64,000 nt of DNA from Cellulophaga sp. L1A9 (GTDB taxonomy: Bacteria > Bacteroidota > Bacteroidia > Flavobacteriales > Flavobacteriaceae). Positions 1 to 64,000 of this stretch are shown here, piece by piece; position 1 is the first letter of the stretch, and every line of letters starts with the position of its first letter. A program made the translations under genes and the position numbers. The stretch covers positions 4,092,001-4,156,000 of the forward strand of contig NZ_CP047027.1 in NCBI RefSeq assembly GCF_009797025.1. Direction: 5' to 3'. Under the pieces are notes generated by a model. The model saw only the letters and a list, made by a program, of their open reading frames with translations, was not told the DNA's origin and made no database searches.

Positions 1-355
1 AGCAAAAGCTATCGCTGTAAAAGAAAGTAAACCTATAATTCTTGTTTTTCAAGGATCAGATTGGTGTGCACCTTGTATTAAGCTTGATCGTGAAATTTGG
101 AGCACGGATAAATTTAAAAAGTATGCAGGAGAACATTATGTAATGCTTCAGGCAGATTTCCCTAGGCGAAAAAATAATGCATTATCAGCTACTCAAACAA
201 AGGCAAATGCTCAATTAGCAGAATGGTATAATAGAAATGGCGTCTTTCCATTTGTGGTAGTTCTAGATAGTAAGGGTAAAGTGCTAGGGGAGACAAGCTA
301 CAAAAAGACTACACCTGAAAATTATATCAAAGAATTAAATGCTTTTACAAAATAA
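1..355 (+). CDS. Thioredoxin-family protein, 5' end outside window
   Basis: The reading frame is open from base 2 with no start in the window, so the N-terminus lies upstream; 117 residues plus stop are visible. It carries a thioredoxin active site, SDWCAPC (WCxxC), at about visible residues 19-25, followed by a strand/helix layout and a C-terminal FPFVVVLDSKGKVLGE segment that looks like the cis-Pro-side thioredoxin half. The expected role is thiol-disulfide exchange outside the cytoplasm, but the signal peptide is not visible. It overlaps apbE by 17 bp, so it is co-translated with apbE, DUF4266 and DUF3570. The family call is firm; substrate unknown. Confidence 0.85.
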   Translation, partial: AKAIAVKESKPIILVFQGSDWCAPCIKLDREIWSTDKFKKYAGEHYVMLQADFPRRKNNALSATQTKANAQLAEWYNRNGVFPFVVVLDSKGKVLGETSYKKTTPENYIKELNAFTK

Positions 356-1337
356 TTTGAAAACATACATTACTTTGCTGGTCACACTATTTTCATTGGT
401 ATGCTTAGCACAACAACCTTACAAACGGACACTCAAACTTATGGGGAGCCGTTTTGATATAACGGTAGTTGCAGATAATGAATTACAAGGTAATATAAGC
501 ATAGATATTGCTATAGCCGAAATTACTAGAATAGAAAAGCTTATTTCTTCTTGGGATGTTAATTCGCAAACTTCTGCGATCAATAAAAATGCAGGTATAC
601 AACCAGTAAAGGTTGATAAAGAGCTTTTTAATTTGATTGAAAGAGCTATTGGAATATCAAAACTTACCGATGGAGCTTTTGATATTAGTTACGCATCAAT
701 GGATTATATCTGGAAGTTTGATGGCAGTATGACGGCAATGCCATCAGAAGAAGAAATTACATCCTCTGTACTAAAAGTAGGTTTTAAGAATATCGTTTTA
801 GATAAAAAGAATAGTACTGTATTTCTTAAGCTAGAGGGAATGAAAATTGGTTTTGGTGCTATAGGCAAAGGATATGCTGCAGATAAAGCAAAAGCATTAC
901 TTATAGAAAAAGGAGTATCCTCGGGAATTATAAATGCTTCTGGAGATATGAATACTTGGGGAAAACAACCAGATGGGAGCGAATGGAAAGTTGCTATTAC
1001 AAACCCAATGAATAAAAATAAAGTATTTGCATTACTCCCTATAACCAATGGAGCAGTAGTAACCTCAGGTAATTATGAGAAGTATGTAAACTTTAACGGT
1101 AAGCGATACACACATATTATAGATCCACGTACAGGCTATCCTTCTAGTGGGATTATAAGTGTGACCGTTTTTGCGCCTAAAGCAGAACTTGCAGATGCGC
1201 TCGCGACCTCTGTGTTTGTGATGGGTAAAGAAGCAGGTTTAGATAGGATAAATCAGTTACCTCAGATAGAATGTATTATTATAGATGATCAAGGAAATAT
1301 TACCAAGTCAAAGAATATTAAAATAGACAAATTATGA
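339..1337 (+). CDS. apbE: FAD:protein FMN transferase (ApbE family)
   Basis: 332 aa, normal length. ApbE uses FAD and Mg2+ to attach FMN to Thr/Ser of extracytoplasmic acceptor proteins. Visible signatures are MGSRFDI (35-41), GAIGKGYAADKA (173-184), NASGDMNTWG (199-208), HIIDPRTGYPSSG (259-271, the flavin/metal region) and ADALATSVFVMG (285-296). An N-terminal hydrophobic segment (about 11-24) ending CLA before QQ looks like a cleavable signal peptide rather than a lipobox. It overlaps the thioredoxin gene upstream and shares an ATGA with the DUF4266 gene downstream. No conventional FMN-bind-domain acceptor is in the window, so the acceptor is either one of these operon partners or elsewhere. 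Confidence 0.93.
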   Translation: MLLQNNLKTYITLLVTLFSLVCLAQQPYKRTLKLMGSRFDITVVADNELQGNISIDIAIAEITRIEKLISSWDVNSQTSAINKNAGIQPVKVDKELFNLIERAIGISKLTDGAFDISYASMDYIWKFDGSMTAMPSEEEITSSVLKVGFKNIVLDKKNSTVFLKLEGMKIGFGAIGKGYAADKAKALLIEKGVSSGIINASGDMNTWGKQPDGSEWKVAITNPMNKNKVFALLPITNGAVVTSGNYEKYVNFNGKRYTHIIDPRTGYPSSGIISVTVFAPKAELADALATSVFVMGKEAGLDRINQLPQIECIIIDDQGNITKSKNIKIDKL

Positions 1338-1546
1338 TTAAAAAGATTATTTATGTCACAGTAATAGCTATTAGTTTTAGTAGTTGTGTTGTGGTTAAAG
1401 AATATGAAAAGGTCAATATAAACGACCCAGATATGGTGCTTTCAGAAAAAAAATGCGATCGTAATGTAACGACTGCGCACTCCTATCGTGAGGCTGCTGT
1501 AGGCGCCAATGGAGGAAAAACTGGAGGAGGCTGCGGCTGTAACTAA
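1334..1546 (+). CDS. Small DUF4266-type lipoprotein with Gly/Cys-rich tail
   Basis: 70 aa. A hydrophobic N-terminus ends in the lipobox SFSSC (Cys about 18), predicting a mature lipoprotein of only about 50 residues. The C-terminus is GGKTGGGCGCN, a glycine run holding two cysteines, which I recall as the hallmark of DUF4266. The start overlaps the apbE stop (ATGA), so translation is coupled. The placement between apbE and DUF3570 is a recurring arrangement as I remember it. Biochemical role unknown; the CGC tail could bind a metal, form a disulfide with the thioredoxin, or be modified. Confidence 0.85.
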   Translation: MIKKIIYVTVIAISFSSCVVVKEYEKVNINDPDMVLSEKKCDRNVTTAHSYREAAVGANGGKTGGGCGCN

Positions 1547-1547
1547 T

Positions 1548-2873
1548 ATGGAAAATCACTTGAAAAAAATAGTTATTTTTATGTGTGTATTCGCTTTTGC
1601 GAAAGCGCACGCTCAAACAGCACAAGAAGAAACGAAAGCTTATAAAAAACGCGTGTTAGAAACTACTGAAGTAGACTTCTTAACAAGTTATTATTCTCAG
1701 GATGGTGACAATGCTGCCGTAAGTGGAGGTATAGGTACCGAAGAATTAACAGATGTTACAGGAACCTTCATAGTTTCTATTCCATTAAATGATGACGATG
1801 TGCTTACCATTGATGCTGGAGTTTCTGCATATACTTCTGCATCTTCCAGTAATGTAGGACCTTTTGATGATGGTCTTGCAGACCCTTTTCAAGCATCTTC
1901 GGGTGCTTCAAGCAGTGATTTATGGGCAAATATAACAGGAAGTTATAGCCATAGCTCAGATGATAGAAACGATATTTGGTCTACTAAGTTATCAATATCT
2001 TCGGAGTATGATTATTTTTCTGTGGGAGTTGGTGGTAGTTACACCAAGCTTTTTAATGAAAAAAACACTGAAATAAGTGTAAATGGTAATGTTTACATAG
2101 ATACTTGGAATGCTATTTATCCTACAGAGTTAAGACCTTTCGGAGAAGGAGGAGCTGGTTTAAGTGATCGTTTGTTTACTCAAAACACCATTACAGGCAA
2201 TACGAATTATAATCCTAGATTTGCAGCGTTTGATAGTGAAGGCCGTAACTCTTATTCCGTAGGTTTTGGGTTGTCACAGATATTACACAAAAAGGTACAA
2301 GGTTCATTAGCATTAGATTTTGTGCAACAAGACGGATTGTTATCAACACCATTCCAGAGAGTTTATTTCAGTGATATAGCAGATTCATTTATTGATAATT
2401 TTCAATTGGCCGATGCTGTTGAACGTCTACCCGATTCTAGATTTAAAGTGGCAGCTGGTGGTCGGTTAAATTGGTACCTCAATGAAACCGTTACAGTACG
2501 TACTTTTTATCGTTATTATTTTGATGATTGGGGGATTACTTCACATACAGCGAGTATTGAAGTACCGGTTAAAATAACAAATAAGTTTACCTTATATCCA
2601 TCATACAGGTTCTACAATCAAACAGCAGCAGACTATTTCAATACCTACGAAAGTGCTTTATCTACGGATGAGTTTTATACGTCAGATTATGACCTTTCTG
2701 AATACTCAGCGAACCAATTTGGTTTTGGAGTATCCTATACAGATATTTTCGCGAAAGCTCATCTCTGGCAATTTGGCCTTAAAAGTATTGACTTAAAGTT
2801 TTATCAATACGATAGAGATACCACTTTTAGTTCTAGTATCATTACGGCGGGCTTCAAGTTTGTCATGGACTAA
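1548..2873 (+). CDS. DUF3570 outer-membrane beta-barrel-like protein
   Basis: 441 aa from ATG at 1548, directly after the DUF4266 stop; the frame is open further upstream (to 1509) but that start would lie inside DUF4266, and 1548 is followed at once by a signal peptide (about 1-23, ending AHA before QT). The mature protein alternates polar and aromatic residues, is rich in Tyr/Phe/Ser/Asp, and ends in a beta-strand finishing FVMD, all consistent with an outer-membrane barrel. It is the last gene of the thioredoxin-ApbE-DUF4266 operon; hairpins follow. Function unknown. T96-S97-A98-S99 and S118-G119-A120-S121 resemble ApbE target motifs (see findings). Confidence 0.85.
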   Translation: MENHLKKIVIFMCVFAFAKAHAQTAQEETKAYKKRVLETTEVDFLTSYYSQDGDNAAVSGGIGTEELTDVTGTFIVSIPLNDDDVLTIDAGVSAYTSASSSNVGPFDDGLADPFQASSGASSSDLWANITGSYSHSSDDRNDIWSTKLSISSEYDYFSVGVGGSYTKLFNEKNTEISVNGNVYIDTWNAIYPTELRPFGEGGAGLSDRLFTQNTITGNTNYNPRFAAFDSEGRNSYSVGFGLSQILHKKVQGSLALDFVQQDGLLSTPFQRVYFSDIADSFIDNFQLADAVERLPDSRFKVAAGGRLNWYLNETVTVRTFYRYYFDDWGITSHTASIEVPVKITNKFTLYPSYRFYNQTAADYFNTYESALSTDEFYTSDYDLSEYSANQFGFGVSYTDIFAKAHLWQFGLKSIDLKFYQYDRDTTFSSSIITAGFKFVMD

Positions 2874-2901
2874 GCATAAGAACTATGTTTTAACAAAATT
2901 G

Positions 2902-2937
2902 ATAAGCGCTAAGAATATTCAAAATCTTAGCGCTTAT
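2902..2937 (+). terminator. Hairpin after DUF3570 operon
   Basis: A perfect 13-bp inverted repeat (2902-2914 with 2925-2937) encloses a 10-nt loop, 28 bp after the stop of DUF3570. The 3' side lacks a T-run, so it may act as an mRNA 3'-end stabiliser or a weak terminator, with the hairpin at 3046-3083 as the main stop. Confidence 0.6.
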
Positions 2938-3045
2938 GTTATGTACTGAGATATTAAAAAACCATTTTACTTCTACTCGTATTTATTGGTTTTTGAGCTC
3001 ATGCTCAACAAGGAATAATTGAACCCATTTGGGATTCTAAAGTCG

Positions 3046-3083
3046 AAAAAAAAGTCTGTACATAAGGGTACAGACTTTTTTTT
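3046..3083. terminator. Bidirectional intrinsic terminator
   Basis: An A8 tract (3046-3053), stem GTCTGTAC (3054-3061), 6-nt loop, stem GTACAGAC (3068-3075) and T8 tract (3076-3083). It is a textbook Rho-independent terminator in both directions and separates the plus-strand ApbE operon from the minus-strand RND operon. Confidence 0.9.
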
Positions 3084-3170
3084 GTTTAAAAATGTGTTAT
3101 CAAGAACATTGGCAATGATTATTAGGTGATAGTCTAAGTATACATGCTTTTTTCATGATAAGAAAGCGTA

Positions 3171-3356
3171 TTATTTTTTAACACCTAACTTCACCAAAAT
3201 AGTTTCTAATAGACACCATTTGGTAAAAGCAGACTGTATTAAATTAACCCCAATGAACACGGTAAACCATAACCAGTTAACACTTACATATACAGTGAGT
3301 ACAACACTCAATAATACCATGATACCAACAATTACTCTAAAATAGGTATTCATCAT
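3171..3356 (-). CDS. DUF2892 (YgaP-type) small membrane protein
   Basis: 61 aa with two predicted membrane segments (about 8-26 and 29-46) and the family-typical pattern of Asn-Leu-Gln-Ser before a Lys/Trp/Cys-Leu-Leu stretch near the C-terminus. DUF2892 is the membrane part of YgaP, where it is fused to a rhodanese sulfurtransferase; many stand-alone copies sit near sulfur genes. Two ATGs lie in tandem (3356 and 3353). It is the last gene of the tolC-RND operon, 18 bp after the PII-like gene. The sulfur link agrees with the operator shared with sqr upstream. No rhodanese domain is present here. Confidence 0.8.
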   Translation of the reverse strand: MMNTYFRVIVGIMVLLSVVLTVYVSVNWLWFTVFIGVNLIQSAFTKWCLLETILVKLGVKK

Positions 3357-3374
3357 TTCTAATTAATTTTAAGT

Positions 3375-3680
3375 TTATATAGATTTTTCAATAGGAACTA
3401 CCACCGCTTTTAAGGGGTTATTAGTTTCTATACTTTTATTAAATTCTTTTATTAAATGGAATAAAGTATCAATATTTTCATCTTCGGTAAAAGAGAAAAA
3501 CATACTCGATTGACTTCCTCCTTTTCCTGAAGAAAACCAATTAGAAGCCATTAAAATTGCGGAATCACTTTTGTGCCCATCAATATCAGAACTACTAAAT
3601 TTCTCAATATTTGCATTTTTAAAAAGGGTTAAGACGTCTTTTTGGTATTCTTCAACTGCGGTAACGATAACTAATTTCAT
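3375..3680 (-). CDS. PII-like (ferredoxin-fold) protein of the RND operon
   Basis: 101 aa. It begins MKLVIVTAVEEYQKDVLTLF, a strand-then-helix start like the PII family (compare MKxIxAIIxPxKxxxV), followed by a strand/loop with IDGHK and a later strand ending KAVVVPIE. I read it as a stand-alone PII-like protein; small PII-like proteins (for example DUF3240) are known beside metal RND pumps. It lies 69 bp after the permease stop and before DUF2892. A PII-like trimer could sense a small molecule and gate the pump or report on it. Fold assignment is by pattern only; the ligand is unknown. Confidence 0.55.
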   Translation of the reverse strand: MKLVIVTAVEEYQKDVLTLFKNANIEKFSSSDIDGHKSDSAILMASNWFSSGKGGSQSSMFFSFTEDENIDTLFHLIKEFNKSIETNNPLKAVVVPIEKSI

Positions 3681-3749
3681 AGTGTTGGTTTTTTAGTTAT
3701 TATTCTGAATTGTCAAACCGAATGGGGGAGTTGACAACTCAGAATTTAA

Positions 3750-6700
3750 TTATTTATAATTTTTCTTTTCTATCATATAATATACTAAAGGAACCACTAA
3801 TAAGGTAAGCACCGTAGAAACAATAGTTCCTCCCATTAAAGAGATGGCTAAACCTTGAAAAATAGGATCAAATAAGATTACAAAAGCTCCAATAACAACG
3901 GTTCCAGCAGTTAATAGAATAGGAGTAGTACGCACAGCTCCTGCTTCAATAGCTGCTTGTTTTAAGGGTACGCCTTCTGCCGTTCTTATATTGATAAAAT
4001 CAATTAATAAAACAGAATTTCGTACCATAATTCCCGCTAAAGCAATCATCCCAATAAATGATGTTGCGGTAAAGAATGCTCCCATAATCCAGTGTCCTAA
4101 AATAATTCCGATTAAAGAGAGCGGAATTGCAACCATCATTACAATGGGAGCTTTAAAGTTTTGGAACCAACCTACAATTAAAATATAAATCAAGATAATA
4201 GCGCCTAAGAAAGCAATTCCTAAATCTCTAAATACTTCTAAAGTAATTTGCCATTCTCCATCCCATTTTACAGTATAATTGTCTTCAAACTCGGGCTGAC
4301 CTAAATACATTTCGTTTAATTCATAGCCTTTTGGTAGCGAAATTTCTTTTAGTTTTTCTTCCATTCCTAGAATAGCGTAGGCAGGACTTTCTAATTCTCC
4401 AGCCATATCTGCCATTACATAAACAACACGTTTTTGGTTTTTATGGTAAATACTTTTTGCAGCTATTCTTGCTGTAATCGTTACTAAATCTGCAATAGGA
4501 ACCATATTGCCCTGTTTCGATTTTACTTTCAATTGAGAAATATCTGTAACTGTAGATTTTTCCTTTTCATCTAAAGCCAATACTAAACCAATTTGGTTAA
4601 CAGCATCTTCATCATACAAATTCGTGATGGGCCTGTTAGACAATGCCATATTCATGGTATATGCTATTTGCTGTGGTGCCACTCCATACAACATGGCTTT
4701 TTCTTTATTAATGTCAAATTGATATTCGGTTTGGTCTGCTTCCACCATCCAATCAATATCCACCACATCATCTGTGTTTTTTAAGATATCCTGAACACTG
4801 TTTGCTATTTTAATTTGCTCACTATAATCTGGGCCATAAACTTCAGCAACAATTGTGGATAGTACTGGAGGTCCTGGTGGCACTTCAACCAATTTTACAT
4901 TTGCATTATATTTAGACGCAATTTTTTGAATGTCCGGGCGCAGTAATTTTGCAATATCATGACTTTGTGCAGTACGTTCTTCTTTATCAATTAAATTTAC
5001 TTGAATATCTGCCATATTACTTCCTCCACGTAAATCATAATGACGCACCAAACCGTTAAAGGTTATTGGAGCAGAGGTACCCACATAGTTTTGAAAGTTG
5101 ACTACTTCAGGTCTTGTCGCTAGGTATTGTGAAATTTCTTGTGTGACCACTCCAGTGCGTTCTAAGGTGGTTCCTTCCGGCATATCAATTACAATCTGAA
5201 ATTCATTCTTATTATCAAAAGGCAACATTTTCACTGCAACCGATTTGGTGAAAAATAACACCATGGTTATCATTAATAATAAAAATGTTCCTCCTAAAAA
5301 CAACCAACGTTTTGCTTTGTTTTCTAATAATGGACGTTCAAATTTGTTGTAAATTCTATAAATTAACGTCTCTTCAATAGGCTTTTCTTGTTTTTCTTCT
5401 ACACCTTTTTTCTCTTTTTCTCTTAAGAAAATATACCCTAAGTAAGGCGTGATCGTCAAAGCTACAAATAAGGATAAAATCATTGCTATAGACGCCCCTA
5501 TAGGCATTGGTGCCATATATGGACCCATTAATCCAGAGACAAAAGCCATAGGTAAAACAGATGCTATAACTGTAAATGTTGCTAAAATGGTTGGGTTCCC
5601 AACCTCGTTAATTGCATACAAAGCAGCATCTTTAAACGGTAAGCGTTTCATCTTAAAATGCCGGTGCATATTTTCGGCAATAATAATGGAGTCATCGACG
5701 ACAATTCCTGTAACAAACACTAAAGCGAATAAAGTAATACGGTTTAGCGTGTAATCCATCATATAATAGCTCAATAAGGTTAAGGCAAACGTAATTGGAA
5801 CGGATAAAAACACCACCAATCCACCACGCCATCCCATGGCTAACATCACTACAATAGTAACGGCGAAGATAGAACCAATAAGGTGCCACAACAATTCTGA
5901 TACTTTATGTGAAGCTGTTTCTCCGTAATTTCTGGTAATCTCTACATGAACATCATCAGGAATTAAATTGCTTCGTAAATGATCTGTTTTATTAATAATT
6001 ACTTCTGCAATTTTCATGGCATCTGCACCTTTTCGTTTTGCAACAGAAATAGTAACTGCAGGGTATTCTGATTTATATTCCGAAGATTTTACACTCCCTT
6101 TTCCATATCCTAAACTCACGTAATTTTGAGGTACTTCTGGACCATCAATAATTTTAGCTACTTGCTTTAAATAGATAGGTTGATTTTGTTGTACACCAAC
6201 TACTAAATTCTCAACATCTGTAACAGAGGCTAGAAAGTTTCCAGTATTTACTAGAAATTCTGTGTCATTTTTATCAAAGCTTCCTGCACTTAATTGACTG
6301 TTGTTAGCCGTAATCATTTCAGAAACCGTTAAGAAGTCTAACCCACTAGATGCTAATTTGTCTTTATCTAATACGACACGTAGTTGACGGTTTCTACCTC
6401 CAATTTGATGCGTAGACGAAACGTCATTTACTTTTTTTATTTCGGCTTCCAATTCTTGTGCCATTTGGCTTAATTGGTAATCGTCATAATTTTCACTCCA
6501 CAAGGTTAAGCCTAACATTGGTACATCGTCTATAGCACGCGTTTTTACCAATGGAAACGTCACACCAGCTGGCATCTCGTCCATGTGTTTGTTAATTTCA
6601 TTGTATAGTTTTACAAAGGAGCGCTCAATATCTTCGCCCACATAAAACTGAACAATCACCATTCCTTGCTCTTTCATGGAAGTAGAATACACATATTCTA

Positions 6701-6944
6701 CCCCTTTGATGTTTGAAATTAACTGTTCTAATGGCTTAATTACACGTGATTCTACCTCCGTTGGGCTCGCACCCGGATAGCCCACAAAAATGTCTGCCAT
6801 GGGCACATCAATTTGTGGCTCTTCTTCACGTGGAATTAAAAACGAACTATACACACCAACTACCATAAATACAATCATCAAAAGCACTGTAAGCTTCGAT
6901 TGCATAAAGACTTTGGCAATTTTACCTGCGATTCCTTCTTTCAT
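3750..6944 (-). CDS. RND efflux permease, HAE1-like
   Basis: 1064 aa from ATG at 6944; the frame is open 8 codons further but that part lies in a repeat-like element. The start gives the usual cytoplasmic stub then TM1 (LTVLLMIVFMVVGVYS). Two repeats of one TM, a large periplasmic loop and five TMs are visible. TM4 holds GIVVDDSIIIAEN with the paired Asp of proton-driven HAE1 pumps (single Asp in CusA). The TM10 site that is Lys in AcrB reads Arg here (GIMVRNSVLLIDF). The substrate is therefore more likely organic or thiol-like than Cu/Ag, but that is inference. It partners the adaptor and TolC genes upstream. Confidence 0.93.
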   Translation of the reverse strand: MKEGIAGKIAKVFMQSKLTVLLMIVFMVVGVYSSFLIPREEEPQIDVPMADIFVGYPGASPTEVESRVIKPLEQLISNIKGVEYVYSTSMKEQGMVIVQFYVGEDIERSFVKLYNEINKHMDEMPAGVTFPLVKTRAIDDVPMLGLTLWSENYDDYQLSQMAQELEAEIKKVNDVSSTHQIGGRNRQLRVVLDKDKLASSGLDFLTVSEMITANNSQLSAGSFDKNDTEFLVNTGNFLASVTDVENLVVGVQQNQPIYLKQVAKIIDGPEVPQNYVSLGYGKGSVKSSEYKSEYPAVTISVAKRKGADAMKIAEVIINKTDHLRSNLIPDDVHVEITRNYGETASHKVSELLWHLIGSIFAVTIVVMLAMGWRGGLVVFLSVPITFALTLLSYYMMDYTLNRITLFALVFVTGIVVDDSIIIAENMHRHFKMKRLPFKDAALYAINEVGNPTILATFTVIASVLPMAFVSGLMGPYMAPMPIGASIAMILSLFVALTITPYLGYIFLREKEKKGVEEKQEKPIEETLIYRIYNKFERPLLENKAKRWLFLGGTFLLLMITMVLFFTKSVAVKMLPFDNKNEFQIVIDMPEGTTLERTGVVTQEISQYLATRPEVVNFQNYVGTSAPITFNGLVRHYDLRGGSNMADIQVNLIDKEERTAQSHDIAKLLRPDIQKIASKYNANVKLVEVPPGPPVLSTIVAEVYGPDYSEQIKIANSVQDILKNTDDVVDIDWMVEADQTEYQFDINKEKAMLYGVAPQQIAYTMNMALSNRPITNLYDEDAVNQIGLVLALDEKEKSTVTDISQLKVKSKQGNMVPIADLVTITARIAAKSIYHKNQKRVVYVMADMAGELESPAYAILGMEEKLKEISLPKGYELNEMYLGQPEFEDNYTVKWDGEWQITLEVFRDLGIAFLGAIILIYILIVGWFQNFKAPIVMMVAIPLSLIGIILGHWIMGAFFTATSFIGMIALAGIMVRNSVLLIDFINIRTAEGVPLKQAAIEAGAVRTTPILLTAGTVVIGAFVILFDPIFQGLAISLMGGTIVSTVLTLLVVPLVYYMIEKKNYK

Positions 6945-6951
6945 ATTCCTG

Positions 6952-6979
6952 TCCCTAACCCTTTCCAAAGGAAAGAGAA
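6952..6979. repeat. REP-like element, TCCCTAAC type (copy A)
   Basis: 28 bp beginning TCCCTAAC and containing the near-palindrome CTTTCCAAAGGAAAG, just 5' of the permease start. It matches the element at 8216-8243 at about 22 of 28 positions. Confidence 0.55.
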
Positions 6980-7071
6980 ATGTTATGGGTTATTTTTAGT
7001 TAATATTTATTTTTTCAGAGTTTAAAGATGCCTCTTCAAACTGACAACAACGAGTACTTATAGCGTATATA

Positions 7072-8190
7072 TCACTTAGTTTCCATACTGGCTTCCTTCC
7101 CTTTGGGAAGGATGGAGGATGGGATAATTTTGGCTCCATTAAACAATTTACCATCAGCAGAAACGATATACGCTTCGTCTGAATTTAAACCAGATAATAC
7201 CTCTACTTGATTGCCAAAAGTTCTTCCTAAGCGCAACCATCGTAGCATTGCAGTGTTACTCTGACTTACGGTATACACCCCAGATAATTGTCCGTTAGTT
7301 ATAATTACATCGGTAGGGATTAACACCATGGCCGATTTTGCTTTTCGTTCTACAGGAAATTGCACCGTTGTAAACATTCCTGATAAAATGTGAGCATCTG
7401 TTTTATCTAAAGCTATTTTTACTAAGTATTGTCCGCCTGTGTTTTTAGCAGATGTACTTACTTCTGTAACTTTTCCTTTTATGGTTTTATTAATAGATTT
7501 TACCAATACAGCGACAGTGCTTCCTTTTTCAATTTCAGAAATTTCAGATTCAGGAACCATAGCCATCACCTCAAAATGACCTGGTGTTTCTATGCTTATT
7601 AATGGTGCGCCAGGATTTGCCATATTTCCTGCTTCCACATTTTTGCTGGTTACGGTTCCATCAAAAGGAGCCGTAATATTACTGTAAGCAAATTGTGCAT
7701 TTACTTCATTTTTCATTTGGTTGGCAGCTTCTAAACGTGCCTTTGCCATTTCATAATTTGCCGTCATATCGTCCATCTCTTTTTGAGAAGCACTATTTTC
7801 TGAAAATAAATTTTTAAAACGATTGTAGTCTTTTTGAGCATTATTAAAAGCAGCAGTAGCTTCTGTAATTCCTGCATTTACTTGCGCTCTCTTGGCCTGT
7901 AAATCGCTATTGTTAATAGAAACTAACAATTGCCCTTTACGTACTTTATCTCCAACGTTTATGTGTACTTTATTTACGTACCCCATCATTCTAGTGCTTA
8001 AATCTGCACTATTAGTGGCTTGGATTTTTCCGCTTACACTTAAAAAAGGACTAGTGCCATTCGTTTCTACTTGACTCACTTCTACATGAATTGCGGGTGA
8101 ATTATCTGCAACAGGCTTCTTGTCTTCACTGCCACAACTAGCAACTAACAATGCGAAAGAAAATGCTACGATGGTATATGTTTTTTTCAT
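7072..8190 (-). CDS. RND periplasmic adaptor (membrane-fusion) lipoprotein
   Basis: 372 aa from ATG at 8190; 14 further in-frame codons upstream derive from an intergenic repeat. Signal peptide with lipobox LVASC predicts an inner-membrane lipoprotein facing the periplasm. Order: barrel-sandwich first half (MGYVNKVHINVGDKVRKGQ), a coiled-coil hairpin of about 70 residues (QAKRAQVNAG to ANQMKNEVNA), sandwich second half (ITAPFDGTVTSKNVEAGN), then the beta-barrel and membrane-proximal domains. The C-terminal codons (SSILPKGKEAS) are encoded by a palindromic repeat-like element (7092-7123), so the very end is probably acquired rather than conserved. Confidence 0.93.
   Translation of the reverse strand: MKKTYTIVAFSFALLVASCGSEDKKPVADNSPAIHVEVSQVETNGTSPFLSVSGKIQATNSADLSTRMMGYVNKVHINVGDKVRKGQLLVSINNSDLQAKRAQVNAGITEATAAFNNAQKDYNRFKNLFSENSASQKEMDDMTANYEMAKARLEAANQMKNEVNAQFAYSNITAPFDGTVTSKNVEAGNMANPGAPLISIETPGHFEVMAMVPESEISEIEKGSTVAVLVKSINKTIKGKVTEVSTSAKNTGGQYLVKIALDKTDAHILSGMFTTVQFPVERKAKSAMVLIPTDVIITNGQLSGVYTVSQSNTAMLRWLRLGRTFGNQVEVLSGLNSDEAYIVSADGKLFNGAKIIPSSILPKGKEASMETK
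7092..7123. repeat. REP-like element, CCTTCCC type (copy C)
   Basis: Contains CCTTCCC-TTT-GGGAAGG (7095-7111), a 7-bp stem with a 3-nt loop, followed by GATGGAGGATGGG. It overlaps the 3' coding end of the adaptor gene and resembles the degenerate copy at 8267-8290. Confidence 0.55.
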
Positions 8191-8215
8191 TTTATATTTT
8201 ATTTTATTTTTTCTT

Positions 8216-8243
8216 TCCCTAACGCTCTTCAAAGCAAAAGGAA
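8216..8243. repeat. REP-like element, TCCCTAAC type (copy B)
   Basis: Degenerate second copy of the 6952-6979 element, lying just 5' of the adaptor start, in the same orientation relative to the following gene. Confidence 0.45.
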
Positions 8244-8266
8244 CTCGTATGTTTTAAGTATTGGTA

Positions 8267-8290
8267 CCTTCCCCTTCGAAAGATTAAGGC
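8267..8290. repeat. REP-like element, CCTTCCC type (copy D), degenerate
   Basis: CCTTCCCCTTCGAAAG followed by ATTAAGGC, just after the tolC stop codon. It is a decayed counterpart of the 7092-7123 element. Confidence 0.4.
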
Positions 8291-8296
8291 AATAAT

Positions 8297-9604
8297 TTAT
8301 TTCGTTAAAAATTGTAAATAAGCTTGTGCGTAATTGTATTCAAAAATAGTTTGGTAATATTCCAATTGTTTTTGAGCATATTGGGTATCGGCGAGTAATA
8401 AATCTGATGTTTTTTCTAAACCTTCCTTAAACCTATTGGTTCTAATACGCAATGATTCTTCTGATTGTTCCATGGCTAATGCACTCAGTTTTAATTTATT
8501 TTTGGAATCTAAAAAAGAACGTTTTGCTTTATTTAATTCTAAATTACTTTGTGATACATATTGATTGTATTCTAATTTAGATTTTTCGAATTCGGACTTA
8601 CTTTTTTGCACTTTGCCAAAACGTTTCGCCCCTTGAAAAATATCCCAGCTTAATTGTGCACCAAATAGGTATCCATTGGCATCGCCTTGAAAAATTTGAT
8701 CGTCATACAATTCATAACTACCAAAGGCATTTAATCGTGGCAGAAAGGCCATTTTATCTGCTTTATTCATGGCTTCATAAGCATTTGACGCTAATTGCAT
8801 CGCTTTAATATCTGAACGGTTTTCAGAAATTGTCTTATCTTCAATAGTCAACGTAGAAACGGTTAATTCATCAGCAGGTATGTATACTACATAGGTTTTA
8901 TCATTCATTAAAAATGATAAATAATTAGATGCATTTTGAACATTACTCTTAGCGGTTTGTAATTGATTTTGAATTTCGGTAACACGTACTTCAACATTCA
9001 ATACATCTGCACGTTGTAAATACCCTTGTTTAAAACTATCATCTGCTAATTTTTTATTAGCATTTGCAGCGTCTAAGGCTTTTTCTAAAACCTCCACTGC
9101 TTTGTAAGCTAATTGTAATTGCATGTATGCTTTATCGACTTCAAATACTAAATAATCTTGTGTACGTTCTGTCTTTAAAGACATAGCGTCCATTTTAGAT
9201 TTAGCAGCTTTACGCTGATAAAGTCCGTCGAAATTTATTAATGGTTGCTGAATTTCAAATTTTGTAGCGTAATTTTCAATTTGGGAAGGATCATTTAATA
9301 ATGCTGGACTAAAATCATTTGCTGTTAAAATTTCCTGATTTAATTTAGATCCAAAAGCCATTAAAGGATTTGTGGTTGCCATTGCAGTGTGACTTGCTGT
9401 AATGTTGGGTAAAAACACAGCATTGGTTTGTCTATAATCTGCTTGAGCTTGAGTGAATTCTTCTTCTGAAATTTTAATAGCTGTATTATGGTCAGACACT
9501 TTAGTCTGGACTTCAGTTTTAGTAATTGGCACTAATTCTTGTGCATGCAAAAATAGAGAGCCAAAACATAAAATGAGCATTGGTAAGTATGTTGTTTTTT
9601 TCAT
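8297..9604 (-). CDS. TolC-family outer-membrane efflux protein
   Basis: 435 aa from ATG at 9604, chosen because a signal peptide (about 1-21, ending LHA before QE) follows directly and because the promoter's predicted -7 box covers the 10 codons upstream. The body is two repeats of long amphipathic helices (for example LAYKAVEVLEKALDAAN and YNQYVSQSNLELNKAKR) and two short strand regions, as in the TolC trimer. First gene of the tolC-adaptor-RND-PII-DUF2892 operon, with its own Crp/Fnr-type promoter. Confidence 0.93.
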   Translation of the reverse strand: MKKTTYLPMLILCFGSLFLHAQELVPITKTEVQTKVSDHNTAIKISEEEFTQAQADYRQTNAVFLPNITASHTAMATTNPLMAFGSKLNQEILTANDFSPALLNDPSQIENYATKFEIQQPLINFDGLYQRKAAKSKMDAMSLKTERTQDYLVFEVDKAYMQLQLAYKAVEVLEKALDAANANKKLADDSFKQGYLQRADVLNVEVRVTEIQNQLQTAKSNVQNASNYLSFLMNDKTYVVYIPADELTVSTLTIEDKTISENRSDIKAMQLASNAYEAMNKADKMAFLPRLNAFGSYELYDDQIFQGDANGYLFGAQLSWDIFQGAKRFGKVQKSKSEFEKSKLEYNQYVSQSNLELNKAKRSFLDSKNKLKLSALAMEQSEESLRIRTNRFKEGLEKTSDLLLADTQYAQKQLEYYQTIFEYNYAQAYLQFLTK

Positions 9605-9623
9605 GCTATATAATTTTCTGAGA

Positions 9624-9667
9624 CAAAAATACATTAGTAAATAACCGAAGTCAGTAACAAAGGTTAC
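9624..9667 (-). promoter_or_regulatory. tolC-RND operon promoter with GTAAC-N4-GTTAC operator
   Basis: Perfect palindrome GTAACAAAGGTTAC (9654-9667, centre 9660.5). On the minus strand a perfect -7 element TATTTTTG runs 9631 to 9624, so the palindrome centre lies 36.5 bp from its last base, about -43 from the expected transcription start. That is the class II position of a Crp/Fnr-family activator. The same box and spacing occur before sqr. Confidence 0.75.
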
Positions 9668-10030
9668 TTAACAAAAAGTGCCCTTTTTTTAATTAAAGAA
9701 TGCTAATTATTTAACTGTTAAAAATTTAATCTTTTTCAAAACATACCGCTAACTCCTAACCTCAAATTAATCCCTTGTTTCTATATCTTCTTTAACTAAA
9801 ATATTTTCAATAATTAACTCGGCTGCGTTAAGAAGTAAAACTAGGTTTATATTAAATGAAAATGCTTTCGGTTAATGTACCGACCAATTAGAAAAACGCA
9901 ATTCAATCTCCATAAAATTGAGTTTTATATTACTTTTTTTAGCTAGTACTATAAATGTAAAGCAAGACAGTCGTAAATAAAATGACCTAAGTCATTCAGC
10001 TCTTTTTTAGGCTGTTAGTAGCTTTTATTT
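9668..10030. other. Intergenic stretch, no gene seen
   Basis: About 360 bp of AT-rich sequence between the sqr-unit terminator and the tolC operator. I see no open frame with a plausible start, no further palindrome and no repeat. Confidence 0.6.
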
Positions 10031-10070
10031 AAAAAAAAAAAGCATCCATAATTTCTTATAAATGCCTTTT
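10031..10070 (-). terminator. Terminator of the sqr/small-peptide unit
   Basis: On the minus strand: stem 10070-10062 pairs with 10045-10037 (9 bp with one G-U), 16-nt loop, then an 11-base T-run (10041-10031). It lies 31 bp after the stop of the 45-aa ORF and shows that tolC is a separate transcript. Confidence 0.8.
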
Positions 10071-10100
10071 CAATTATCAACTAAAAAACAGATAGCAACA

Positions 10101-10238
10101 TCAATTAACTTTTCTAGTGCCTCCATGTCCGCCTGCAACTACAAGCATTATTTTTATACTTAAATAAATAAATTTAAAAAACTGAATGATGGGGTTCATC
10201 ATTTTAAATTTTTGATATTTTGATATTCTTTGTGTCAT
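10101..10238 (-). CDS. 45-aa membrane-type small protein downstream of sqr
   Basis: ATG at 10238 to TGA ending at 10101, 45 residues. Layout: basic N-terminus (MTQRISKYQKFKMMN), a hydrophobic segment of about 20 residues (PIIQFF...IYLS) broken by Lys, a second short hydrophobic stretch (IMLVVAGG) and the tail GHGGTRKVN. It follows the sqr stop by 80 bp and ends 31 bp before a strong terminator, so it sits inside the sqr transcript. No family is recognised with certainty. It could be a membrane anchor or accessory peptide for the peripheral SQR. Coding status rests on position, composition and an intact frame only. Confidence 0.55.
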   Translation of the reverse strand: MTQRISKYQKFKMMNPIIQFFKFIYLSIKIMLVVAGGHGGTRKVN

Positions 10239-10318
10239 GTTATTTTATATTTTCATTTGCTAAATACGGATACTGAATACTTTGTTTATTCAGGAATCTC
10301 TTTTAAAAAGTTTTATTC

Positions 10319-11776
10319 CTATTCAGGAATTAACCACCAAAATGGTCGCATTTTAGCTTTATAAATAAAGGCATAGTGCAACGCCAATTTCAGCCAATGC
10401 CCTGCTAAACCAATTTCTCCAAATGTTTTTCCTAATTGTCTTCCTTGAGTTTTCGGGTATTTTTCATAATCTGGAACAATTGGAAATGTAGTGATGCTTA
10501 CACCACTTCCTTTAGTGATACCATAACCCGCAGAAGCAATACAAGCGGCTCCCATATTACCTAAACTCCCTTTGTGATTCAAGGATTCTTTTCCGCCTTT
10601 TATAGAATCTATAATATTGTCGGCCACCAATTTTGCGGTCATACCAGATGGCATTCCAGTACGTGGTGGTGCAGGGGAAATAGCTGTACCGTTTTTGCTC
10701 ATTCTAGGTTTAGAAATAGCATGTGGAGGAGCAAAGGCAATTCCTGGGGCGAAAATATTTTTATAACTTGGGTTTTGATAGGTTTCTGGCCAATCTTTAA
10801 CGGACCATTCTTCGTAAGGTTTTGGTGTGTAATCAGCATCAACTAACATAAACCCTTTAAAAAGTTTTTCTGTAATGTCGTTTTCATTTTTATCATAGGC
10901 TTTAAAACCATGACCAGAAAATGAAGGTATTAACATGGCGAAATCATAAGCTTCTGTTTTATATTCTCCATCTAAATTTTCGTAATGTGCAATTCCATCT
11001 TCAATCTTGTTAACTCCAGCTCCAAGAATCCATTTTATATCGCGATCTTCAAAAATCATTTCAACCATTTCATGAGATTTCATGGTCATGCTTCCGTAAC
11101 TTAATAACATACCATCCATTCCAAAATCACCTAATTGATATTCATTAGAAATCCAAGTAACTTCAGCCATATCACGTACATTATGCTCGCGTAATTCTTG
11201 TTCTACATTTAAAATATACTCAAAAGCAGCACCTTGACAGGTAGATTTTGCATGGCCAGTACCAATTAGAATTTTAACCTTCTTACCAGATTTCATTTCT
11301 TGAATTACGTTATTTAATCCTTCCCAGGCATGATCTGAATGTGCATAGGTACAAACGGAATACGTTTTATTCTGTCCTGGAATTAAACCTTCAGTCGCTT
11401 CAAAATTCAATTTAGGACCAGTGGCATTGATCAAATAATCGTAGGTTACTTTTTCTTGCTGGCCTTTATTTTCCCCTGCTACATATTCAGATAAAACATA
11501 AGGCTTTTCTTCATTTTTATCGCCTTCCGGAAAAAAGGCTATTGCTTTTGCTTGCTTGTAGCCAATACCTTTTTTCTTATATAAAGGTGCTAAGGGAAAA
11601 TGGATTTTGTCAGAATTCATTCTGCCAATTCCTACCCAAATATTAGAAGGAACCCATTGGTAATTACTGTTAGGAGATACCACAATAATTTCATGGTTTT
11701 TAGACAGCTTTCTTCGTAGATGTGAAGCTGCTACATGGCCAGAAATACCTGCTCCTAAAATAACAATTTTAGACAT
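10319..11776 (-). CDS. sqr: Sulfide:quinone oxidoreductase-type flavoprotein
   Basis: 485 aa. N-terminal FAD-binding GxGxxG (IVILGAGISGHVAA, 4-17), an ATG region TYDYLINATGPKLNF (111-125) and a second nucleotide-type motif ILIGTGHAKSTC (169-180). The whole protein has only three cysteines, Cys142 (YSVCTYAH), Cys180 (KSTCQGAA) and Cys412 (GAACIASAG). Three conserved cysteines in this layout are the redox and polysulfide-building residues of SQRs. The C-terminal amphipathic end (YKAMRPFWWLIPE region) fits monotopic membrane binding. It would oxidise sulfide in the periplasm-facing membrane and reduce menaquinone. It is followed by a 45-aa ORF and a terminator. Very similar flavocytochrome c subunits are less likely since no haem partner is present. 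Confidence 0.85.
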   Translation of the reverse strand: MSKIVILGAGISGHVAASHLRRKLSKNHEIIVVSPNSNYQWVPSNIWVGIGRMNSDKIHFPLAPLYKKKGIGYKQAKAIAFFPEGDKNEEKPYVLSEYVAGENKGQQEKVTYDYLINATGPKLNFEATEGLIPGQNKTYSVCTYAHSDHAWEGLNNVIQEMKSGKKVKILIGTGHAKSTCQGAAFEYILNVEQELREHNVRDMAEVTWISNEYQLGDFGMDGMLLSYGSMTMKSHEMVEMIFEDRDIKWILGAGVNKIEDGIAHYENLDGEYKTEAYDFAMLIPSFSGHGFKAYDKNENDITEKLFKGFMLVDADYTPKPYEEWSVKDWPETYQNPSYKNIFAPGIAFAPPHAISKPRMSKNGTAISPAPPRTGMPSGMTAKLVADNIIDSIKGGKESLNHKGSLGNMGAACIASAGYGITKGSGVSITTFPIVPDYEKYPKTQGRQLGKTFGEIGLAGHWLKLALHYAFIYKAKMRPFWWLIPE

Positions 11777-11792
11777 TTTGTTTAGTTTTAGA

Positions 11793-11836
11793 TAAAATTA
11801 ATGAGTTTACCACCTTTCTACAGTAACATTGGTTAC
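11793..11836 (-). promoter_or_regulatory. sqr promoter with GTAAC-N4-GTTAC operator
   Basis: Palindrome GTAACATTGGTTAC (11823-11836, centre 11829.5); on the minus strand TAATTTTA (11800-11793), one base from TAnnTTTG, ends 36.5 bp from the centre. Box and spacing equal those before tolC. A degenerate partner (GTAAC-N5-GTCAC, 11855-11869) lies further upstream. Confidence 0.7.
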
Positions 11837-11958
11837 ACTGTTAAAAATTCTATCGTAACAAGAGGTCACTTTACATTTAAATTAGAGTTGTATGTTTAAG
11901 GTAGATTAACCGACTAATTTTTCTAGTAATAAAGCACGTGCCCCTTAAGCTTTTGAAG

Positions 11959-11966
11959 TATATTTA
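11959..11966 (+). promoter_or_regulatory. Likely -7 element for msrB
   Basis: TATATTTA, one base off TAnnTTTG. It predicts transcription from about 11973, which leaves only a few bases before the first in-frame ATG (11976) but a 33-base leader before ATG 12006, favouring the latter as start. Confidence 0.45.
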
Positions 11967-12005
11967 GACCAAAAATTGAATCATTTTAAAAAAAGGAAAA
12001 TTGTT

Positions 12006-12461
12006 ATGTTAACATGGAAAAACATTATTTCGTTTGCCACAACAGGAAATCCTGAGCCTGATAAACGAGTAGAGAAAACTGAAGAAGAATGGAAAGCGCA
12101 ATTAACTCCTGAGCAATATAGAGTTATGCGTAAAAAAGGTACAGAAGCACCACATACCGGAGCGCTTTGTACTAGTTACGAATCAGGTCAATATAATTGT
12201 GCTTGTTGCAATACTCCTCTTTTTGATTCGACCATAAAATTTGAATCTGGAACAGGTTGGCCTAGTTTTACGCAACCTATAAAAGAAAATGCAATTAAGT
12301 ATTTTAAAGATTCTTCTTTTGGGATGGTTCGGGTAGAAGTATTGTGTAATACTTGTGATGCGCATTTAGGACACATTTTTCCTGATGGACCAGAACCAAG
12401 TGGACTTCGATATTGCATAAATTCGGAATCTATGGTGTTAGATTCTTCAGAGGTAAATTAA
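12006..12461 (+). CDS. msrB: Peptide-methionine (R)-S-oxide reductase
   Basis: 151 aa from ATG 12006 (an alternative ATG at 11976 would add 10 residues). MsrB reduces the R epimer of methionine sulfoxide. Zinc-binding pairs are visible as CACC (in the NCACCNTPLF segment) and CNTC (VLCNTCDAHLGHIF), and the catalytic cysteine lies in RYCINS near the C-terminus. Substrate-pocket residues W and F are in GTGWPSF. No signal peptide, so cytoplasmic. It leads a three-gene msrB-msrA-msrA unit with gaps of 12 bp each, diverging from sqr, so oxidised-protein repair sits beside sulfide oxidation. Confidence 0.95.
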   Translation: MLTWKNIISFATTGNPEPDKRVEKTEEEWKAQLTPEQYRVMRKKGTEAPHTGALCTSYESGQYNCACCNTPLFDSTIKFESGTGWPSFTQPIKENAIKYFKDSSFGMVRVEVLCNTCDAHLGHIFPDGPEPSGLRYCINSESMVLDSSEVN

Positions 12462-12473
12462 AATTAAGTTGAA

Positions 12474-13001
12474 ATGTCACAAAATGAAACGGCTACTTTT
12501 GGTGGTGGTTGCTTCTGGTGTTTAGAAGCTATTTTTAGACAGATTGAAGGTGTTACGGATGTAGTTTCGGGATATGCAGGCGGTAATTGCCCTGGTACAC
12601 CAACCTACAGAGAAGTGTGTTCTGGTAAGACGGGACACGCAGAAGTGATTAGGGTTGAATTTGATCGTGGTATTATTCGTTATAAAGATCTTTTAAATAT
12701 CTTTATGAACAATCATAACCCTACCTTAAAAACAAACATTAATGGTACGTATGGTTCACAATACCGCTCTATAATTTTGTATGAATCGAAGGCACATCAA
12801 AAAATAGCCCAAGAAATAATTTATTTACAGCATGAAAAGGGTACTAAAAAGATACTTACAGAAGTAATAGAATTAAAACAGTTTTACCAAGCAGAAGAAT
12901 ACCATCAGGATTATTTTACCAAAAATAAGGAAGCTGCCTATTGTAGTCGGATAATCACGCCGAAATTAGAAAAATTAAACAAGGAATTATATAAAAAATA
13001 G
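12474..13001 (+). CDS. msrA: Peptide-methionine (S)-S-oxide reductase
   Basis: 175 aa. Catalytic motif GGGCFWCLEAIF near residue 11 (GCFWC form), GYAGG, and YREVCSGKTGHAEVIRVEFD typical of MsrA; GTYGSQYRSIILY marks the substrate pocket. Reduces the S epimer of methionine sulfoxide using thioredoxin. No signal peptide. The second MsrA copy follows 12 bp downstream and differs at the motif (GCFWG), so the two are paralogues with different resolving-cysteine arrangements rather than a recent duplication. Confidence 0.95.
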   Translation: MSQNETATFGGGCFWCLEAIFRQIEGVTDVVSGYAGGNCPGTPTYREVCSGKTGHAEVIRVEFDRGIIRYKDLLNIFMNNHNPTLKTNINGTYGSQYRSIILYESKAHQKIAQEIIYLQHEKGTKKILTEVIELKQFYQAEEYHQDYFTKNKEAAYCSRIITPKLEKLNKELYKK

Positions 13002-13013
13002 AACCTTAAATTT

Positions 13014-13505
13014 ATGAGTGCATTTAAAAAAGCATATATCGCAGGTGGATGTTTTTGGGGAATGGAAGATCTATTTCGCGTACGTCCAGGAATTAAAGAT
13101 ACGGAGGTAGGTTACATTGGTGGAGATAATGAAAATCCTACCTATCACAACCATTCTAGCCATGCAGAAGGGGTAGAGCTTACCTACGATCCTTCAGAAA
13201 CTTCGTTTAAAGAGATTTTAGATTATTTCTTTAGAATTCATAACCCTACAACATTAGACCAACAAGGAAATGATAGAGGCTCTAGTTACCGATCTACTAT
13301 CTTTTTTCAGAATGAAGAAGAGAAAGCAATAGCCGAAGAAGTAATTGCTTTAGTCAATAAGTCTAACAGATGGGGAGCAGATGCTGTAACCACCTTAGAA
13401 CCTTATACCACCTTTTGGTTGGCAGAACCAGAACACCAAGATTTTTTGTTGAAAAGGCCTAATGGATATACATGCCATTTTGAGCGCTTTGCTACATTTT
13501 TATAA
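13014..13505 (+). CDS. msrA: Second MsrA-type methionine sulfoxide reductase
   Basis: 163 aa. GGCFWGMEDLF motif near residue 12, GYIGGDNENPTYHNHSSHAE, and DRGSSYRSTIFF. It is shorter than the first copy. Only two cysteines are evident: the catalytic one and one in YTCHFERF close to the C-terminus, which is placed to act as resolving cysteine. Cytoplasmic by absence of a signal. A terminator hairpin follows after 6 bp. Confidence 0.93.
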   Translation: MSAFKKAYIAGGCFWGMEDLFRVRPGIKDTEVGYIGGDNENPTYHNHSSHAEGVELTYDPSETSFKEILDYFFRIHNPTTLDQQGNDRGSSYRSTIFFQNEEEKAIAEEVIALVNKSNRWGADAVTTLEPYTTFWLAEPEHQDFLLKRPNGYTCHFERFATFL

Positions 13506-13510
13506 TTTAT

Positions 13511-13538
13511 AAAGCCGACAAGTTTAATGTCGGCTTTT
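13511..13538 (+). terminator. Terminator after msr operon
   Basis: Stem AAAGCCGACA (13511-13520) with TGTCGGCTTT (13529-13538), 8-nt loop, T-rich 3' side. It also lies just beyond the converging DoxX gene and may serve it. Confidence 0.85.
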
Positions 13539-13557
13539 ACTTTTAGTAGGTCTAGAT

Positions 13558-13971
13558 TTAAACTACTTTTTTTAAAACAGTTTGTTGTTTTTGTTGTTTT
13601 TTTTGAAGCTTTTTTGTTTCCTTCATTTTTTTATAGACGACATAATTTACTAAGAGTGCAATTAGACAAGCTACAGCAGTAGCACCATTACCATCTTTAG
13701 CCAATAAGTGAGCTAGTATTCCAAAGAATAAGTTCATAAAGAATCCTGCATAAGCCCATTCACGAATCCAATTGGTTTTATTTAGGATTAGAATAGCAAT
13801 CCCTATAACTTGTGCCGCTCCGATGACTTGTAATAGATAGGTAGGATACCCTAATTTAATAATTTTAAGGACTATAACATCGTAATTAATAATACTATTG
13901 CCTACCGCTCCCAGGATGGCTAAAGAAAAAAATAGTAAAGAAATAACATAGTAGGTTTTTAGATTTTTCAT
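13558..13971 (-). CDS. DoxX-family membrane protein
   Basis: 137 aa with four predicted membrane segments (about 9-27, 45-63, 70-90, 95-112) and a Lys/Gln-rich cytoplasmic tail (KKLQKKQQKQQ). The Gly-Ala-Ala-Gln-Val-Ile-Gly motif in the second segment and WIREWAYAGFFMNL fit the DoxX/DoxX-like family. DoxX relatives are linked to quinone- and sulfur-oxidation or oxidative-stress complexes, but the group is broad and no precise role can be given. Monocistronic between the msr terminator and a 230-bp gap. Confidence 0.75.
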   Translation of the reverse strand: MKNLKTYYVISLLFFSLAILGAVGNSIINYDVIVLKIIKLGYPTYLLQVIGAAQVIGIAILILNKTNWIREWAYAGFFMNLFFGILAHLLAKDGNGATAVACLIALLVNYVVYKKMKETKKLQKKQQKQQTVLKKVV

Positions 13972-14166
13972 GGGGTTAAGTTTTAATTATTAGCTTTAAA
14001 CTAGTCCTAATTAAATTTGGAAGCTCATTAAATAGTATGAAATGTTCTTATCTATAGGCGTTTGGTATCTATTTATCGTTAGGAATATTAATTTACAGGA
14101 TATTCTGAGGAATTTAGCGATAGTTTGTGCTTGTTTAAATACTAAAAAAATAGATGCTCCGTTTTT

Positions 14167-14174
14167 TATATTTG
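14167..14174 (+). promoter_or_regulatory. -7 promoter element of the GIDE/LemA operon
   Basis: Perfect TAnnTTTG (TATATTTG) 28 bp before the start of the lipoprotein gene. No good upstream TTTG at the usual 17-21 bp spacing was seen. Confidence 0.6.
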
Positions 14175-14202
14175 TGTATTATTACGAGGCATATCTATTT
14201 TT

Positions 14203-15006
14203 ATGAAAAAAATAATAATCTTCATTAGCGTTTTAGTAGTATGCAGTTCTTGTATTTCAAGATTAGTGCGACCTGCCTTATCAGGAACTATTGTAGATTT
14301 TAATGGAAACCCAATAGATAGTTGTTTGGTTGGTGAAACAGTAACAGATCATAATGGGACTTTTTATTTAAAGGAAATTAGAAAAAATTATTTTTTCATT
14401 ACAGAACTTTTCGTCATGGAAGCACCTCCATTATTCGTGAGTGAACAAATTTCAAAAACAAATTACACCACAACCGTATTTCAAAATTTTCATAGTCGTG
14501 GAGGAGGAGGATTAAAAGGAGCCCACTGGAAATTGGATACACTCTATTTAAAAAAAGAGAACTTCAAAATTGATACTACTTTTTTAAGTCAAAAATGGAA
14601 AGTCGCTGCCACCAAAAATTTAGATAGCCTTTACATTATAAAATCTAATTTTCTAGAGCTTTGTAAATTACAGAATTGTTCTAGAATTTATGACGAATAT
14701 TCCAAGTACAGTAACAATACCTATTATAATAAATCTAAAAACTTACCCGATAGCATTGTTCAAAAAACAATAGAACTAGACTTATCTACTACACATAGTT
14801 TCGCAGCTACTAAAATTATCCAATATGGAGATAAAACAGGAAAAAGTACTATTCGTAAAGCTAATGATACTTTAACGACTACAGGGGAATGGAATTTTAA
14901 GGATGATTTATTGCTTTTTAATAGTAATTTTGATGAATTAAATGGAAAATATGAGGTTGAAGAAAACGATTATGAATATTTGTTAGTCATTAAAGTAGAT
15001 GAATGA
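14203..15006 (+). CDS. Lipoprotein with carboxypeptidase-regulatory-like start
   Basis: 267 aa. Signal peptide with lipobox VCSSC. The mature start, ALSGTIVDFNGNPIDSCLVGETVTDHNGTFYL, has the G-x-V-x-D-xx-G-x-P pattern of a carboxypeptidase-regulatory-like (CarboxypepD_reg-like) beta-sandwich. The remainder, rich in Lys/Asp/Thr, is not recognised. It overlaps the next gene by 8 bp, so the two are translated together. It is probably a cell-envelope subunit acting with the GIDE-like and LemA proteins. Confidence 0.65.
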   Translation: MKKIIIFISVLVVCSSCISRLVRPALSGTIVDFNGNPIDSCLVGETVTDHNGTFYLKEIRKNYFFITELFVMEAPPLFVSEQISKTNYTTTVFQNFHSRGGGGLKGAHWKLDTLYLKKENFKIDTTFLSQKWKVAATKNLDSLYIIKSNFLELCKLQNCSRIYDEYSKYSNNTYYNKSKNLPDSIVQKTIELDLSTTHSFAATKIIQYGDKTGKSTIRKANDTLTTTGEWNFKDDLLLFNSNFDELNGKYEVEENDYEYLLVIKVDE

Positions 15007-16228
15007 AACTTTAGAATTATTGACAAAAAATGAGGCAACAACAGCAGGAATTATTTTTTTGATGATTTTTAGTTGCTTCGTAGCTCTATTTCATACCGTT
15101 ATTTTTTCAGGACTTTTTAAAGCCAAATTTAATGGATGGTTATTTTTTGTTATCAACCCACTACTTGTATTACTTTCTAGTTTAATTTATAAGCCCATTA
15201 CTTATGTAATGTTTGGCCTACTCTTTATTTCTGTATTTATTCTAGCCTTTATAGGAATAATATATTCCGGAATATCAGGCGTAAAGAAGGCTCGTATAGA
15301 ACAAGATAAAATTAATAAAAAATATGATATTGAGGCAACACCTATCTGGAAGAAACTTCTAGGTTACCTAGCTGTTTTAGTAGTTATAATTGCTTTATAT
15401 TACGTTGGCTTTTATGCCATTTTCTTTTTGCTTTTTGCCATTCCATTTCTAAAATTTATACTACCCAATACTAAAAGTAGATTCTTAAAATACCAAAGTA
15501 CGCTGCCTACCTCTAAAATTAGATCTGTGGCAATGGGCTTAGCGGAAATTGAAGGAAAATTAAGAACCATTGAGCATTTAGAATCGCCCATAGGTTCCAT
15601 ACCATGTATTGGGTATAGGTATAAAATAGAAAATATTAGTACGGATAAAGATGGAGACAAAAGCTACAGTAGTATTTTTGATGAGATTAAATGTAATACA
15701 TTTTATGTCTTAGACGAGACAGGAATTATTAAGGTAATACCAGATAAAATAGAATTTGTATACGTATCAGAATATGATTCATATATAGGGTCAGGTAAAC
15801 GATATACCCAATATTTATTGCAAGAAAATGATAGTGTGTTACTTATAGGAAAGGCAAGTATACAGTCCGATAATGAATTAATATTTGAGTATGAAAATAT
15901 AAAAAAAGTATTTGCAATTGCTCCTTCAGAAAATGTAAAACATTATAATACGTTTAAACCATTGTTAAATTCGCTTACACTTTTTTGCTCATTCTTTGGT
16001 TTTTTAGTAGCGGTAGTATTAGTGACACCTATAGATATTACAAAACATAAAATAAGTATTAGCGAACCACAATTTTTCGATTCAAATCAAACGGAATCCA
16101 TCTATGAAATTGAATATGATAGCGCTACGGAAACTGACGGTTCCTATGAAGAAAATGAAGACTTTAATCCACAAAAAGCAAATAATTCTTATAATTCACC
16201 ATATCAAGATTCTGAACCAACTAACTAA
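14999..16228 (+). CDS. GIDE-domain-like multi-pass membrane protein
   Basis: 409 aa. Three N-terminal TM regions (about 16-36, 45-85 and 118-140), then a soluble domain about 170-310, then one TM (about 322-342) and an acidic, Asn/Ser-rich C-terminus. The soluble part contains RSVAMGLAEIEGKLRTIEHLESPIGSIPCIGYRYKIE, followed by a strand-rich stretch with FYVLDETGIIKVIPDKIEF and SVLLIGKA. This matches what I know of the GIDE/MUL1-like domain: a request to bypass, a split Cys-containing beta domain, then a display of low-level conservation. No RING finger is present. It is adjacent to lemA. Confidence 0.55.
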   Translation: MNETLELLTKNEATTAGIIFLMIFSCFVALFHTVIFSGLFKAKFNGWLFFVINPLLVLLSSLIYKPITYVMFGLLFISVFILAFIGIIYSGISGVKKARIEQDKINKKYDIEATPIWKKLLGYLAVLVVIIALYYVGFYAIFFLLFAIPFLKFILPNTKSRFLKYQSTLPTSKIRSVAMGLAEIEGKLRTIEHLESPIGSIPCIGYRYKIENISTDKDGDKSYSSIFDEIKCNTFYVLDETGIIKVIPDKIEFVYVSEYDSYIGSGKRYTQYLLQENDSVLLIGKASIQSDNELIFEYENIKKVFAIAPSENVKHYNTFKPLLNSLTLFCSFFGFLVAVVLVTPIDITKHKISISEPQFFDSNQTESIYEIEYDSATETDGSYEENEDFNPQKANNSYNSPYQDSEPTN

Positions 16229-16237
16229 ATAAAAAAA

Positions 16238-16798
16238 ATGAGTCCATTAATTTCGTATTCCATTATTGCTTTATTAATCGTAGGTATAATTAGTGTAATT
16301 ATTTCTGCTTATAACAAGTTAATAATGCTAAAAAACAATGTAGATAAAGCATTTTTCAATATTGATGTGCTTTTAAAACAGCGTGCAGATGAGATTCCAA
16401 ATCTGATTAAAGTTGTTAAAGAAAGCATGCATTATGAAGAAGCTACGCTTACAAAACTTACAGAACTTAGAACTTCTTATTTTAGCTCCAACAAGCAAGA
16501 AGAAAAGATAGGGTTATCAAATCAAATGGATGCATTGGTAAATTCCATTTTTGTGATCTCAGAGAATTATCCTGACTTAAAGGCAAATAAAAATTTTACC
16601 ATGCTACAGCAAAGGGTTTCTGGAATAGAAGATGCTATTGCCGATCGCAGAGAATTTTATAATGAAAGCATTAATATGTATAATATTGGAATTGCAGAAT
16701 TCCCTCCCGTTATTTTAGCAAAATTATTAGGGTATAAAGAAAAGGCCTTATTACAGATCACCGCTTTAGAAAAAAAATATGACGGAATTCAGTTTTAA
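16238..16798 (+). CDS. lemA: LemA family protein
   Basis: 186 aa, normal length. One N-terminal membrane anchor (about 4-23), then YNKLIMLKNNVDKAFFNIDVLLKQRADEIPNLIKVV: the LemA signature of a long antiparallel helical bundle with R-x-x-x-I-P-N-L. It ends with EFPPVILAKLLGYKEKALL, also typical. LemA function is not settled. It overlaps the next gene by 20 bp and is 9 bp after the GIDE-like gene, so the four genes are one unit. Confidence 0.92.
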   Translation: MSPLISYSIIALLIVGIISVIISAYNKLIMLKNNVDKAFFNIDVLLKQRADEIPNLIKVVKESMHYEEATLTKLTELRTSYFSSNKQEEKIGLSNQMDALVNSIFVISENYPDLKANKNFTMLQQRVSGIEDAIADRREFYNESINMYNIGIAEFPPVILAKLLGYKEKALLQITALEKKYDGIQF

Positions 16799-17147
16799 AT
16801 TTATTGATTTATTGCTTTTATTTGAGAAAACCCCAATGCTAATGGTTATGTGGGCAGCTTTCGGATATATTTTTTCGTCTTTTATTTTATTAATTCCATC
16901 CATGATTCTAAGAAAAATGGGGGTAATGTTTAAACTTGATAAGATAATGGGAGTAGTGGGTGTTATAATTGTATTGACATGGTTGGTAGGGTTTATCACT
17001 CAAATGATACTTCTATTCACTGACGTTCCAGGATCCAAAATGTTTATTATTTGGATTTTAATGCTATTTACATTTATCATATTTGCAATTACAAATTATC
17101 AAATGATCGTAAAATATTTGAATACGATAGGGAAGACCAAATCATAA
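16779..17147 (+). CDS. Four-TM hypothetical membrane protein of the LemA operon
   Basis: 122 aa, with predicted membrane segments at about 20-42, 52-74 and 84-105 and possibly one more. No motif is recognised. It starts inside the end of lemA (20-bp overlap), which argues for real coupled translation. Nothing beyond membrane location can be inferred. Confidence 0.65.
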   Translation: MTEFSFKFIDLLLLFEKTPMLMVMWAAFGYIFSSFILLIPSMILRKMGVMFKLDKIMGVVGVIIVLTWLVGFITQMILLFTDVPGSKMFIIWILMLFTFIIFAITNYQMIVKYLNTIGKTKS

Positions 17148-17201
17148 ATAGCGATAGAATTATACTAAAAGAAGTAGTGGTAATAGCAGATAACTAAATT
17201 A

Positions 17202-17555
17202 TTACTGTTGGTTATTTTCTTTAAACTTTGAGTATATCCATTGTTTTTCTCTTAAAGAGAATTTCTTTTGTTCAAACCAATCGTAGGCGGCTATTTTTTC
17301 GTTTTCTATTTGAGCATTGCGTATGGCTTGTAAGGAAACTAAATGCCAATGCGTGCCTCTTTGTCGCGCAACAGAGTATCCAATATCTTCTGTGATGAAC
17401 GAGATTTTTGGCTCATTGTATAAGCGCGTGCCATTTTTCAAGATAGCTAAAGTCTTCGTTAATTTTTCTACTTCAGAAAATGAATATCTGATGAAATCAT
17501 CAAAACCATCTTGTTTTGTATTGTATACTTTATCTCCAACCTTTAATCTATCCAT
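17202..17555 (-). CDS. Hypothetical 117-aa protein
   Basis: A soluble protein starting MDRLKVGDKVYNTKQDGFDD, an SH3-like strand pattern (KVGDKVY), then ISFITEDIGYSVARQRGTHWHLVSL and a charged helical C-terminus. I do not recognise the family. It stands alone, convergent with the LemA operon and 100 bp from rpiA. Confidence 0.6.
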   Translation of the reverse strand: MDRLKVGDKVYNTKQDGFDDFIRYSFSEVEKLTKTLAILKNGTRLYNEPKISFITEDIGYSVARQRGTHWHLVSLQAIRNAQIENEKIAAYDWFEQKKFSLREKQWIYSKFKENNQQ

Positions 17556-17656
17556 GCTTATCTAAAGTTTGCAAAAATAAGCCGAACATCGTTTTTAGAC
17601 TAGGGTAGTGGTTTATTACTTATTAACAAATAATTAGCACGCTATTAGTCAGTGTT

Positions 17657-18358
17657 TTACGAGTTTTTTTTATTTGGTTTATTTTTTTTAAAATGAATTA
17701 CTTTGGACCCCTTTCCCATTAGTATTAAGTCAGTTGTAGTTAAAAATAAGCCCGTTTCTACTATTCCAGGAATAGCAACCAATTCCTGATTGAGATGTTC
17801 TAAATTATAGAAAGGCATGATGTTTAAATCTAAAATATAATTATTTTCATCTGTAATAGATACACTATTATCTTTTTTTCTGAGGATGGGGTCTAAGCCC
17901 TTTTCCTGTAATAGAGCTGCTATTTTTTTGGTTGCAAAAGGGATGGTTTCAATCGGAAGTCTAAATGCTCCCAAACGATGTACTTGTTTAGCTGAATCGG
18001 TAATTATAATGTTGAATTCAGAGCTTGATGCGATTATTTTTTCGCGTAATAATGCACCGCCCCCACCTTTAATTAATTGAAGATAGGAATCAAATTCATC
18101 GGCACCATCAATGGTGATATCGATTTTTTTAGCCTCCTCTAGTGAAATAATTTTTATACCGTTTTCTTGAGCTAATTTCTCTGTAGCCTCTGATGTGGGT
18201 ACACCATTGATGTTTAGTCCTTCGTTCTTAATTCTTTTGCCTAAATGGGCAATCATATAGGCAGCAGTAGAACCTGTTCCTAGACCTATGGTCATATGAT
18301 TTTTAATCAATTTAACAGCAGCTATTGCAGCTAATTCTTTTTCAGAAATTTTAGTCAT
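17657..18358 (-). CDS. rpiA: Ribose-5-phosphate isomerase A
   Basis: 233 aa from ATG 18358 (a GTG eight codons upstream is less likely). It interconverts ribose-5-P and ribulose-5-P in the pentose phosphate pathway. Motifs: GLGTGSTAAYMI (sugar-phosphate loop), TIDGADEFD (catalytic Asp), IKGGGGALLREKI (catalytic Glu/Lys). Cytoplasmic. It follows the DUF305 gene by 30 bp and may be co-transcribed. The C-terminus is Lys/Asn-rich (KKNKPNKKN). Confidence 0.96.
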   Translation of the reverse strand: MTKISEKELAAIAAVKLIKNHMTIGLGTGSTAAYMIAHLGKRIKNEGLNINGVPTSEATEKLAQENGIKIISLEEAKKIDITIDGADEFDSYLQLIKGGGGALLREKIIASSSEFNIIITDSAKQVHRLGAFRLPIETIPFATKKIAALLQEKGLDPILRKKDNSVSITDENNYILDLNIMPFYNLEHLNQELVAIPGIVETGLFLTTTDLILMGKGSKVIHFKKNKPNKKNS

Positions 18359-18388
18359 TATGGTTGTATTGAATAAGTTCACTATAAA

Positions 18389-18865
18389 TTAATCATTCTC
18401 CAAACGTTTTATCATAGCTTTCATTTCTATGATCTCTTTTTTCTGCGCTTCAATTATTTCTTTGGAAAGCTTTTTTACTTCGGGATCTTGTATATCAGCC
18501 CGTTCACTGGTTAAAATAGCTATGGAATGATGTGGTATCATTGCTTTCAACCATAAAACATCTCCTATGATAGGTCCTTGTTTTCTTACTAAGATTAACG
18601 CAGTCATAAATAATAAAATGCTTGTTAAAACAATCGCTATATTTTTTTTCTTGTTTTTATACATAGAGCGCATCGCTACAAACATAATAATAGCCATAGT
18701 AGAAATACCCAAACAGCTCATATAAAAACGTGTTAAGCTAAAATAAATATGATCTATTTCATAAGTGTTTAAGTACATGGTAATGTACATACAAACAAAA
18801 GATGCTACAAGCATCAAAACAAATTTAGTATACGTTTTGCTTTTCATGTGATCAGTAGTATTCAT
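18389..18865 (-). CDS. DUF305-domain membrane protein
   Basis: 158 aa. Three TM segments (about 12-30, 43-62, 74-92) are followed by a periplasmic helical region with WLKAMIPHHSIAILTSERADIQDPEVKKLSKEIIEAQ. The M-x-x-H-H motif and helix are the DUF305 (ferritin-like) signature; DUF305 proteins are often found with copper-handling genes, which fits the copper ATPase 600 bp downstream. No direct evidence of metal binding. ATG at 18865 chosen; a second ATG lies 6 codons in. Confidence 0.85.
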   Translation of the reverse strand: MNTTDHMKSKTYTKFVLMLVASFVCMYITMYLNTYEIDHIYFSLTRFYMSCLGISTMAIIMFVAMRSMYKNKKKNIAIVLTSILLFMTALILVRKQGPIIGDVLWLKAMIPHHSIAILTSERADIQDPEVKKLSKEIIEAQKKEIIEMKAMIKRLEND

Positions 18866-19447
18866 AGTGGATTGTTTAGATTGTTATTTTAATCTCCCGA
18901 AAACTTGTAAACTAAAGTAAAATTCCATCTAACACCGGTACTAAACCTACAAGAGAAATACTCCTAAAATTTCAGTATTGAAGTTAACGCTACTTTTAGA
19001 ATTCGTATGCATCATCCAAAGAAAAAAAAACAAAATTAATTTCTAAGACAAACATTTTGCAACGTTCCATTCTTTTAAAAAACATAGCCCTTAATGTTCT
19101 CTGCTGATTCTCAAGAGATTTATAGCGAAGTATAAATACATCTTTATAATCACTATGTTTATCAACCTTAGTTATACGTTTAATTAAAACGAAAACATAA
19201 TTTTAGAATTCCAATTTTAGTGTGAATTAAGTATTCGTTATTTACTCAAAAATAAAACGCATTGGCAATTTGTTTTAATTCTAAAGAATATATTTTTGAT
19301 TCGTTCTGAAGTGAATTTGAATGCCTTAAATTATCAAAAAAAAGTTTACCTTGTTCTCAAAGGAAATGATTATCGTGAATTTCATTTCAATCCATGCCAC
19401 TTAATTACAGACCATTGATGCTCCATATCAGAAAGTGAACGCATAAG
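18866..19447. other. Intergenic stretch, no gene seen
   Basis: About 580 bp, AT-rich. The longest frames found are below 25 codons. It contains no palindrome of operator quality; the DUF305 promoter must lie in the first 100 bp but I could not place it confidently. Confidence 0.6.
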
Positions 19448-19489
19448 AAAAGCCTTAAGTACAATGTTTTTAGCATACCTAAGGCTTTT
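19448..19489 (-). terminator. Terminator of the copper ATPase gene
   Basis: AAAAGCCTTA (19448-19457) pairs perfectly with TAAGGCTTTT (19480-19489) across a 22-nt loop. It lies 15 bp after the ATPase stop (minus strand). Confidence 0.75.
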
Positions 19490-19503
19490 TTTATTTTAAC
19501 CAG

Positions 19504-22005
19504 TTATGAATCTATTTTCACACTTTTTAAACGTAATGCGTTGGTTATAACAGATACAGAACTAAAACTCATGGCTAAAGCTGCTATCATAGGAGATAAC
19601 AACATCCCGAAAAACGGAAACAATACTCCAGCAGCAATAGGGATACCAATCGTATTGTAAATTAGGGCGAAAAATAAATTCTGTTTTATATTTTTCATGA
19701 CCGCTTCACTCAGGCTTCTTGCTTTTACAATGCCGTGTAAATCTCCTTTTACTAAAGTAATCATAGCACTTTCAATAGCAACATCGGTACCGGTACCCAT
19801 AGCGATGCCTACATTACTTTGTGCTAGGGCAGGAGCATCATTTATTCCGTCACCGGCCATAGCCACAATATGCCCTTCATCTTGTAATTTTTTTACTTCA
19901 TTTAATTTGTTTTCAGGCAACATTCCTGCTTTAAAATCAGCTAAATTTAATTGCTTAGCAACAGCGGCAGCCGTTTCATGATTGTCTCCAGTAAGCATGA
20001 TTACGGCAATGCCTTTCTCTTGTAAAGCCTTGATAGCTTTTGCACTGGTAGCTTTTATTTTATCGCCAATAACCACATAACCAACAACTGTAGTGCCTAC
20101 GGAAAGATAGGATACCGTTTTTCCTTCTTTTTGATAGGATAGTACCTCATCTGCGACATTCTGAAAAATTTTTGCATCAGCATGCGCCATCATTTTTTCA
20201 TTTCCTAAGCAGATTTTTTCACCCTTAATTTCTCCTTCAACCCCTTTACCGGTTACTGCATTGAATTTTTCTATGGTTAAGACTTCCGTCTTTTGCTCTT
20301 TACCGTACTTCAGGGTCGCTGCAGCAAGCGGATGTTCACTCTGATTATTTAATGCAACAATAAATTTTAATACCTCCTTCTCAGATAAATCACTCACTAC
20401 ACCAATTTTTTCAACAGTAGGTTTCCCTTCTGTAATAGTTCCTGTTTTATCTACAATTAAAGTATCTACTTTATCCATGATTTCTAAAGCTTCAGCATTT
20501 TTTATCAAAACGCCATTCTTAGCACCACTACCTACACCCACCATAATAGACATAGGCGTTGCTAAGCCCAAAGCACAAGGACAAGCAATTATTAATACCG
20601 AAATAGCATTTACTAAAGCAAAAACATAGGCCGGATCTGGTCCCCAAATTGCCCAAACAATAAAAGTTATGATTGAAATAAAAACCACAACAGGCACAAA
20701 ATACCCAGAAACCTTATCTGCCAAATTCTGAATGGGAGCGCGGCTACGACTCGCATCATTTACCATTTTTACGATTTGTGATAAAAGGGTTTCATTCCCT
20801 ACTTTTTCAGCTTCCATTAAGAAGGATTGGTTTCCATTTATGGTTCCGCTATTTACCTTATCCGCTACTGTTTTGCTTACGGGTAATGGTTCACCAGAAA
20901 TCATGGACTCATCAACAGTAGTATGACCTTCCGTAATAGCACCATCAACAGGAATTTTCTCTCCGGGTTTTACTCTTAGAATATCTCCCTTTTTAATTAT
21001 ATCAATAGAAACTTCCTTTTCCTGACCATCGACAACTAAGACTGCTTTATTAGGGGCTAATTTTAGAAGTTCTTTTACCGCAGTGTTTGTTCTGCTGTGT
21101 GCTCTAGCTTCTAGCACTTGTCCCATTAAAACTAAAGTAAGAATTACCGTTGCAGCTTCAAAATACACATGTACAGCTCCTGTCTCCGTTTTAAACTGTG
21201 CAGGGAAAAAGTCTGGAAATAACATTCCGAAAAAACTAAAAATCCAAGCAACACCTGCACCAATACCGATTAGCGTAAACATATTTAGGTTCCAAGTTAT
21301 TACACTTCTATAGGCTCTTTGGAAAAATATCCAAGTGGCATAAAAAACTACTGGGATTGAAAGAATGAATTGTACCCAGTTCCACCATTTTTGCTCCATA
21401 AATGTGTACAATGGGTTATTTGGTATCATTTCACTCATTGCGATGATGAAAATTGGAAGTGTAAAACCAAAAGCTGTCCAGAATTTCTTCAAAAGTTTTT
21501 TATACGTTTTTTCCTCGGCAGAAGTATCTGGTTGCATCGGAACTAAATCCATTCCGCAAATAGGACAACTACCAGGTTCATCGCGAATAATTTCAGGATG
21601 CATGGGGCAAGTCCATTGTTCGGCACTAGGGACATTTAAATTTTGTTCTTCCACTAAGTCCATTCCGCACACGGGACAATCCCCAGGTTTGTCATAGGTT
21701 TTATCTCCTTCGCAATGCATAGGGCAATAAAATGTACCGGTACCTTGAGTTATTGGTTTTTTTTCTATTTTTTCTTTTGTATGCTGGTGATCTCCTGGCA
21801 TGTGAATACTATAACCTCCACCATCAGCAGCTAATGCTTCTTGAAAAGTTTTTAAGGAGATGTGAGAATCCATTGAAATAGTAGCTTCAGCCTTTTCTAA
21901 ATCTACTGCAACGCTGTGAACTCCATCAACTTTAGAAAGCGTTTCTTCAACATGTGTTCTACAGCCATTACAGCTCATTCCGTGAATATGATAGGTATGT
22001 TCCAT
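19504..22005 (-). CDS. copA: Copper-type P1B ATPase
   Basis: 833 aa from ATG 22005 (the frame opens at a TTG 3 codons earlier, so ATG is preferred). An N-terminal HMA domain with M10-S-C12-N-G-C15; two tandem metal-binding cassettes of CPMH...CPICGM/CPVCGM type (about 90-165); then eight TMs with the ion-selective [22 protein letters not shown] phosphorylation site; [15 protein letters not shown]. It exports Cu(I) across the inner membrane. It is followed by a terminator and preceded by its HMA-AraC regulator gene 70 bp away. Confidence 0.95.
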
Positions 22006-22074
22006 TTGCTTCAATTTTATTGTGTAAAATTAAACAGAAGCCATGAGAAAGCTTTACATAATTCGGATTCTTAT

Positions 22075-22632
22075 TTATACAATTTGGTCTAGTTTCTTTC
22101 TATTCCAATGTTCTAAATTTTTATACGCACTCATAGACATCCCTGTAATCGTTTTAAATTGTCGCGATAAGTGGCTACTCGATTTATAATTTAAAGTGTA
22201 AGCGATTTCAGAAAAATTTAATTGCCCTAATTGTATGTATTCTTTTACTTTTTCAATTTTTAGATTGATGATGTATTTCTCTAAAGTAAGTCCCTCTAAT
22301 TTGCTAAACAATTTACTCAAATAAGGTTCTGTTTTCCCCATTTCATTAGCAATTATTGTAAATAGGTTTATTGTATTTTCCTCGTGTATTTTTTGAATTA
22401 GTTTTACTTTTAATTGCTCAACGATAGACTCTTCTTCGTTTAGTATCAATTCAAAACCTAGTTTTTTTAATTGAAGGGCAAGATTTTCTCTTTGGTTTTG
22501 AGCACTTGGAATAGCGGACACTTTTCCTAATTCAATAGCAGAAACTTCATAATTATTGGTGCTAAAAATATCTAAAACAGCTGCAATACATCTGTTGCAA
22601 ACCATATTTTTTATGTAGAAAGTAGAACTCAT
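22075..22632 (-). CDS. AraC-type regulator with N-terminal HMA domain
   Basis: 185 aa. The N-terminus has MVCNRC (Met10, Cys12, Cys15), the same MxCxxC spacing as the copA HMA domain, and about 65 residues of that fold. Residues about 75-175 hold an AraC HTH pair: EKYIINLKIEKVKEYI, FSEIAYTLNYKSSSHLSRQFKTITGMSMS. The metal sensor and DNA-binding region are thus fused, and copA is the likely target because it lies 70 bp downstream on the same strand. Copper binding is inferred from the motif. Confidence 0.85.
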   Translation of the reverse strand: MSSTFYIKNMVCNRCIAAVLDIFSTNNYEVSAIELGKVSAIPSAQNQRENLALQLKKLGFELILNEEESIVEQLKVKLIQKIHEENTINLFTIIANEMGKTEPYLSKLFSKLEGLTLEKYIINLKIEKVKEYIQLGQLNFSEIAYTLNYKSSSHLSRQFKTITGMSMSAYKNLEHWNRKKLDQIV

Positions 22633-22782
22633 GGCTTCACGGGATATTTTCTTGTTGTGGTATTAAAAAATTAGTCCATTTAAATGAATACAACTTACGA
22701 CTAAAAATAGTGTTTTTTGACTAGTTTTTTAAAGAATGTAAACCTGCTAATTCTTACTAGACTATATTTACAATCGATTTTA

Positions 22783-22790
22783 TACATTTG
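22783..22790 (+). promoter_or_regulatory. -7 element before 64-aa ORF
   Basis: TACATTTG, a perfect TAnnTTTG, 30 bp before the TTG start of the small ORF at 22820. Confidence 0.5.
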
Positions 22791-22819
22791 ATAATTAACA
22801 CCTAATCTAAAGCACCCTA

Positions 22820-23014
22820 TTGGACACTTGCAAATATGTTCTTTTTACAGCCGATAACAAATATGTTGTGGAGTATCTCTTGAGGCAATTGGTGTTGAGT
22901 ACGAGTATCACTGAAGCTCTAATTTTTGAGAATTATGATCAAGCTGTGGGTTTTAAAAAAATGCTGGTTAGAGATTGTAAATTAGAGTGTTCTATTAACA
23001 CGTATATTGATTAA
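22820..23014 (+). CDS. Hypothetical 64-aa protein with TTG start
   Basis: An in-frame stop lies 12 bp upstream and the only early start is TTG. Residues (TTG read as Met) give MDTCKYVLFTADNKYVVEYL, a mixed alpha/beta pattern with charged helix and acidic end CSINTYID. A perfect -7 element sits upstream, which supports transcription. No family recognised; it could be a false call. Confidence 0.4.
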   Translation: MDTCKYVLFTADNKYVVEYLLRQLVLSTSITEALIFENYDQAVGFKKMLVRDCKLECSINTYID

Positions 23015-23187
23015 GATACCAACTGGAGTTATTCATTATAGTACGCTATATCATATAGAAAGGATTCACCATAATATTCTTCATTAACATGTATAGGCTT
23101 ATTTTATAAATCATAAGGAAACTCTTATCAATTTAGGAATACCCGCTCTAAATAAGCGGTTATTGTATAGCTGTTATTTCTAATAAT

Positions 23188-23565
23188 TTAAATATCTTTT
23201 TGTGTTAATTCTAAGTAGCTGTCCTTTCCAAAAGTCACATAATACATGGGATATATTAAGACTATGATAGCAAGGATTAAAAATACCATGCTTTTTGTCA
23301 AGAAGAAAATTAGGACAAGCCCGAACATGACTACTTTGAAAATACTTTCATATTTAAAAGAATTTAACTCTAGAACAAGCTCTTGATCATCAGAGATATT
23401 TAATTCCAGTGTTTGACTGCCACACCAAGCGGCTTTGGCCAAAACTGTATGAGATCCCGTTGCTACTTCATATTCTTTGGTCTCTTTCTTAATGATTCCA
23501 ACCTCCTGTCCGTCTATATGAATTTTCGCAATTCCGGAGTTATTGTTAATTATTATTTTCCCCAT
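23188..23565 (-). CDS. PEGA-like domain protein with one or two TM segments
   Basis: 125 aa. The N-terminal 75 residues read GKIIINNNSGIAKIHIDGQEVGIIKKETKEYEVATGSHTVLAKAAWCGS..., i.e. a small beta-sandwich of PEGA type (IxIDGxxVG..Y.V..G.H.V..). Then a hydrophobic segment about 78-112 probably forms two membrane passes. No signal peptide, so the beta domain should be cytoplasmic. 15 bp before this comes the stop of the 177-aa gene; likely co-transcribed. Role unknown. Confidence 0.6.
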   Translation of the reverse strand: MGKIIINNNSGIAKIHIDGQEVGIIKKETKEYEVATGSHTVLAKAAWCGSQTLELNISDDQELVLELNSFKYESIFKVVMFGLVLIFFLTKSMVFLILAIIVLIYPMYYVTFGKDSYLELTQKDI

Positions 23566-23580
23566 TTTATATTTTAAAAA

Positions 23581-24114
23581 TTAGTTAACAGTATCGTTTA
23601 TAGAATACACATTACGAGCCAATTCTGGATGCTTACAAGCTACTGCCTGACTAATTTTCTCTAACTTTTTACCAGTATCATTCGTTAAAACATAGACATA
23701 CACATTATCAGTAGAATGTTGTCTTATTAATAATTCTCCTTCTTCAATGGTATCACGATTAAAACCATCTACCAAACAACATCCGCGAAGGTCTTGACTT
23801 TCGTATCTTATGTTACTAATATCGTCTAATAAGCCTTTTTCTTGAAGTTGTGCTTTTATGTTTTCTAATTCTTGTTCGCCTTGTTCATTTAATATACAAG
23901 CAAATACTCCATATTCTCCAAATCCAGAATCAGTACCTTCCGACTCAGGTTTGTAATATTTTAATAACACTTGAGGCACAACTTTGTGGTTTTTTGATGT
24001 AGTATATCTTTTGAATGAAGGATCAATAAATCCTAAAAGTCCTTTTCCTGCCCCCGTTGTTTTCTTGAAAAAGGACTTATCTAATATTTTTTTTGCTACA
24101 TCTTGATTGCTCAT
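23581..24114 (-). CDS. Hypothetical 177-aa soluble protein
   Basis: Starts MSNQDVAKKILDKSFFKKT; no signal peptide or TM. It has an alpha/beta mixture with LRGCCLVDGFNRDT and two C-terminal cysteines, and a FIDPSFKRYT segment. I do not recognise it. It lies in the same orientation as the VIT-VWA gene, 77 bp after it, and 15 bp before the PEGA-like gene. Confidence 0.6.
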   Translation of the reverse strand: MSNQDVAKKILDKSFFKKTTGAGKGLLGFIDPSFKRYTTSKNHKVVPQVLLKYYKPESEGTDSGFGEYGVFACILNEQGEQELENIKAQLQEKGLLDDISNIRYESQDLRGCCLVDGFNRDTIEEGELLIRQHSTDNVYVYVLTNDTGKKLEKISQAVACKHPELARNVYSINDTVN

Positions 24115-24191
24115 ATTATTTATGTTTGATGATTATATATGTGTTTATAATGAATGGTTGTTTACTCTTTTATAGTTTACGAACATTCGTC

Positions 24192-27050
24192 TTACTTCGT
24201 AAATTTAATAGTTCCAATCTTAAAATCGCCACTTTTAGTAGGTTCTAGTTGAAGGGTCAAGACTTCTTTTTGCTCTTCTTTTGTTCCAAAGTTTGTATAT
24301 ACTAAGGCTCTTACGGTGACATTGCCCAATGCAGTTTGTTTTCTTGTACCATAAAAATTAACATCTATACCATATGCGCCATCTATAGCATGCTTAAGTC
24401 TAAACTCTTCAGGGCCATATCCTTGTGTAATGTCATTGGAAATTCTTCCGCCTAAGCGCGTATTCTTGTTGCTATAACTACACTTTTCTTTATTAGGATC
24501 TGTAATCCATAAATCAATATCTGTTTCATTAGCATCCCAGTCAATAACAATTCTAACATCTACAGGCATATGTTTTAGAAAACATGGGTTTATAAAAGAG
24601 ACATCTAATTTATTCTTATGCTTATATATAATATTGTTGATGTCATGAAGGGTGATTAATTCTATACCATTAAAACGAGAGATAATACCTGCATCCCAAT
24701 TTTTATCTATGACATGGTATAAGCTATTAATTGCTTCCTGATTTTTTCCTAATTCCGCATAGGTTAGTCCTAAATCGATGTACGAATGTGGTTCGAAGGA
24801 TCTTGTTTCAAGGACTTCTTTAAATACTGCTAAAGCTTCTTTAAAAAACTTAAATTCGTAAAGCTTTCTACCTAAGGTGCGCAGTAATTCTGTATTTTCT
24901 AATTCTAATTCTGCAAGATTGGAAATTACACGTAAACCGTCTTCTTTTTGGTTGTTTTGAAACATATAGGTGGCTACATCAAAATAGAAAGAAGGGTTTG
25001 TGCCATTTTCATCCTTTAATTCTAAATATTTATCATAAACATTTTCTTTTGCAACAGATTTCAAGGTATTTATATAAGGTGCTTTACTGTCCCATGTTGC
25101 AATTGTTATTGTAGGCTTGCTTTTCTTCTTTTTAGAGCTACTTTCACTTGACTTACTTTCAGAAGCAACTTCATCCATCTCCATTTCCATAATAGCTTGT
25201 GGAGCTTCTGAAATTTGATCTCTTGAAATCAGTTCTACTGGTTCAATATTTACATCATTTCCGTCTCGACTCATACTTATAGCTTTTTGAATTGGTGGAT
25301 TTTCCCACCAATTATAATCTTCACTAAATGTTCGACATAAGTTTGAAATTCTTTCTTTTTTTAGGTCTTTTTTTTGCTGATTTTGCATCGAAATACGCTT
25401 GAAATATTCTTCTTGTAGTGAAGCTGGGGGAACAATTTTGTACTGCACGTAATCTGCTACATCGTCTAATACAATTAAAGAGGTATTTGGAGTTACAAGG
25501 CTATATTTTTTTCCGTGCGCTTTTATTTCAGCTGTATTTTGGGAAACCAATAATGTTTTTAACTTTTTCTGCGCCCAAATGCGCTCTCCTAAATTATGAT
25601 CTAATGCTTCAGTATTATCAATAAGTATACGCTTTGTTTCCGTTATTTCACCTCCAAATCCAAAATGCAGTGTTAACTCCGCTTTATCACCTTCAATTTT
25701 ACCAGACATGCTGAATTTGTTTCCTATTTTTTCTCTACTATTTGGGAATATTTCTTTTATTTTGTTAGCATCAAACTCCGCCTTTATAAACTGTTTTTGT
25801 TCATGGGTAACCTTATCAATCGCTTGGTTTTCAGAGGTTTCAAACGCGTTGATATAGATGCCATTTGAACAAATGGCGAAATATTCTAATAAACTGTGGT
25901 TCGCAATATTAGAGGTGTTAATAGCTATAATAGGAGCTTCGAAATTAGTTTTGTTTTTTTCTCCGAAATTAGATATACCATCTGAGAATAAGAGTATTTC
26001 ATCGGTTTTGAATTTCGAGAAATCTATACTATTTATAGAAGTACCACCATCATGCTTTTCCGCTTTTAAAGCGCTAATAAGCTTTTCATTTTTTCCAGAA
26101 TTTAATTCATATGTATTGGAACTATGAATGGCATTGGAAAATGTTACAACCTGTACTTGACCTATTTTCATCCAGTTTAAATAACCCTCAAGGATGGCAA
26201 TTTCTTTCTCTAAATCTCTACTTTTTGCGGAGGAAGATACATCCCAAAGGAGTGTTATCTTATTAGGAGTGTCCTTTTTGCGTTGCTCAGGTTTTATATC
26301 AAGATGGGTATAAAAATAATTGTCTGAAGTAACCGCGCCTTTATATGTTACTACTTTTGATATTTTTTTAGGCTTTGGAATGGCAAAGGTTAAATTGCTA
26401 TCCATTGTTTTATTTTCTTCCCTATAATCACTAATGTAGGAGTTTCGAGCTGCTGTAAATTCTAAATTGATTTGCGGATGATCGCTCTTTAAAACTTTTG
26501 GTTTATTTAATACAACTTCAACCTTTACAGAAAAGGTTTTTAATACGTTTTTTATTTGTAAGGGGAGTTGATAAATATAATTAGCTGCATCACCACTTAT
26601 TTCTTGCTCAAAGGCTATAATTGCTTTTTTATATCCTTTCGCAGGAATGGGATACACTCGAGCTTTAAAATTATTTCCCTTGGTGATTTCCGCAAGGCCT
26701 GGGTCAACATTTCTACGTGTTACAGCCTCAAAAGCTTGGGTAGCAATTTCTTTGTCTACAATGACCCCTTCTCGCATTTCTCCATTTACATCTAAAGCAA
26801 AACGAGAAATTGTAACGCCATTACCTAAAGGGAAATTTAACTCACCTTCCATCACTCGGTCATTAGCATTGTAAAAACGCATTTCTAGAGTAGTGGTTGC
26901 AACATTATCTATGATAAAAACATCAATATCGAGATCATTTAATAGGATAGGTTTACTCGTATTGTCTGTTGTCTTAATGATAGGAATTCCTTGCGCAGAG
27001 GCAATTCTTGAGAATAGTAAGATTAAAATAAGAATAGGATATTTTTTCAT
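24192..27050 (-). CDS. VIT/VWA/TPR/DUF2135 exported protein
   Basis: 952 aa. Signal peptide (about 1-19, ending ASA before QG). Order of domains: VIT (about 25-160, TTLEMRFYNANDRVMEGELNFPLGNGV), von Willebrand A-like (about 250-400, ITLLWDVSSSAKSRD then ILLFSDGISNFG; the MIDAS-type DxSxS is DVSSS), a Lys/Ser-rich linker with SSKKKKSKP, a TPR-type helical region (about 690-790, SYIDLGLTYAELGKNQEAINSLY), and a C-terminal DUF2135 domain (about 830-950, VRIVIDWDANETDIDLWITDPN). The pattern points to a large envelope adhesion or complex-assembly protein. Partners unknown; two small genes follow on the same strand. Confidence 0.85.
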   Translation of the reverse strand: MKKYPILILILLFSRIASAQGIPIIKTTDNTSKPILLNDLDIDVFIIDNVATTTLEMRFYNANDRVMEGELNFPLGNGVTISRFALDVNGEMREGVIVDKEIATQAFEAVTRRNVDPGLAEITKGNNFKARVYPIPAKGYKKAIIAFEQEISGDAANYIYQLPLQIKNVLKTFSVKVEVVLNKPKVLKSDHPQINLEFTAARNSYISDYREENKTMDSNLTFAIPKPKKISKVVTYKGAVTSDNYFYTHLDIKPEQRKKDTPNKITLLWDVSSSAKSRDLEKEIAILEGYLNWMKIGQVQVVTFSNAIHSSNTYELNSGKNEKLISALKAEKHDGGTSINSIDFSKFKTDEILLFSDGISNFGEKNKTNFEAPIIAINTSNIANHSLLEYFAICSNGIYINAFETSENQAIDKVTHEQKQFIKAEFDANKIKEIFPNSREKIGNKFSMSGKIEGDKAELTLHFGFGGEITETKRILIDNTEALDHNLGERIWAQKKLKTLLVSQNTAEIKAHGKKYSLVTPNTSLIVLDDVADYVQYKIVPPASLQEEYFKRISMQNQQKKDLKKERISNLCRTFSEDYNWWENPPIQKAISMSRDGNDVNIEPVELISRDQISEAPQAIMEMEMDEVASESKSSESSSKKKKSKPTITIATWDSKAPYINTLKSVAKENVYDKYLELKDENGTNPSFYFDVATYMFQNNQKEDGLRVISNLAELELENTELLRTLGRKLYEFKFFKEALAVFKEVLETRSFEPHSYIDLGLTYAELGKNQEAINSLYHVIDKNWDAGIISRFNGIELITLHDINNIIYKHKNKLDVSFINPCFLKHMPVDVRIVIDWDANETDIDLWITDPNKEKCSYSNKNTRLGGRISNDITQGYGPEEFRLKHAIDGAYGIDVNFYGTRKQTALGNVTVRALVYTNFGTKEEQKEVLTLQLEPTKSGDFKIGTIKFTK

Positions 27051-27352
27051 AGTTTAATATTTCCAATAGATTCTAAGCGTGGCCTGTTATTCTTTATAAC
27101 GAACATATATTCAGCTATTGTATAAATATAGGATTTAATACCTATTTATAGGTAGGTTTATTTTTTAGATGATTACCTGTTTTTTATATCGTTTAAAAAA
27201 GATAGGACAGTGTATTCTTACGATTGCTAGCTCTTCAATAGTAAAACAGCTATTTTAATACGTGTTTCTTGGTAAAATTAACAGCAAGTTAGGTTCGGTG
27301 ACTTTACGAAGGTTGCCTGCAGTTAAACACTGCCATTTCAACATGTTAAAAA
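27051..27352. other. Intergenic stretch between VIT gene and 597-aa gene
   Basis: About 300 bp without an open frame of note, followed by the operator at 27353-27366. Nothing else found. Confidence 0.6.
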
Positions 27353-27396
27353 ATGATAATTATCATATTCTATGGCAATTAATTGTATCAGTTTTG
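27353..27396 (+). promoter_or_regulatory. Fnr-type operator and promoter of the 597-aa gene
   Basis: Perfect 14-bp palindrome ATGATAATTATCAT (27353-27366, centre 27359.5), identical to the one in the nap-moeA gap. CAGTTTTG (27389-27396) matches TAnnTTTG except for its first base and ends 36.5 bp from the palindrome centre. Confidence 0.65.
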
Positions 27397-27435
27397 ATCT
27401 AAATTACCTAGTAAGAATTTATTAAATACATTATT

Positions 27436-29229
27436 ATGAAGGCACATTCTTTTCATATTCCTGTGATGGGAATAGGTTTTACCATTGACACACCCTTAAA
27501 AGTTTCACATCTTGGTATTGATTCTGCTGTTTCATTGGTAGACGATATTTTGGTAGAAAAATTGAGGAAAATGTATTCCAATATATTTAACCAAGCCTAT
27601 ACTGAAATTACAGAAGATTTTGAAGATTTCAGAGCTAAACGAATCACTTCCTATTTAAATTTGGTCAAAAGTATTGCTGAGAAAAAATTTAAGGAACTTA
27701 AGAATATAACAGATGGAGTTAATGATAGTTTAAAGGAGTATTTTGATTTTTTACCCGAAACATCTGTTTTTAAACAGCAGTTTAATGACTTTATTTCAAA
27801 GCATTACACGATCGCTGAATTGAAAGATTTCTTAGAAGATACTTTACGAATGGGGAGTATTGATGTTAATATTATGACGAAAGTGGATAAAGAAAATTTC
27901 CATAAAAAAGAAAAATTACCATCAATTTATAACGACGCACATGCCGCACTTAGAGGGTATGCCAACAGTGATTTGATGTCTTCTGTAATATTTTCTGCAG
28001 GTATGAACCCAAGACTCTATAGTTATTTAGAAGAGTTTGAAGACTTTTATCCCGATAAAGAAGGAGTTATAAAAAAGAAAATAGTTTTAAAGGTAAGCGA
28101 TTACAGATCGGCATTAATCCAAGGAAAATTTTTAGCTAAAAAAGGATTATGGGTATCGGAATATAGAATAGAATCCGGACTTAATTGCGGTGGACATGCT
28201 TTTGCAACTGATGGGTATCTCTTAGGGCCCATATTGGCACAATTTAGAGATCAAAGAGAAGAGTTTATAAGTGAAACCAATGCTATCTTTAAAAAAGCAT
28301 TAACGCTTAAAAAACGTCACGTTTCAGAAGTGCCTTTACCCGTTAAATTTACGGCTCAAGGCGGCGTAGGGACTGCAGAAGAACACAATTTTTTATTACA
28401 GCATTATAAAATAGATTCTATTGGATGGGGGACTCCTTTTTTGCTGGTTCCAAATGCAACAACGGTAGATGATGAGACCTTAAAAAAAATGGTGAAAGCC
28501 AAAGAAAATGACCTGTATTTAAGTAATATTTCTCCATTAGGAATACCTTTTCATAGCCTTAAAAGCAACACGAAAGATGAAGAAAAAAGGGCTTTAATCG
28601 CTAAAGATAGACCAGGGAGTTCTTGCCCCAAAAAGTTTGTAGCATTGAATAAAGAGTTTACAGAAAAAGGTATTTGTACCGCTTCTCGGCAATATCAGCA
28701 TTTGAGGATTAAAGATTTAGAGAAAGAAAATCTTACCCCTGAAATGTATCAAAAAGAATATGAAAAAATTACAGAAAAGTCATGTACTTGCGTTGGGTTA
28801 GGAACTTCTGCTTTGCTAAAATATAACTTAGATACAAAAACAGAAGGAGAGGGAGTTTCCGTTTGTCCTGGACCTAACTTAGCATATTTTTCAAAGATTA
28901 TGGATTTGAAGGAAATTATCGGTCATATTTATGGGGAATCCAATGTTATAAAACGGACTGATCGACCTAATATTTTTATAAAAGAGCTTACTATTTACAT
29001 CGATTACCTGAAAAATAAGTTTGAAGAAGCTGGTGCTTTAATAGATGACAAGCAGAAAAAATATTTAGCGCTGTTTGTTAAAAATTTAAATGATGGCATC
29101 ATATATTATAAAAATGTATTCAATACTTGCGAAAAAGAGTTTGAAAACTCCTATGCTCATGTTTTAGTTGAATTAGATTTTAATGAAAATTTATTGAACC
29201 AATTAAAGCAGAAAATAGAAAAAGCCTGA
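27436..29229 (+). CDS. Unrecognised 597-aa protein, possibly a Cys-rich TIM-barrel flavoprotein
   Basis: 597 aa, cytoplasmic (no signal, no TM). The start HIPVMGIGFTIDTPLKV and the stretch PVKFTAQGGVGTAEEHNFLL with WGTPFLLVPNATTVDDETL recall the first strand and the phosphate-binding GGVGT strand of nitronate monooxygenase/IMPDH-type flavin TIM barrels. Between them is ESGLNCGGHAFATDGYL (Cys about 249). The C-terminal third carries SSCPKK, GICTAS, SCTCVGLGTS and VCPGPN, enough cysteines for an iron-sulfur cluster. Its promoter has an Fnr-type box shared with nitrate genes, so an anaerobic, nitrate- or nitrosative-stress role is likely. The flavin reading is by eye and uncertain. Confidence 0.6.
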   Translation: MKAHSFHIPVMGIGFTIDTPLKVSHLGIDSAVSLVDDILVEKLRKMYSNIFNQAYTEITEDFEDFRAKRITSYLNLVKSIAEKKFKELKNITDGVNDSLKEYFDFLPETSVFKQQFNDFISKHYTIAELKDFLEDTLRMGSIDVNIMTKVDKENFHKKEKLPSIYNDAHAALRGYANSDLMSSVIFSAGMNPRLYSYLEEFEDFYPDKEGVIKKKIVLKVSDYRSALIQGKFLAKKGLWVSEYRIESGLNCGGHAFATDGYLLGPILAQFRDQREEFISETNAIFKKALTLKKRHVSEVPLPVKFTAQGGVGTAEEHNFLLQHYKIDSIGWGTPFLLVPNATTVDDETLKKMVKAKENDLYLSNISPLGIPFHSLKSNTKDEEKRALIAKDRPGSSCPKKFVALNKEFTEKGICTASRQYQHLRIKDLEKENLTPEMYQKEYEKITEKSCTCVGLGTSALLKYNLDTKTEGEGVSVCPGPNLAYFSKIMDLKEIIGHIYGESNVIKRTDRPNIFIKELTIYIDYLKNKFEEAGALIDDKQKKYLALFVKNLNDGIIYYKNVFNTCEKEFENSYAHVLVELDFNENLLNQLKQKIEKA

Positions 29230-29305
29230 AAAATTTACTAAATATATCTTAAAAAAGCAGAATCATTCAATTTTAGTTGTTTATTTCCCTTTGTTTAATT
29301 ATATT

Positions 29306-29313
29306 TATTTTTG
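29306..29313 (+). promoter_or_regulatory. -7 element before 75-aa gene
   Basis: TATTTTTG, perfect TAnnTTTG, placing transcription near 29320 and excluding the TTG at 29311 as a start, so ATG 29332 is used. Confidence 0.5.
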
Positions 29314-29331
29314 TCTAAACAAAAAAGAACT

Positions 29332-29559
29332 ATGGATATTTTAGAAGAAGCGACAATCTTTGAAAAAGCCAAAATGAGTCATATGTCAACGAGTGATAGA
29401 GTGGTAGCTTCAAGAGAAGCAAAACGACTCATTTTAGCGATTAACGAGCAATATAAAGAAACCAAAGATGAGGATTTAATGGAAGTTATGAAAAGGTTAA
29501 CTGTTAAGAAGAAAAAGATTGAAATTAGATTAAAAGGAAAACCTGACTCAGGAATCTGA
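29332..29559 (+). CDS. Hypothetical 75-aa charged protein
   Basis: Starts MDILEEATIFEKAKMSHMST. Basic, helical throughout, with REAKRLILAINEQYKETKDEDL and a Lys-rich C-terminus (VKKKKIEIRLKGK). No signal or TM. Own -7 element, though it also lies 100 bp after the 597-aa gene. Not recognised; may be DNA/RNA-binding by charge only. Confidence 0.5.
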   Translation: MDILEEATIFEKAKMSHMSTSDRVVASREAKRLILAINEQYKETKDEDLMEVMKRLTVKKKKIEIRLKGKPDSGI

Positions 29560-29942
29560 TGTTATGTTGGGTCGTAGTACATGAAATGCATTAATATCTA
29601 TTTTGTAAGGCTGTTTAAAAATTGTTTTAGCAGTTTTCTATCTAGATTTTGCTAGGTGATTGAAAAGAATCGTGGTCTCCACATTTTTAATTACCATTAG
29701 CAAAACAAGAGATTTACACTTTATTAAATCTCGAAGAAATGTTTTTTATACACCGATTCTTCATTTAAAATTTTAGGTTTAAAACCTAAATTCAAATGGT
29801 GCTTATGTATTTCTAGATGGTCAGAAGCCAAACGGAAAAGCAAAGCACCATTTGTTGTATTTAAAACTTTCAGTAGCTAGCTATTTTAGATGAATGCACT
29901 TTATGTTAAGTAAGGGATTAGGTTATTTTTTGAAATCTTAAC
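29560..29942. other. Intergenic stretch with one palindrome
   Basis: About 380 bp without a gene. It holds an inverted repeat TTTAGGTTT-A-AAACCTAAA (29772-29790) with a one-base centre; no T-run, so probably not a terminator. Confidence 0.55.
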
Positions 29943-31199
29943 TTAAGATAATATCGTTCCAGAAATAGTTTCTATAACCGCCAAAGCAGCTCTTTCTCCA
30001 GAGATCATAGCGGCATTTAAAGAACCATTAAGTTGTGTGTCCCCTGCCAAAAAAATACTAGAAGTTAAGCGTGTTTCTGATGGAGTCATTTCATAACGTA
30101 AATGGTCTAAATTTGGTAATGCTGCTGGTATGTGGTATAATTTTAGGAAGCTAGTGTCTTCTATGTTACAATATTCTTTCAATTCCAATTCTACTTTTTC
30201 AATAAGAGCTTTATCTGTTAGGTTTTGATTATCGATAACGCTTACAGAAAGCAATTCTTTATTTGATGTTGTATTTGTTTTTAGACTGGTATGGTAAAAG
30301 ATATTGTTTATTACTGAACCTTGATTTGGAATAAGTCCGATTAATGCCTTATGAATAACTCTTTTCTCAACTTCAAAATATAGCGTGTAGCATGATTTCC
30401 ATAATGTTTTTTGATTTCTCAATCTAGAAATTAATGGACTTGCTTCTGTGGCCACAATCGTAAAATCACTTTCTAATTGTGCGCCATCACCAAGTTCAAT
30501 TTGGGTATCTTTAATAGCTTTTACTTTTGTATTGAATTTAAATGTAGTGCGTGTTAATTTTTCTGAGAGCTGTTGCGGTATCGCTCCAATTCCGGCTTTT
30601 GGTAAAGCAGCATAGCCTTCTCCAAACATTTTATAAACAAATTTAAACATGCTACTCGGAGTATCTAATTTGTTTTCCAAAAAGATACCACTGAAAAATG
30701 GCATGAAGAAATCGGCAATCATTTCTTTAGAAAAGCCTAAACCTTTTAAATACGATAAGGTGGTCTGTTCTTCTTCTGAAAATAGAGCTAGGAGTGATTT
30801 TTTATTTAATTCACGATTTAATTTTAATGTTAATAGTTTGTCAGAAAAGGTTCCTATTCCTGAAAATAGGGTAGGGAATAGTAAGGTCATATCTCGCAAA
30901 GGGTCGCCAAGGACCTTTTGATTGCCATTTTTAAAAATAGCCGCACCAGGTAAGAATTTTTGTAATTCTAAAGCTTTAAAATCAAGGTATTTTTGTGCTG
31001 CTGGGTAGGCCGTTAATACTACTTGAAAACCATGGTCTAATTGATATCCTTGGACAATATCTGTTTTAACCCTTCCACCAACACGATCTGAAGCTTCAAG
31101 AATAACAGGAGAAAACCCACTTTGTTCAAGTACGGTAGCTGCAATTAAACCGCTAATTCCTGCACCTATTATATATATCTTAGGTTCCTGTCGCTCCAT
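29943..31199 (-). CDS. FAD-dependent amine-oxidase/desaturase-fold oxidoreductase
   Basis: 418 aa. Dinucleotide motif IYIIGAGISGLIAATVLEQSG (visible as GAGISGLIAA near residue 12), then ILEASDRVGGRVKTD, the second FAD motif, and a C-terminal IFLAGDTQLNGSLNAAMISGERAA. This is the protoporphyrinogen-oxidase/carotenoid-desaturase/amine-oxidase superfamily; substrate unknown. Its 418-aa length fits. The promoter region upstream carries a large inverted repeat. It is divergent from a glutathione peroxidase. Confidence 0.85.
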   Translation of the reverse strand: MERQEPKIYIIGAGISGLIAATVLEQSGFSPVILEASDRVGGRVKTDIVQGYQLDHGFQVVLTAYPAAQKYLDFKALELQKFLPGAAIFKNGNQKVLGDPLRDMTLLFPTLFSGIGTFSDKLLTLKLNRELNKKSLLALFSEEEQTTLSYLKGLGFSKEMIADFFMPFFSGIFLENKLDTPSSMFKFVYKMFGEGYAALPKAGIGAIPQQLSEKLTRTTFKFNTKVKAIKDTQIELGDGAQLESDFTIVATEASPLISRLRNQKTLWKSCYTLYFEVEKRVIHKALIGLIPNQGSVINNIFYHTSLKTNTTSNKELLSVSVIDNQNLTDKALIEKVELELKEYCNIEDTSFLKLYHIPAALPNLDHLRYEMTPSETRLTSSIFLAGDTQLNGSLNAAMISGERAALAVIETISGTILS

Positions 31200-31203
31200 T
31201 TTT

Positions 31204-31243
31204 AATTTTGTTTAATTATTTAAAATTATTAATAAACAAAATT
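31204..31243. promoter_or_regulatory. Inverted repeat in the oxidoreductase/peroxidase divergent region
   Basis: AATTTTGTTTA (31204-31214) and TAAACAAAATT (31233-31243) are perfect inverted copies 18 bp apart, directly before the FAD oxidoreductase start. MerR-type regulators bind such paired arms; the position inside a spacer fits that type. No regulator gene is in the window. Confidence 0.4.
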
Positions 31244-31473
31244 AGTATTTTTGAAATAGGAATACGCATCATTTTCTATTTTTCTCTAGGTTTAAAATAT
31301 ATAAAGAGAAAGGGTGGGGTGTAAGGAACAAGTTTAGAGCGTAAGGACGTATATAACTCAGGTTATTATAGCACGATCAGAATTAAATATTATATCTATT
31401 TTGTAGCACTAAAGGAATAGTACCATCATCATATTATAAACTGTTGTTGTGTGTAAATTTTTAAAAGCATCAT

Positions 31474-31998
31474 ATGAAATTAACGAATAAAGCAAAAGTA
31501 GCTCCGAGTAGTTCCCACGAATTACAAAACCCATCTATCTATGATGTCGCAATAAATACTATAGATGGAACACCAATAGCTCTAAATACCTTTAAAGGCA
31601 AAAAACTACTTTTTGTTAATGTGGCTTCAGAATGCGGATTTACAAAACAATATAAAGAGCTACAAACTTTAAGTGATACGTATGGAGATAAACTTGTTGT
31701 AATTGGTTCACCTTGTAATCAATTTGGTCAACAAGAGCCTGGTGAAGCCTCACAAATTCAGGAATTTTGTTCGTTGAATTTTGGAGTTACGTTTTTGCTT
31801 ACAGAAAAATTAGCTGTGAAAGGCCCCAAGCAGCACCCACTTTATGAATGGCTTACCAATAAATCATTAAATGGTAAAAAGAGTTCTAGTGTAAAGTGGA
31901 ATTTTCAGAAATACCTTGTAGATGATAAGGGGCAATTTATAGATTATTATTTCTCGATAACGAAACCACTAAGCACTAAAATAACCAAACACTTATAA
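31474..31998 (+). CDS. Glutathione/thioredoxin peroxidase
   Basis: 174 aa. The active site ASECGFTKQY carries Cys54 instead of selenocysteine; Gln in SPCNQFGQQEPG and the WNF of VKWNFQKYL complete the catalytic tetrad. Cytoplasmic. Reduces hydroperoxides, most bacterial relatives using thioredoxin. The next gene starts in its stop (TAATG). Confidence 0.92.
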   Translation: MKLTNKAKVAPSSSHELQNPSIYDVAINTIDGTPIALNTFKGKKLLFVNVASECGFTKQYKELQTLSDTYGDKLVVIGSPCNQFGQQEPGEASQIQEFCSLNFGVTFLLTEKLAVKGPKQHPLYEWLTNKSLNGKKSSSVKWNFQKYLVDDKGQFIDYYFSITKPLSTKITKHL

Positions 31999-32423
31999 TG
32001 GCTATAGCGATTATAGGACTTTTGATAGATTTTGGTTTGGTTGTTTTAATTTGGATGATACAATGTGTTGTGTATCCAAGTTTTGGCTATTACACTCAAG
32101 AAAACCTTATTGTTTGGCATAAAAAGTATACTGCTCGTTTTAGTTTTATCGTTGTTCCGTTACTAGTAAGTCAGCTTAGTCTTTCTATTTATGAAGTGGC
32201 ATTGGGGACTAATTTTTTTACTGTTTTACGTTTGATGCTTATCGTTGCTGTCTGGTGTTCTACTTTTTTTCAATTTGTTCCTATGCATATAAAAATTTCT
32301 ATTGGAATAGTCAATGACCAACTACTTGATTCTTTAGTTCATAAAAACTGGATTAGAACCTTTGTATGGACATTCCTCTTTCTACACCATTTGTATTTTT
32401 ATTTAAGTTTTGAAGTACGCTAG
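31998..32423 (+). CDS. Hypothetical four-TM membrane protein
   Basis: 141 aa. Four hydrophobic segments (about 4-24, 45-65, 72-95 and 116-136); conserved-looking QCVVYPSFGYYTQENLIVWHKKYTARFSF. It is one-base coupled to the glutathione peroxidase. I recognise this as a flavobacterial membrane family seen with light/oxidative-stress genes but cannot name a domain or function. Confidence 0.6.
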   Translation: MAIAIIGLLIDFGLVVLIWMIQCVVYPSFGYYTQENLIVWHKKYTARFSFIVVPLLVSQLSLSIYEVALGTNFFTVLRLMLIVAVWCSTFFQFVPMHIKISIGIVNDQLLDSLVHKNWIRTFVWTFLFLHHLYFYLSFEVR

Positions 32424-32429
32424 TGTGTG

Positions 32430-32921
32430 TTACTCCAAAAGAATTTCATCTATTTCTAACTTAAAGTGTTCTTCTTCCTTATTGCCAATTATAAAAGCAA
32501 TTTCTTCTATAGTGGTGTCTTTATAATTAGGAAGGTCTAATTTTCTACCTCTGAATATGGGTTCCATTTCTGCCATAGAGAACGCTAAGGTTTCCCAATT
32601 CTTTGAGGTATTGAAGTGGGTTATATACGAATGGCTATCAGATTGTTTTGTTTTAAATCTCAGCTTATAGCTTTTTCCATCGCCTTTAATTGTTATTATA
32701 ATCTTGGAATAAGCAGTACTGTTAAGGGCACTAAAACGATACCTTAACGAAGAAAAACCGCCATTATTTTCTAAGGAAACACGACCTTGAAAAACTCCAT
32801 TCCCTTTTTCATTTAGGCAAAATTCCCCTGATGATTTCCCACCCATAACCACATCATCTATTATGGACCACTGGGATATATCCGTTTTTTTGTCAAATTT
32901 AAAAATAGGTAAAAATCTCAT
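32430..32921 (-). CDS. CIA30 family protein
   Basis: 163 aa from ATG 32921 (the frame opens at a TTG two codons before). The start region WSIIDDVVMGGKSSGEF and VFQGRVSLENNGGFSSLRYRF are CIA30 (complex I intermediate-associated protein 30) signatures, a jelly-roll carbohydrate-binding-like fold. In bacteria the function is unsettled and the complex I link does not carry over. It is close to the peroxidase and membrane protein genes but convergent with them. No signal peptide. Confidence 0.85.
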   Translation of the reverse strand: MRFLPIFKFDKKTDISQWSIIDDVVMGGKSSGEFCLNEKGNGVFQGRVSLENNGGFSSLRYRFSALNSTAYSKIIITIKGDGKSYKLRFKTKQSDSHSYITHFNTSKNWETLAFSMAEMEPIFRGRKLDLPNYKDTTIEEIAFIIGNKEEEHFKLEIDEILLE

Positions 32922-32983
32922 ATTCAAGGTATATTTAAGGGTTAGCGCAAATTAGTGTCTCGCATTTGCAATTAATATAATGA

Positions 32984-35293
32984 TTAAAAAGGATATCCAA
33001 TCGCAAAATTAAACATCAAGTTATCATCACCACCACCAAAAAAAGGAGTTCTTGTGCGTTCTCCTTCGTCATAATAAGGTACACGTATTGGAGAAGCTAA
33101 GTCTAATCGAATAACAAAACTTTGGATATCTACTCTTAATCCAAAACCCACACCTACACCTAATTCTTTTATCCAATTATTACTAAATTTACCTTTACTG
33201 TTTAGTTCTTCAATAAAGGCTATATCGTCTTCGCTATCATCATCTGATGTGTCAACCTCATAAGTCAACCAAACGTTACCGGCATCAGCAAAAATGGCCC
33301 CTTTTACATAAGAAAAAATTGGAAATCTATATTCGAGATTTGCTTCAAGCTTTAAATTACCAGACTGGTCATAATAAGACGTTGTATCATCGTCTTCAGA
33401 ATAGAACGTTCCTGGACCTAGTGAACGAATTTGAAATGCTCTAACACTATATGCTCCTCCTGAGAAAAACTGTTTTGCGTAGGGTAGGGTAGTTGAATTT
33501 CCGTAGGGTACTCCAAGACCTGCATAAGCTCTAGCTATAAATGTATTTTCATTCTTCCAGCGGTGGTAATAGCGAAGATCAGCATCCATTTTTGCATATT
33601 GTGCATAATCTAGTCCAAATACAGTTTCTTTTCCTCCGCTTAAGAGGTTTAAGGTATTACCTGCGATATCAAAGTTAGTTTCTAAAAATATCGGATTTGT
33701 TTTTTCCTCATTGACCAATTCGTTATAGGTAAATTTGTAATTGAGACCTGCAATAAATTGTTGTTCAAAGCTACTTTCTAAATACGGATTTTCATCTAAA
33801 ATTTCTTCAAACTCCTCTGTGGTATTTGCTAAATTCACATAGTTAATGCTTATAGGTGTTAACTCGTGATATACATATTTGTTTTCATTCCATAAATAAC
33901 CAAAGGAACTCGTGAATGATGTTAATGTGTACAAATCAGTCCGGTTTAAAAATTCTACGCCTAGGCTAATTTTTGTTTTTGGTACATTGTCTTTAAATAG
34001 GCTAGGGGAAAAGGGTACCAACCTTGGTATGATTAGATCAGCAGTTAAACCACCCCCAATACTACTATTGTTGTCACTCCCAGAGAGTTGCATTTCGTAA
34101 GAGAAATTTCCTGTAATACTTAATGTTTCACCGCCTTTAAAAACATTTCTATTGCTATGGGATATGGCTATTCCTGGGCCTGTAAATCCATTTGATTTTG
34201 TTAAACCTTGAAGCTCAATCCGAGCCGATCTTTTTGTTAATGGCGATAGATAAATATCCATATCCAATGATCCAGCATCCTCTGTATTTGTGGTGGTATC
34301 CTTTTCTTTAAATTGAATATTTACATATTTATAACTTCCTATTGATGATAGTCTATTGCTAGTTAGTTTTGCAGTATTTGCATTGTATTTTTGTCCCTTT
34401 TTAAATAGAATATACGGTTCAAGTCGCTTTGTTTTAAAAAATTCATCCTCTTGAATAAATTTTATACCATCTACAAGTGTTGTCTCTTTTATAGTAGTGG
34501 TGTCTTCAATAGAATATTTAGGATAAACAGTAATAGAGTCAATGGTGTAGGGAATAATAGATTTTGGTGGGGTATTTTTCTTTAGACGCAGAAGAAGGTC
34601 AAACTTAGGAGTTTTGTAATGGTTTGTATCCGCCTCAAAAATTAAAAAATCAGAATTAAAGTTGTAATACCCGCGTTGTTTTAATTGATGATCTATACGT
34701 TCTCGTTCATATTTTAACACTGCTAAATCAAACCTAGTACCCGCTTTAATTGGAGTCTCAGTAAGTATTTCTTGTATTTCATTATAAATTGGAAGCGAGT
34801 CCTTCTGAAGATCAAATTTTTCTAAGCGATACGGTTGGGGTAAATTCGCAGAATACGTAACACTTCCAAACTTGGGTGTTGTTTTTACTTCTGAACTTAC
34901 CGTGTTATAAAAAAAACCTCTATTATCTAAACGGTTGCGCATGAGTTCTTCTACGCGGTGCGTGTTTAGATCAGATAAATAAACAGGTTCTTCTCCAAAT
35001 TTTTTATTCAACCATTTGTTTATAAAACCAGGCTTATCTTTTTGTGCTTTAAAATGATAGTATAGACCCAATCTCATTCCTAAAACTTTAGAATTAGGGG
35101 TAGATGGCAATAGCGTTAATAGCTCTTCTTTTATTTTTTTAGTATTCAATGTATCTTCTTGCGCTTGCAAGTTTACCTCTGAGCCTGTATATAACACCTC
35201 TCCCTCTGGCATATATTTAGAAACACCGCAGGAGTAACTAAAGAGTACAATTGCCAGACCAATAATATAGCTGTATTTAAAATAATTTTTCAA
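32984..35293 (-). CDS. tamL: TamL-type lipoprotein BamA-family barrel
   Basis: 769 aa. Translation must begin at TTG 35293: an in-frame TAG lies two codons upstream and no ATG comes before the lipobox FSYSCG (Cys about 22). Residues about 30-400 are POTRA-like repeats, and 400-769 form the 16-strand BamA/TamA barrel with VRAFQIRSLGPG (lid-lock region) and ending in F-A-I-G-Y-P-F. Together with TamB it forms the translocation and assembly module. TamL, the lipid-modified variant, is known in Bacteroidota. 41 bp after tamB. Confidence 0.88.
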   Translation of the reverse strand: MKNYFKYSYIIGLAIVLFSYSCGVSKYMPEGEVLYTGSEVNLQAQEDTLNTKKIKEELLTLLPSTPNSKVLGMRLGLYYHFKAQKDKPGFINKWLNKKFGEEPVYLSDLNTHRVEELMRNRLDNRGFFYNTVSSEVKTTPKFGSVTYSANLPQPYRLEKFDLQKDSLPIYNEIQEILTETPIKAGTRFDLAVLKYERERIDHQLKQRGYYNFNSDFLIFEADTNHYKTPKFDLLLRLKKNTPPKSIIPYTIDSITVYPKYSIEDTTTIKETTLVDGIKFIQEDEFFKTKRLEPYILFKKGQKYNANTAKLTSNRLSSIGSYKYVNIQFKEKDTTTNTEDAGSLDMDIYLSPLTKRSARIELQGLTKSNGFTGPGIAISHSNRNVFKGGETLSITGNFSYEMQLSGSDNNSSIGGGLTADLIIPRLVPFSPSLFKDNVPKTKISLGVEFLNRTDLYTLTSFTSSFGYLWNENKYVYHELTPISINYVNLANTTEEFEEILDENPYLESSFEQQFIAGLNYKFTYNELVNEEKTNPIFLETNFDIAGNTLNLLSGGKETVFGLDYAQYAKMDADLRYYHRWKNENTFIARAYAGLGVPYGNSTTLPYAKQFFSGGAYSVRAFQIRSLGPGTFYSEDDDTTSYYDQSGNLKLEANLEYRFPIFSYVKGAIFADAGNVWLTYEVDTSDDDSEDDIAFIEELNSKGKFSNNWIKELGVGVGFGLRVDIQSFVIRLDLASPIRVPYYDEGERTRTPFFGGGDDNLMFNFAIGYPF

Positions 35294-35333
35294 ATTCTAT
35301 GCGTTGTATTTTTTAATTTTAATCTCGTTAAAA

Positions 35334-38300
35334 CTAGTTTTCTATTTTGGCTTTTTCTTTACGGTCCTTCTTGTCTTTATCCTCCTTTTTAATAGGATTG
35401 AATAATTCGCTAAAACTATTAAATTCTCTATTGAAAATTAATGCTACGCCCGTGATAATTAGCTGTCCATCAATGACGTTTTCATATTCATTTTTACGGA
35501 AGCCTTTTAAACGATATCTACCATCTTCTGATAATAAATATTCTAGACTTACATTGCCAATTATAGGAGTTTCTTCTTCATCTGTTTGCGCACTACCTTC
35601 TACATCTACGGTACTACCCGCACTAACAATTAGCCGATCATTGAATAGTTTTTTCTGAGCATTGATGTTTAATTGGGTCCTATCTTCAGGACTATCACCT
35701 TGGTAATCTGTATAACTATCAAAGTCAAAACCCAATTCAAAACCTGACTTACCCAGCAGCTTATCTGAAAATGTATTTAACTGATCAGAAAGTACTTTGC
35801 TAACGTTATTTCTAGCTATTGTTGCGGTACCACCACTACTACCATCACTACCTGAACTAGGGAAAAAACGATTTAAAGTAAGTAATGAGAATACTTGTTT
35901 ATTCAATTCGGACTCTTGTTCATTTAATTGTTGCACTTGTTCATAAACAGCACCACTGAGTGAACTTTGGTCTTCTTCAGGCATGTCTAATTCAAAAGAA
36001 ATCTCTGGGGCTAAAATTTCTCCATCTACATTCAAGTATACCAGAAACGAAAGTACCTGTTGGTATTTACTAGAAACGCTAGAATCTTCACTAGAGGTGA
36101 GGCTTGCCATTAAAGGACTCGCAGAGGCATCAACAGTGTATATTGCTGTAATATCGAGATTAGCATCCGTTGGACTGCCCGTCCAAGTAATCGTGCTTCC
36201 CGGTTTAATCGTGAATTTTCGTTTTACGACATTGTACAAAATTGTTTCATAATGTCCGTCCTTTAATTCATACCTACCAGATAAACTCATCGCACCCGTA
36301 GCGTTCATACCAAAATTTAAATTAGCTTCTCCGGAAATTTGAAGATTATCACCTGTTTTTTCATCAATGATAACATTGAAAACGGCATCTTTATCAATTT
36401 CAATTATGGTATTTACTTTATACCCTCTTAATATAGATGATGGTTCTTCTTCATCTTTTCGGGTTAGTATAGCATTAGGGTTTTCTTGGTTTACAAAAAT
36501 GACAACACCATCTCTTTCTTCAATATCCAATTGTGATTCTGGAACTATGTAGGTTATAGCTGTGCCTTTATCTACTTTAAATACTCCAGAGACTATAGGT
36601 AGATTTAAGTCTCCCTTTACCGTAACATCAGCGTTCATGGTTGCCTTTCCGTAAAAAAGTTCATTATCTTCTTTTGTGGAATTCATTACTTGAAAAGCGT
36701 CTGCTTTAAGCTGTAAATCAAATGTAGGGTTTGTAAGTTCCGAAGTTTTTATAGCGCCATTTACAGCAAATGAATTGCCGTTGTTATCCTGGATTGCAAA
36801 ATTGTTTAAGTAAAAGCCAGCGTTGTTTATTTTAAGCTTTTCGTTGTCTATTTTAAATATTGCATTTAATTGCGCTACTTTAAATTCTGTTTTGTTAAAT
36901 GAAAATTCTCCTGCGTATATAGGACTTGTGGTTGTTCCATTAACTTTTACGTTTCCTGAAATAGTGCCAGAGGTGTTGGTGAAAGCACCGTCTGAAAAAT
37001 CTTCGATTACTTTTAATTCCAACTTGTTTAAATCTACATCTAAATTAAGTTTAGCACCCGTTTTAGCGGCAGTATAGTCTCCTGTTAAATCTAAATCTAT
37101 TCCTCCATCTTTCAAGGCCATGTCAAAATTATACTGAGCATTTCCGGTAGAGTTAGCTTTTAAAACTAGGTTTCCTAAAGGGCTTTGAAGTGCTTTTAGT
37201 TGATTTATTTTAAAATCAGCAATAATACCTGTTGCTCCAAACGGATCTTCAATAATTAGACTACCATTAACAAGACCAGAAGCCAAAGCTTCATCAGGGT
37301 TTAAGAGGCTCAGAAAAGTTTGAAGCTTAAAATCATTAAATGCAATACCAATATGCTCTTTTTGAGTGCCTTTTTTAGTATTGGTAATGCTTAGCTCTTG
37401 TGCGTCTTTTGTTAGCTTTACATTGTTGAATTCTAAAACATTTTCACCAAATTTAATGCTGTTATCTTCCGGAATTGTCCATTGCTTTTTATTGAAAATT
37501 AATTCTGAAGGAAGAATTTTAAGTGTGGTAACATCCTTTGAAAGAGAAACTTCTGAGCCAATATGTAAGAGCTTTTGGTTTTCATCATAAGAGGTAAAAT
37601 CCAATTGCATAGCACTGTTTTTTAATTCACCTTCAAATAGGGTTTTCTTTATAAATATAGGATCTGATGATAGTTCGCTAAAGCCAGCTGTAAAATTTAA
37701 ATCTTTCTCATCGCCTTGTACCAAAATATTTAAGCTGTCTATGGAACTACCGCTATAAACGGCAGAAGGAACCAACAGTGATGCATACAACTTTTTTGTA
37801 GCAGCATTAAAATTAGCCTTCATTGAAATAGTATCTAATTTTTCAATATCCTTAAAAAAAACATCAGTAAGAATAGGGGTAGGGCTAAGTTTAAGATCCA
37901 TGTTTAAAACAATAGGATTTAGCTTTGCATTGACAGCCAAACTATCAGAAAAGTAACTGGTAATCTGTTCTTGTAAAGCAGAATTCACCTTATCTATTGA
38001 GCTGTTTGCTTTTAAACTTCCATTTAAAAAATTACTAGTAACTACTACATTCGTATTTAAGGAATCAATTTGAGTCTTTACCAATAAATCATCCATTCTA
38101 TAAGGTTCATCATTGAATACAGCAATGGTCTCATTGATGGTGGTGTTTAGATTAAAATTAGCTATAGTGCCTTCAAATTCTGAATTTATCTTAGTCGCGA
38201 TTTTAATGTTTTCATTGGTAATACCTAATGCATACAAATCTGCACCGATAATATTTAAATTTAGTTTTACAGCAGATGTTAGCGTGTCTAAGTTTACTTT

Positions 38301-40325
38301 GGTATTTGCTTGAAGATTTAAATTATCATCCTTAAAATTTAGGTTGATATCTCCATTCCCATTTACAATTTTGCCATCGAGCTTAAGATTTGAGAAATCA
38401 TAATCTTTTAATTCTAATTGCGTAAAGTCAGTTTCTAAATTGGCATTCAAACTATTGATGCTGTTTCCGTTGCCCGAAAGGTTCATGGTCATTGAAATTG
38501 CACCCAATTGCTCGTTTTTAAGGAGTTTATCCAAGCGTAAATTGTCAACTTTTAATTTTCCTTCAAATGCTATTTGGTCTTTCGCGCTATAATTGCCAGT
38601 AATTTTCGCAGCACCTTCTGGTATTTTTAGCGCTATATATCCTTTAATTTCGTCAGGACTTCCGCTAGCGACTGCGTTTAATTTTATTGTTTTAGGAACC
38701 GAAATACCGAGCTCGCTTTCGGAAACAAAAGTAAGTATATCTTTTCTGCTTGAAATGGCTTGAATGGTGTTGAAATCAAAGGATAATACGTCAGGTTGCA
38801 TACCATCGTAAAGCTTTCCCTGTGCAATGAGTTGTGTGTTTTCTCCCCAGTTTAGCTTTAGGCTAGGAATGTCTATAGCTTTTAGTGTCCCTGATGCAGT
38901 TACGTTCCCTGTAAAAGGTTTGACCGCTAATTTTTTAAAGTATTCGTTAGTTGCTAGTTCTGGTTGAAAAATAAAAGCATCTCTAAGGTCTAAAGTAAGT
39001 TTGGGAAGTGTAAGGTTTAAACTAGCGTTTTCAGGAGTGTCCATCAGATTCTGAATGGATGAAAATTTAAGTGCAGCAGCACCAAAAATTGCACTTCGAT
39101 TTGTTTGTAATTCTAATTTAGAAATGACTGCCGAAGTATCATATAATTTAGCATCAAAACTCAAATTTTTTAATTCAAATCCGCTTTTTTCTTGGAAAGA
39201 AAAAGCTTCTAAGGATAGCTTTGTTTTTCCATTTTCATAAAATAGATCATTAGCTTTTAAGCCTAGGTTAGAAATAGCTAATGCAGAAGGATTAAATGTT
39301 CCTGCAAGGGGTTCTTGCTTGCCAGAAATATACGTGATGTTGTTCTTTTTAAAATCAATTTCATTTACCCGAACCAAATATTCGGGCCACTTAAAATCGG
39401 TAGTTTTGTTTGTGATTTGTTCTGTGTTTGTGGTACTTATTTGATCTTCTTCTTGATTTAAATATATTGTTGAGTTGTTTAAGGATAAGTAATTGACGTC
39501 AATTGTATTACTTGATAAATCAGCCTTCTGTAATTCAAGCTTAAAATCGCCAATTACAGCCTTAGCAATTAGCTTATCTGGAATAGAATTATAATTTGTT
39601 TTTACGTTTTCAAGCTTGAAATTTTCGACGGATAGATAAGGAAGTGGTGTGTCTGTTGTTTCTTCTGTAACCGGAAATAGCTTGGTCTGATTGTAGTTGA
39701 TAGTTGTATTCTTTAATACGAAATTATCAACGTCAAAATGTAAAGTTTCCAAATCAAACTCATCGATATCCAACTGAAGTTTTCCTAAACGAATAGCACT
39801 TTCTATGCCTAAAAATGCATCGTTATATTTAATATCAAAATCGGAAAGTGAAACAGCTCCAATGGTAATGGCTAGAGGCTGAATTTCATCAGTGGTCTGT
39901 ACAGAATCTTGTGATGCGAAAGCCTGTATTAAAAAATTAAAATTGAATTCTTCAGTGCTATCTTTTCTGATGATATTAGCTTTTACACCTTCCCATTCTA
40001 AGGATTTTAATGTTATGCCATTACCAAGAATAATAGGCGATAACGGTAGGTTAGCTTCTAAAGCTTTAGAGTAGAGTAAGGTATCACCCTTTGTGTCTTC
40101 CAAATAAAGTCCCTCTAAAAAAATATTTCCAGAAAAAGTTACAAAAAGACGGTCTATACCTATTTTAGTATTGGTTTTACTAGAAACGTAATCCACTACT
40201 TTGGTGACGATAATATCTTGACCCCACTGGCTTCTTATAAATAGTATGATACTTATAAAAAGCAGTAACAGTATAGCAAAAACTTTCAGTATTCGCTTAA
40301 GGATTCCTTTTTGTTTCTTTCCCAT
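35334..40325 (-). CDS. tamB: TamB/DUF490 protein
   Basis: 1663 aa from ATG 40325 (four further codons upstream are weaker). One N-terminal TM (about 9-29) then more than 1500 residues of repeating beta-strands typical of AsmA/TamB lipid-transfer proteins, ending in the DUF490 signature region GRYELKDGHYETILYNVVKRKF and a C-terminal barrel-like end. It spans the periplasm and pairs with TamL. The frame is intact over the whole length. First gene of tamB-tamL. Confidence 0.92.
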   Translation of the reverse strand: MGKKQKGILKRILKVFAILLLLFISIILFIRSQWGQDIIVTKVVDYVSSKTNTKIGIDRLFVTFSGNIFLEGLYLEDTKGDTLLYSKALEANLPLSPIILGNGITLKSLEWEGVKANIIRKDSTEEFNFNFLIQAFASQDSVQTTDEIQPLAITIGAVSLSDFDIKYNDAFLGIESAIRLGKLQLDIDEFDLETLHFDVDNFVLKNTTINYNQTKLFPVTEETTDTPLPYLSVENFKLENVKTNYNSIPDKLIAKAVIGDFKLELQKADLSSNTIDVNYLSLNNSTIYLNQEEDQISTTNTEQITNKTTDFKWPEYLVRVNEIDFKKNNITYISGKQEPLAGTFNPSALAISNLGLKANDLFYENGKTKLSLEAFSFQEKSGFELKNLSFDAKLYDTSAVISKLELQTNRSAIFGAAALKFSSIQNLMDTPENASLNLTLPKLTLDLRDAFIFQPELATNEYFKKLAVKPFTGNVTASGTLKAIDIPSLKLNWGENTQLIAQGKLYDGMQPDVLSFDFNTIQAISSRKDILTFVSESELGISVPKTIKLNAVASGSPDEIKGYIALKIPEGAAKITGNYSAKDQIAFEGKLKVDNLRLDKLLKNEQLGAISMTMNLSGNGNSINSLNANLETDFTQLELKDYDFSNLKLDGKIVNGNGDINLNFKDDNLNLQANTKVNLDTLTSAVKLNLNIIGADLYALGITNENIKIATKINSEFEGTIANFNLNTTINETIAVFNDEPYRMDDLLVKTQIDSLNTNVVVTSNFLNGSLKANSSIDKVNSALQEQITSYFSDSLAVNAKLNPIVLNMDLKLSPTPILTDVFFKDIEKLDTISMKANFNAATKKLYASLLVPSAVYSGSSIDSLNILVQGDEKDLNFTAGFSELSSDPIFIKKTLFEGELKNSAMQLDFTSYDENQKLLHIGSEVSLSKDVTTLKILPSELIFNKKQWTIPEDNSIKFGENVLEFNNVKLTKDAQELSITNTKKGTQKEHIGIAFNDFKLQTFLSLLNPDEALASGLVNGSLIIEDPFGATGIIADFKINQLKALQSPLGNLVLKANSTGNAQYNFDMALKDGGIDLDLTGDYTAAKTGAKLNLDVDLNKLELKVIEDFSDGAFTNTSGTISGNVKVNGTTTSPIYAGEFSFNKTEFKVAQLNAIFKIDNEKLKINNAGFYLNNFAIQDNNGNSFAVNGAIKTSELTNPTFDLQLKADAFQVMNSTKEDNELFYGKATMNADVTVKGDLNLPIVSGVFKVDKGTAITYIVPESQLDIEERDGVVIFVNQENPNAILTRKDEEEPSSILRGYKVNTIIEIDKDAVFNVIIDEKTGDNLQISGEANLNFGMNATGAMSLSGRYELKDGHYETILYNVVKRKFTIKPGSTITWTGSPTDANLDITAIYTVDASASPLMASLTSSEDSSVSSKYQQVLSFLVYLNVDGEILAPEISFELDMPEEDQSSLSGAVYEQVQQLNEQESELNKQVFSLLTLNRFFPSSGSDGSSGGTATIARNNVSKVLSDQLNTFSDKLLGKSGFELGFDFDSYTDYQGDSPEDRTQLNINAQKKLFNDRLIVSAGSTVDVEGSAQTDEEETPIIGNVSLEYLLSEDGRYRLKGFRKNEYENVIDGQLIITGVALIFNREFNSFSELFNPIKKEDKDKKDRKEKAKIEN

Positions 40326-40499
40326 TTGAAGCCGCAAATATCTGTTATTTTAATTTAAGACATGTGCTTTACTCCTCATTAGATTAACGCAATAGCATAG
40401 TTTGTGAGCAGAAAGATATATGCCTGTTCTTTGGCTGAGTTTAAGTCTGTAGTTAATAATGCTTGTAGTTGCTGTTTTCGTAGTAAAATTGTGTTTTAA

Positions 40500-41735
40500 T
40501 TAAACGTTTTCAGCATTTTTATCCTTATACCTTAATTCTCCTAATTCAATGCCTATAGCCGTTTTTGCAAGAATGGTAAAAACAAATGCCCCTAAAGCCC
40601 AAATACCTATGGTGACACCAATTTCAATACCCGATGGTAGGTATTCTACTATTTTACCATAAGGTCCAGGAATGAAGCCAGGAACGATTAAACCAAAGCC
40701 TTTTTCTATCCATATTGCAACAAATAGCATTGCACAACATAGATACAATACTTTAAGGTTGTTTCTTAATTTATTGAACGTTAGCATAATGGTAGCAAGC
40801 ACATTTAAAGGAATAGCGGTCCATATCCAAGGTAGTAGTGCCGTTTTACCGTGTAAACCAAAAAATAGGTAATAAGCGCTTTCACTATGATGTGTGGGCG
40901 CATAAAATTCTTTAAATAATTCTGAGACCAGCATAATTAAATTTATCTGAGCCGCCACAGTTACAATCATGGCTATTTTTTTGATTGTTTTATCTTCTAT
41001 TTTAAATGCTGTGAAAGTGCGAATAACCGCTAATACTAAAATAATAAGCGCTGGTCCTGCAGCAAAAGCCGATGCTAAGAAGCGAGGACCTAAGAGGGCG
41101 TTATTCCAGAAAGGGCGTGCTTGTAGCCCTTGATATAAGAAAGCGGTGACTAAGTGGATACCCACAGCCCAAAACACCGACAGAATGGCTCCAGGTACGT
41201 ATACACTTTTCTTAGCTTCTTTGTTTTGGTAATGTTTAAAGAGGATGTAAAAAGGGATACTGATATTTATAAAAAGATAACCATTTAGCACAATAACATC
41301 CCAAGTTAACATGGAGTTAGGGAAGTTAAAAACCCCTATTCCGGGAATCATATGCCATAGAACAGAAGGTCCGCCCATATCTGCAACCACAAAAGCTAAG
41401 CACATAATCAAGGCAGCAACGGCAAGCCCTTCGCCAATTAAAACTGCTTGCTTAAAATCAATGTCCTTTAAAACATAGGTGGGCATTACAAGCATAACTG
41501 CGGCAGCGGCCACACCTACTAAAAAGGTAAAATTAGAAATGTAGAGTCCCCAACTAACACGATCAGACATGCCTGTAGCGCTAAGTCCCTCTTCTAATTG
41601 AATGGAATAACAATACATGCCTATAAGCATTACTAGGGTTAAGAATCCCATCCAAAGATGATACTTTTTAGACCCTTTAGTTATTGTATCTAAACTATCG
41701 ATTACTAAACTTTTAAATACTTTAAATCCTCCCAT
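40500..41735 (-). CDS. NrfD/PsrC-like membrane quinol subunit
   Basis: 411 aa with about ten predicted TM helices. The central feature is an NrfD-type pattern, starting MGGFKVF then paired hydrophobic segments with VVADMGGPSVLWHMI and LVTAFLYQGLQARPFWNN. NrfD/PsrC/ActC subunits carry quinol-binding sites. It is last of the six-gene nap operon, 93 bp after the Fe-S gene. In this operon it would take electrons from menaquinol and give them to the Fe-S subunit, replacing NapC. Confidence 0.87.
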   Translation of the reverse strand: MGGFKVFKSLVIDSLDTITKGSKKYHLWMGFLTLVMLIGMYCYSIQLEEGLSATGMSDRVSWGLYISNFTFLVGVAAAAVMLVMPTYVLKDIDFKQAVLIGEGLAVAALIMCLAFVVADMGGPSVLWHMIPGIGVFNFPNSMLTWDVIVLNGYLFINISIPFYILFKHYQNKEAKKSVYVPGAILSVFWAVGIHLVTAFLYQGLQARPFWNNALLGPRFLASAFAAGPALIILVLAVIRTFTAFKIEDKTIKKIAMIVTVAAQINLIMLVSELFKEFYAPTHHSESAYYLFFGLHGKTALLPWIWTAIPLNVLATIMLTFNKLRNNLKVLYLCCAMLFVAIWIEKGFGLIVPGFIPGPYGKIVEYLPSGIEIGVTIGIWALGAFVFTILAKTAIGIELGELRYKDKNAENV

Positions 41736-41828
41736 TATATATTATTTTAAATCAACTTGCTGAGAAACATTTGGTATGCTAAGCGTTGCGATTTATATGC
41801 TTTCTTTTTAAAAAAACTATCTCTATTG

Positions 41829-42956
41829 TTAGTCCATGAAGTACCAGAACTTAGGTTCTGTACCTAAATCTTCTTTTAGTCTAAACACTTTTTTATTTTC
41901 TAACACCCATCGTATGGTGCTGTTGGGATCTAATAAGTTTCCGAAAATCCTAGCTCCAGTTGGGCACGCTTCTACACAGGCAGGGTTTTTTCCTTTACGG
42001 GTACGTTGCACACAGAAGGTACATTTTTCCATGACCCCTTTTTTACGCATTCTGTTCCCTAAGTAGTGTTGGTTCTTATTTACTTCATTTTCTGGTACTT
42101 CAGGTTTACTCCAGTTAAAGCGTCTTCCATCGTATGGGCATGCAGCCATACAATAGCGACAACCAACACACCAATCATAATCTATAACGACAAGACCATC
42201 TTCTTCTTTCCAAGTTGCTTGTACCGGGCAAACCTCTACACAGGGTGGATTATCACAATGAAAACACTGCGTGCCCATATAGAAGTGACCTTCTGCAGGC
42301 ACCTCATGATAGTAGTTATCATCTGCTTTATCAAATTTGAATCCCTCGCCATCTTTCATTTCGTGAATTCGGATGTATTGCATTTCGGAGTTCCTATCTT
42401 GGTTATTCTCTTCTACACAAGCACTTACACAATTCATATACCCTTGGCACTTTGAGATGTTGAAGGCATAACCAAAAAGTACATCTTCAGCCGCATTTTC
42501 TGCGGTCATACTTATACGCTTATCGGTTCTCAATTCATAAGAACGCATGAGTCTGTCTATAGTTCCTTTTTTTTCATCATCGGTCATTAGTTTATAGTTT
42601 CCTTTAAACTGTTCTTCCCAATCAATCTGTGCTTTTTCTTTACTTTCATCTCCCGTAGTTACACTACACGAAGTACTGACGGCTCCTGCACCAATAAGAA
42701 GGCTAGCCGTTAATTTTCTAAAAGCACTTCTTCTATCCATTTTTACATCAAAAACTTGATCAAAACCATCTTTATGTCTTTCTTCACCTATAGAAGCATT
42801 GATTGCTGCCTCGTAAAATTCATCGGCGCTTAATTCTTCTTCTTTAGGAGCACTAGAACAGCTTCCTTCAGATTTACCGCAACCACAAGAACCAGAAGCT
42901 TCTTTTTTGTTGTTTAGACCTAGATCTAGAGAGTACCATTTTTTATTTTCGCTCAT
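41829..42956 (-). CDS. NrfC/HybA-type Fe-S subunit with N-terminal extension
   Basis: 375 aa. Three complete 4Fe-4S cysteine sets: Cys231/234/239/243, Cys263/266/269/273 and Cys312/315/327/331. The fourth is Cys170, Tyr173, Cys176, Cys180: Tyr stands where the second Cys is expected. A twin-Arg motif MDRRSAFRKL begins only at residue 73, after 72 residues that hold the cluster SCGCGKSEGSC (23-33); the helix ends in STSC (Cys97), a possible lipobox. Likely a periplasmic or lipid-anchored electron carrier between the NrfD-like protein and the tetrahaem cytochromes. 10 bp after the cytochrome gene. Confidence 0.85.
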   Translation of the reverse strand: MSENKKWYSLDLGLNNKKEASGSCGCGKSEGSCSSAPKEEELSADEFYEAAINASIGEERHKDGFDQVFDVKMDRRSAFRKLTASLLIGAGAVSTSCSVTTGDESKEKAQIDWEEQFKGNYKLMTDDEKKGTIDRLMRSYELRTDKRISMTAENAAEDVLFGYAFNISKCQGYMNCVSACVEENNQDRNSEMQYIRIHEMKDGEGFKFDKADDNYYHEVPAEGHFYMGTQCFHCDNPPCVEVCPVQATWKEEDGLVVIDYDWCVGCRYCMAACPYDGRRFNWSKPEVPENEVNKNQHYLGNRMRKKGVMEKCTFCVQRTRKGKNPACVEACPTGARIFGNLLDPNSTIRWVLENKKVFRLKEDLGTEPKFWYFMD

Positions 42957-42966
42957 AGCTTTATTT

Positions 42967-43605
42967 TTAGTGATCTAAATCTTCTAAACCTTCTTTACGT
43001 TCTATAGCCGTTTGTGTATTAAATTGTACGGGCCATCTTTTTTCAAAACTAGGACTGTGTGGATTGTGACAATTAACACATGTATTTGATGCTCTTGGAG
43101 GAGCCCATCCTGCTACTTTTTTACCATGCGCGCCACCTTTCCAATCCTCAAATTGGCTTGAGTGACATTGTGCACAGAGTTTGTAACTTAGATTGAAATC
43201 TATATTTTTGCCTGTAAGGGTATTTAAGTTATTCATATCGGCTCCATTATGGCATGTAGCGCAATTCATGGCATCACCACTGGCGTGATTTAACTTAATA
43301 TTCCAATGTGCTTTTTGAATATCAATTCCTTTCATTTGTGAAACAGGTTTGCTATGACATTCTATGCACGCAAAAGATTTTATCTGTCCTTTTCGTTCTG
43401 GGATTAGGAATGTAAACTCCCCTTCAGTAATTTGAATTAATTCCGTATCCGCTAGTAACTCCTCAGAAGTGAGGGGACCGTGATAAGGTTTGCTTTCTCC
43501 TTCTATTTTATCAGATATTGAATGATATCCATCTTTTTCTTTACAAGAAAATAGGGATACTCCTAGAAGTAATACTACGTAATATATTAGCGTTCTATTT
43601 TTCAT
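42967..43605 (-). CDS. Tetrahaem cytochrome c lipoprotein
   Basis: 212 aa. Lipobox LFSC. Four CxxCH motifs: CIECH, CATCH, CAQCH and CVNCH. Overlaps the end of the preceding tetrahaem gene by 11 bp. It resembles NapC/NrfH-derived or c3-like small multihaem proteins but no precise family is recognised. Lipid-anchored electron carrier of the nap operon. Confidence 0.82.
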   Translation of the reverse strand: MKNRTLIYYVVLLLGVSLFSCKEKDGYHSISDKIEGESKPYHGPLTSEELLADTELIQITEGEFTFLIPERKGQIKSFACIECHSKPVSQMKGIDIQKAHWNIKLNHASGDAMNCATCHNGADMNNLNTLTGKNIDFNLSYKLCAQCHSSQFEDWKGGAHGKKVAGWAPPRASNTCVNCHNPHSPSFEKRWPVQFNTQTAIERKEGLEDLDH

Positions 43606-44311
43606 TTAGTTTATCGAATTGTCTTAGAGATGTACTAGTATCAACATTGGGTTGTTTATTGCTTTTTGGTAAATGACATTGTCTGCAATTTATACGTTCA
43701 GGATGTGACACTCTTATTTCTTTTGGAGCACTTGGTCCTCCATGACAAGAAATACAACTTTCGCGCATTTGTAATTGATGCGGAATCATAGGCGGACTTC
43801 CCAACAAGGCATTATTTGCGCCTACACCTACTTTAGGCGGTTCTGGTTTAGAAAAAGCAAAGGCCTTAAACGTTGTGTTTGTGTTTTTTGTGACATGGCA
43901 TTGCCGACAGTTAATCATCTCTGGATGTGGAGTAACAGGAGCATAGGCACCAAATTTGGCTACAAAGCCACCATTCTTATGACATTGGATACACGTGTTT
44001 CCTCCAAAGCTACGTTCTTTCGCTACGGGGTGCGGAATACTAGGTGGAGCTCCCGGATAAGCTCTGTTGTCGTAATAACTATCTAATGAGCGTTGGTGAT
44101 CTTCATCTACAGGCATATTTAAATAGTCTAAACCTGCATCGTCAAACCGTCTGAAAACACCACTTTCTGCAGGGATAAAGTTTCCTGTAGGCGTTTCAAT
44201 AATAGGCGTATAGGCTTCTTCTAATCCTTGCTGATAGCTGTAGTTCCACACAACGATAAACGCTATGAAGATGACTACAAAAAACGATATGATCCCGAGT
44301 CTCTTTTTCAT
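43595..44311 (-). CDS. NapB-like tetrahaem cytochrome c
   Basis: 238 aa. An uncleaved N-terminal TM (about 5-25). Four CxxCH: CIQCH, CRQCH, CISCH and CRQCH. RAYPGAPPSIPHPV, HPEMINCRQCH and, in the second half, PPMIPHQLQMRESC and HPERINCRQCH are the NapB sequence set occurring twice, so this looks like a tandem NapB duplication (NapB normally has two haems). Partner of NapA, 2 bp after its stop. Confidence 0.82.
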   Translation of the reverse strand: MKKRLGIISFFVVIFIAFIVVWNYSYQQGLEEAYTPIIETPTGNFIPAESGVFRRFDDAGLDYLNMPVDEDHQRSLDSYYDNRAYPGAPPSIPHPVAKERSFGGNTCIQCHKNGGFVAKFGAYAPVTPHPEMINCRQCHVTKNTNTTFKAFAFSKPEPPKVGVGANNALLGSPPMIPHQLQMRESCISCHGGPSAPKEIRVSHPERINCRQCHLPKSNKQPNVDTSTSLRQFDKLNEK

Positions 44312-44313
44312 AG

Positions 44314-46641
44314 TTATACTCTTTCAACTTTAACCGCACATTTTTTATAATCTGGTTCTTTAGAAATAGGGCAGAAGGAGTCCAAGGTGACATCATTGAT
44401 GAGCATACTTTCATCAAAGAAAGGTACAAATACTTGTCCTTTGGTTGGTAATCCTCTTTCGTTGATGGACGCCGGTAATGTACAAGAACCACGACGCGAG
44501 GTGACTTTAATCTTTTCTCCATTTCTAATTCCTAGAGACTTTGCATCATCTGGATGAAACTCTACATAAGCATTTGGCATTGCTTGATGTAATACTGGAA
44601 TTCTACGTGTCATAGATCCTGTATGCCAATGTTCTACAACGCGACCAGTGTTTAGCCAGAACGGATATTCTTGGTCTGGTTTTTCTGGAGCCTCTTCAAA
44701 AGGACGCTGCCAGATCACCGCTTTTCCATCTGGTTTTCCATAAAAATGAAAGTCTTCACCATTGGAACAAGCAGGGTCATATTTAGCATTGTAGCGCCAT
44801 TGTGTGGACTTCCCATCTACATACGGCCAGATTACTCCAGACTCTTTTTGAAGAACTTCTAGAGGCGCCATTCCATGTTTTGAACCCTCGTGAAATTGTC
44901 GGTATTCGTTATATATTTCTTCTACGTGATTTTCTTTGCTATACGGGAACAGGTCTGCAAACCCCATTCGTTTTGCTACTTCAATAAACATCCAAGTATC
45001 TGCGGTTGTATCTCCAGGACCTTCAATCATTTTTTGCCAATACTGTGTTCTACGTTCAGAATTACCGTACAGTCCACCTTTTTCAATATGCCATGAAGCA
45101 GGAAGAATTACATCAGCTACATCAGAAGTAGGAGTAGGAAAAACGTCTGAAACCACAACAAAGCATGATTTTTTTTGCATTGCAGGACGGTACCGGCTGG
45201 TTTTAGGGAGCGAGACTAACGGATTCGTCGCCTGTATCCATATAAAATTAATATCGCCGCGATCTACAGCTCTAAACATTTCGGTAGCATGATAGGTAGG
45301 TTTAGATGGAATACGTTCTACAGGAACTTTCCATATTTTAGCAGCCATTTCTCTATCTTTCTTATTGGTTACTACGCCGTGTGGAAGTTTATGCGTAAAA
45401 GTTCCTACCTCACGAGCGGTACCACAAGCAGAAGGCTGACCTGTTAATGAGAAAGGGCCGTTTCCTGGCTGCGAAATTTTACCAGTAAGTAAATGAATAT
45501 TGTAAACAAGGTTATTAATCCATGTTCCTCGGGTATGTTGGTTCATTCCCATACACCAATAAGAAACCACTTTTTTATTCGGATCTCCATAAATAGAAGC
45601 CAAATACTTAATATCTTTTACAGATACTTTAGAATATTTAGAAACCTTCTCTGGACTATACTCTTTTAGAAATTCTTTGTATGCTTCAAAGTCTATTTTT
45701 TCGGGCTTATCGGTAAACGTAAAATTGTCTTCTAAGCCATATCCAATATTTGTAAGACCTTTACTAAAGCTACAATGTTTCTCTACAAAAGATTTGTTCA
45801 CCCAGCCATTTTTTATAATCTCGTAACAAATGGCATTCGCTACAGCTAAATCTGTTTGAGGTTCAAATAAAATAGATCTGTCAGAAGCGGTACTAGAACG
45901 TGTTGTCCGTGTGGCAAAATCAATAATTTTGGCACCACGAGTGGCTTTTTGTTCTAACATTCTTGAGAATAATACAGGATGCATTTCTGCCATATTGTTT
46001 CCCCAAGTAATAAAATAATCTGCGTGATCTATATCTTCGTAGCAGCCCATAGGTTCATCTGCTCCAAAAGAGGTTAAGAACCCTGTAACGGCACTGGCCA
46101 TACATAATCTAGCATTACAATCTAGATTGTTAGTTCCAATAGCTCCTTTCATTAATTTAGAGGCAATATATCCTTCTGGTATGGTAGACTGGCCCGATGT
46201 ATACATGGCAACAGCATCCTTACCATGAGTTGCAATAGTTTCTTTCATTTTGGAAGCGACAAGATCTAACGCTTCACTTATAGGTGTTTGAACATATTTT
46301 CCATTTTTCTTTACCAAAGCATGTGTAAGTCGGTCTTTAGATTGAATACACATAATCTGATGATATCCTTTTACACACAATAAACCTTTATTTACAGAAG
46401 AATTGGGATCACCCTTAACAGCTACCGCTTTTCCGTTTTCAGTTCCAACAAGAATGCCACAACCTACACCGCAAAATCTACAAGGTCCTTTTTTCCAATC
46501 TAGGTTGGCGCCTTCAGGAATTCCTTTTTCTTGTTCACTCGCAAATATAATTCCAGGGAACATAGATGCTGCTGCGGTGATTGCAGACAACATTGCCATT
46601 TTTTTTATAAAACTCCTTCTATTTGTTACAGAATCGTACAT
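44314..46641 (-). CDS. napA: Periplasmic nitrate reductase catalytic subunit
   Basis: 775 aa. Twin-Arg signal NRRSFIKKMAML (about 7-18). 4Fe-4S set CRFCGVGCGIL with a fourth Cys in GLLCVKGYH. Molybdenum ligand Cys in NARLCMASAVTGF, the NapA signature, and MNQHTRGTW. C-terminal MGD-binding region WLNTGRVVEHWHTGSM. Reduces nitrate to nitrite in the periplasm. Second gene of napD-napA-..., 12 bp after napD. Confidence 0.96.
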   Translation of the reverse strand: MYDSVTNRRSFIKKMAMLSAITAAASMFPGIIFASEQEKGIPEGANLDWKKGPCRFCGVGCGILVGTENGKAVAVKGDPNSSVNKGLLCVKGYHQIMCIQSKDRLTHALVKKNGKYVQTPISEALDLVASKMKETIATHGKDAVAMYTSGQSTIPEGYIASKLMKGAIGTNNLDCNARLCMASAVTGFLTSFGADEPMGCYEDIDHADYFITWGNNMAEMHPVLFSRMLEQKATRGAKIIDFATRTTRSSTASDRSILFEPQTDLAVANAICYEIIKNGWVNKSFVEKHCSFSKGLTNIGYGLEDNFTFTDKPEKIDFEAYKEFLKEYSPEKVSKYSKVSVKDIKYLASIYGDPNKKVVSYWCMGMNQHTRGTWINNLVYNIHLLTGKISQPGNGPFSLTGQPSACGTAREVGTFTHKLPHGVVTNKKDREMAAKIWKVPVERIPSKPTYHATEMFRAVDRGDINFIWIQATNPLVSLPKTSRYRPAMQKKSCFVVVSDVFPTPTSDVADVILPASWHIEKGGLYGNSERRTQYWQKMIEGPGDTTADTWMFIEVAKRMGFADLFPYSKENHVEEIYNEYRQFHEGSKHGMAPLEVLQKESGVIWPYVDGKSTQWRYNAKYDPACSNGEDFHFYGKPDGKAVIWQRPFEEAPEKPDQEYPFWLNTGRVVEHWHTGSMTRRIPVLHQAMPNAYVEFHPDDAKSLGIRNGEKIKVTSRRGSCTLPASINERGLPTKGQVFVPFFDESMLINDVTLDSFCPISKEPDYKKCAVKVERV

Positions 46642-46652
46642 AGCTATATTAA

Positions 46653-46886
46653 TTATTGAGGGGTGTTAAAACCAGAAACTAAAGCCAATAATTTTAGGCT
46701 GTTTAGGGCTTCTATTTTTTCTTTTAAAATTTCATCTTCTTGTTCGTCTTGTGTATCAGTAACCAAGGCTAAAATATCTTGGTTCTCAGCAGGAAGTACT
46801 TCGCACTGATCAAAACCTTGCAATGCGGTCAATAATTCTTCTTTTTTACCGGTCATTGGGTGAGCTAAATAACTTTTAATAGGCAT
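46653..46886 (-). CDS. napD: NapD chaperone
   Basis: 77 aa. Begins MPIKSYLAHPMTGKKEELL, a ferredoxin-like fold with SYLAH typical of NapD (compare S-x-L-V-x-A/H). NapD binds the NapA Tat signal and guards cofactor insertion. First gene of the operon; promoter at 46949-46992. Confidence 0.9.
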   Translation of the reverse strand: MPIKSYLAHPMTGKKEELLTALQGFDQCEVLPAENQDILALVTDTQDEQEDEILKEKIEALNSLKLLALVSGFNTPQ

Positions 46887-46948
46887 ACAAAATATTTTAT
46901 TTTCAGTAAGAAAGGAGATAGGTTTTTAACATATCTCTAACAATTTAG

Positions 46949-46992
46949 CAAAAATCCATAAACTATTGCAATAAAAAGATGATAATTATCAT
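46949..46992 (-). promoter_or_regulatory. nap promoter with shared Fnr-type box
   Basis: Palindrome ATGATAATTATCAT (46979-46992, centre 46985.5). On the minus strand GATTTTTG (46956-46949), one base from TAnnTTTG, ends 36.5 bp from the centre. The same palindrome serves moeA on the other strand. Confidence 0.65.
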
Positions 46993-47023
46993 AGCTTTTT
47001 TTAAAATAGGAGCGCTATATTTG
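46979..47023 (+). promoter_or_regulatory. moeA promoter with shared Fnr-type box
   Basis: The palindrome at 46979-46992 and a perfect -7 TATATTTG (47016-47023), whose last base is 37.5 bp from the centre. Confidence 0.7.
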
Positions 47024-47063
47024 AACGGAAATAACGCATTCGTAGTTTTATAAAATAATTTCA

Positions 47064-48263
47064 ATGGAGAGTGATTCTACTTTAATCAGCATACAAACAG
47101 CGCAAGGTCTAGTGCTAAAATACAGTACCGTTTCTTCAGCGATTCTCGATATGAATCTCAATGATGCGTTGGATTTTGTTCTTGCTAAAGATGTTATTTC
47201 AGAAGTTGATATGCCACCTTTTCGCCAATCAGCCATGGATGGATATGCTTTAAATATGCATAGCGCAATACGCTATGCTGTACGTGGAGAGGTAAAAGCA
47301 GGCGATAATGCGAACCCAATATTAAAACCTGGGCAAGCTGTACGGATATTTACAGGTGCAGCGGTACCTGACACAGCAAATGCTGTAATCATGCAAGAGA
47401 AAGTGACCGTTCATGGGAATGAAATAAGTATTCAAATGCCTTTGGTTACCGAAATGAACATAAGACCACAAGGATCTCAAATTAAAAGAGGGGGATTAGC
47501 TTTAGCAAAGGGCACGAAGCTTAAAGGCGTGCATATTGGTTTTTTAGCCAGTATAGGCATTACAAAAGTGACGGTGTATGCTAAACCTTCAATTGCAATT
47601 GTCGTTACGGGAAATGAGCTTAAAGCTCCGGGTATTCCTTTGGAGCATGGCGAAATTTATGAGTCTAACGGCACCATGCTTTCTGCAGTATTACGCGAGT
47701 TAGGATATTTAAAAACTTCTATAATTACAGTGCCAGATGCGTATGATCAAACAAAAAACACTTTAAGAAAAGCTATTGAAGCACATGATGTCGTAGTGGT
47801 TACAGGTGGTGTCTCTGTGGGAGACTATGATTTTGTCGGAAAAGCATTGAAGGATATTGGAGTAGAAGAAATTTTTTATAAAGTAAAACAAAAACCAGGA
47901 AAGCCTTTATTTTTTGGAAAGAAGGGAACGGTATCTATATTTGGACTTCCCGGGAACCCTGCCGCTGCTTTAAGTTGTTTTTATATTTATGTATACCCTT
48001 TATTAAAGAAATATGAAGGCGGTACCGATACTCAGTTGTTAAGTTTTTTAATGCCAATAGCATCAGATTATGAGGTGAAAGGAGATCGGGCTCAATTTTT
48101 AAAGGCACAAATTATAGCAGATAGCGTTCATGTTTTAGGAGGTCAAAGTTCTGCAATGCTACAAGCATTTGATACCGCAAATGCTTTGGTTTTTATCCCT
48201 GAAAACACAAATAGTATAAAAAAAGGTACTCCCGTTAAAACAATTCTTTTACCTACGAAATAA
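47064..48263 (+). CDS. moeA: Molybdopterin molybdotransferase
   Basis: 399 aa. FRQSAMDGYAL (about 53-63), DTANAVIMQEKV, IAIVVTGNELKAPG, VTGGVSVGDYDFV and FGLPGNPAAALSCF are MoeA signatures. It inserts Mo into molybdopterin. Leads moeA-modE-like-moaE; divergent from nap, sharing its operator. Only these three Moco genes are here; moaA, moaC, moaD, mog and mobA must be elsewhere. Confidence 0.96.
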   Translation: MESDSTLISIQTAQGLVLKYSTVSSAILDMNLNDALDFVLAKDVISEVDMPPFRQSAMDGYALNMHSAIRYAVRGEVKAGDNANPILKPGQAVRIFTGAAVPDTANAVIMQEKVTVHGNEISIQMPLVTEMNIRPQGSQIKRGGLALAKGTKLKGVHIGFLASIGITKVTVYAKPSIAIVVTGNELKAPGIPLEHGEIYESNGTMLSAVLRELGYLKTSIITVPDAYDQTKNTLRKAIEAHDVVVVTGGVSVGDYDFVGKALKDIGVEEIFYKVKQKPGKPLFFGKKGTVSIFGLPGNPAAALSCFYIYVYPLLKKYEGGTDTQLLSFLMPIASDYEVKGDRAQFLKAQIIADSVHVLGGQSSAMLQAFDTANALVFIPENTNSIKKGTPVKTILLPTK

Positions 48264-48267
48264 AGCC

Positions 48268-48615
48268 ATGTCTATGAATGATAAAAAAATTAGGAGTAGA
48301 ATTTGGATTGAAGTGGGCGATAATGTGCTTATTGGAGAAGGAAGAGTAAAGCTGCTTAAAGCTATTCAGCAAGAAGGTTCCTTAGCGAAAGCAGCAAAAT
48401 CTATAGGGATGTCGTACAAGAAAGCTTGGACGCTTGTAGATGCTGTTAACAAGTCTGCCAAAGAAGCCGTTGTTACCAAAACCGTAGGCGGTACAAAAGG
48501 TGGCGGTACCGTTCTTACCCCTTACGGACAAAAGCTTGTGCAAGCTTTTGAAAAAATAAATAAAAACTGTTGGGAATTTTTAGACCAACAAATGAAAGAA
48601 TTAAATCAATTATAA
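48268..48615 (+). CDS. ModE-like winged-helix regulator without molybdate domain
   Basis: 115 aa. The N-terminal region GEGRVKLLKAIQQEGSLAKAAKSIGMSYKKAWTLV is the ModE/LysR-type HTH. The C-terminal TOBE/Mop molybdate-binding part of full ModE (about 260 aa) is absent. 4 bp after moeA. It may sense Mo in another way or act as a plain repressor. ATG 48268 or 48274. Confidence 0.85.
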   Translation: MSMNDKKIRSRIWIEVGDNVLIGEGRVKLLKAIQQEGSLAKAAKSIGMSYKKAWTLVDAVNKSAKEAVVTKTVGGTKGGGTVLTPYGQKLVQAFEKINKNCWEFLDQQMKELNQL

Positions 48616-48618
48616 AGT

Positions 48619-49059
48619 ATGTCAGCAATCTATAAAAACGTTTTTAGTCAAGGCCCTATTTCATCAGAATTTATAGCTAAGTCTATTGCCAAACATCAAT
48701 CTAAAACTGGAATAGGAGCTCATAACATATTCCTAGGACAGGTTAGGGCAGATACCATAGATGGGAAAGTAGTTGCAGCCATAGATTATTCTGCTTATGA
48801 AGATATGGCAAATAAGAAATTCCACGAAGTCCGGGAAGCTACTTTTGAAAAATTTGAATTAAGCTGTATGCATATCTATCATAGTCTTGGTGCTGTAAAA
48901 ACGGGGGAAATATGCCTATTTGTATTTGTTTCTTCGCCAAGGCGGAAAGTGGTCTTTGAAGCTTTGGAGTATGTTGTGGAAAAAATTAAAGCCGAGGTAC
49001 CCGTTTTTGGTAAGGAAATTTTTGAAGATGATTCCTACCAATGGAAAGTAAATAGTTAG
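48619..49059 (+). CDS. moaE: Molybdopterin synthase catalytic subunit
   Basis: 146 aa. GIGAHNIFLGQVRAD (MoaE start), YSAYEDMANKKFHEVREATFEK, HSLGAVKTGEICLFVFVSSPRR and the C-terminal EVPVFGKEIFEDDSYQWK. Adds sulfur to precursor Z with MoaD. 3 bp after the regulator gene. Confidence 0.94.
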   Translation: MSAIYKNVFSQGPISSEFIAKSIAKHQSKTGIGAHNIFLGQVRADTIDGKVVAAIDYSAYEDMANKKFHEVREATFEKFELSCMHIYHSLGAVKTGEICLFVFVSSPRRKVVFEALEYVVEKIKAEVPVFGKEIFEDDSYQWKVNS

Positions 49060-49098
49060 TGGCTAAGAGCAACAATACGATGGTATATGTGAATAAAA

Positions 49099-49130
49099 AA
49101 AGGGTGCGACTTTAAATATCAACACCCTTT
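49099..49130. terminator. Terminator between moaE and the porin
   Basis: AAAGGGTG (49099-49106) pairs with CACCCTTT (49123-49130), 16-nt loop. On the minus strand it is followed by TTTTTTTATTC, so it is strongest for the porin; it also ends moaE. Confidence 0.8.
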
Positions 49131-49155
49131 AGAATAAATTACTGTTTGCTATTTC

Positions 49156-50445
49156 TTACTCGTTTTTAGTCAAATTTGTTTTAAACAGCGTAGGGTTAAT
49201 AGTAAGTTGTACCCAACCCCAATTATTTGTATTATCATTAGGGCGTCCACCTTTTACAATACTCATACTTTCTGAAGCAAACATTTGCGAGTAGCCTATG
49301 TTTAACTTAACAAAAGGCATCAATTTTTGTGTGTACACCACATCTATTTCCGTACCCAAATATTTAGCTGCATCATCAATTAAATCTGCATTTGCAGTAA
49401 AATAATGTCCCTTTATAAGCAAGTTAGATTTTTCTCCTGTGGTAATTACAGCTTTTGCATATACATCATTAAGCCCTACGTTATTGGCATGATTCCCCAC
49501 ATAGAAATAATCCATAAATCCATTAAACTTGTGATTTGTACCGTATAAAGGGAAAAAGGATTTATTTTTAGATGCACCCTCTTGATCCGTACCGCTAAGT
49601 AATTCAATACCTAAACCATAATTTACTTTATTAGTAGCATAAGTACCTTCTAGTGAAACTTGGTAAGCTGCTAAATCTGTTGAAGCATTTGCTTTTCCAA
49701 ACTGATAATATGCGCTACCAGCGATATTTACTTTTTCTATGGGAAATTTAAAATAAGAACCTAGGGTTTGTCTATAGGAAACTCCATCTGCAACATCATT
49801 CGCTTCCCCTGTGAAATCTTGAAAACCTGCATTTAAAAATAATAAACTCACTGCACTGTTCTCCCATGACTTTTTAAGATAAGCATATTGCATGGTTTTA
49901 TAGGTGAAGAATCCTTGAATGGTATAGGCATTGCCTTCGTTAGCTTCTTGTTCTTGACTAAATGCTCCTCCTAAATCAAGCATAAAATTATCCTTTTTGT
50001 ACTTAAGAATTGCGGCATCATGAAAACGTCCTTGCATGGCCCAATCTACGCCTCCAAAAATACGTTGGTCGTCATATGAAATAACTTGTCTTCCTAGTTT
50101 TGTAGACCAATTTTGATTGATTTGTAGCTGCGCCCAAGCTTGGAATAATGAAAAAGAATCATTACCGTCTACATCAAGTAATTGTCGGGTATCGCCCCAA
50201 GTACTCACATCTTGTAAGGCTATGAATACTTGTAATTTATCGGCCTCGTAACCAATATTTAATCGTGTTCGTTGCTTTACAAAAGCAGCAGGGTCCGCAT
50301 CATCAGAAAAGAGGGTGCTATACCCGTGGCGGTATTCAAAACGAGACCGTACATCTGCAGCTACATCAAGTGTTTGTGCAGTTAAATGAAGTGTTGTTAA
50401 AACAAAAAAGAATAGGAATATGTATGCGGTTTTTTGGTTGCCCAT
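49156..50445 (-). CDS. Alginate-export-type outer-membrane porin
   Basis: 429 aa. Signal peptide (about 1-23, ending LTA before QT). Body: DVRSRFEYRHGY, VKQRTRLNIGYEADKLQVFIALQDV, KLGRQVISYDDQRIFGG and a C-terminal strand, matching the alginate_exp porin family (18-strand type). The Fnr-type promoter suggests it admits nitrate or a related anion during nitrate respiration rather than exporting alginate; this is inference. Confidence 0.78.
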   Translation of the reverse strand: MGNQKTAYIFLFFFVLTTLHLTAQTLDVAADVRSRFEYRHGYSTLFSDDADPAAFVKQRTRLNIGYEADKLQVFIALQDVSTWGDTRQLLDVDGNDSFSLFQAWAQLQINQNWSTKLGRQVISYDDQRIFGGVDWAMQGRFHDAAILKYKKDNFMLDLGGAFSQEQEANEGNAYTIQGFFTYKTMQYAYLKKSWENSAVSLLFLNAGFQDFTGEANDVADGVSYRQTLGSYFKFPIEKVNIAGSAYYQFGKANASTDLAAYQVSLEGTYATNKVNYGLGIELLSGTDQEGASKNKSFFPLYGTNHKFNGFMDYFYVGNHANNVGLNDVYAKAVITTGEKSNLLIKGHYFTANADLIDDAAKYLGTEIDVVYTQKLMPFVKLNIGYSQMFASESMSIVKGGRPNDNTNNWGWVQLTINPTLFKTNLTKNE

Positions 50446-50470
50446 AATATAGAATTTAAATATTGAGGCA

Positions 50471-50514
50471 CAAAGATTGTGTATTTAGTTGCAAACAAAG
50501 ATGACTTTTATCAT
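50471..50514 (-). promoter_or_regulatory. Porin promoter with Fnr-type box
   Basis: ATGACTTTTATCAT (50501-50514, centre 50507.5), flanked to AGATGA-N6-TCATCT. On the minus strand AATCTTTG (50478-50471), one base off TAnnTTTG, ends 36.5 bp from the centre. Confidence 0.6.
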
Positions 50515-50583
50515 CTAAATAAAAATATTAAGTCTTATTGTAAAGTGCTTTTTAAGTACAATGAAGCGGCAGAAGGAAAGTGT

Positions 50584-51033
50584 TTAAGCACCAGGGTTCC
50601 AGCCAAGGGCAATGGCAACTTGTTTATCTTCTTTTATAATAGAACGGATCATATAAGGTCTGTCCATGTCTACATTTCCAATACTTTTCTCAATAGTTTC
50701 TCCGTCTATCAGAACATTTCCTGTAAAGTTAGTTAAGGGCTGATGACCAAGACCATATCTATTATCTTCTACTAATAATAACATAAGCATTTTTTCTGGA
50801 TCGGCACTAGAGCAATAAATGCCAAGATCATCCCAGAGGTACACGTTGTTTTTGGTCTGCTTTATGGGTTCAATACGGCTGGCTTCTCCTAATATTTTTT
50901 TTAGAGTTGTATAGTTGGTCGGGAAAGTAATGTGAACCTCGTTTATCTTAATTTGATCTGGTGTACATACAATAGTAACACTACCATGGTCACGCTTTCT
51001 TTTACTGATATCTCTAAAATCAAATAATCCCAT
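50584..51033 (-). CDS. Hypothetical 149-aa protein
   Basis: Start ATG 51033 (the frame opens at a TTG three codons earlier). Soluble alpha/beta; contains FPTNYTTLKKILGEASRIE and YLWDDLGIYCSSADPEKM, a pattern seen in DUF7738-like/immunity-type small proteins, but I cannot assign it. No signal peptide. Not related to the porin by visible signal. Confidence 0.55.
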   Translation of the reverse strand: MGLFDFRDISKRKRDHGSVTIVCTPDQIKINEVHITFPTNYTTLKKILGEASRIEPIKQTKNNVYLWDDLGIYCSSADPEKMLMLLLVEDNRYGLGHQPLTNFTGNVLIDGETIEKSIGNVDMDRPYMIRSIIKEDKQVAIALGWNPGA

Positions 51034-51406
51034 AGGTTGCAAGGTATTATTTTTTTAAGAATAGTAAGGGGTCAGAATCATTTCTTCTAGGATTAAAGCT
51101 AATTTGTGACCTATTTTGAAAGAGATGCTGCTTTTAATTCACATCCTTTTCAGAGTTTATTTTCTGGTATGTTTTGACGGAGTTTATTTTTTAGCGTTTC
51201 TTTTGCATTATAAATACACCTAATGCTCTATTTTATTATGAAGCAACCACATTATCATAAGGATACTATTTTGTAATTATGAATTTTTATTTGATGCAAT
51301 ACTTAGAATTATTAACCATCTTTTTTAAGGGATGAATATTACGGTTTTTATATTAGGTTTTATGTTCGTTCTAAAAAAGGTTTGATTAAATATGTGATGC
51401 AAAAAA
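51034..51406. other. Intergenic stretch, no gene seen
   Basis: About 370 bp. A 5-bp stem GTGAT/ATCAC (51394-51410) touches the YHYH stop codon; too short to call a terminator. Nothing else. Confidence 0.5.
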
Positions 51407-52711
51407 TCACTTTCTTTCATACCTTGATTTTGTTGATGTACCGTCGGGATTTACAAACTCATAATCGTAATAGCCGTTAGCATCCCAGCCATAATTTATA
51501 ATATGGGTTAGCGTATCTATTTTATAGGTTAAACGGTATTTATTGGGTGCGGTATTTTTAAAACCGATAATTTCTGCCCCACGTAGGGGCCTTAAATCTG
51601 GTCGAACACCTTTTGTTTTGGCTTGTGGCATTATTTCGTTTTCCGGTGCTTGTGTACGTGGGTTTAGAGTCACCTTACCTTTCATAGCCGCTATTAAATA
51701 GGGATATTCTTGTACAGCATGGTATTGATAGGTGCTATCTGAAGTAAAACGACCTAAATTTTCATCCAATTGTTGCTTGGTTTCACCGTAAACAGGGAAG
51801 CCATCTAAGGCATATGCAATAGGTTGAGTGGCACCAACTTTAGATTGCAAGTGTATGGGAGGTAAATGATAATGATAATCATCAGCCCTTCCACAATGTC
51901 CACCCCATTTATCTAATTCTCCAATAACATTTGCGTCTTCTCCACGGTTGTTTAAAGGATTAAAAATTGGAATACCATTTGCAGCTATAGCAATGGCACC
52001 TTTCATGAAATTATCTTTTGTAGATAGCGGATTTTCGGCCAATTCTGGTTGTAAAGGAATAGCCCAAGCATTAGCTCCTGTATAGTCATGATTAATAGGA
52101 ACTTGTTGCTGCCAACTGGTAATGCCCGTCATCATTTCATGCTCAGGTATGCCATCTGATTCTATATAAAAATACTCAGCATCATGTCTCGTATTTACTT
52201 TATCAAAAACTCCAAAAATAGACTCTAAAAATGAAACATTATTTGCAGCCATTTTAAAACTATTTGTAGCTGTTTTGGTTTTGCAACCAATAGTTATTAA
52301 TAGTAGTGCTAGTAAACTATACGCCCAGAAGAAACCCTTAGCTTTTTTCTTAAAACGATAAGCTGAAAATAACAATACTAGTATCCCTAAAAAAATAAAT
52401 AAAGCAGTAGTATTTAATCTAAAAAATGATTGTTTTTCTTGAACAGAATTCTTTTGATTAATCCACTTGGATTTGTCTAGGATATAGTGCTGCTCTTCGG
52501 CTTTGAAATCTGTGATGTCATACACCAATATTTCATGGTTTTCGTTAGTTAAATAGACTATTTCACCTACTTTTTTTATAAAATCGGCAGTAATAGTCGT
52601 ATTTCCATTTGCTAATTCCCAAACCTTAGTTGGCGCACCATGCCCACCCTCATGGGCGAAACCTTGAAGACCTACGAGTTGTAGCAGTAGTAAGAAAATA
52701 AGTTTTTTCAT
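51407..52711 (-). CDS. YHYH-domain exported protein with one TM
   Basis: 434 aa from ATG 52711. Signal peptide (about 1-20, GFA before HE), a soluble part of about 90 residues, a TM at about 108-130 and a Lys-rich stretch, then a second membrane segment (IGCKTK boundary) and the YHYH domain (HCGRADDYHYHLPP, YALDGFPVYGE). The domain function is unknown. 7 bp after the PEBP gene. An ATG five codons upstream overlaps the PEBP gene. Confidence 0.82.
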   Translation of the reverse strand: MKKLIFLLLLQLVGLQGFAHEGGHGAPTKVWELANGNTTITADFIKKVGEIVYLTNENHEILVYDITDFKAEEQHYILDKSKWINQKNSVQEKQSFFRLNTTALFIFLGILVLLFSAYRFKKKAKGFFWAYSLLALLLITIGCKTKTATNSFKMAANNVSFLESIFGVFDKVNTRHDAEYFYIESDGIPEHEMMTGITSWQQQVPINHDYTGANAWAIPLQPELAENPLSTKDNFMKGAIAIAANGIPIFNPLNNRGEDANVIGELDKWGGHCGRADDYHYHLPPIHLQSKVGATQPIAYALDGFPVYGETKQQLDENLGRFTSDSTYQYHAVQEYPYLIAAMKGKVTLNPRTQAPENEIMPQAKTKGVRPDLRPLRGAEIIGFKNTAPNKYRLTYKIDTLTHIINYGWDANGYYDYEFVNPDGTSTKSRYERK

Positions 52712-52718
52712 TGTTATA

Positions 52719-53339
52719 TTATTCATGAGAATCTACAAATGTTAAGCTTGTTCTATCGAGGACAGTAACTTCAGAAATAGCTTCCATAAATGTAGTGTAG
52801 TCTACACTTATGGCGTTCGCTTTAGGAAGCGATTTGGGTACGTCTTTTAATGCAAATAGTGCAATGGTATAGCTATGTTCCCCTGGCCCTTTAGAACATG
52901 GCGAAGTATAAGAAACAGCGGTACCATCTTTATTAGCGCCCATATACCAATTTGGATTATTGGCCATTTTATATGGAATATTAGTAACAGAAGGATCTAT
53001 GCCCCATAGCAGCAAATAGGAATTTACTTCTGTTTTGTTATCTTTTTTAGGATAATGATACATGATAATGGCTAGAGAATTTGTGCCTTCAGGAACATTA
53101 GACCAAGATAATGGGATGGAGTTTTCTATATCATTTATTTTTTCTTCACATTTATAGCCCTCCAACAACCTACCATTTTCGACAGCTTGGCTATATACTT
53201 TAAAATCAGGGTGTATGGTTTCAAAATCATCATAGTTTTCAAAAGTGGAAACCTTAGCAGGATTCTTACAAGAATTCAATAAAATTACAACAGTGGTAAT
53301 CAATAGAAGAACACTCCTTTTAGCGCTTGTTTTTTTCAT
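52719..53339 (-). CDS. PEBP (YbhB/YbcL) family lipoprotein
   Basis: 206 aa from ATG 53339. Lipobox ILLNSC. DPSVTNIP and the core SWSNVPEGTNSLAIIMYHYPKKD with YTSPCSKGPGEHSYTIALFAL match the Raf-kinase-inhibitor-like PEBP fold (D-P, GxHxY). Extracytoplasmic. Part of the lipoprotein-PEBP-YHYH set. Confidence 0.88.
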   Translation of the reverse strand: MKKTSAKRSVLLLITTVVILLNSCKNPAKVSTFENYDDFETIHPDFKVYSQAVENGRLLEGYKCEEKINDIENSIPLSWSNVPEGTNSLAIIMYHYPKKDNKTEVNSYLLLWGIDPSVTNIPYKMANNPNWYMGANKDGTAVSYTSPCSKGPGEHSYTIALFALKDVPKSLPKANAISVDYTTFMEAISEVTVLDRTSLTFVDSHE

Positions 53340-53340
53340 A

Positions 53341-54357
53341 TTAATCAATAGTATAGCGCACTAAGACTTCATTGTCTAATACCACATTGGTAGACCAAAT
53401 AAATTGTGCATCATCATTGGCATCATCAAAAATAGCTGTAAAATTAGTGTATGCAGGTTTATTATCTACGCCAATGGTATTATTAGTATAGGTAGATGCA
53501 TTGGGCCAACTAGCATCATCAAAATCAGCTTTCATCCAATCATTTGGTAACTCCCAATGTAACGCATAAAATTCTGATCCATCTTGGCCACCACTTGTAT
53601 CACAATTCTCAGAATACCTGTAGGCGCCATCTTCAGATACACAGCTTAAATCTACAATAGGTGCTGTATAATACGTCTGTGCTTTCCAATTTTCGTTGGT
53701 TGTAGCGATAATGTTATTTTCTGAATCTTTAATGACAGCAACCATTCCTCCATCTCCAGCATGAAAATCTTTCCCTCTATTCGCTTCACAACCTACACCA
53801 AGATGTTCTTCCCAATCTACCAACTTCATGGCTATTGTAAATGGTTTCTGAGCTCTAAAAGTAACTACGCTAGAATTAAATTCTGTAAAAGGAACCTTAT
53901 CTTTTCCTACAGGCACACCATTCACATACATTTCAAAATAATTATCAGCAAAAATATAGGCAGTATAGAGTGCACCGTCCTTGTCAATTTCAATGATGTT
54001 AGCATCGCTAGTATTAGACAGGGCTTCTTGTGCAGTAGAATATTCTTTTCCCTCGCATGAATTAAATAAATCAGGTGCAAACGGAAAATTTGCATCAGTA
54101 TAATTTGTTGCAGAAGGTACTACCCATTTTTTCCCGTCTGTAGAAGTAATTTCACCGATATCTGTTTTTCTACCTCGCTTACAACTGTATAAATCTTCAT
54201 GGGTTGTTTTGGCGATTCCTTGGGTAATACTCGCTGTTCCTGTATATTCAATAGCTTTTGAATTTACGGTATTTTCGGCGGATTTTGATTTCGTTTTACT
54301 GTCTGCACAACTCATGATTAATGCAATACTCATCAATAAAGGAAATGTATGTTTCAT
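53341..54357 (-). CDS. Lipoprotein of the YHYH/PEBP group
   Basis: 338 aa. Lipobox ALIMSC. Nine or so cysteines (for example LYSCKRGRK, LFNSCEGK, GVGCEANRGKD, DLSCVSED, YSENCD), probably forming disulfides. C-terminal half (HWELPNDWMKADFDDASWPNA) resembles galactose-binding-like jelly rolls. Not recognised by family. Its stop (TAA, 53341-53343) nearly touches the PEBP start. Confidence 0.65.
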   Translation of the reverse strand: MKHTFPLLMSIALIMSCADSKTKSKSAENTVNSKAIEYTGTASITQGIAKTTHEDLYSCKRGRKTDIGEITSTDGKKWVVPSATNYTDANFPFAPDLFNSCEGKEYSTAQEALSNTSDANIIEIDKDGALYTAYIFADNYFEMYVNGVPVGKDKVPFTEFNSSVVTFRAQKPFTIAMKLVDWEEHLGVGCEANRGKDFHAGDGGMVAVIKDSENNIIATTNENWKAQTYYTAPIVDLSCVSEDGAYRYSENCDTSGGQDGSEFYALHWELPNDWMKADFDDASWPNASTYTNNTIGVDNKPAYTNFTAIFDDANDDAQFIWSTNVVLDNEVLVRYTID

Positions 54358-54505
54358 TGTTTATTTTTTTTATTACTCATAATAGCTACCTAGCGTACTA
54401 AGCATTTGTTATATTTCGCTCAGCCTTAAATCAAAACCTTGATTTATAGTAGCTATAATTCAACGTTTAAGATAAGCAATTAATCACTAAGATGGTAGGT
54501 CTATA

Positions 54506-55207
54506 CTATTTACTAGTCTTTACAGGACAACCAATAGATTTAGTGAAATTTGGATTAGGTTTTTCTCCATGTTCTAATGCGTGAATAGCATTTTCAACAT
54601 AGGTTACTTTAACATCCTTAGCACTTCTAGCATTATCATCAATAGTACCAATATATTGTACTTTTAGTTCTGCATCCAATAAAAACACATGAGGTGTTCT
54701 TAAGGCTCCATATTGTGGAACTATTTTTTGATCCGTATCTGCTAAATAGACAAATGGGAAGTTTTTTTCTTTAGCTCTTTTTTGCATGGCTTCAAAGCTT
54801 TCTCGTTCATTAGTGGCGCTAACATTAGGGTTAATGGCTACTACAGCATATCCTTTAGGAGCATATTTTTTATGTAATGAAATTAAACGGTCTTCATACA
54901 TTTTGGCAAACGGACATTCGTTACAGGTAAAAACAACAATATATCCTTTTGCATTTTTAATATCAGAAAGAGAAAATAGGGTGCCATCAACATTCTTAAG
55001 TTCAAAATCAGTGGCTTTGTCACCAATTTTGTATCCTTTCATTTCACTCAATGTCTCCGCTTGTTCGGGGCTGTGTCCGCCACCCGGAGGTCCTTTGCGT
55101 TCCCCATTTTCTGGAGGACCTTTCCTATCTTGTGCATTTAGACCAACACTTATCATTAGGCTAACTATTAGAAGTGCGGCCATTAAAAATAGATTACTTT
55201 TTTTCAT
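54506..55207 (-). CDS. Redoxin/AhpC-TSA exported protein
   Basis: 233 aa. Signal peptide (about 1-25), a Gly-Pro-rich linker (RKGPPENGERKGPPGGG), then a redoxin domain with CNECPFAKMY (CxxC form). Final cysteine in IGCPVKT. Periplasmic thiol oxidoreductase or peroxidase. 1 bp from the TlpA-like gene, so same transcript. Confidence 0.87.
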   Translation of the reverse strand: MKKSNLFLMAALLIVSLMISVGLNAQDRKGPPENGERKGPPGGGHSPEQAETLSEMKGYKIGDKATDFELKNVDGTLFSLSDIKNAKGYIVVFTCNECPFAKMYEDRLISLHKKYAPKGYAVVAINPNVSATNERESFEAMQKRAKEKNFPFVYLADTDQKIVPQYGALRTPHVFLLDAELKVQYIGTIDDNARSAKDVKVTYVENAIHALEHGEKPNPNFTKSIGCPVKTSK

Positions 55208-55208
55208 G

Positions 55209-55736
55209 TTATTTGTTTTTTAGGGTGTTATTAACTTCGTTTTCTAGGTCTTGAATATTGTTGAAAGGGCGTTCATGATAGGAACGGTTTTTAGCATTGA
55301 AAATAATGGTAAAGGGTATAGCGCCAGACCATTTTGGATACACTTTATCTATCCATGAATTAGCATCTGGATCATCTAATAGAATAACCTTAGAGGTAAT
55401 TCCTCTTTTTTTCAAAAAAGGCTTTAGTTTGGTCGCTATATCTTCTGGAAAATCAAGACTAACCAACAGCACTTCAACATTTGGATTGTTTTTTTCATAT
55501 TCTTCAAATACGGGTAGCTCTTTAATACAAGGAGCGCACCACATTGCCCAAAAATTGACAATATAGGTTTTGTCAGATTTGGTATGTAATAAGGGTTCTA
55601 AGGAATTAAAGTTAAGGATGGCAATAGTTTTGCTACGCTCTGAAGTTTTCTTTTTCGCAGCAGTTTTGTTAGCAGTTGACTGCGCATTAGAAAATAAAGC
55701 TAGCATTAAACAGCCAATCAAAATTCGTAGTTTCAT
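55209..55736 (-). CDS. TlpA-like thioredoxin
   Basis: 175 aa from ATG 55736; the 24 codons upstream lack the signal peptide pattern. Signal (about 1-18, FSNA before QS), Lys-rich linker, active site WAMWCAPCIKELP (WCAPC). Cytochrome maturation or disulfide reduction are usual roles; overlaps none but abuts the redoxin gene. Confidence 0.88.
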   Translation of the reverse strand: MKLRILIGCLMLALFSNAQSTANKTAAKKKTSERSKTIAILNFNSLEPLLHTKSDKTYIVNFWAMWCAPCIKELPVFEEYEKNNPNVEVLLVSLDFPEDIATKLKPFLKKRGITSKVILLDDPDANSWIDKVYPKWSGAIPFTIIFNAKNRSYHERPFNNIQDLENEVNNTLKNK

Positions 55737-56241
55737 AATTCCTCTTTTGAAATTTAAAGATGCACTTGTATATCGTACTAAAGAAAGCAAATAGATGTTT
55801 AGATGCATTACCTATATAAAAAAGGGGATTTTATCGACGAGATTTTTTTATTTTTTAAACTCATTATTTTTTAATGTAATTACGCCTTTTTTTTTCTGTT
55901 TTTTTAATGTTCTAATAGTTTAAAAAGTGGCTCTAAAAAGGGCGTAAGTTGCCTCTTGCTTTTGGGGAAAACCTAAAACATAAAAAAGATGAATAAAATA
56001 TTTAGTAGAAATTTATTTTTCATGTAGTTGTTGTTACCAAACTCAGGTGGGTTAAAGGTGGCTGATAATGCCAAACATTTACTGCACTCTAGATGTGGAA
56101 TAATTTAACGAGGAATTACTTTTACATTTTGAAATTATGAATATTTCAACTTGCCTTTACTTCTAATTACCGTAATGTCAACCTTACTTTTAGTAAGATG
56201 AAGTGCTTGAACTACGAAAGGATTACCCTACCAAGATCCGT
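55737..56241. other. Intergenic stretch, no gene seen
   Basis: About 500 bp. Frames of 9-12 codons only; T-rich stretches at 55850-55910. The rsbQ promoter begins at 56242. Confidence 0.55.
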
Positions 56242-56271
56242 TTTGCAATTAGTCATGTTTTATTATCTTTG
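56242..56271 (+). promoter_or_regulatory. Promoter of the RsbQ-like gene
   Basis: TTTG (56242-56245), 18 bp spacer, TATCTTTG (56264-56271): a near-ideal Bacteroidota promoter, 20 bp before the ATG. Confidence 0.75.
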
Positions 56272-56290
56272 AAACTTTTAAGTTTCATCC

Positions 56291-57085
56291 ATGGATATAG
56301 TCAAAAGAAACAACGTTAAAGTCCTCGGGAACGGCTCTAAGGTTATCATGTTTGCACATGGTTTTGGCTGTGATCAAAATATGTGGCATTTTATAACCCC
56401 TTCTTTTACGGACAACTATAAAATAATTCTATTTGATTATGTAGGCTCTGGAAATTCAGATTTAAGTGCGTATAACATTCAAAAATATGATTCTTTATAT
56501 GGTTATGCGCAGGATGTAATAGATATTTGTCATGAGTTAAACCTTCATAATGTTGTGTTTGTTGGGCATTCTGTTAGTTCAATCATTGGTACATTAGCCT
56601 CTTTGCAATCTCCAGATATCTTTGAACGATTAATCTTTGTGTCACCATCGCCACGGTATATTAATGATATGAATTATAACGGTGGTTTTTCAAAAGAAGA
56701 TTTAGAGGGACTGCTAGAAGTCATGTCTAATAATTATACAGGTTGGGCCAACCTGTTGGCACCTATGGTAATGCAAAATCCAGAAAGACCTAGTTTAACC
56801 AAAGAACTTGAAAATAGTTTTTGTACTTCAGATCCATTCATTACAAGACAGTTCGCTAAGGTTACTTTTTTCTCGGACAATCGTGAGGATTTAAAAAAAA
56901 TAAAGATACCTACGTTAATTCTTCAATGTACGGATGATGCTATTGCTCCTAGCAATGTGGGTGCATATATACACCAACAAATTACAGGGAGTAGGTTAGT
57001 AAAAATGAAAGCTAAAGGTCATTGTCCACATATGAGTCATCCGGAAGAAACAATTGGTTGCATTAAAGAATTTTTAGAACAGTAA
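56291..57085 (+). CDS. RsbQ/KAI2-like alpha/beta hydrolase
   Basis: 264 aa. Nucleophile elbow GHSVS (Ser94), Asp215/216 in CTDDAIAP and His244 or 247 in KGHCPHMSHP form the triad; the oxyanion region HGFGCDQNMW is typical of RsbQ. RsbQ in Bacillus works with the PAS phosphatase RsbP; plant KAI2/D14 are relatives. Here the next gene, 18 bp on, is a PAS histidine kinase, which keeps the pairing with a PAS protein. Cytoplasmic. Confidence 0.87.
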   Translation: MDIVKRNNVKVLGNGSKVIMFAHGFGCDQNMWHFITPSFTDNYKIILFDYVGSGNSDLSAYNIQKYDSLYGYAQDVIDICHELNLHNVVFVGHSVSSIIGTLASLQSPDIFERLIFVSPSPRYINDMNYNGGFSKEDLEGLLEVMSNNYTGWANLLAPMVMQNPERPSLTKELENSFCTSDPFITRQFAKVTFFSDNREDLKKIKIPTLILQCTDDAIAPSNVGAYIHQQITGSRLVKMKAKGHCPHMSHPEETIGCIKEFLEQ

Positions 57086-57103
57086 CTACTAAAAGCTTAA
57101 TGT

Positions 57104-58285
57104 ATGAGTATTAATGTGGAAAATCATAAAGAGTTTTATCATACTTCCCCTGGATTTAATTTCACGTTATCAGAATCTGGTGATGTGCTGTTTATCAATC
57201 AAAAATTCAGAGAATGCCTAGACTATGATCTAGCGGAGCCTTTAAAAATAAACGATATACTTACCCCAGGAAGTGTCATTTTTTTTCAAGTTCATCTTCA
57301 ACCAATGATAGATTTGCAACATAAGGCAGATGAAGTTTTCTTGTCCTTTAAAACTAAAACAGGGAATACGGTACCGGTACTTTTAAATGCTATTCGGCTA
57401 TTAGAAGGAGAAACCTCTATGATTCATTTTACAGGTATTAATATTTCCCAACGCAACAACTATGAAAAAGAAATACTTCATGCTCGAGATGTTGCAGAAA
57501 AAGCACTTTTAGAAAACTCAGAGCATATTCGTTTAAAAAAAGAACTAGAGTACAGTCAGCATCTAATAGAAGAACAGCTGCAGAAAATTGCTAACTATTC
57601 AGAGCAGCATAAACAAATAGATAAAGTACTTTCTCATGATCTTCAAGAACCTATTAGAAAAATAAGTGTTTTTGCAAGCCTTATAGAAAATATAGATCCT
57701 GAAATAGATAAAAATATTTCAAAAATTCTCACATCATCAGAACGTATACGTAAACTTTTGAACCGTATGCAGCGCTTGCACGCTATTGAAAATGCAAGTC
57801 TAAACCTTAGCAATGTTAATCTAAAAGACATTATTGAAAAAGTAAAAAAGAAGCTTGAAATTAATGATAGCTTACTGCAAATTACACATATAGATTCTCT
57901 TATATTTCCTGCAGATCATAACCAATTGGTTAATTTGTTTTCAGAACTGTTAGATAACTCCCTAAAGTATAAAAGAAAAGAAACCCCTTTAGTTATAAAG
58001 GTTACTACGGATCATTTTATGCAAAATACATTTATTGAGACAGAGGATAAATTTCAATATGGAAAATATGTACGTGTTATATACTCCGATAATGGTTCTG
58101 GTTTTGAAAATACATATGCGGAAACTGTTTTTGAGTTGTTTTCAAAATTACATTTGGATAAGGGCTTAGGGTTTGGCCTTACACTTGTAAAAAGGATTAT
58201 GAGCTTACACAGAGGCACAGTTACACTAAAATCTATAGAAAATGAAGGAACAACATTAACAATGCTTTTTCCTTTAGAAGCATAA
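57104..58285 (+). CDS. PAS histidine kinase paired with the RsbQ-like protein
   Basis: 393 aa. N-terminal PAS (about 15-125), coiled coil, dimerisation/H-box with SHDLQEPIRK (phospho-His about 182), ATPase with N box LLDNSLKYK, G1 DNGSGF and G2 GFGLTLVK. No TM, so cytoplasmic. No response regulator is adjacent. Confidence 0.92.
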   Translation: MSINVENHKEFYHTSPGFNFTLSESGDVLFINQKFRECLDYDLAEPLKINDILTPGSVIFFQVHLQPMIDLQHKADEVFLSFKTKTGNTVPVLLNAIRLLEGETSMIHFTGINISQRNNYEKEILHARDVAEKALLENSEHIRLKKELEYSQHLIEEQLQKIANYSEQHKQIDKVLSHDLQEPIRKISVFASLIENIDPEIDKNISKILTSSERIRKLLNRMQRLHAIENASLNLSNVNLKDIIEKVKKKLEINDSLLQITHIDSLIFPADHNQLVNLFSELLDNSLKYKRKETPLVIKVTTDHFMQNTFIETEDKFQYGKYVRVIYSDNGSGFENTYAETVFELFSKLHLDKGLGFGLTLVKRIMSLHRGTVTLKSIENEGTTLTMLFPLEA

Positions 58286-58844
58286 TAGCATAAACTTAGT
58301 ATTACCCAAATTAGATATAATCATACGCATTCTTCCCTATAAAATTGATTTTATAAATTAGCTCTTTTTTATTTTTTAAGTCAAATAATTACATGGATTG
58401 AAGTAAAAAATAAAAGGATTGCTAAGTATCTTTGCTTGTTGTGTTTTGTTACGCTTTTAAAAGGTTACATGATAAGGTTTAGGTTGCTGTTTTTTAGTTG
58501 TTTAAACGTAGTTTTTGTAAGCGAATTCTAAAGAATTTCAGGTGGTTATTGATTTTAATAAAGTGAATTTCGAGGTAAAATTATAAAAGTGTTTTTGTAT
58601 TTTTTTTAGAAAAATATTCGATTTTATTTTTAGATTTGAATAGGTCATTCATGAATGAAACGTTTATAGGTACCTATGGGTTTTGGTTCCTTTAAAAATT
58701 ATTCTATTGGCCCTTTTTCCATATAGAAGAAGTGTCCTAAAGTGACTTATTTATAGAAAGCATGTTTAAATTAATGAGAACACCATACAACGCATTATAA
58801 ATATAATTTTTAAAATACCCTAACAGTTTTGTAGCCCCTTACGT
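58286..58844. other. Intergenic stretch, no gene seen
   Basis: About 560 bp, very AT-rich, with frames of at most 20 codons. CAGTTTTG (58827-58834 region) just before the start could be a weak -7. Nothing else. Confidence 0.5.
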
Positions 58845-61340
58845 ATGAATGACAAAATACACCACGAAAAAATAGCTTTCTTAGATGAAGGAGGTCAAAT
58901 GGGAAAAATCATGCGTGATTATCCTTGGAGTGATACCGTTTTAGGGGCTGCTCATACCTGGCCTCAAAGTTTAAAAAGCACTTTGTCATTGCTCTTAAAT
59001 TCGCAATATCCCATGCTATTATATTGGGGACCAAACTTTTATTGTTTTTATAATGATGCCTTTAAAATTAGCTTGGGTAGTAAAGGAAAACATCCTCGAA
59101 TCTTGGGTATGAATGGGCAGGAGGCTTGGAGTGAAATGTGGAATACTTTGGGACCTTTATTAAAAGGTGTTTTAGCTGATGGAAAGCCAACTTGGCGTGA
59201 AAATATGTTTTTACCTATTGATAGAAACGGAACACTAGAAGATGCTTATTGGACCTTTGGGTATAGTGCTATTAAAAATGAAGCTAATATAATCTCAGGA
59301 GTGCTAACCATATGTACGGAAACTACAGATAATGTTCAAGCTCTTAAGAAGTTAGAAAAAAGCGAAGATGATCTTAAATTTGCTATCGATGCTACAGATT
59401 TAGGGACATGGGATTATAATCCTCTAACCGATAAATTGAAAACTAATGAACGAATAAAAGCTTGGTTTGGCTTAGATACTAAAGAAGAAATTGAGCTTTA
59501 CCAAGCTACAAATGCTATCCTAGAAGAAGACCGTCAAAGAGTTAATGATGCTATTCTCGAAGTTTTTGACTTTAATTCAGGAGGTAAATATGATATAAGT
59601 TATTCTATTAGGAACAAACAAAATGGACAAGAAAGATATGTTAGAGCGCTAGGGAGAGCATGGTTTAATGAAGACAAAGTGGCGTACCGCTTTAATGGTA
59701 CTTTACAAGATATTACAGATCAACAAAAAAGCTTAGAGCAATTAAGAATTAATGAAAGTCGTTTTAGGCGTCTCGTAAAAGAAATTCCTGTAGGGATCTG
59801 TATTTTAAGTGTAGATAATTACATCATAAATGTGGTGAACGACATGGCTTTACTAATCTGGCAAAAAAGCTTAGCCGAATCTCATAACAAGCCGTTGTTT
59901 AGTGTGTTAACTGAAATTAAGGAAGGTATAATTCCGATTTTTGAAGAACTTATAGCAACAAAAAAACCTCAGTATGGTAACGAATATCCGTTTATTCTGG
60001 AGCGTAATGGCGCGAAAGAAACTGGATATTTCAATTTTATTTTTGAACCTATACTAAATAAAGGAGAAGTTACGGAAATTATGTTGGTAGCTTTTGAAGT
60101 TACCGTTGCGGTGAAAGCTAGATTTGAGTTGGAAGAATCGGAACGACAGTTTAAAAATTTTGTGATGCAATCTCCTATACCCATGGGTATCCTCAGGGGA
60201 GCTGATATGAAAATTGAAATGGCAAATGATAGTTTACTTCAACTAATATGGCGCAAGCAAAGGCATGAGGTAGAAGGAAAAGGGATGCTAGATGTGTTTC
60301 CTAATCTTATAGCATCTAAATATCCAGAGATTATTCATGGTGTTATGAACACTGGAAATACTACGTCTGAAAAAGAATCTTTTGTGTCTTTTGAAGATGA
60401 TAATGGGTATTGGGAGTTTTATGTAGATTATGACTACATACCTCTTCGCGATTTAAATGGAATTGTAACGGGTATGATGTTTACATGTACCGATGTTACG
60501 GATCGTGTAGAAGCACGTAAAAAGTCGGATCTTTTTTCTAAAAATCTAGAGAAACAAGTTATTCTAAGAACAAACCAATTGAAAGAAGCCAATGATAAAC
60601 TACAACTTACTATTCGAAGTTTAGAAAATAGAAATAAAGAATTAGAAGCTTTTGCCTACGTTTCTAGTCACGATTTACAAGAACCATTGCGAAAAATCCA
60701 AATGTTTGCAGATAGGGTAGCGAGCAGGGAATTGGATAATTTATCAGATAGAGGTATACAAGATTTTAACAAGATAATTAGTTCGGCAGAGCGGATGCGG
60801 ACCTTAATTGAAGATTTATTAGCCTTTTCGCGTACCTCTAATAATGAAGCTAAATTTGAAAAAGTAGATTTAAAGTTGGTATTAATGGAAGTGATTGATA
60901 CTCTTTCTGATAAAATTAAAGCAACAAAAACAAGATTAGAGTATGATGCTTTAGCAACGGCTTACGTGATTCCTTTTCAAATTCGACAAATTTTTCAAAA
61001 CATATTAGAGAATGCTATGAAATTTGCCAAGGATGATACTACACCAATTATTAAAATTAAAACGTTAGTGGTTTCAGGAGAGCACCTTGAACATCTTAAT
61101 CTTTTACCAGAAAGCACCTATTCTGAAATTACATTTACAGATAATGGAATAGGATTTGCTCCTCAATATGGCGAACAAATTTTCGAACTTTTTCAACGCT
61201 TGCACGGAAAATTAGAATATAAAGGCACTGGTATTGGTTTGGCTATAGTAAAAAAGATTGCAGAAAATCATCACGGTGCTATAATTGCCATAGGAAAAGA
61301 GGGGGTAGGTGCCGAATTTAAGCTTTATCTACCCTTATGA
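58845..61340 (+). CDS. Multi-PAS sensor histidine kinase
   Basis: 831 aa. Begins with a PAS typical of phytochrome-free sensors (MGKIMRDYPWSDTVLG, then LYWGPNFYCFYNDAF), two or three more PAS/PAC modules (about 145-560), H-box SSHDLQEPLRK (His about 606), N box ILENAMKFA, G1 DNGIGF, G2 GTGIGLAIVKK. No TM. Orphan: no response regulator in the window. Paralogous H-box to the preceding kinase. Confidence 0.92.
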   Translation: MNDKIHHEKIAFLDEGGQMGKIMRDYPWSDTVLGAAHTWPQSLKSTLSLLLNSQYPMLLYWGPNFYCFYNDAFKISLGSKGKHPRILGMNGQEAWSEMWNTLGPLLKGVLADGKPTWRENMFLPIDRNGTLEDAYWTFGYSAIKNEANIISGVLTICTETTDNVQALKKLEKSEDDLKFAIDATDLGTWDYNPLTDKLKTNERIKAWFGLDTKEEIELYQATNAILEEDRQRVNDAILEVFDFNSGGKYDISYSIRNKQNGQERYVRALGRAWFNEDKVAYRFNGTLQDITDQQKSLEQLRINESRFRRLVKEIPVGICILSVDNYIINVVNDMALLIWQKSLAESHNKPLFSVLTEIKEGIIPIFEELIATKKPQYGNEYPFILERNGAKETGYFNFIFEPILNKGEVTEIMLVAFEVTVAVKARFELEESERQFKNFVMQSPIPMGILRGADMKIEMANDSLLQLIWRKQRHEVEGKGMLDVFPNLIASKYPEIIHGVMNTGNTTSEKESFVSFEDDNGYWEFYVDYDYIPLRDLNGIVTGMMFTCTDVTDRVEARKKSDLFSKNLEKQVILRTNQLKEANDKLQLTIRSLENRNKELEAFAYVSSHDLQEPLRKIQMFADRVASRELDNLSDRGIQDFNKIISSAERMRTLIEDLLAFSRTSNNEAKFEKVDLKLVLMEVIDTLSDKIKATKTRLEYDALATAYVIPFQIRQIFQNILENAMKFAKDDTTPIIKIKTLVVSGEHLEHLNLLPESTYSEITFTDNGIGFAPQYGEQIFELFQRLHGKLEYKGTGIGLAIVKKIAENHHGAIIAIGKEGVGAEFKLYLPL

Positions 61341-61471
61341 TTCCAAAGTAATCGGCAATGGGAACAGCCTAAAAAATGGTCGTTTCGCTAATTGAAATTT
61401 AAGTTTAAAAGGAAGATAATTGTAAGTCTTTAAGTTTCAATCTATTTAGATTATTCTAATGAAAATAGGTT

Positions 61472-62041
61472 TTACTTTCCAACGTCTTCCATTAGCCAAG
61501 GGTCTATCTCGTCATCGTTGTTTTTATGAAGTACTACGATATCTCCGGTAGTTTCAAAAATTACAGCTTTAACTTCGGAAAGTTTAACCACATTTGCTTC
61601 TCGTAATTTTGATCGTAAGTCTCCCTCAGTAACCCGTACTTTCTTAAGATTATCTTTAAGAATTGTGCTGCCTTCCATAATTAATGTAGGCTGATTGTCT
61701 ATTGCTTTTCTAAAGGGTGCGTACCTACGCAAATATGCAGCAGCCAATTGAAGTCCGTAAACCATTATCAAACCTAGTGCGCCCTCCGTTAAGCTCACCG
61801 AATTGGTTAACACAGTTGTGGCTACCATAGAACCTACAGATACGGTCATCGCAAAATCAAAACTAGACATTTTAGAAAAGCTTCTTTTTCCGAATAATCT
61901 GGTGTATACAATGATAGCCAAGTAAATACCTATAGCAGAACAAACAATGAGAAATAACGATTGCATATCAATTTTTAAAAGCTTGTCGAGTAAAGGTGCA
62001 TTAGAAATTTTTAAAGAAGTATAATGAAGCATAGTGTGCAT
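61472..62041 (-). CDS. DUF421 membrane protein
   Basis: 189 aa. Three TMs (about 28-46, 60-78, 85-100) and a cytoplasmic domain with the YetF/DUF421 pattern LFGKRSFSKMSSFDF, NQPTLIMEGSTILKDNLKKVRVTEGDLRSKLREANV. Family function unknown. ATG 62041 or 62032. Confidence 0.88.
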   Translation of the reverse strand: MHTMLHYTSLKISNAPLLDKLLKIDMQSLFLIVCSAIGIYLAIIVYTRLFGKRSFSKMSSFDFAMTVSVGSMVATTVLTNSVSLTEGALGLIMVYGLQLAAAYLRRYAPFRKAIDNQPTLIMEGSTILKDNLKKVRVTEGDLRSKLREANVVKLSEVKAVIFETTGDIVVLHKNNDDEIDPWLMEDVGK

Positions 62042-62362
62042 TTGTTATTAATAGTTAAACTTAATTTTTTCTAAAAGATGTACTATAAAATTATTATATA
62101 TAACCTATTCTCATTAACTGTAATCCACAAATTGAGTGTTTTATTACTATTGCAGACAATGGCTGATAATTCTTAAACACTGAACATTGCGCTAGTTCTA
62201 ATTACAAGGTGTTTTTTTGAAGTAACAGGGTTCATTATTTAATGGAATGGGTTCATCATCTTTTTTAATTTCAACTAAATTTATTTAATTCTAAGGCGAT
62301 GAGTTACTCAGACAAAAGTAGAATGCCTAGGATAATTATAGTAATAATTAAAAAGAAAAAAA
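62042..62362. other. Intergenic stretch, no gene seen
   Basis: About 320 bp without gene, repeat or clear operator. Confidence 0.5.
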
Positions 62363-62761
62363 ATGAATCAAGATATAAACAACACTTTAAATGAGATTAC
62401 AGAAATCCATTTATCTTTAAAAGAAGTCTACCAACAACTCTCGGAAGAAAGTTCAGGAGACCAACAGCTGAAGTACAAGGAAAAAGAGGAGCATTTTGAG
62501 ACCTTATCAAAAGAAATGATTAAGCTAATTTACAATTTGGGAGGTAAGTATTTGGAGTGTAAAAACCCTACAGAACAAGAATTGCAAGATTTAATTGCAA
62601 TGATTGCGAATAAAAAAGATACGTTAGTTCTTGAAAAGGTGGAAGAGAAGACCGCTGAATTTAAAAAGATGGCCAGAGAGAAATATGAAACCGTTCTTCA
62701 AGAACAGGAGTTCTCTCAGGATGAAGAAGAATTGCTTAAAAATCATATCAGCAAATTATAA
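62363..62761 (+). CDS. Hypothetical coiled-coil protein
   Basis: 132 aa, no signal, no TM, almost all helical, with heptad-like charged repeats from residue 1 to 132 (Glu/Lys 40 percent by eye). One Cys (LECKNP). Unrecognised. 20 bp before the SemiSWEET gene. Confidence 0.6.
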   Translation: MNQDINNTLNEITEIHLSLKEVYQQLSEESSGDQQLKYKEKEEHFETLSKEMIKLIYNLGGKYLECKNPTEQELQDLIAMIANKKDTLVLEKVEEKTAEFKKMAREKYETVLQEQEFSQDEEELLKNHISKL

Positions 62762-62781
62762 ACCTTTTTTACAAATACAAT

Positions 62782-63048
62782 ATGGAACTTGAGGGAGTAA
62801 TAGGTACACTGGCAGGAATATGTACTACAGGTGCTGCCTTGCCTCAAATTGTAAAGGCTTGGAGTACAAAACAAGTAAATGATGTTTCTCCTTATATGTT
62901 TCTTGTTCTTATTGTAGGGGTTTCACTTTGGACAGTTTATGGAATTCTTCTTAAAGATGTGCCTATAATTATCACTAATGGCATTTCTACTTGTTTAAAT
63001 GGTATTATGCTTGTTTTAATCGTTAAGTATAGGAGTAAATCTACTTAA
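62782..63048 (+). CDS. SemiSWEET sugar transporter
   Basis: 88 aa, three TMs with PQ motif ALPQIVKAWSTK and GVSLWTVYGILLKDVPIIITNG; the SemiSWEET signature including the conserved W-x-x-Y-G and N in TM3. It homodimerises to carry sugars. 20 bp after the coiled-coil gene; a bidirectional terminator follows. Confidence 0.93.
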   Translation: MELEGVIGTLAGICTTGAALPQIVKAWSTKQVNDVSPYMFLVLIVGVSLWTVYGILLKDVPIIITNGISTCLNGIMLVLIVKYRSKST

Positions 63049-63065
63049 AATGTCATACCCAATTG

Positions 63066-63102
63066 AAAAAGAGTAGGTAGTAAAATACTAACTACTCTTT
63101 TT
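63066..63102. terminator. Bidirectional terminator
   Basis: AAAAAGAGTAG (63066-63076) pairs with CTACTCTTTTT (63092-63102), with inner TAGT/ACTA pairing. A-run and T-run on both sides serve SemiSWEET and the converging gene. Confidence 0.85.
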
Positions 63103-63120
63103 TTGTTCTGTATCCTACAA

Positions 63121-64000
63121 TTAGGATGCTAATGTACCTTTTTTATTAAATGTATTGATAAAGTCTGCTACAACAATACGGCTTGTCAATTCACAAGATT
63201 GTAACCCAAAAGAATACGGCCTTAAGCCAGACGTGTGTGTAAATGATAAATCATAGGCATTTGGCACTTCTTTTCCTGTAACATCAATAAGTTTAAAATT
63301 GGCAGAAACATCAATACCGCTTAATTTTAGATACCAACTCTTTTTATTTTTAATAAGGTTAAACTGATGCTCCTCTTCCATTAGGCTATACATTTTTTTG
63401 ATACTAGCAACCTTACTTCTGGCAGCTCTTGTTTTACCAGAAGTCACTAAGGATTGAAAAGGAAAGTTGTCTAAGGAAATTGATTTTTGACCCGAACACG
63501 TAATAAATTTTCTGTAAGCTATTTTTTCGTTTTCGACCTCAATGAACGTTTCTTTTACATCGTCAGACTTCTGGGGCAAGACTTTTACAGCTCCTTTTTT
63601 CAGGCTTAATTTTCCTTTTTTATGTAGCGCAAGCATAATCTTAGCAGATTCTAATGGCATAGCGGCGATAACATTTAATAAGAAGGGCATCACTTCTTTA
63701 TTAAATATATAGTGATCCTCAGCAGCTAAAAGTTCGGCATGAAAATTTAAGGTGTACATTAAATCATCAATCACTTCTTTCCAGTAGATGGGCTGCTCTT
63801 TTTTCATAGCGTTTCGTGCCTCTTTGAGCTCTTTTTCCATACCCTTAAAAGGATCTGGATATTCATGTTTTTCCGTCATGATATCCACAAAATCTAAAAA
63901 CCCAAAATCATCATTCTTTAATTTAGCGACAACATCAAGCAGATCATCTTTGTATAATGCTTTGCGCAAAGCAGGTTTACAAACTTTATTGAAATAGGAA
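63121..64000 (-). CDS. Hypothetical protein, N-terminus outside window
   Basis: The frame runs open to the window edge (64000) with no ATG, only a TTG at 63969, so the start probably lies beyond; about 292 residues are visible. Helical first half (AEDHYIFNKEVMPFLL), then a strand-rich C-terminus. Not recognised. No TM or signal in the visible part. Confidence 0.6.
   Translation of the reverse strand, partial: SYFNKVCKPALRKALYKDDLLDVVAKLKNDDFGFLDFVDIMTEKHEYPDPFKGMEKELKEARNAMKKEQPIYWKEVIDDLMYTLNFHAELLAAEDHYIFNKEVMPFLLNVIAAMPLESAKIMLALHKKGKLSLKKGAVKVLPQKSDDVKETFIEVENEKIAYRKFITCSGQKSISLDNFPFQSLVTSGKTRAARSKVASIKKMYSLMEEEHQFNLIKNKKSWYLKLSGIDVSANFKLIDVTGKEVPNAYDLSFTHTSGLRPYSFGLQSCELTSRIVVADFINTFNKKGTLAS

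Follow-up and report, generated by a model that had tools for sequence, protein, structure and literature searches.

Described sulfane-sulfur sensors include CstR, SqrR/BigR, FisR and MarR-family proteins (PMC9774590 and PMC11211675, available text in part), and di- or polysulfide links between cysteines are reported for FisR, SqrR and CstR (excerpts of PMC9774590). FisR activates sqr, persulfide dioxygenase and tauE genes, its sensor for reactive sulfur being a set of three conserved cysteines (parts of PMC9774590 and PMC7315123); in this it resembles the regulator proposed here, but it is a sigma-54 activator, whereas our candidate is a Crp/Fnr protein; the word RND is absent from PMC7315123. 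SqrR/BigR (ArsR family) and CstR (CsoR family) are likewise cysteine persulfide/polysulfide sensors placed over sulfide-handling genes, but they are repressors with other folds (excerpts of PMC9774590), while the DNA element described below stands at a fixed, activator-like position. In Pseudomonas aeruginosa, MexR connects the RND pump mexAB-oprM with sulfane sulfur, yet MexR is a MarR-family repressor and its pump a multidrug pump (excerpts of PMC11211675), whereas the pump studied here appears as a member of a sulfide-oxidation regulon. Within the Crp/Fnr fold itself, a Crp-like protein is persulfidated in A. baumannii (PMC7315123, available text in part). PgRsp and HcpR of P. gingivalis are Bacteroidota Crp/Fnr proteins, and PgRsp carries Cys76 and Met78 against a C-x-M motif here (compared by motif), but the roles reported for them are in heme, redox and nitrosative stress (excerpts of PMC6955866 and PMC12040651), and the word sulfide is absent from the main texts of both papers.

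Among the matches listed in a search of the open-licence literature, none described a Crp/Fnr regulator of sulfide-oxidation or sulfane-sulfur genes, and none of those listed in the search on an RND pump tied to sulfide described such a link, MexR having come through the regulator search. At class II promoters of E. coli CRP, the palindromic site lies near −41.5. The present system shares with it the fold, the palindromic site and the position near −41.5, and differs in its GTAAC half-site, its Bacteroidota −7 element and the cysteines in its pocket segment.

The DNA analysed here (the window) is a stretch of 64,000 nucleotides from Cellulophaga sp. L1A9. Exact GTAAC-N4-GTTAC boxes lie on its minus strand upstream of both tolC (9654–9667) and sqr (11823–11836). 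Read on that strand, the tolC site runs from 9667 down to 9624 as GTAACCTTTGTTAC - 22 bp - TATTTTTG and the sqr site from 11836 down to 11793 as GTAACCAATGTTAC - 22 bp - TAATTTTA, where TATTTTTG (9624–9631, minus strand) and TAATTTTA (11793–11800, minus strand) are the −7 elements of the predicted tolC and sqr promoters. The box centre and the final base of the −7 element are 36.5 bp apart at both sites. The boxes and their spacing are just as the preliminary description gave them, and the distance fits a class II activator bound near −41.5. Box, 22-bp spacer and −7 element TAnnTTT(G/A) (TANNTTTR) together form a 44-bp element, which has only these two exact matches in the window. Scanning the window with up to three mismatches gave five elements in all, none of which lies upstream of the genes at 41829–46641, which by their sequence encode a putative nap-type nitrate reductase. 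One genome was taken from each of 120 Flavobacteriaceae genera; 86 of these genomes contain the exact element, 259 copies in all, against three matches in the reversed control, and in a wider Bacteroidota set the exact element is found in 29 of 296 genomes against none in the control. The 44-bp element is real and conserved, and it stands ahead of a set of sulfide and sulfane-sulfur genes that includes the TolC-RND pump; it is also specific enough that a text search can map the core regulon in a genome of the Flavobacteriaceae.

That gene set was read from nine exact elements in the 5.07-Mb host genome. They head genes for an MBL-fold protein with rhodanese domains (MBL-rhodanese), a SulP permease, a Dps-like ferritin, a peroxiredoxin (with a second MBL-rhodanese gene next in line), the tolC-RND operon, sqr, a rhodanese operon, a SorA-like enzyme and, divergently, cydAB; the names MBL-rhodanese, SorA and SQR denote homology that falls under the NCBIfam equivalog cut-offs, and the SorA-like enzyme accordingly scores below the SorA cut-off. 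Dps and the pump belong to the set though they are not sulfur enzymes. Counting the first gene at 134 distinct element sites, the host genome included, gave TolC at 31, TauE/SafE at 25, MBL-rhodanese at 19 (17 + 2), Sqr at 7, peroxiredoxin and rhodanese at 5 each, CydA and SulP at 4 each, a Tll0287-like protein at 3, Dps, SorA and the regulator at 2 each and another gene at 1, with no reference match at 19 and no open reading frame at 5, a tally that is biased by the many loci fetched through TolC or the regulator. A second count, of 69 elements with at most one mismatch in 14 stretches and biased in its turn by the choice of stretches for their element clusters, gave MBL-rhodanese 12, TauE 10, Sqr 9, rhodanese and TolC 4 each, peroxiredoxin and CydA 3 each, others 9, unmatched 10 and no open reading frame 5. 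The TauE homologues at 25 of the 134 sites are 43–56% identical to the TauE of the host genome (5005575–5006378), which itself has no element with up to three mismatches in the scanned stretch.

A one-mismatch element also stands ahead of a DUF983 gene in the host genome (C1:1154333-1154737, equivalent to L066:6334-6738), and DUF983-like genes at loci L066, L103 and L105 are headed by the element or by a one-mismatch form (GTGAC). The DUF983-like protein is a possible new member of the sulfur regulon, the Pfam scan behind that name having covered the host-genome copy.

The pump operon is encoded on the minus strand and begins with a tolC-like outer-membrane factor (8297–9604; PF02321 OEP, 150.7 bits, above cut-off), whose reading frame is open from 9634 with the ATG at 9604 as its likely start and whose product scores under the cut-offs of both NCBIfam TIGR01845 and TIGR01844. 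An RND periplasmic adaptor follows (7072–8232; TIGR01730 RND_mfp, 219 bits, above cut-off; PF16576), then an RND permease (3750–6968; PF00873 ACR_tran, E 1.9e-165; top solved relative by sequence 6vej_A) and, at the end of the operon, a 101-residue protein (3375–3680) with no Pfam match at E ≤ 1. TolC matches (E ≤ 1e-40) were found in 47 of the 120 Flavobacteriaceae genomes; in the 46 that have upstream DNA (the contig of G015 ends short of it), the element upstream of tolC is exact in 34, has one mismatch in five and two mismatches in one, and is missing in six, among them a distant match in G033 at 30% identity. In a second sample, the best 80 of 206 named tolC loci found, which span Winogradskyella, Olleya, Lacinutrix, Polaribacter, Gelidibacter, Bizionia, Formosa, Tenacibaculum, Cellulophaga and others, the element is exact in 75, has one mismatch in four and is missing in one (Lutibacter sp. 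B1, L280). The 6-kb flanks of these 80 loci hold TolC and the adaptor in all 80, the permease in 79 and the 101-residue gene in 60, and also sqr on the same strand in 36, CydB in 21, CydA in 18, the regulator discussed below in 10 (49–68% identity), rhodanese in nine and peroxiredoxin in seven.

Alternatively, the pump could be part of the cell's general reaction to anaerobiosis or envelope stress, with no sulfur compound among its substrates and only the activator in common with the sulfur genes. Many of the RND proteins nearest to the permease in sequence bear multidrug names, and Dps too lies under the element; against this stand the adjacency of sqr, cydAB, peroxiredoxin, rhodanese or regulator genes to the pump in part of the 80 loci and the retention of the element, with at most one mismatch, in 79 of them, and we consider this account of the pump rather unlikely. 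Regulon membership and synteny suggest that the pump substrates may be reactive sulfur compounds or damaged molecules.

The second gene with a box in the window, sqr, encodes a sulfide:quinone oxidoreductase-like flavoprotein (10319–11776, minus strand; Pyr_redox_2) that is homologous to solved SQRs over residues 3–288 (chain 3sz0_A, E 1.3e-31) and scores 55 bits against the NCBIfam type III SQR model, under the cut-off of 525. Its 22 orthologues in the 120 genomes carry the exact element in five cases, one mismatch in 11, two in three and none in three; the element is weaker at sqr than at tolC. The regulator is present in 95 of 120 genomes, the pump in 47 and this type of sqr in 22, so the regulon does not have oxidation by this SQR at its core. 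Divergent from sqr lie genes that by their sequence are presumably msrB/msrA-like (12006–13505, plus strand); since no element faces them they were kept out of the regulon. Their position beside sqr hints at a connection with damage to thiols or methionine.

The candidate regulator is a 210-residue protein encoded at G000:C1:4997384-4998016, 0.9 Mb away and outside the window. It belongs to the Crp/Fnr superfamily, with PF00027 at 31.6 bits (cut-off 27.5) and PF13545 at 26.0 bits, just below the cut-off of 27, and its structural model (pLDDT 87.9, pTM 0.68) matches the folds of CRP, NtcA and 3dv8. The model places a helix at residues 76–81 of the cassette segment, with lower confidence over residues 81–90 (mean 62). 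In this effector-pocket segment lies a C-x5-CC motif formed by Cys77, Cys83 and Cys84, and in CRP the corresponding segment forms the nucleotide-phosphate cassette. All three cysteines are invariant in 50 of 50 aligned regulators (42–100% identical to the first), and in a wider set Cys77 is kept in 51 of 51, Cys83 in 46 and Cys84 in 45, most of these proteins reading G(E/D)TC-x-M-(T/S)-L-x-CC through the cassette segment. The protein therefore has the two or more conserved cysteines looked for in a persulfide sensor. It does not resemble a cAMP-dependent CRP, scoring 46.9 bits against NF008732 (cut-off 266) and having an altered cassette segment, and its Pfam matches are cNMP_binding and a Crp-type HTH only, which sets it apart from the sigma-54 activator FisR. 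FNR carries N-terminal cysteines for a 4Fe–4S cluster; as the 210-residue regulator has no cysteine before residue 77, a cluster of that type is unlikely. In the regulators of loci L198 and L206 the CC pair is lost and Cys77 is kept, making them natural variants.

Taking the element, the gene set and the protein together, we think it probable that both boxes are operators of one activator, this Crp/Fnr protein, which would respond to a reactive-sulfur signal and control a sulfur regulon together with the pump. The activator would bind both boxes near −41.5, in the class II position, and so replace a −33 element. Cys77, Cys83 and Cys84 would serve as its sensor for reactive sulfur arising from sulfide, perhaps by forming di- or polysulfide links by analogy with FisR, SqrR and CstR, and this signal would lead the protein to bind or to activate. 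The active regulator would then promote sulfide oxidation by SQR, the handling of sulfane sulfur by MBL-rhodanese proteins and rhodanese, the oxidation or transport of sulfite or other sulfur species by SorA-like, TauE, SulP and YeeE-type proteins, the production of cytochrome bd, an oxidase that tolerates sulfide, and peroxide and iron defence through peroxiredoxin and Dps. The RND pump, finally, would carry reactive sulfur species, or cell products that these have damaged, out of the cell. The preliminary description had placed sqr and the RND operon under one activator responsive to sulfide or reactive sulfur, and sequence comparisons in this genome and about 410 others lend that proposal strong support; the sulfide reading of the regulon is, more generally, well supported by comparative genomics.

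The same regulator and regulon might nonetheless answer to a heme-bound gas (NO, CO), to oxygen or to the general redox state, a signal modelled on proposals for Porphyromonas PgRsp and HcpR. PgRsp, at 207 residues, binds heme, its Cys76 and Met78 resemble the C-x-M of the regulator, and the template of its model, 3dv8 (PMC6955866, available text in part), is also the regulator's best PDB match by sequence; P. gingivalis HcpR is among the fold matches of the regulator model, and cydAB, Dps and peroxiredoxin would suit redox stress as well. However, single replacements of Cys76, Met78 or His85 left the heme spectra of PgRsp unchanged (PMC6955866, same excerpts), the invariant feature of the regulator is its three cysteines, and genes for sulfide, sulfane sulfur, sulfite and sulfur transport dominate the gene set. 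We regard a heme or redox signal as quite unlikely, and favor reactive sulfur read by the cysteines.

More tentatively, and as a possibility to which we would not yet commit, the regulator may represent an undescribed Crp/Fnr family, present in the Flavobacteriaceae and further Bacteroidota, that has turned the nucleotide pocket into a three-cysteine sensor of reactive sulfur and whose regulon includes a dedicated sulfur-exporting RND pump, the exported material being sulfane sulfur or sulfur-damaged molecules. If this is true, the Crp/Fnr family with the cysteine pocket would give the Bacteroidota a sulfide response of their own. Through membership in its regulon it would also bring RND efflux into the defence against sulfide, and what sulfide-exposed bacteria expel through such a pump would become a directly testable question.

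Assignment of the boxes to this protein draws on location and co-occurrence. The regulator reading frame ends at 4998016 and the box of the rhodanese operon starts at 4998022, 6 bp on; of 57 regulator loci, 23 have an element no more than 400 bp from the gene, and in 20 of the 23 it lies downstream of the gene on its own strand. Regulator matches of at least 190 bits are present in 95 of the 120 Flavobacteriaceae genomes, and the element is found in 84 of the 95 compared with two of the 25 without such a match (G010 and the 87%-complete G088). In the Bacteroidota set, by a table counted by eye, a regulator scoring 190 bits or more is present in 30 genomes, of which 23 carry the element, versus six of the 266 others, the seven with the regulator and lacking the exact element being G172, G156, G285, G306, G295, G152 and G408. 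The activator of both boxes is thus most likely the 210-residue protein (C1:4997384-4998016) and its orthologues, to judge by these distributions. A search for the box and for a second Crp/Fnr gene, as earlier advised, has yielded a fitting gene, albeit far outside the window, while the notion of a "second" such gene proved too simple for a genome that encodes 19 cNMP-domain proteins.

That a different one of these 19 binds the box is very improbable. The Crp/Fnr gene adjoining the window (C1:4091126-4091827) has proximity in its favor, with the tolC box about 10 kb away, but it has matches above 300 bits in only three of 120 genomes, while the box occurs in 86, and its tally reaches 77 genomes only with weaker matches of 165 bits or less; it was rejected as the regulator on this count. 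The paralogue at 2424534–2425229 (a score of 200 bits or more in 69 of 120 genomes) was rejected as well, showing no association with the box (53 of 69 genomes with it versus 33 of 51 without, p = 0.16). These two represent the coverage of the comparison among the 18 other cNMP-domain proteins, and the 210-residue protein remains the preferred activator.

The palindrome and the full element differ in how far they exceed chance. With up to two mismatches, the 14-bp palindrome has 31 matches in the window against 23.7 expected, a number reached by eight of 100 shuffles, and genome-wide the exact palindrome occurs 14 times against 11 in the reversed control; as it is not enriched, the 14-mer alone was dropped as evidence. 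Nine of the 14 palindromes are the exact 44-bp elements described above. The other five comprise four within coding sequence (L001, L002, L006 and L007) and one intergenic box (L008) that has a −7 element only with one mismatch, on either side. Rather than preceding unrelated genes at random distances, which would have spoken against the preliminary description, the boxes that lie outside coding sequence keep the exact spacing in nine of 10 cases, mostly ahead of sulfur genes. Because the density of TANNTTTR in the window is only 0.0024 per oriented position, its occurrence at exactly 22 bp in nine of 28 oriented genomic boxes has p ~1.6e-17, and it is this fixed spacing that exceeds chance. 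The spacing is equally fixed in other genomes: among 460 oriented boxes, drawn from loci fetched by protein queries only, TANNTTTR lies at 22 bp in 184, and no other distance between 0 and 54 bp accounts for more than six, which is the fixed placement looked for in a class II site, although the genera are related and p-values overstate their independence. In a profile of 56 non-redundant tolC sites, picked by requiring a match to the two half-boxes and to most of the −7 element, the spacer is low in information except for a TGA after the box. Chance matches in AT-rich DNA, an explanation that the unenriched 14-mer might invite, are already contradicted by the fixed 22-bp spacing, the conservation across genera and the near-zero controls, and have practically no likelihood left.

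The exact element is lacking in 11 Flavobacteriaceae genomes that have the regulator. Ten of these were read (G099 was left out), and in seven the regulator gene is closely followed by a variant element, which reads GTAAC-N4-ATTAC or -ATCAC and keeps the 22-bp spacer. The variant precedes a membrane protein of 185–187 residues, one copy of which was scanned and matched PF04143 (Sulphur transport). A scan of 36 loci gave 22 matches versus none in reversed sequence (134 kb). The regulator loci L198 and L200 have no element. At L194, which is not among the seven, the palindrome is exact but its −7 element, which faces the regulator gene, is poor. The variant-box clade suggests that box and regulator drift together, as far as can be judged from these sequences. 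The variant box is seen in the clade of loci L195, L196, L197, L199, L201, L202 and L203, and also at L204–L207 and L209.
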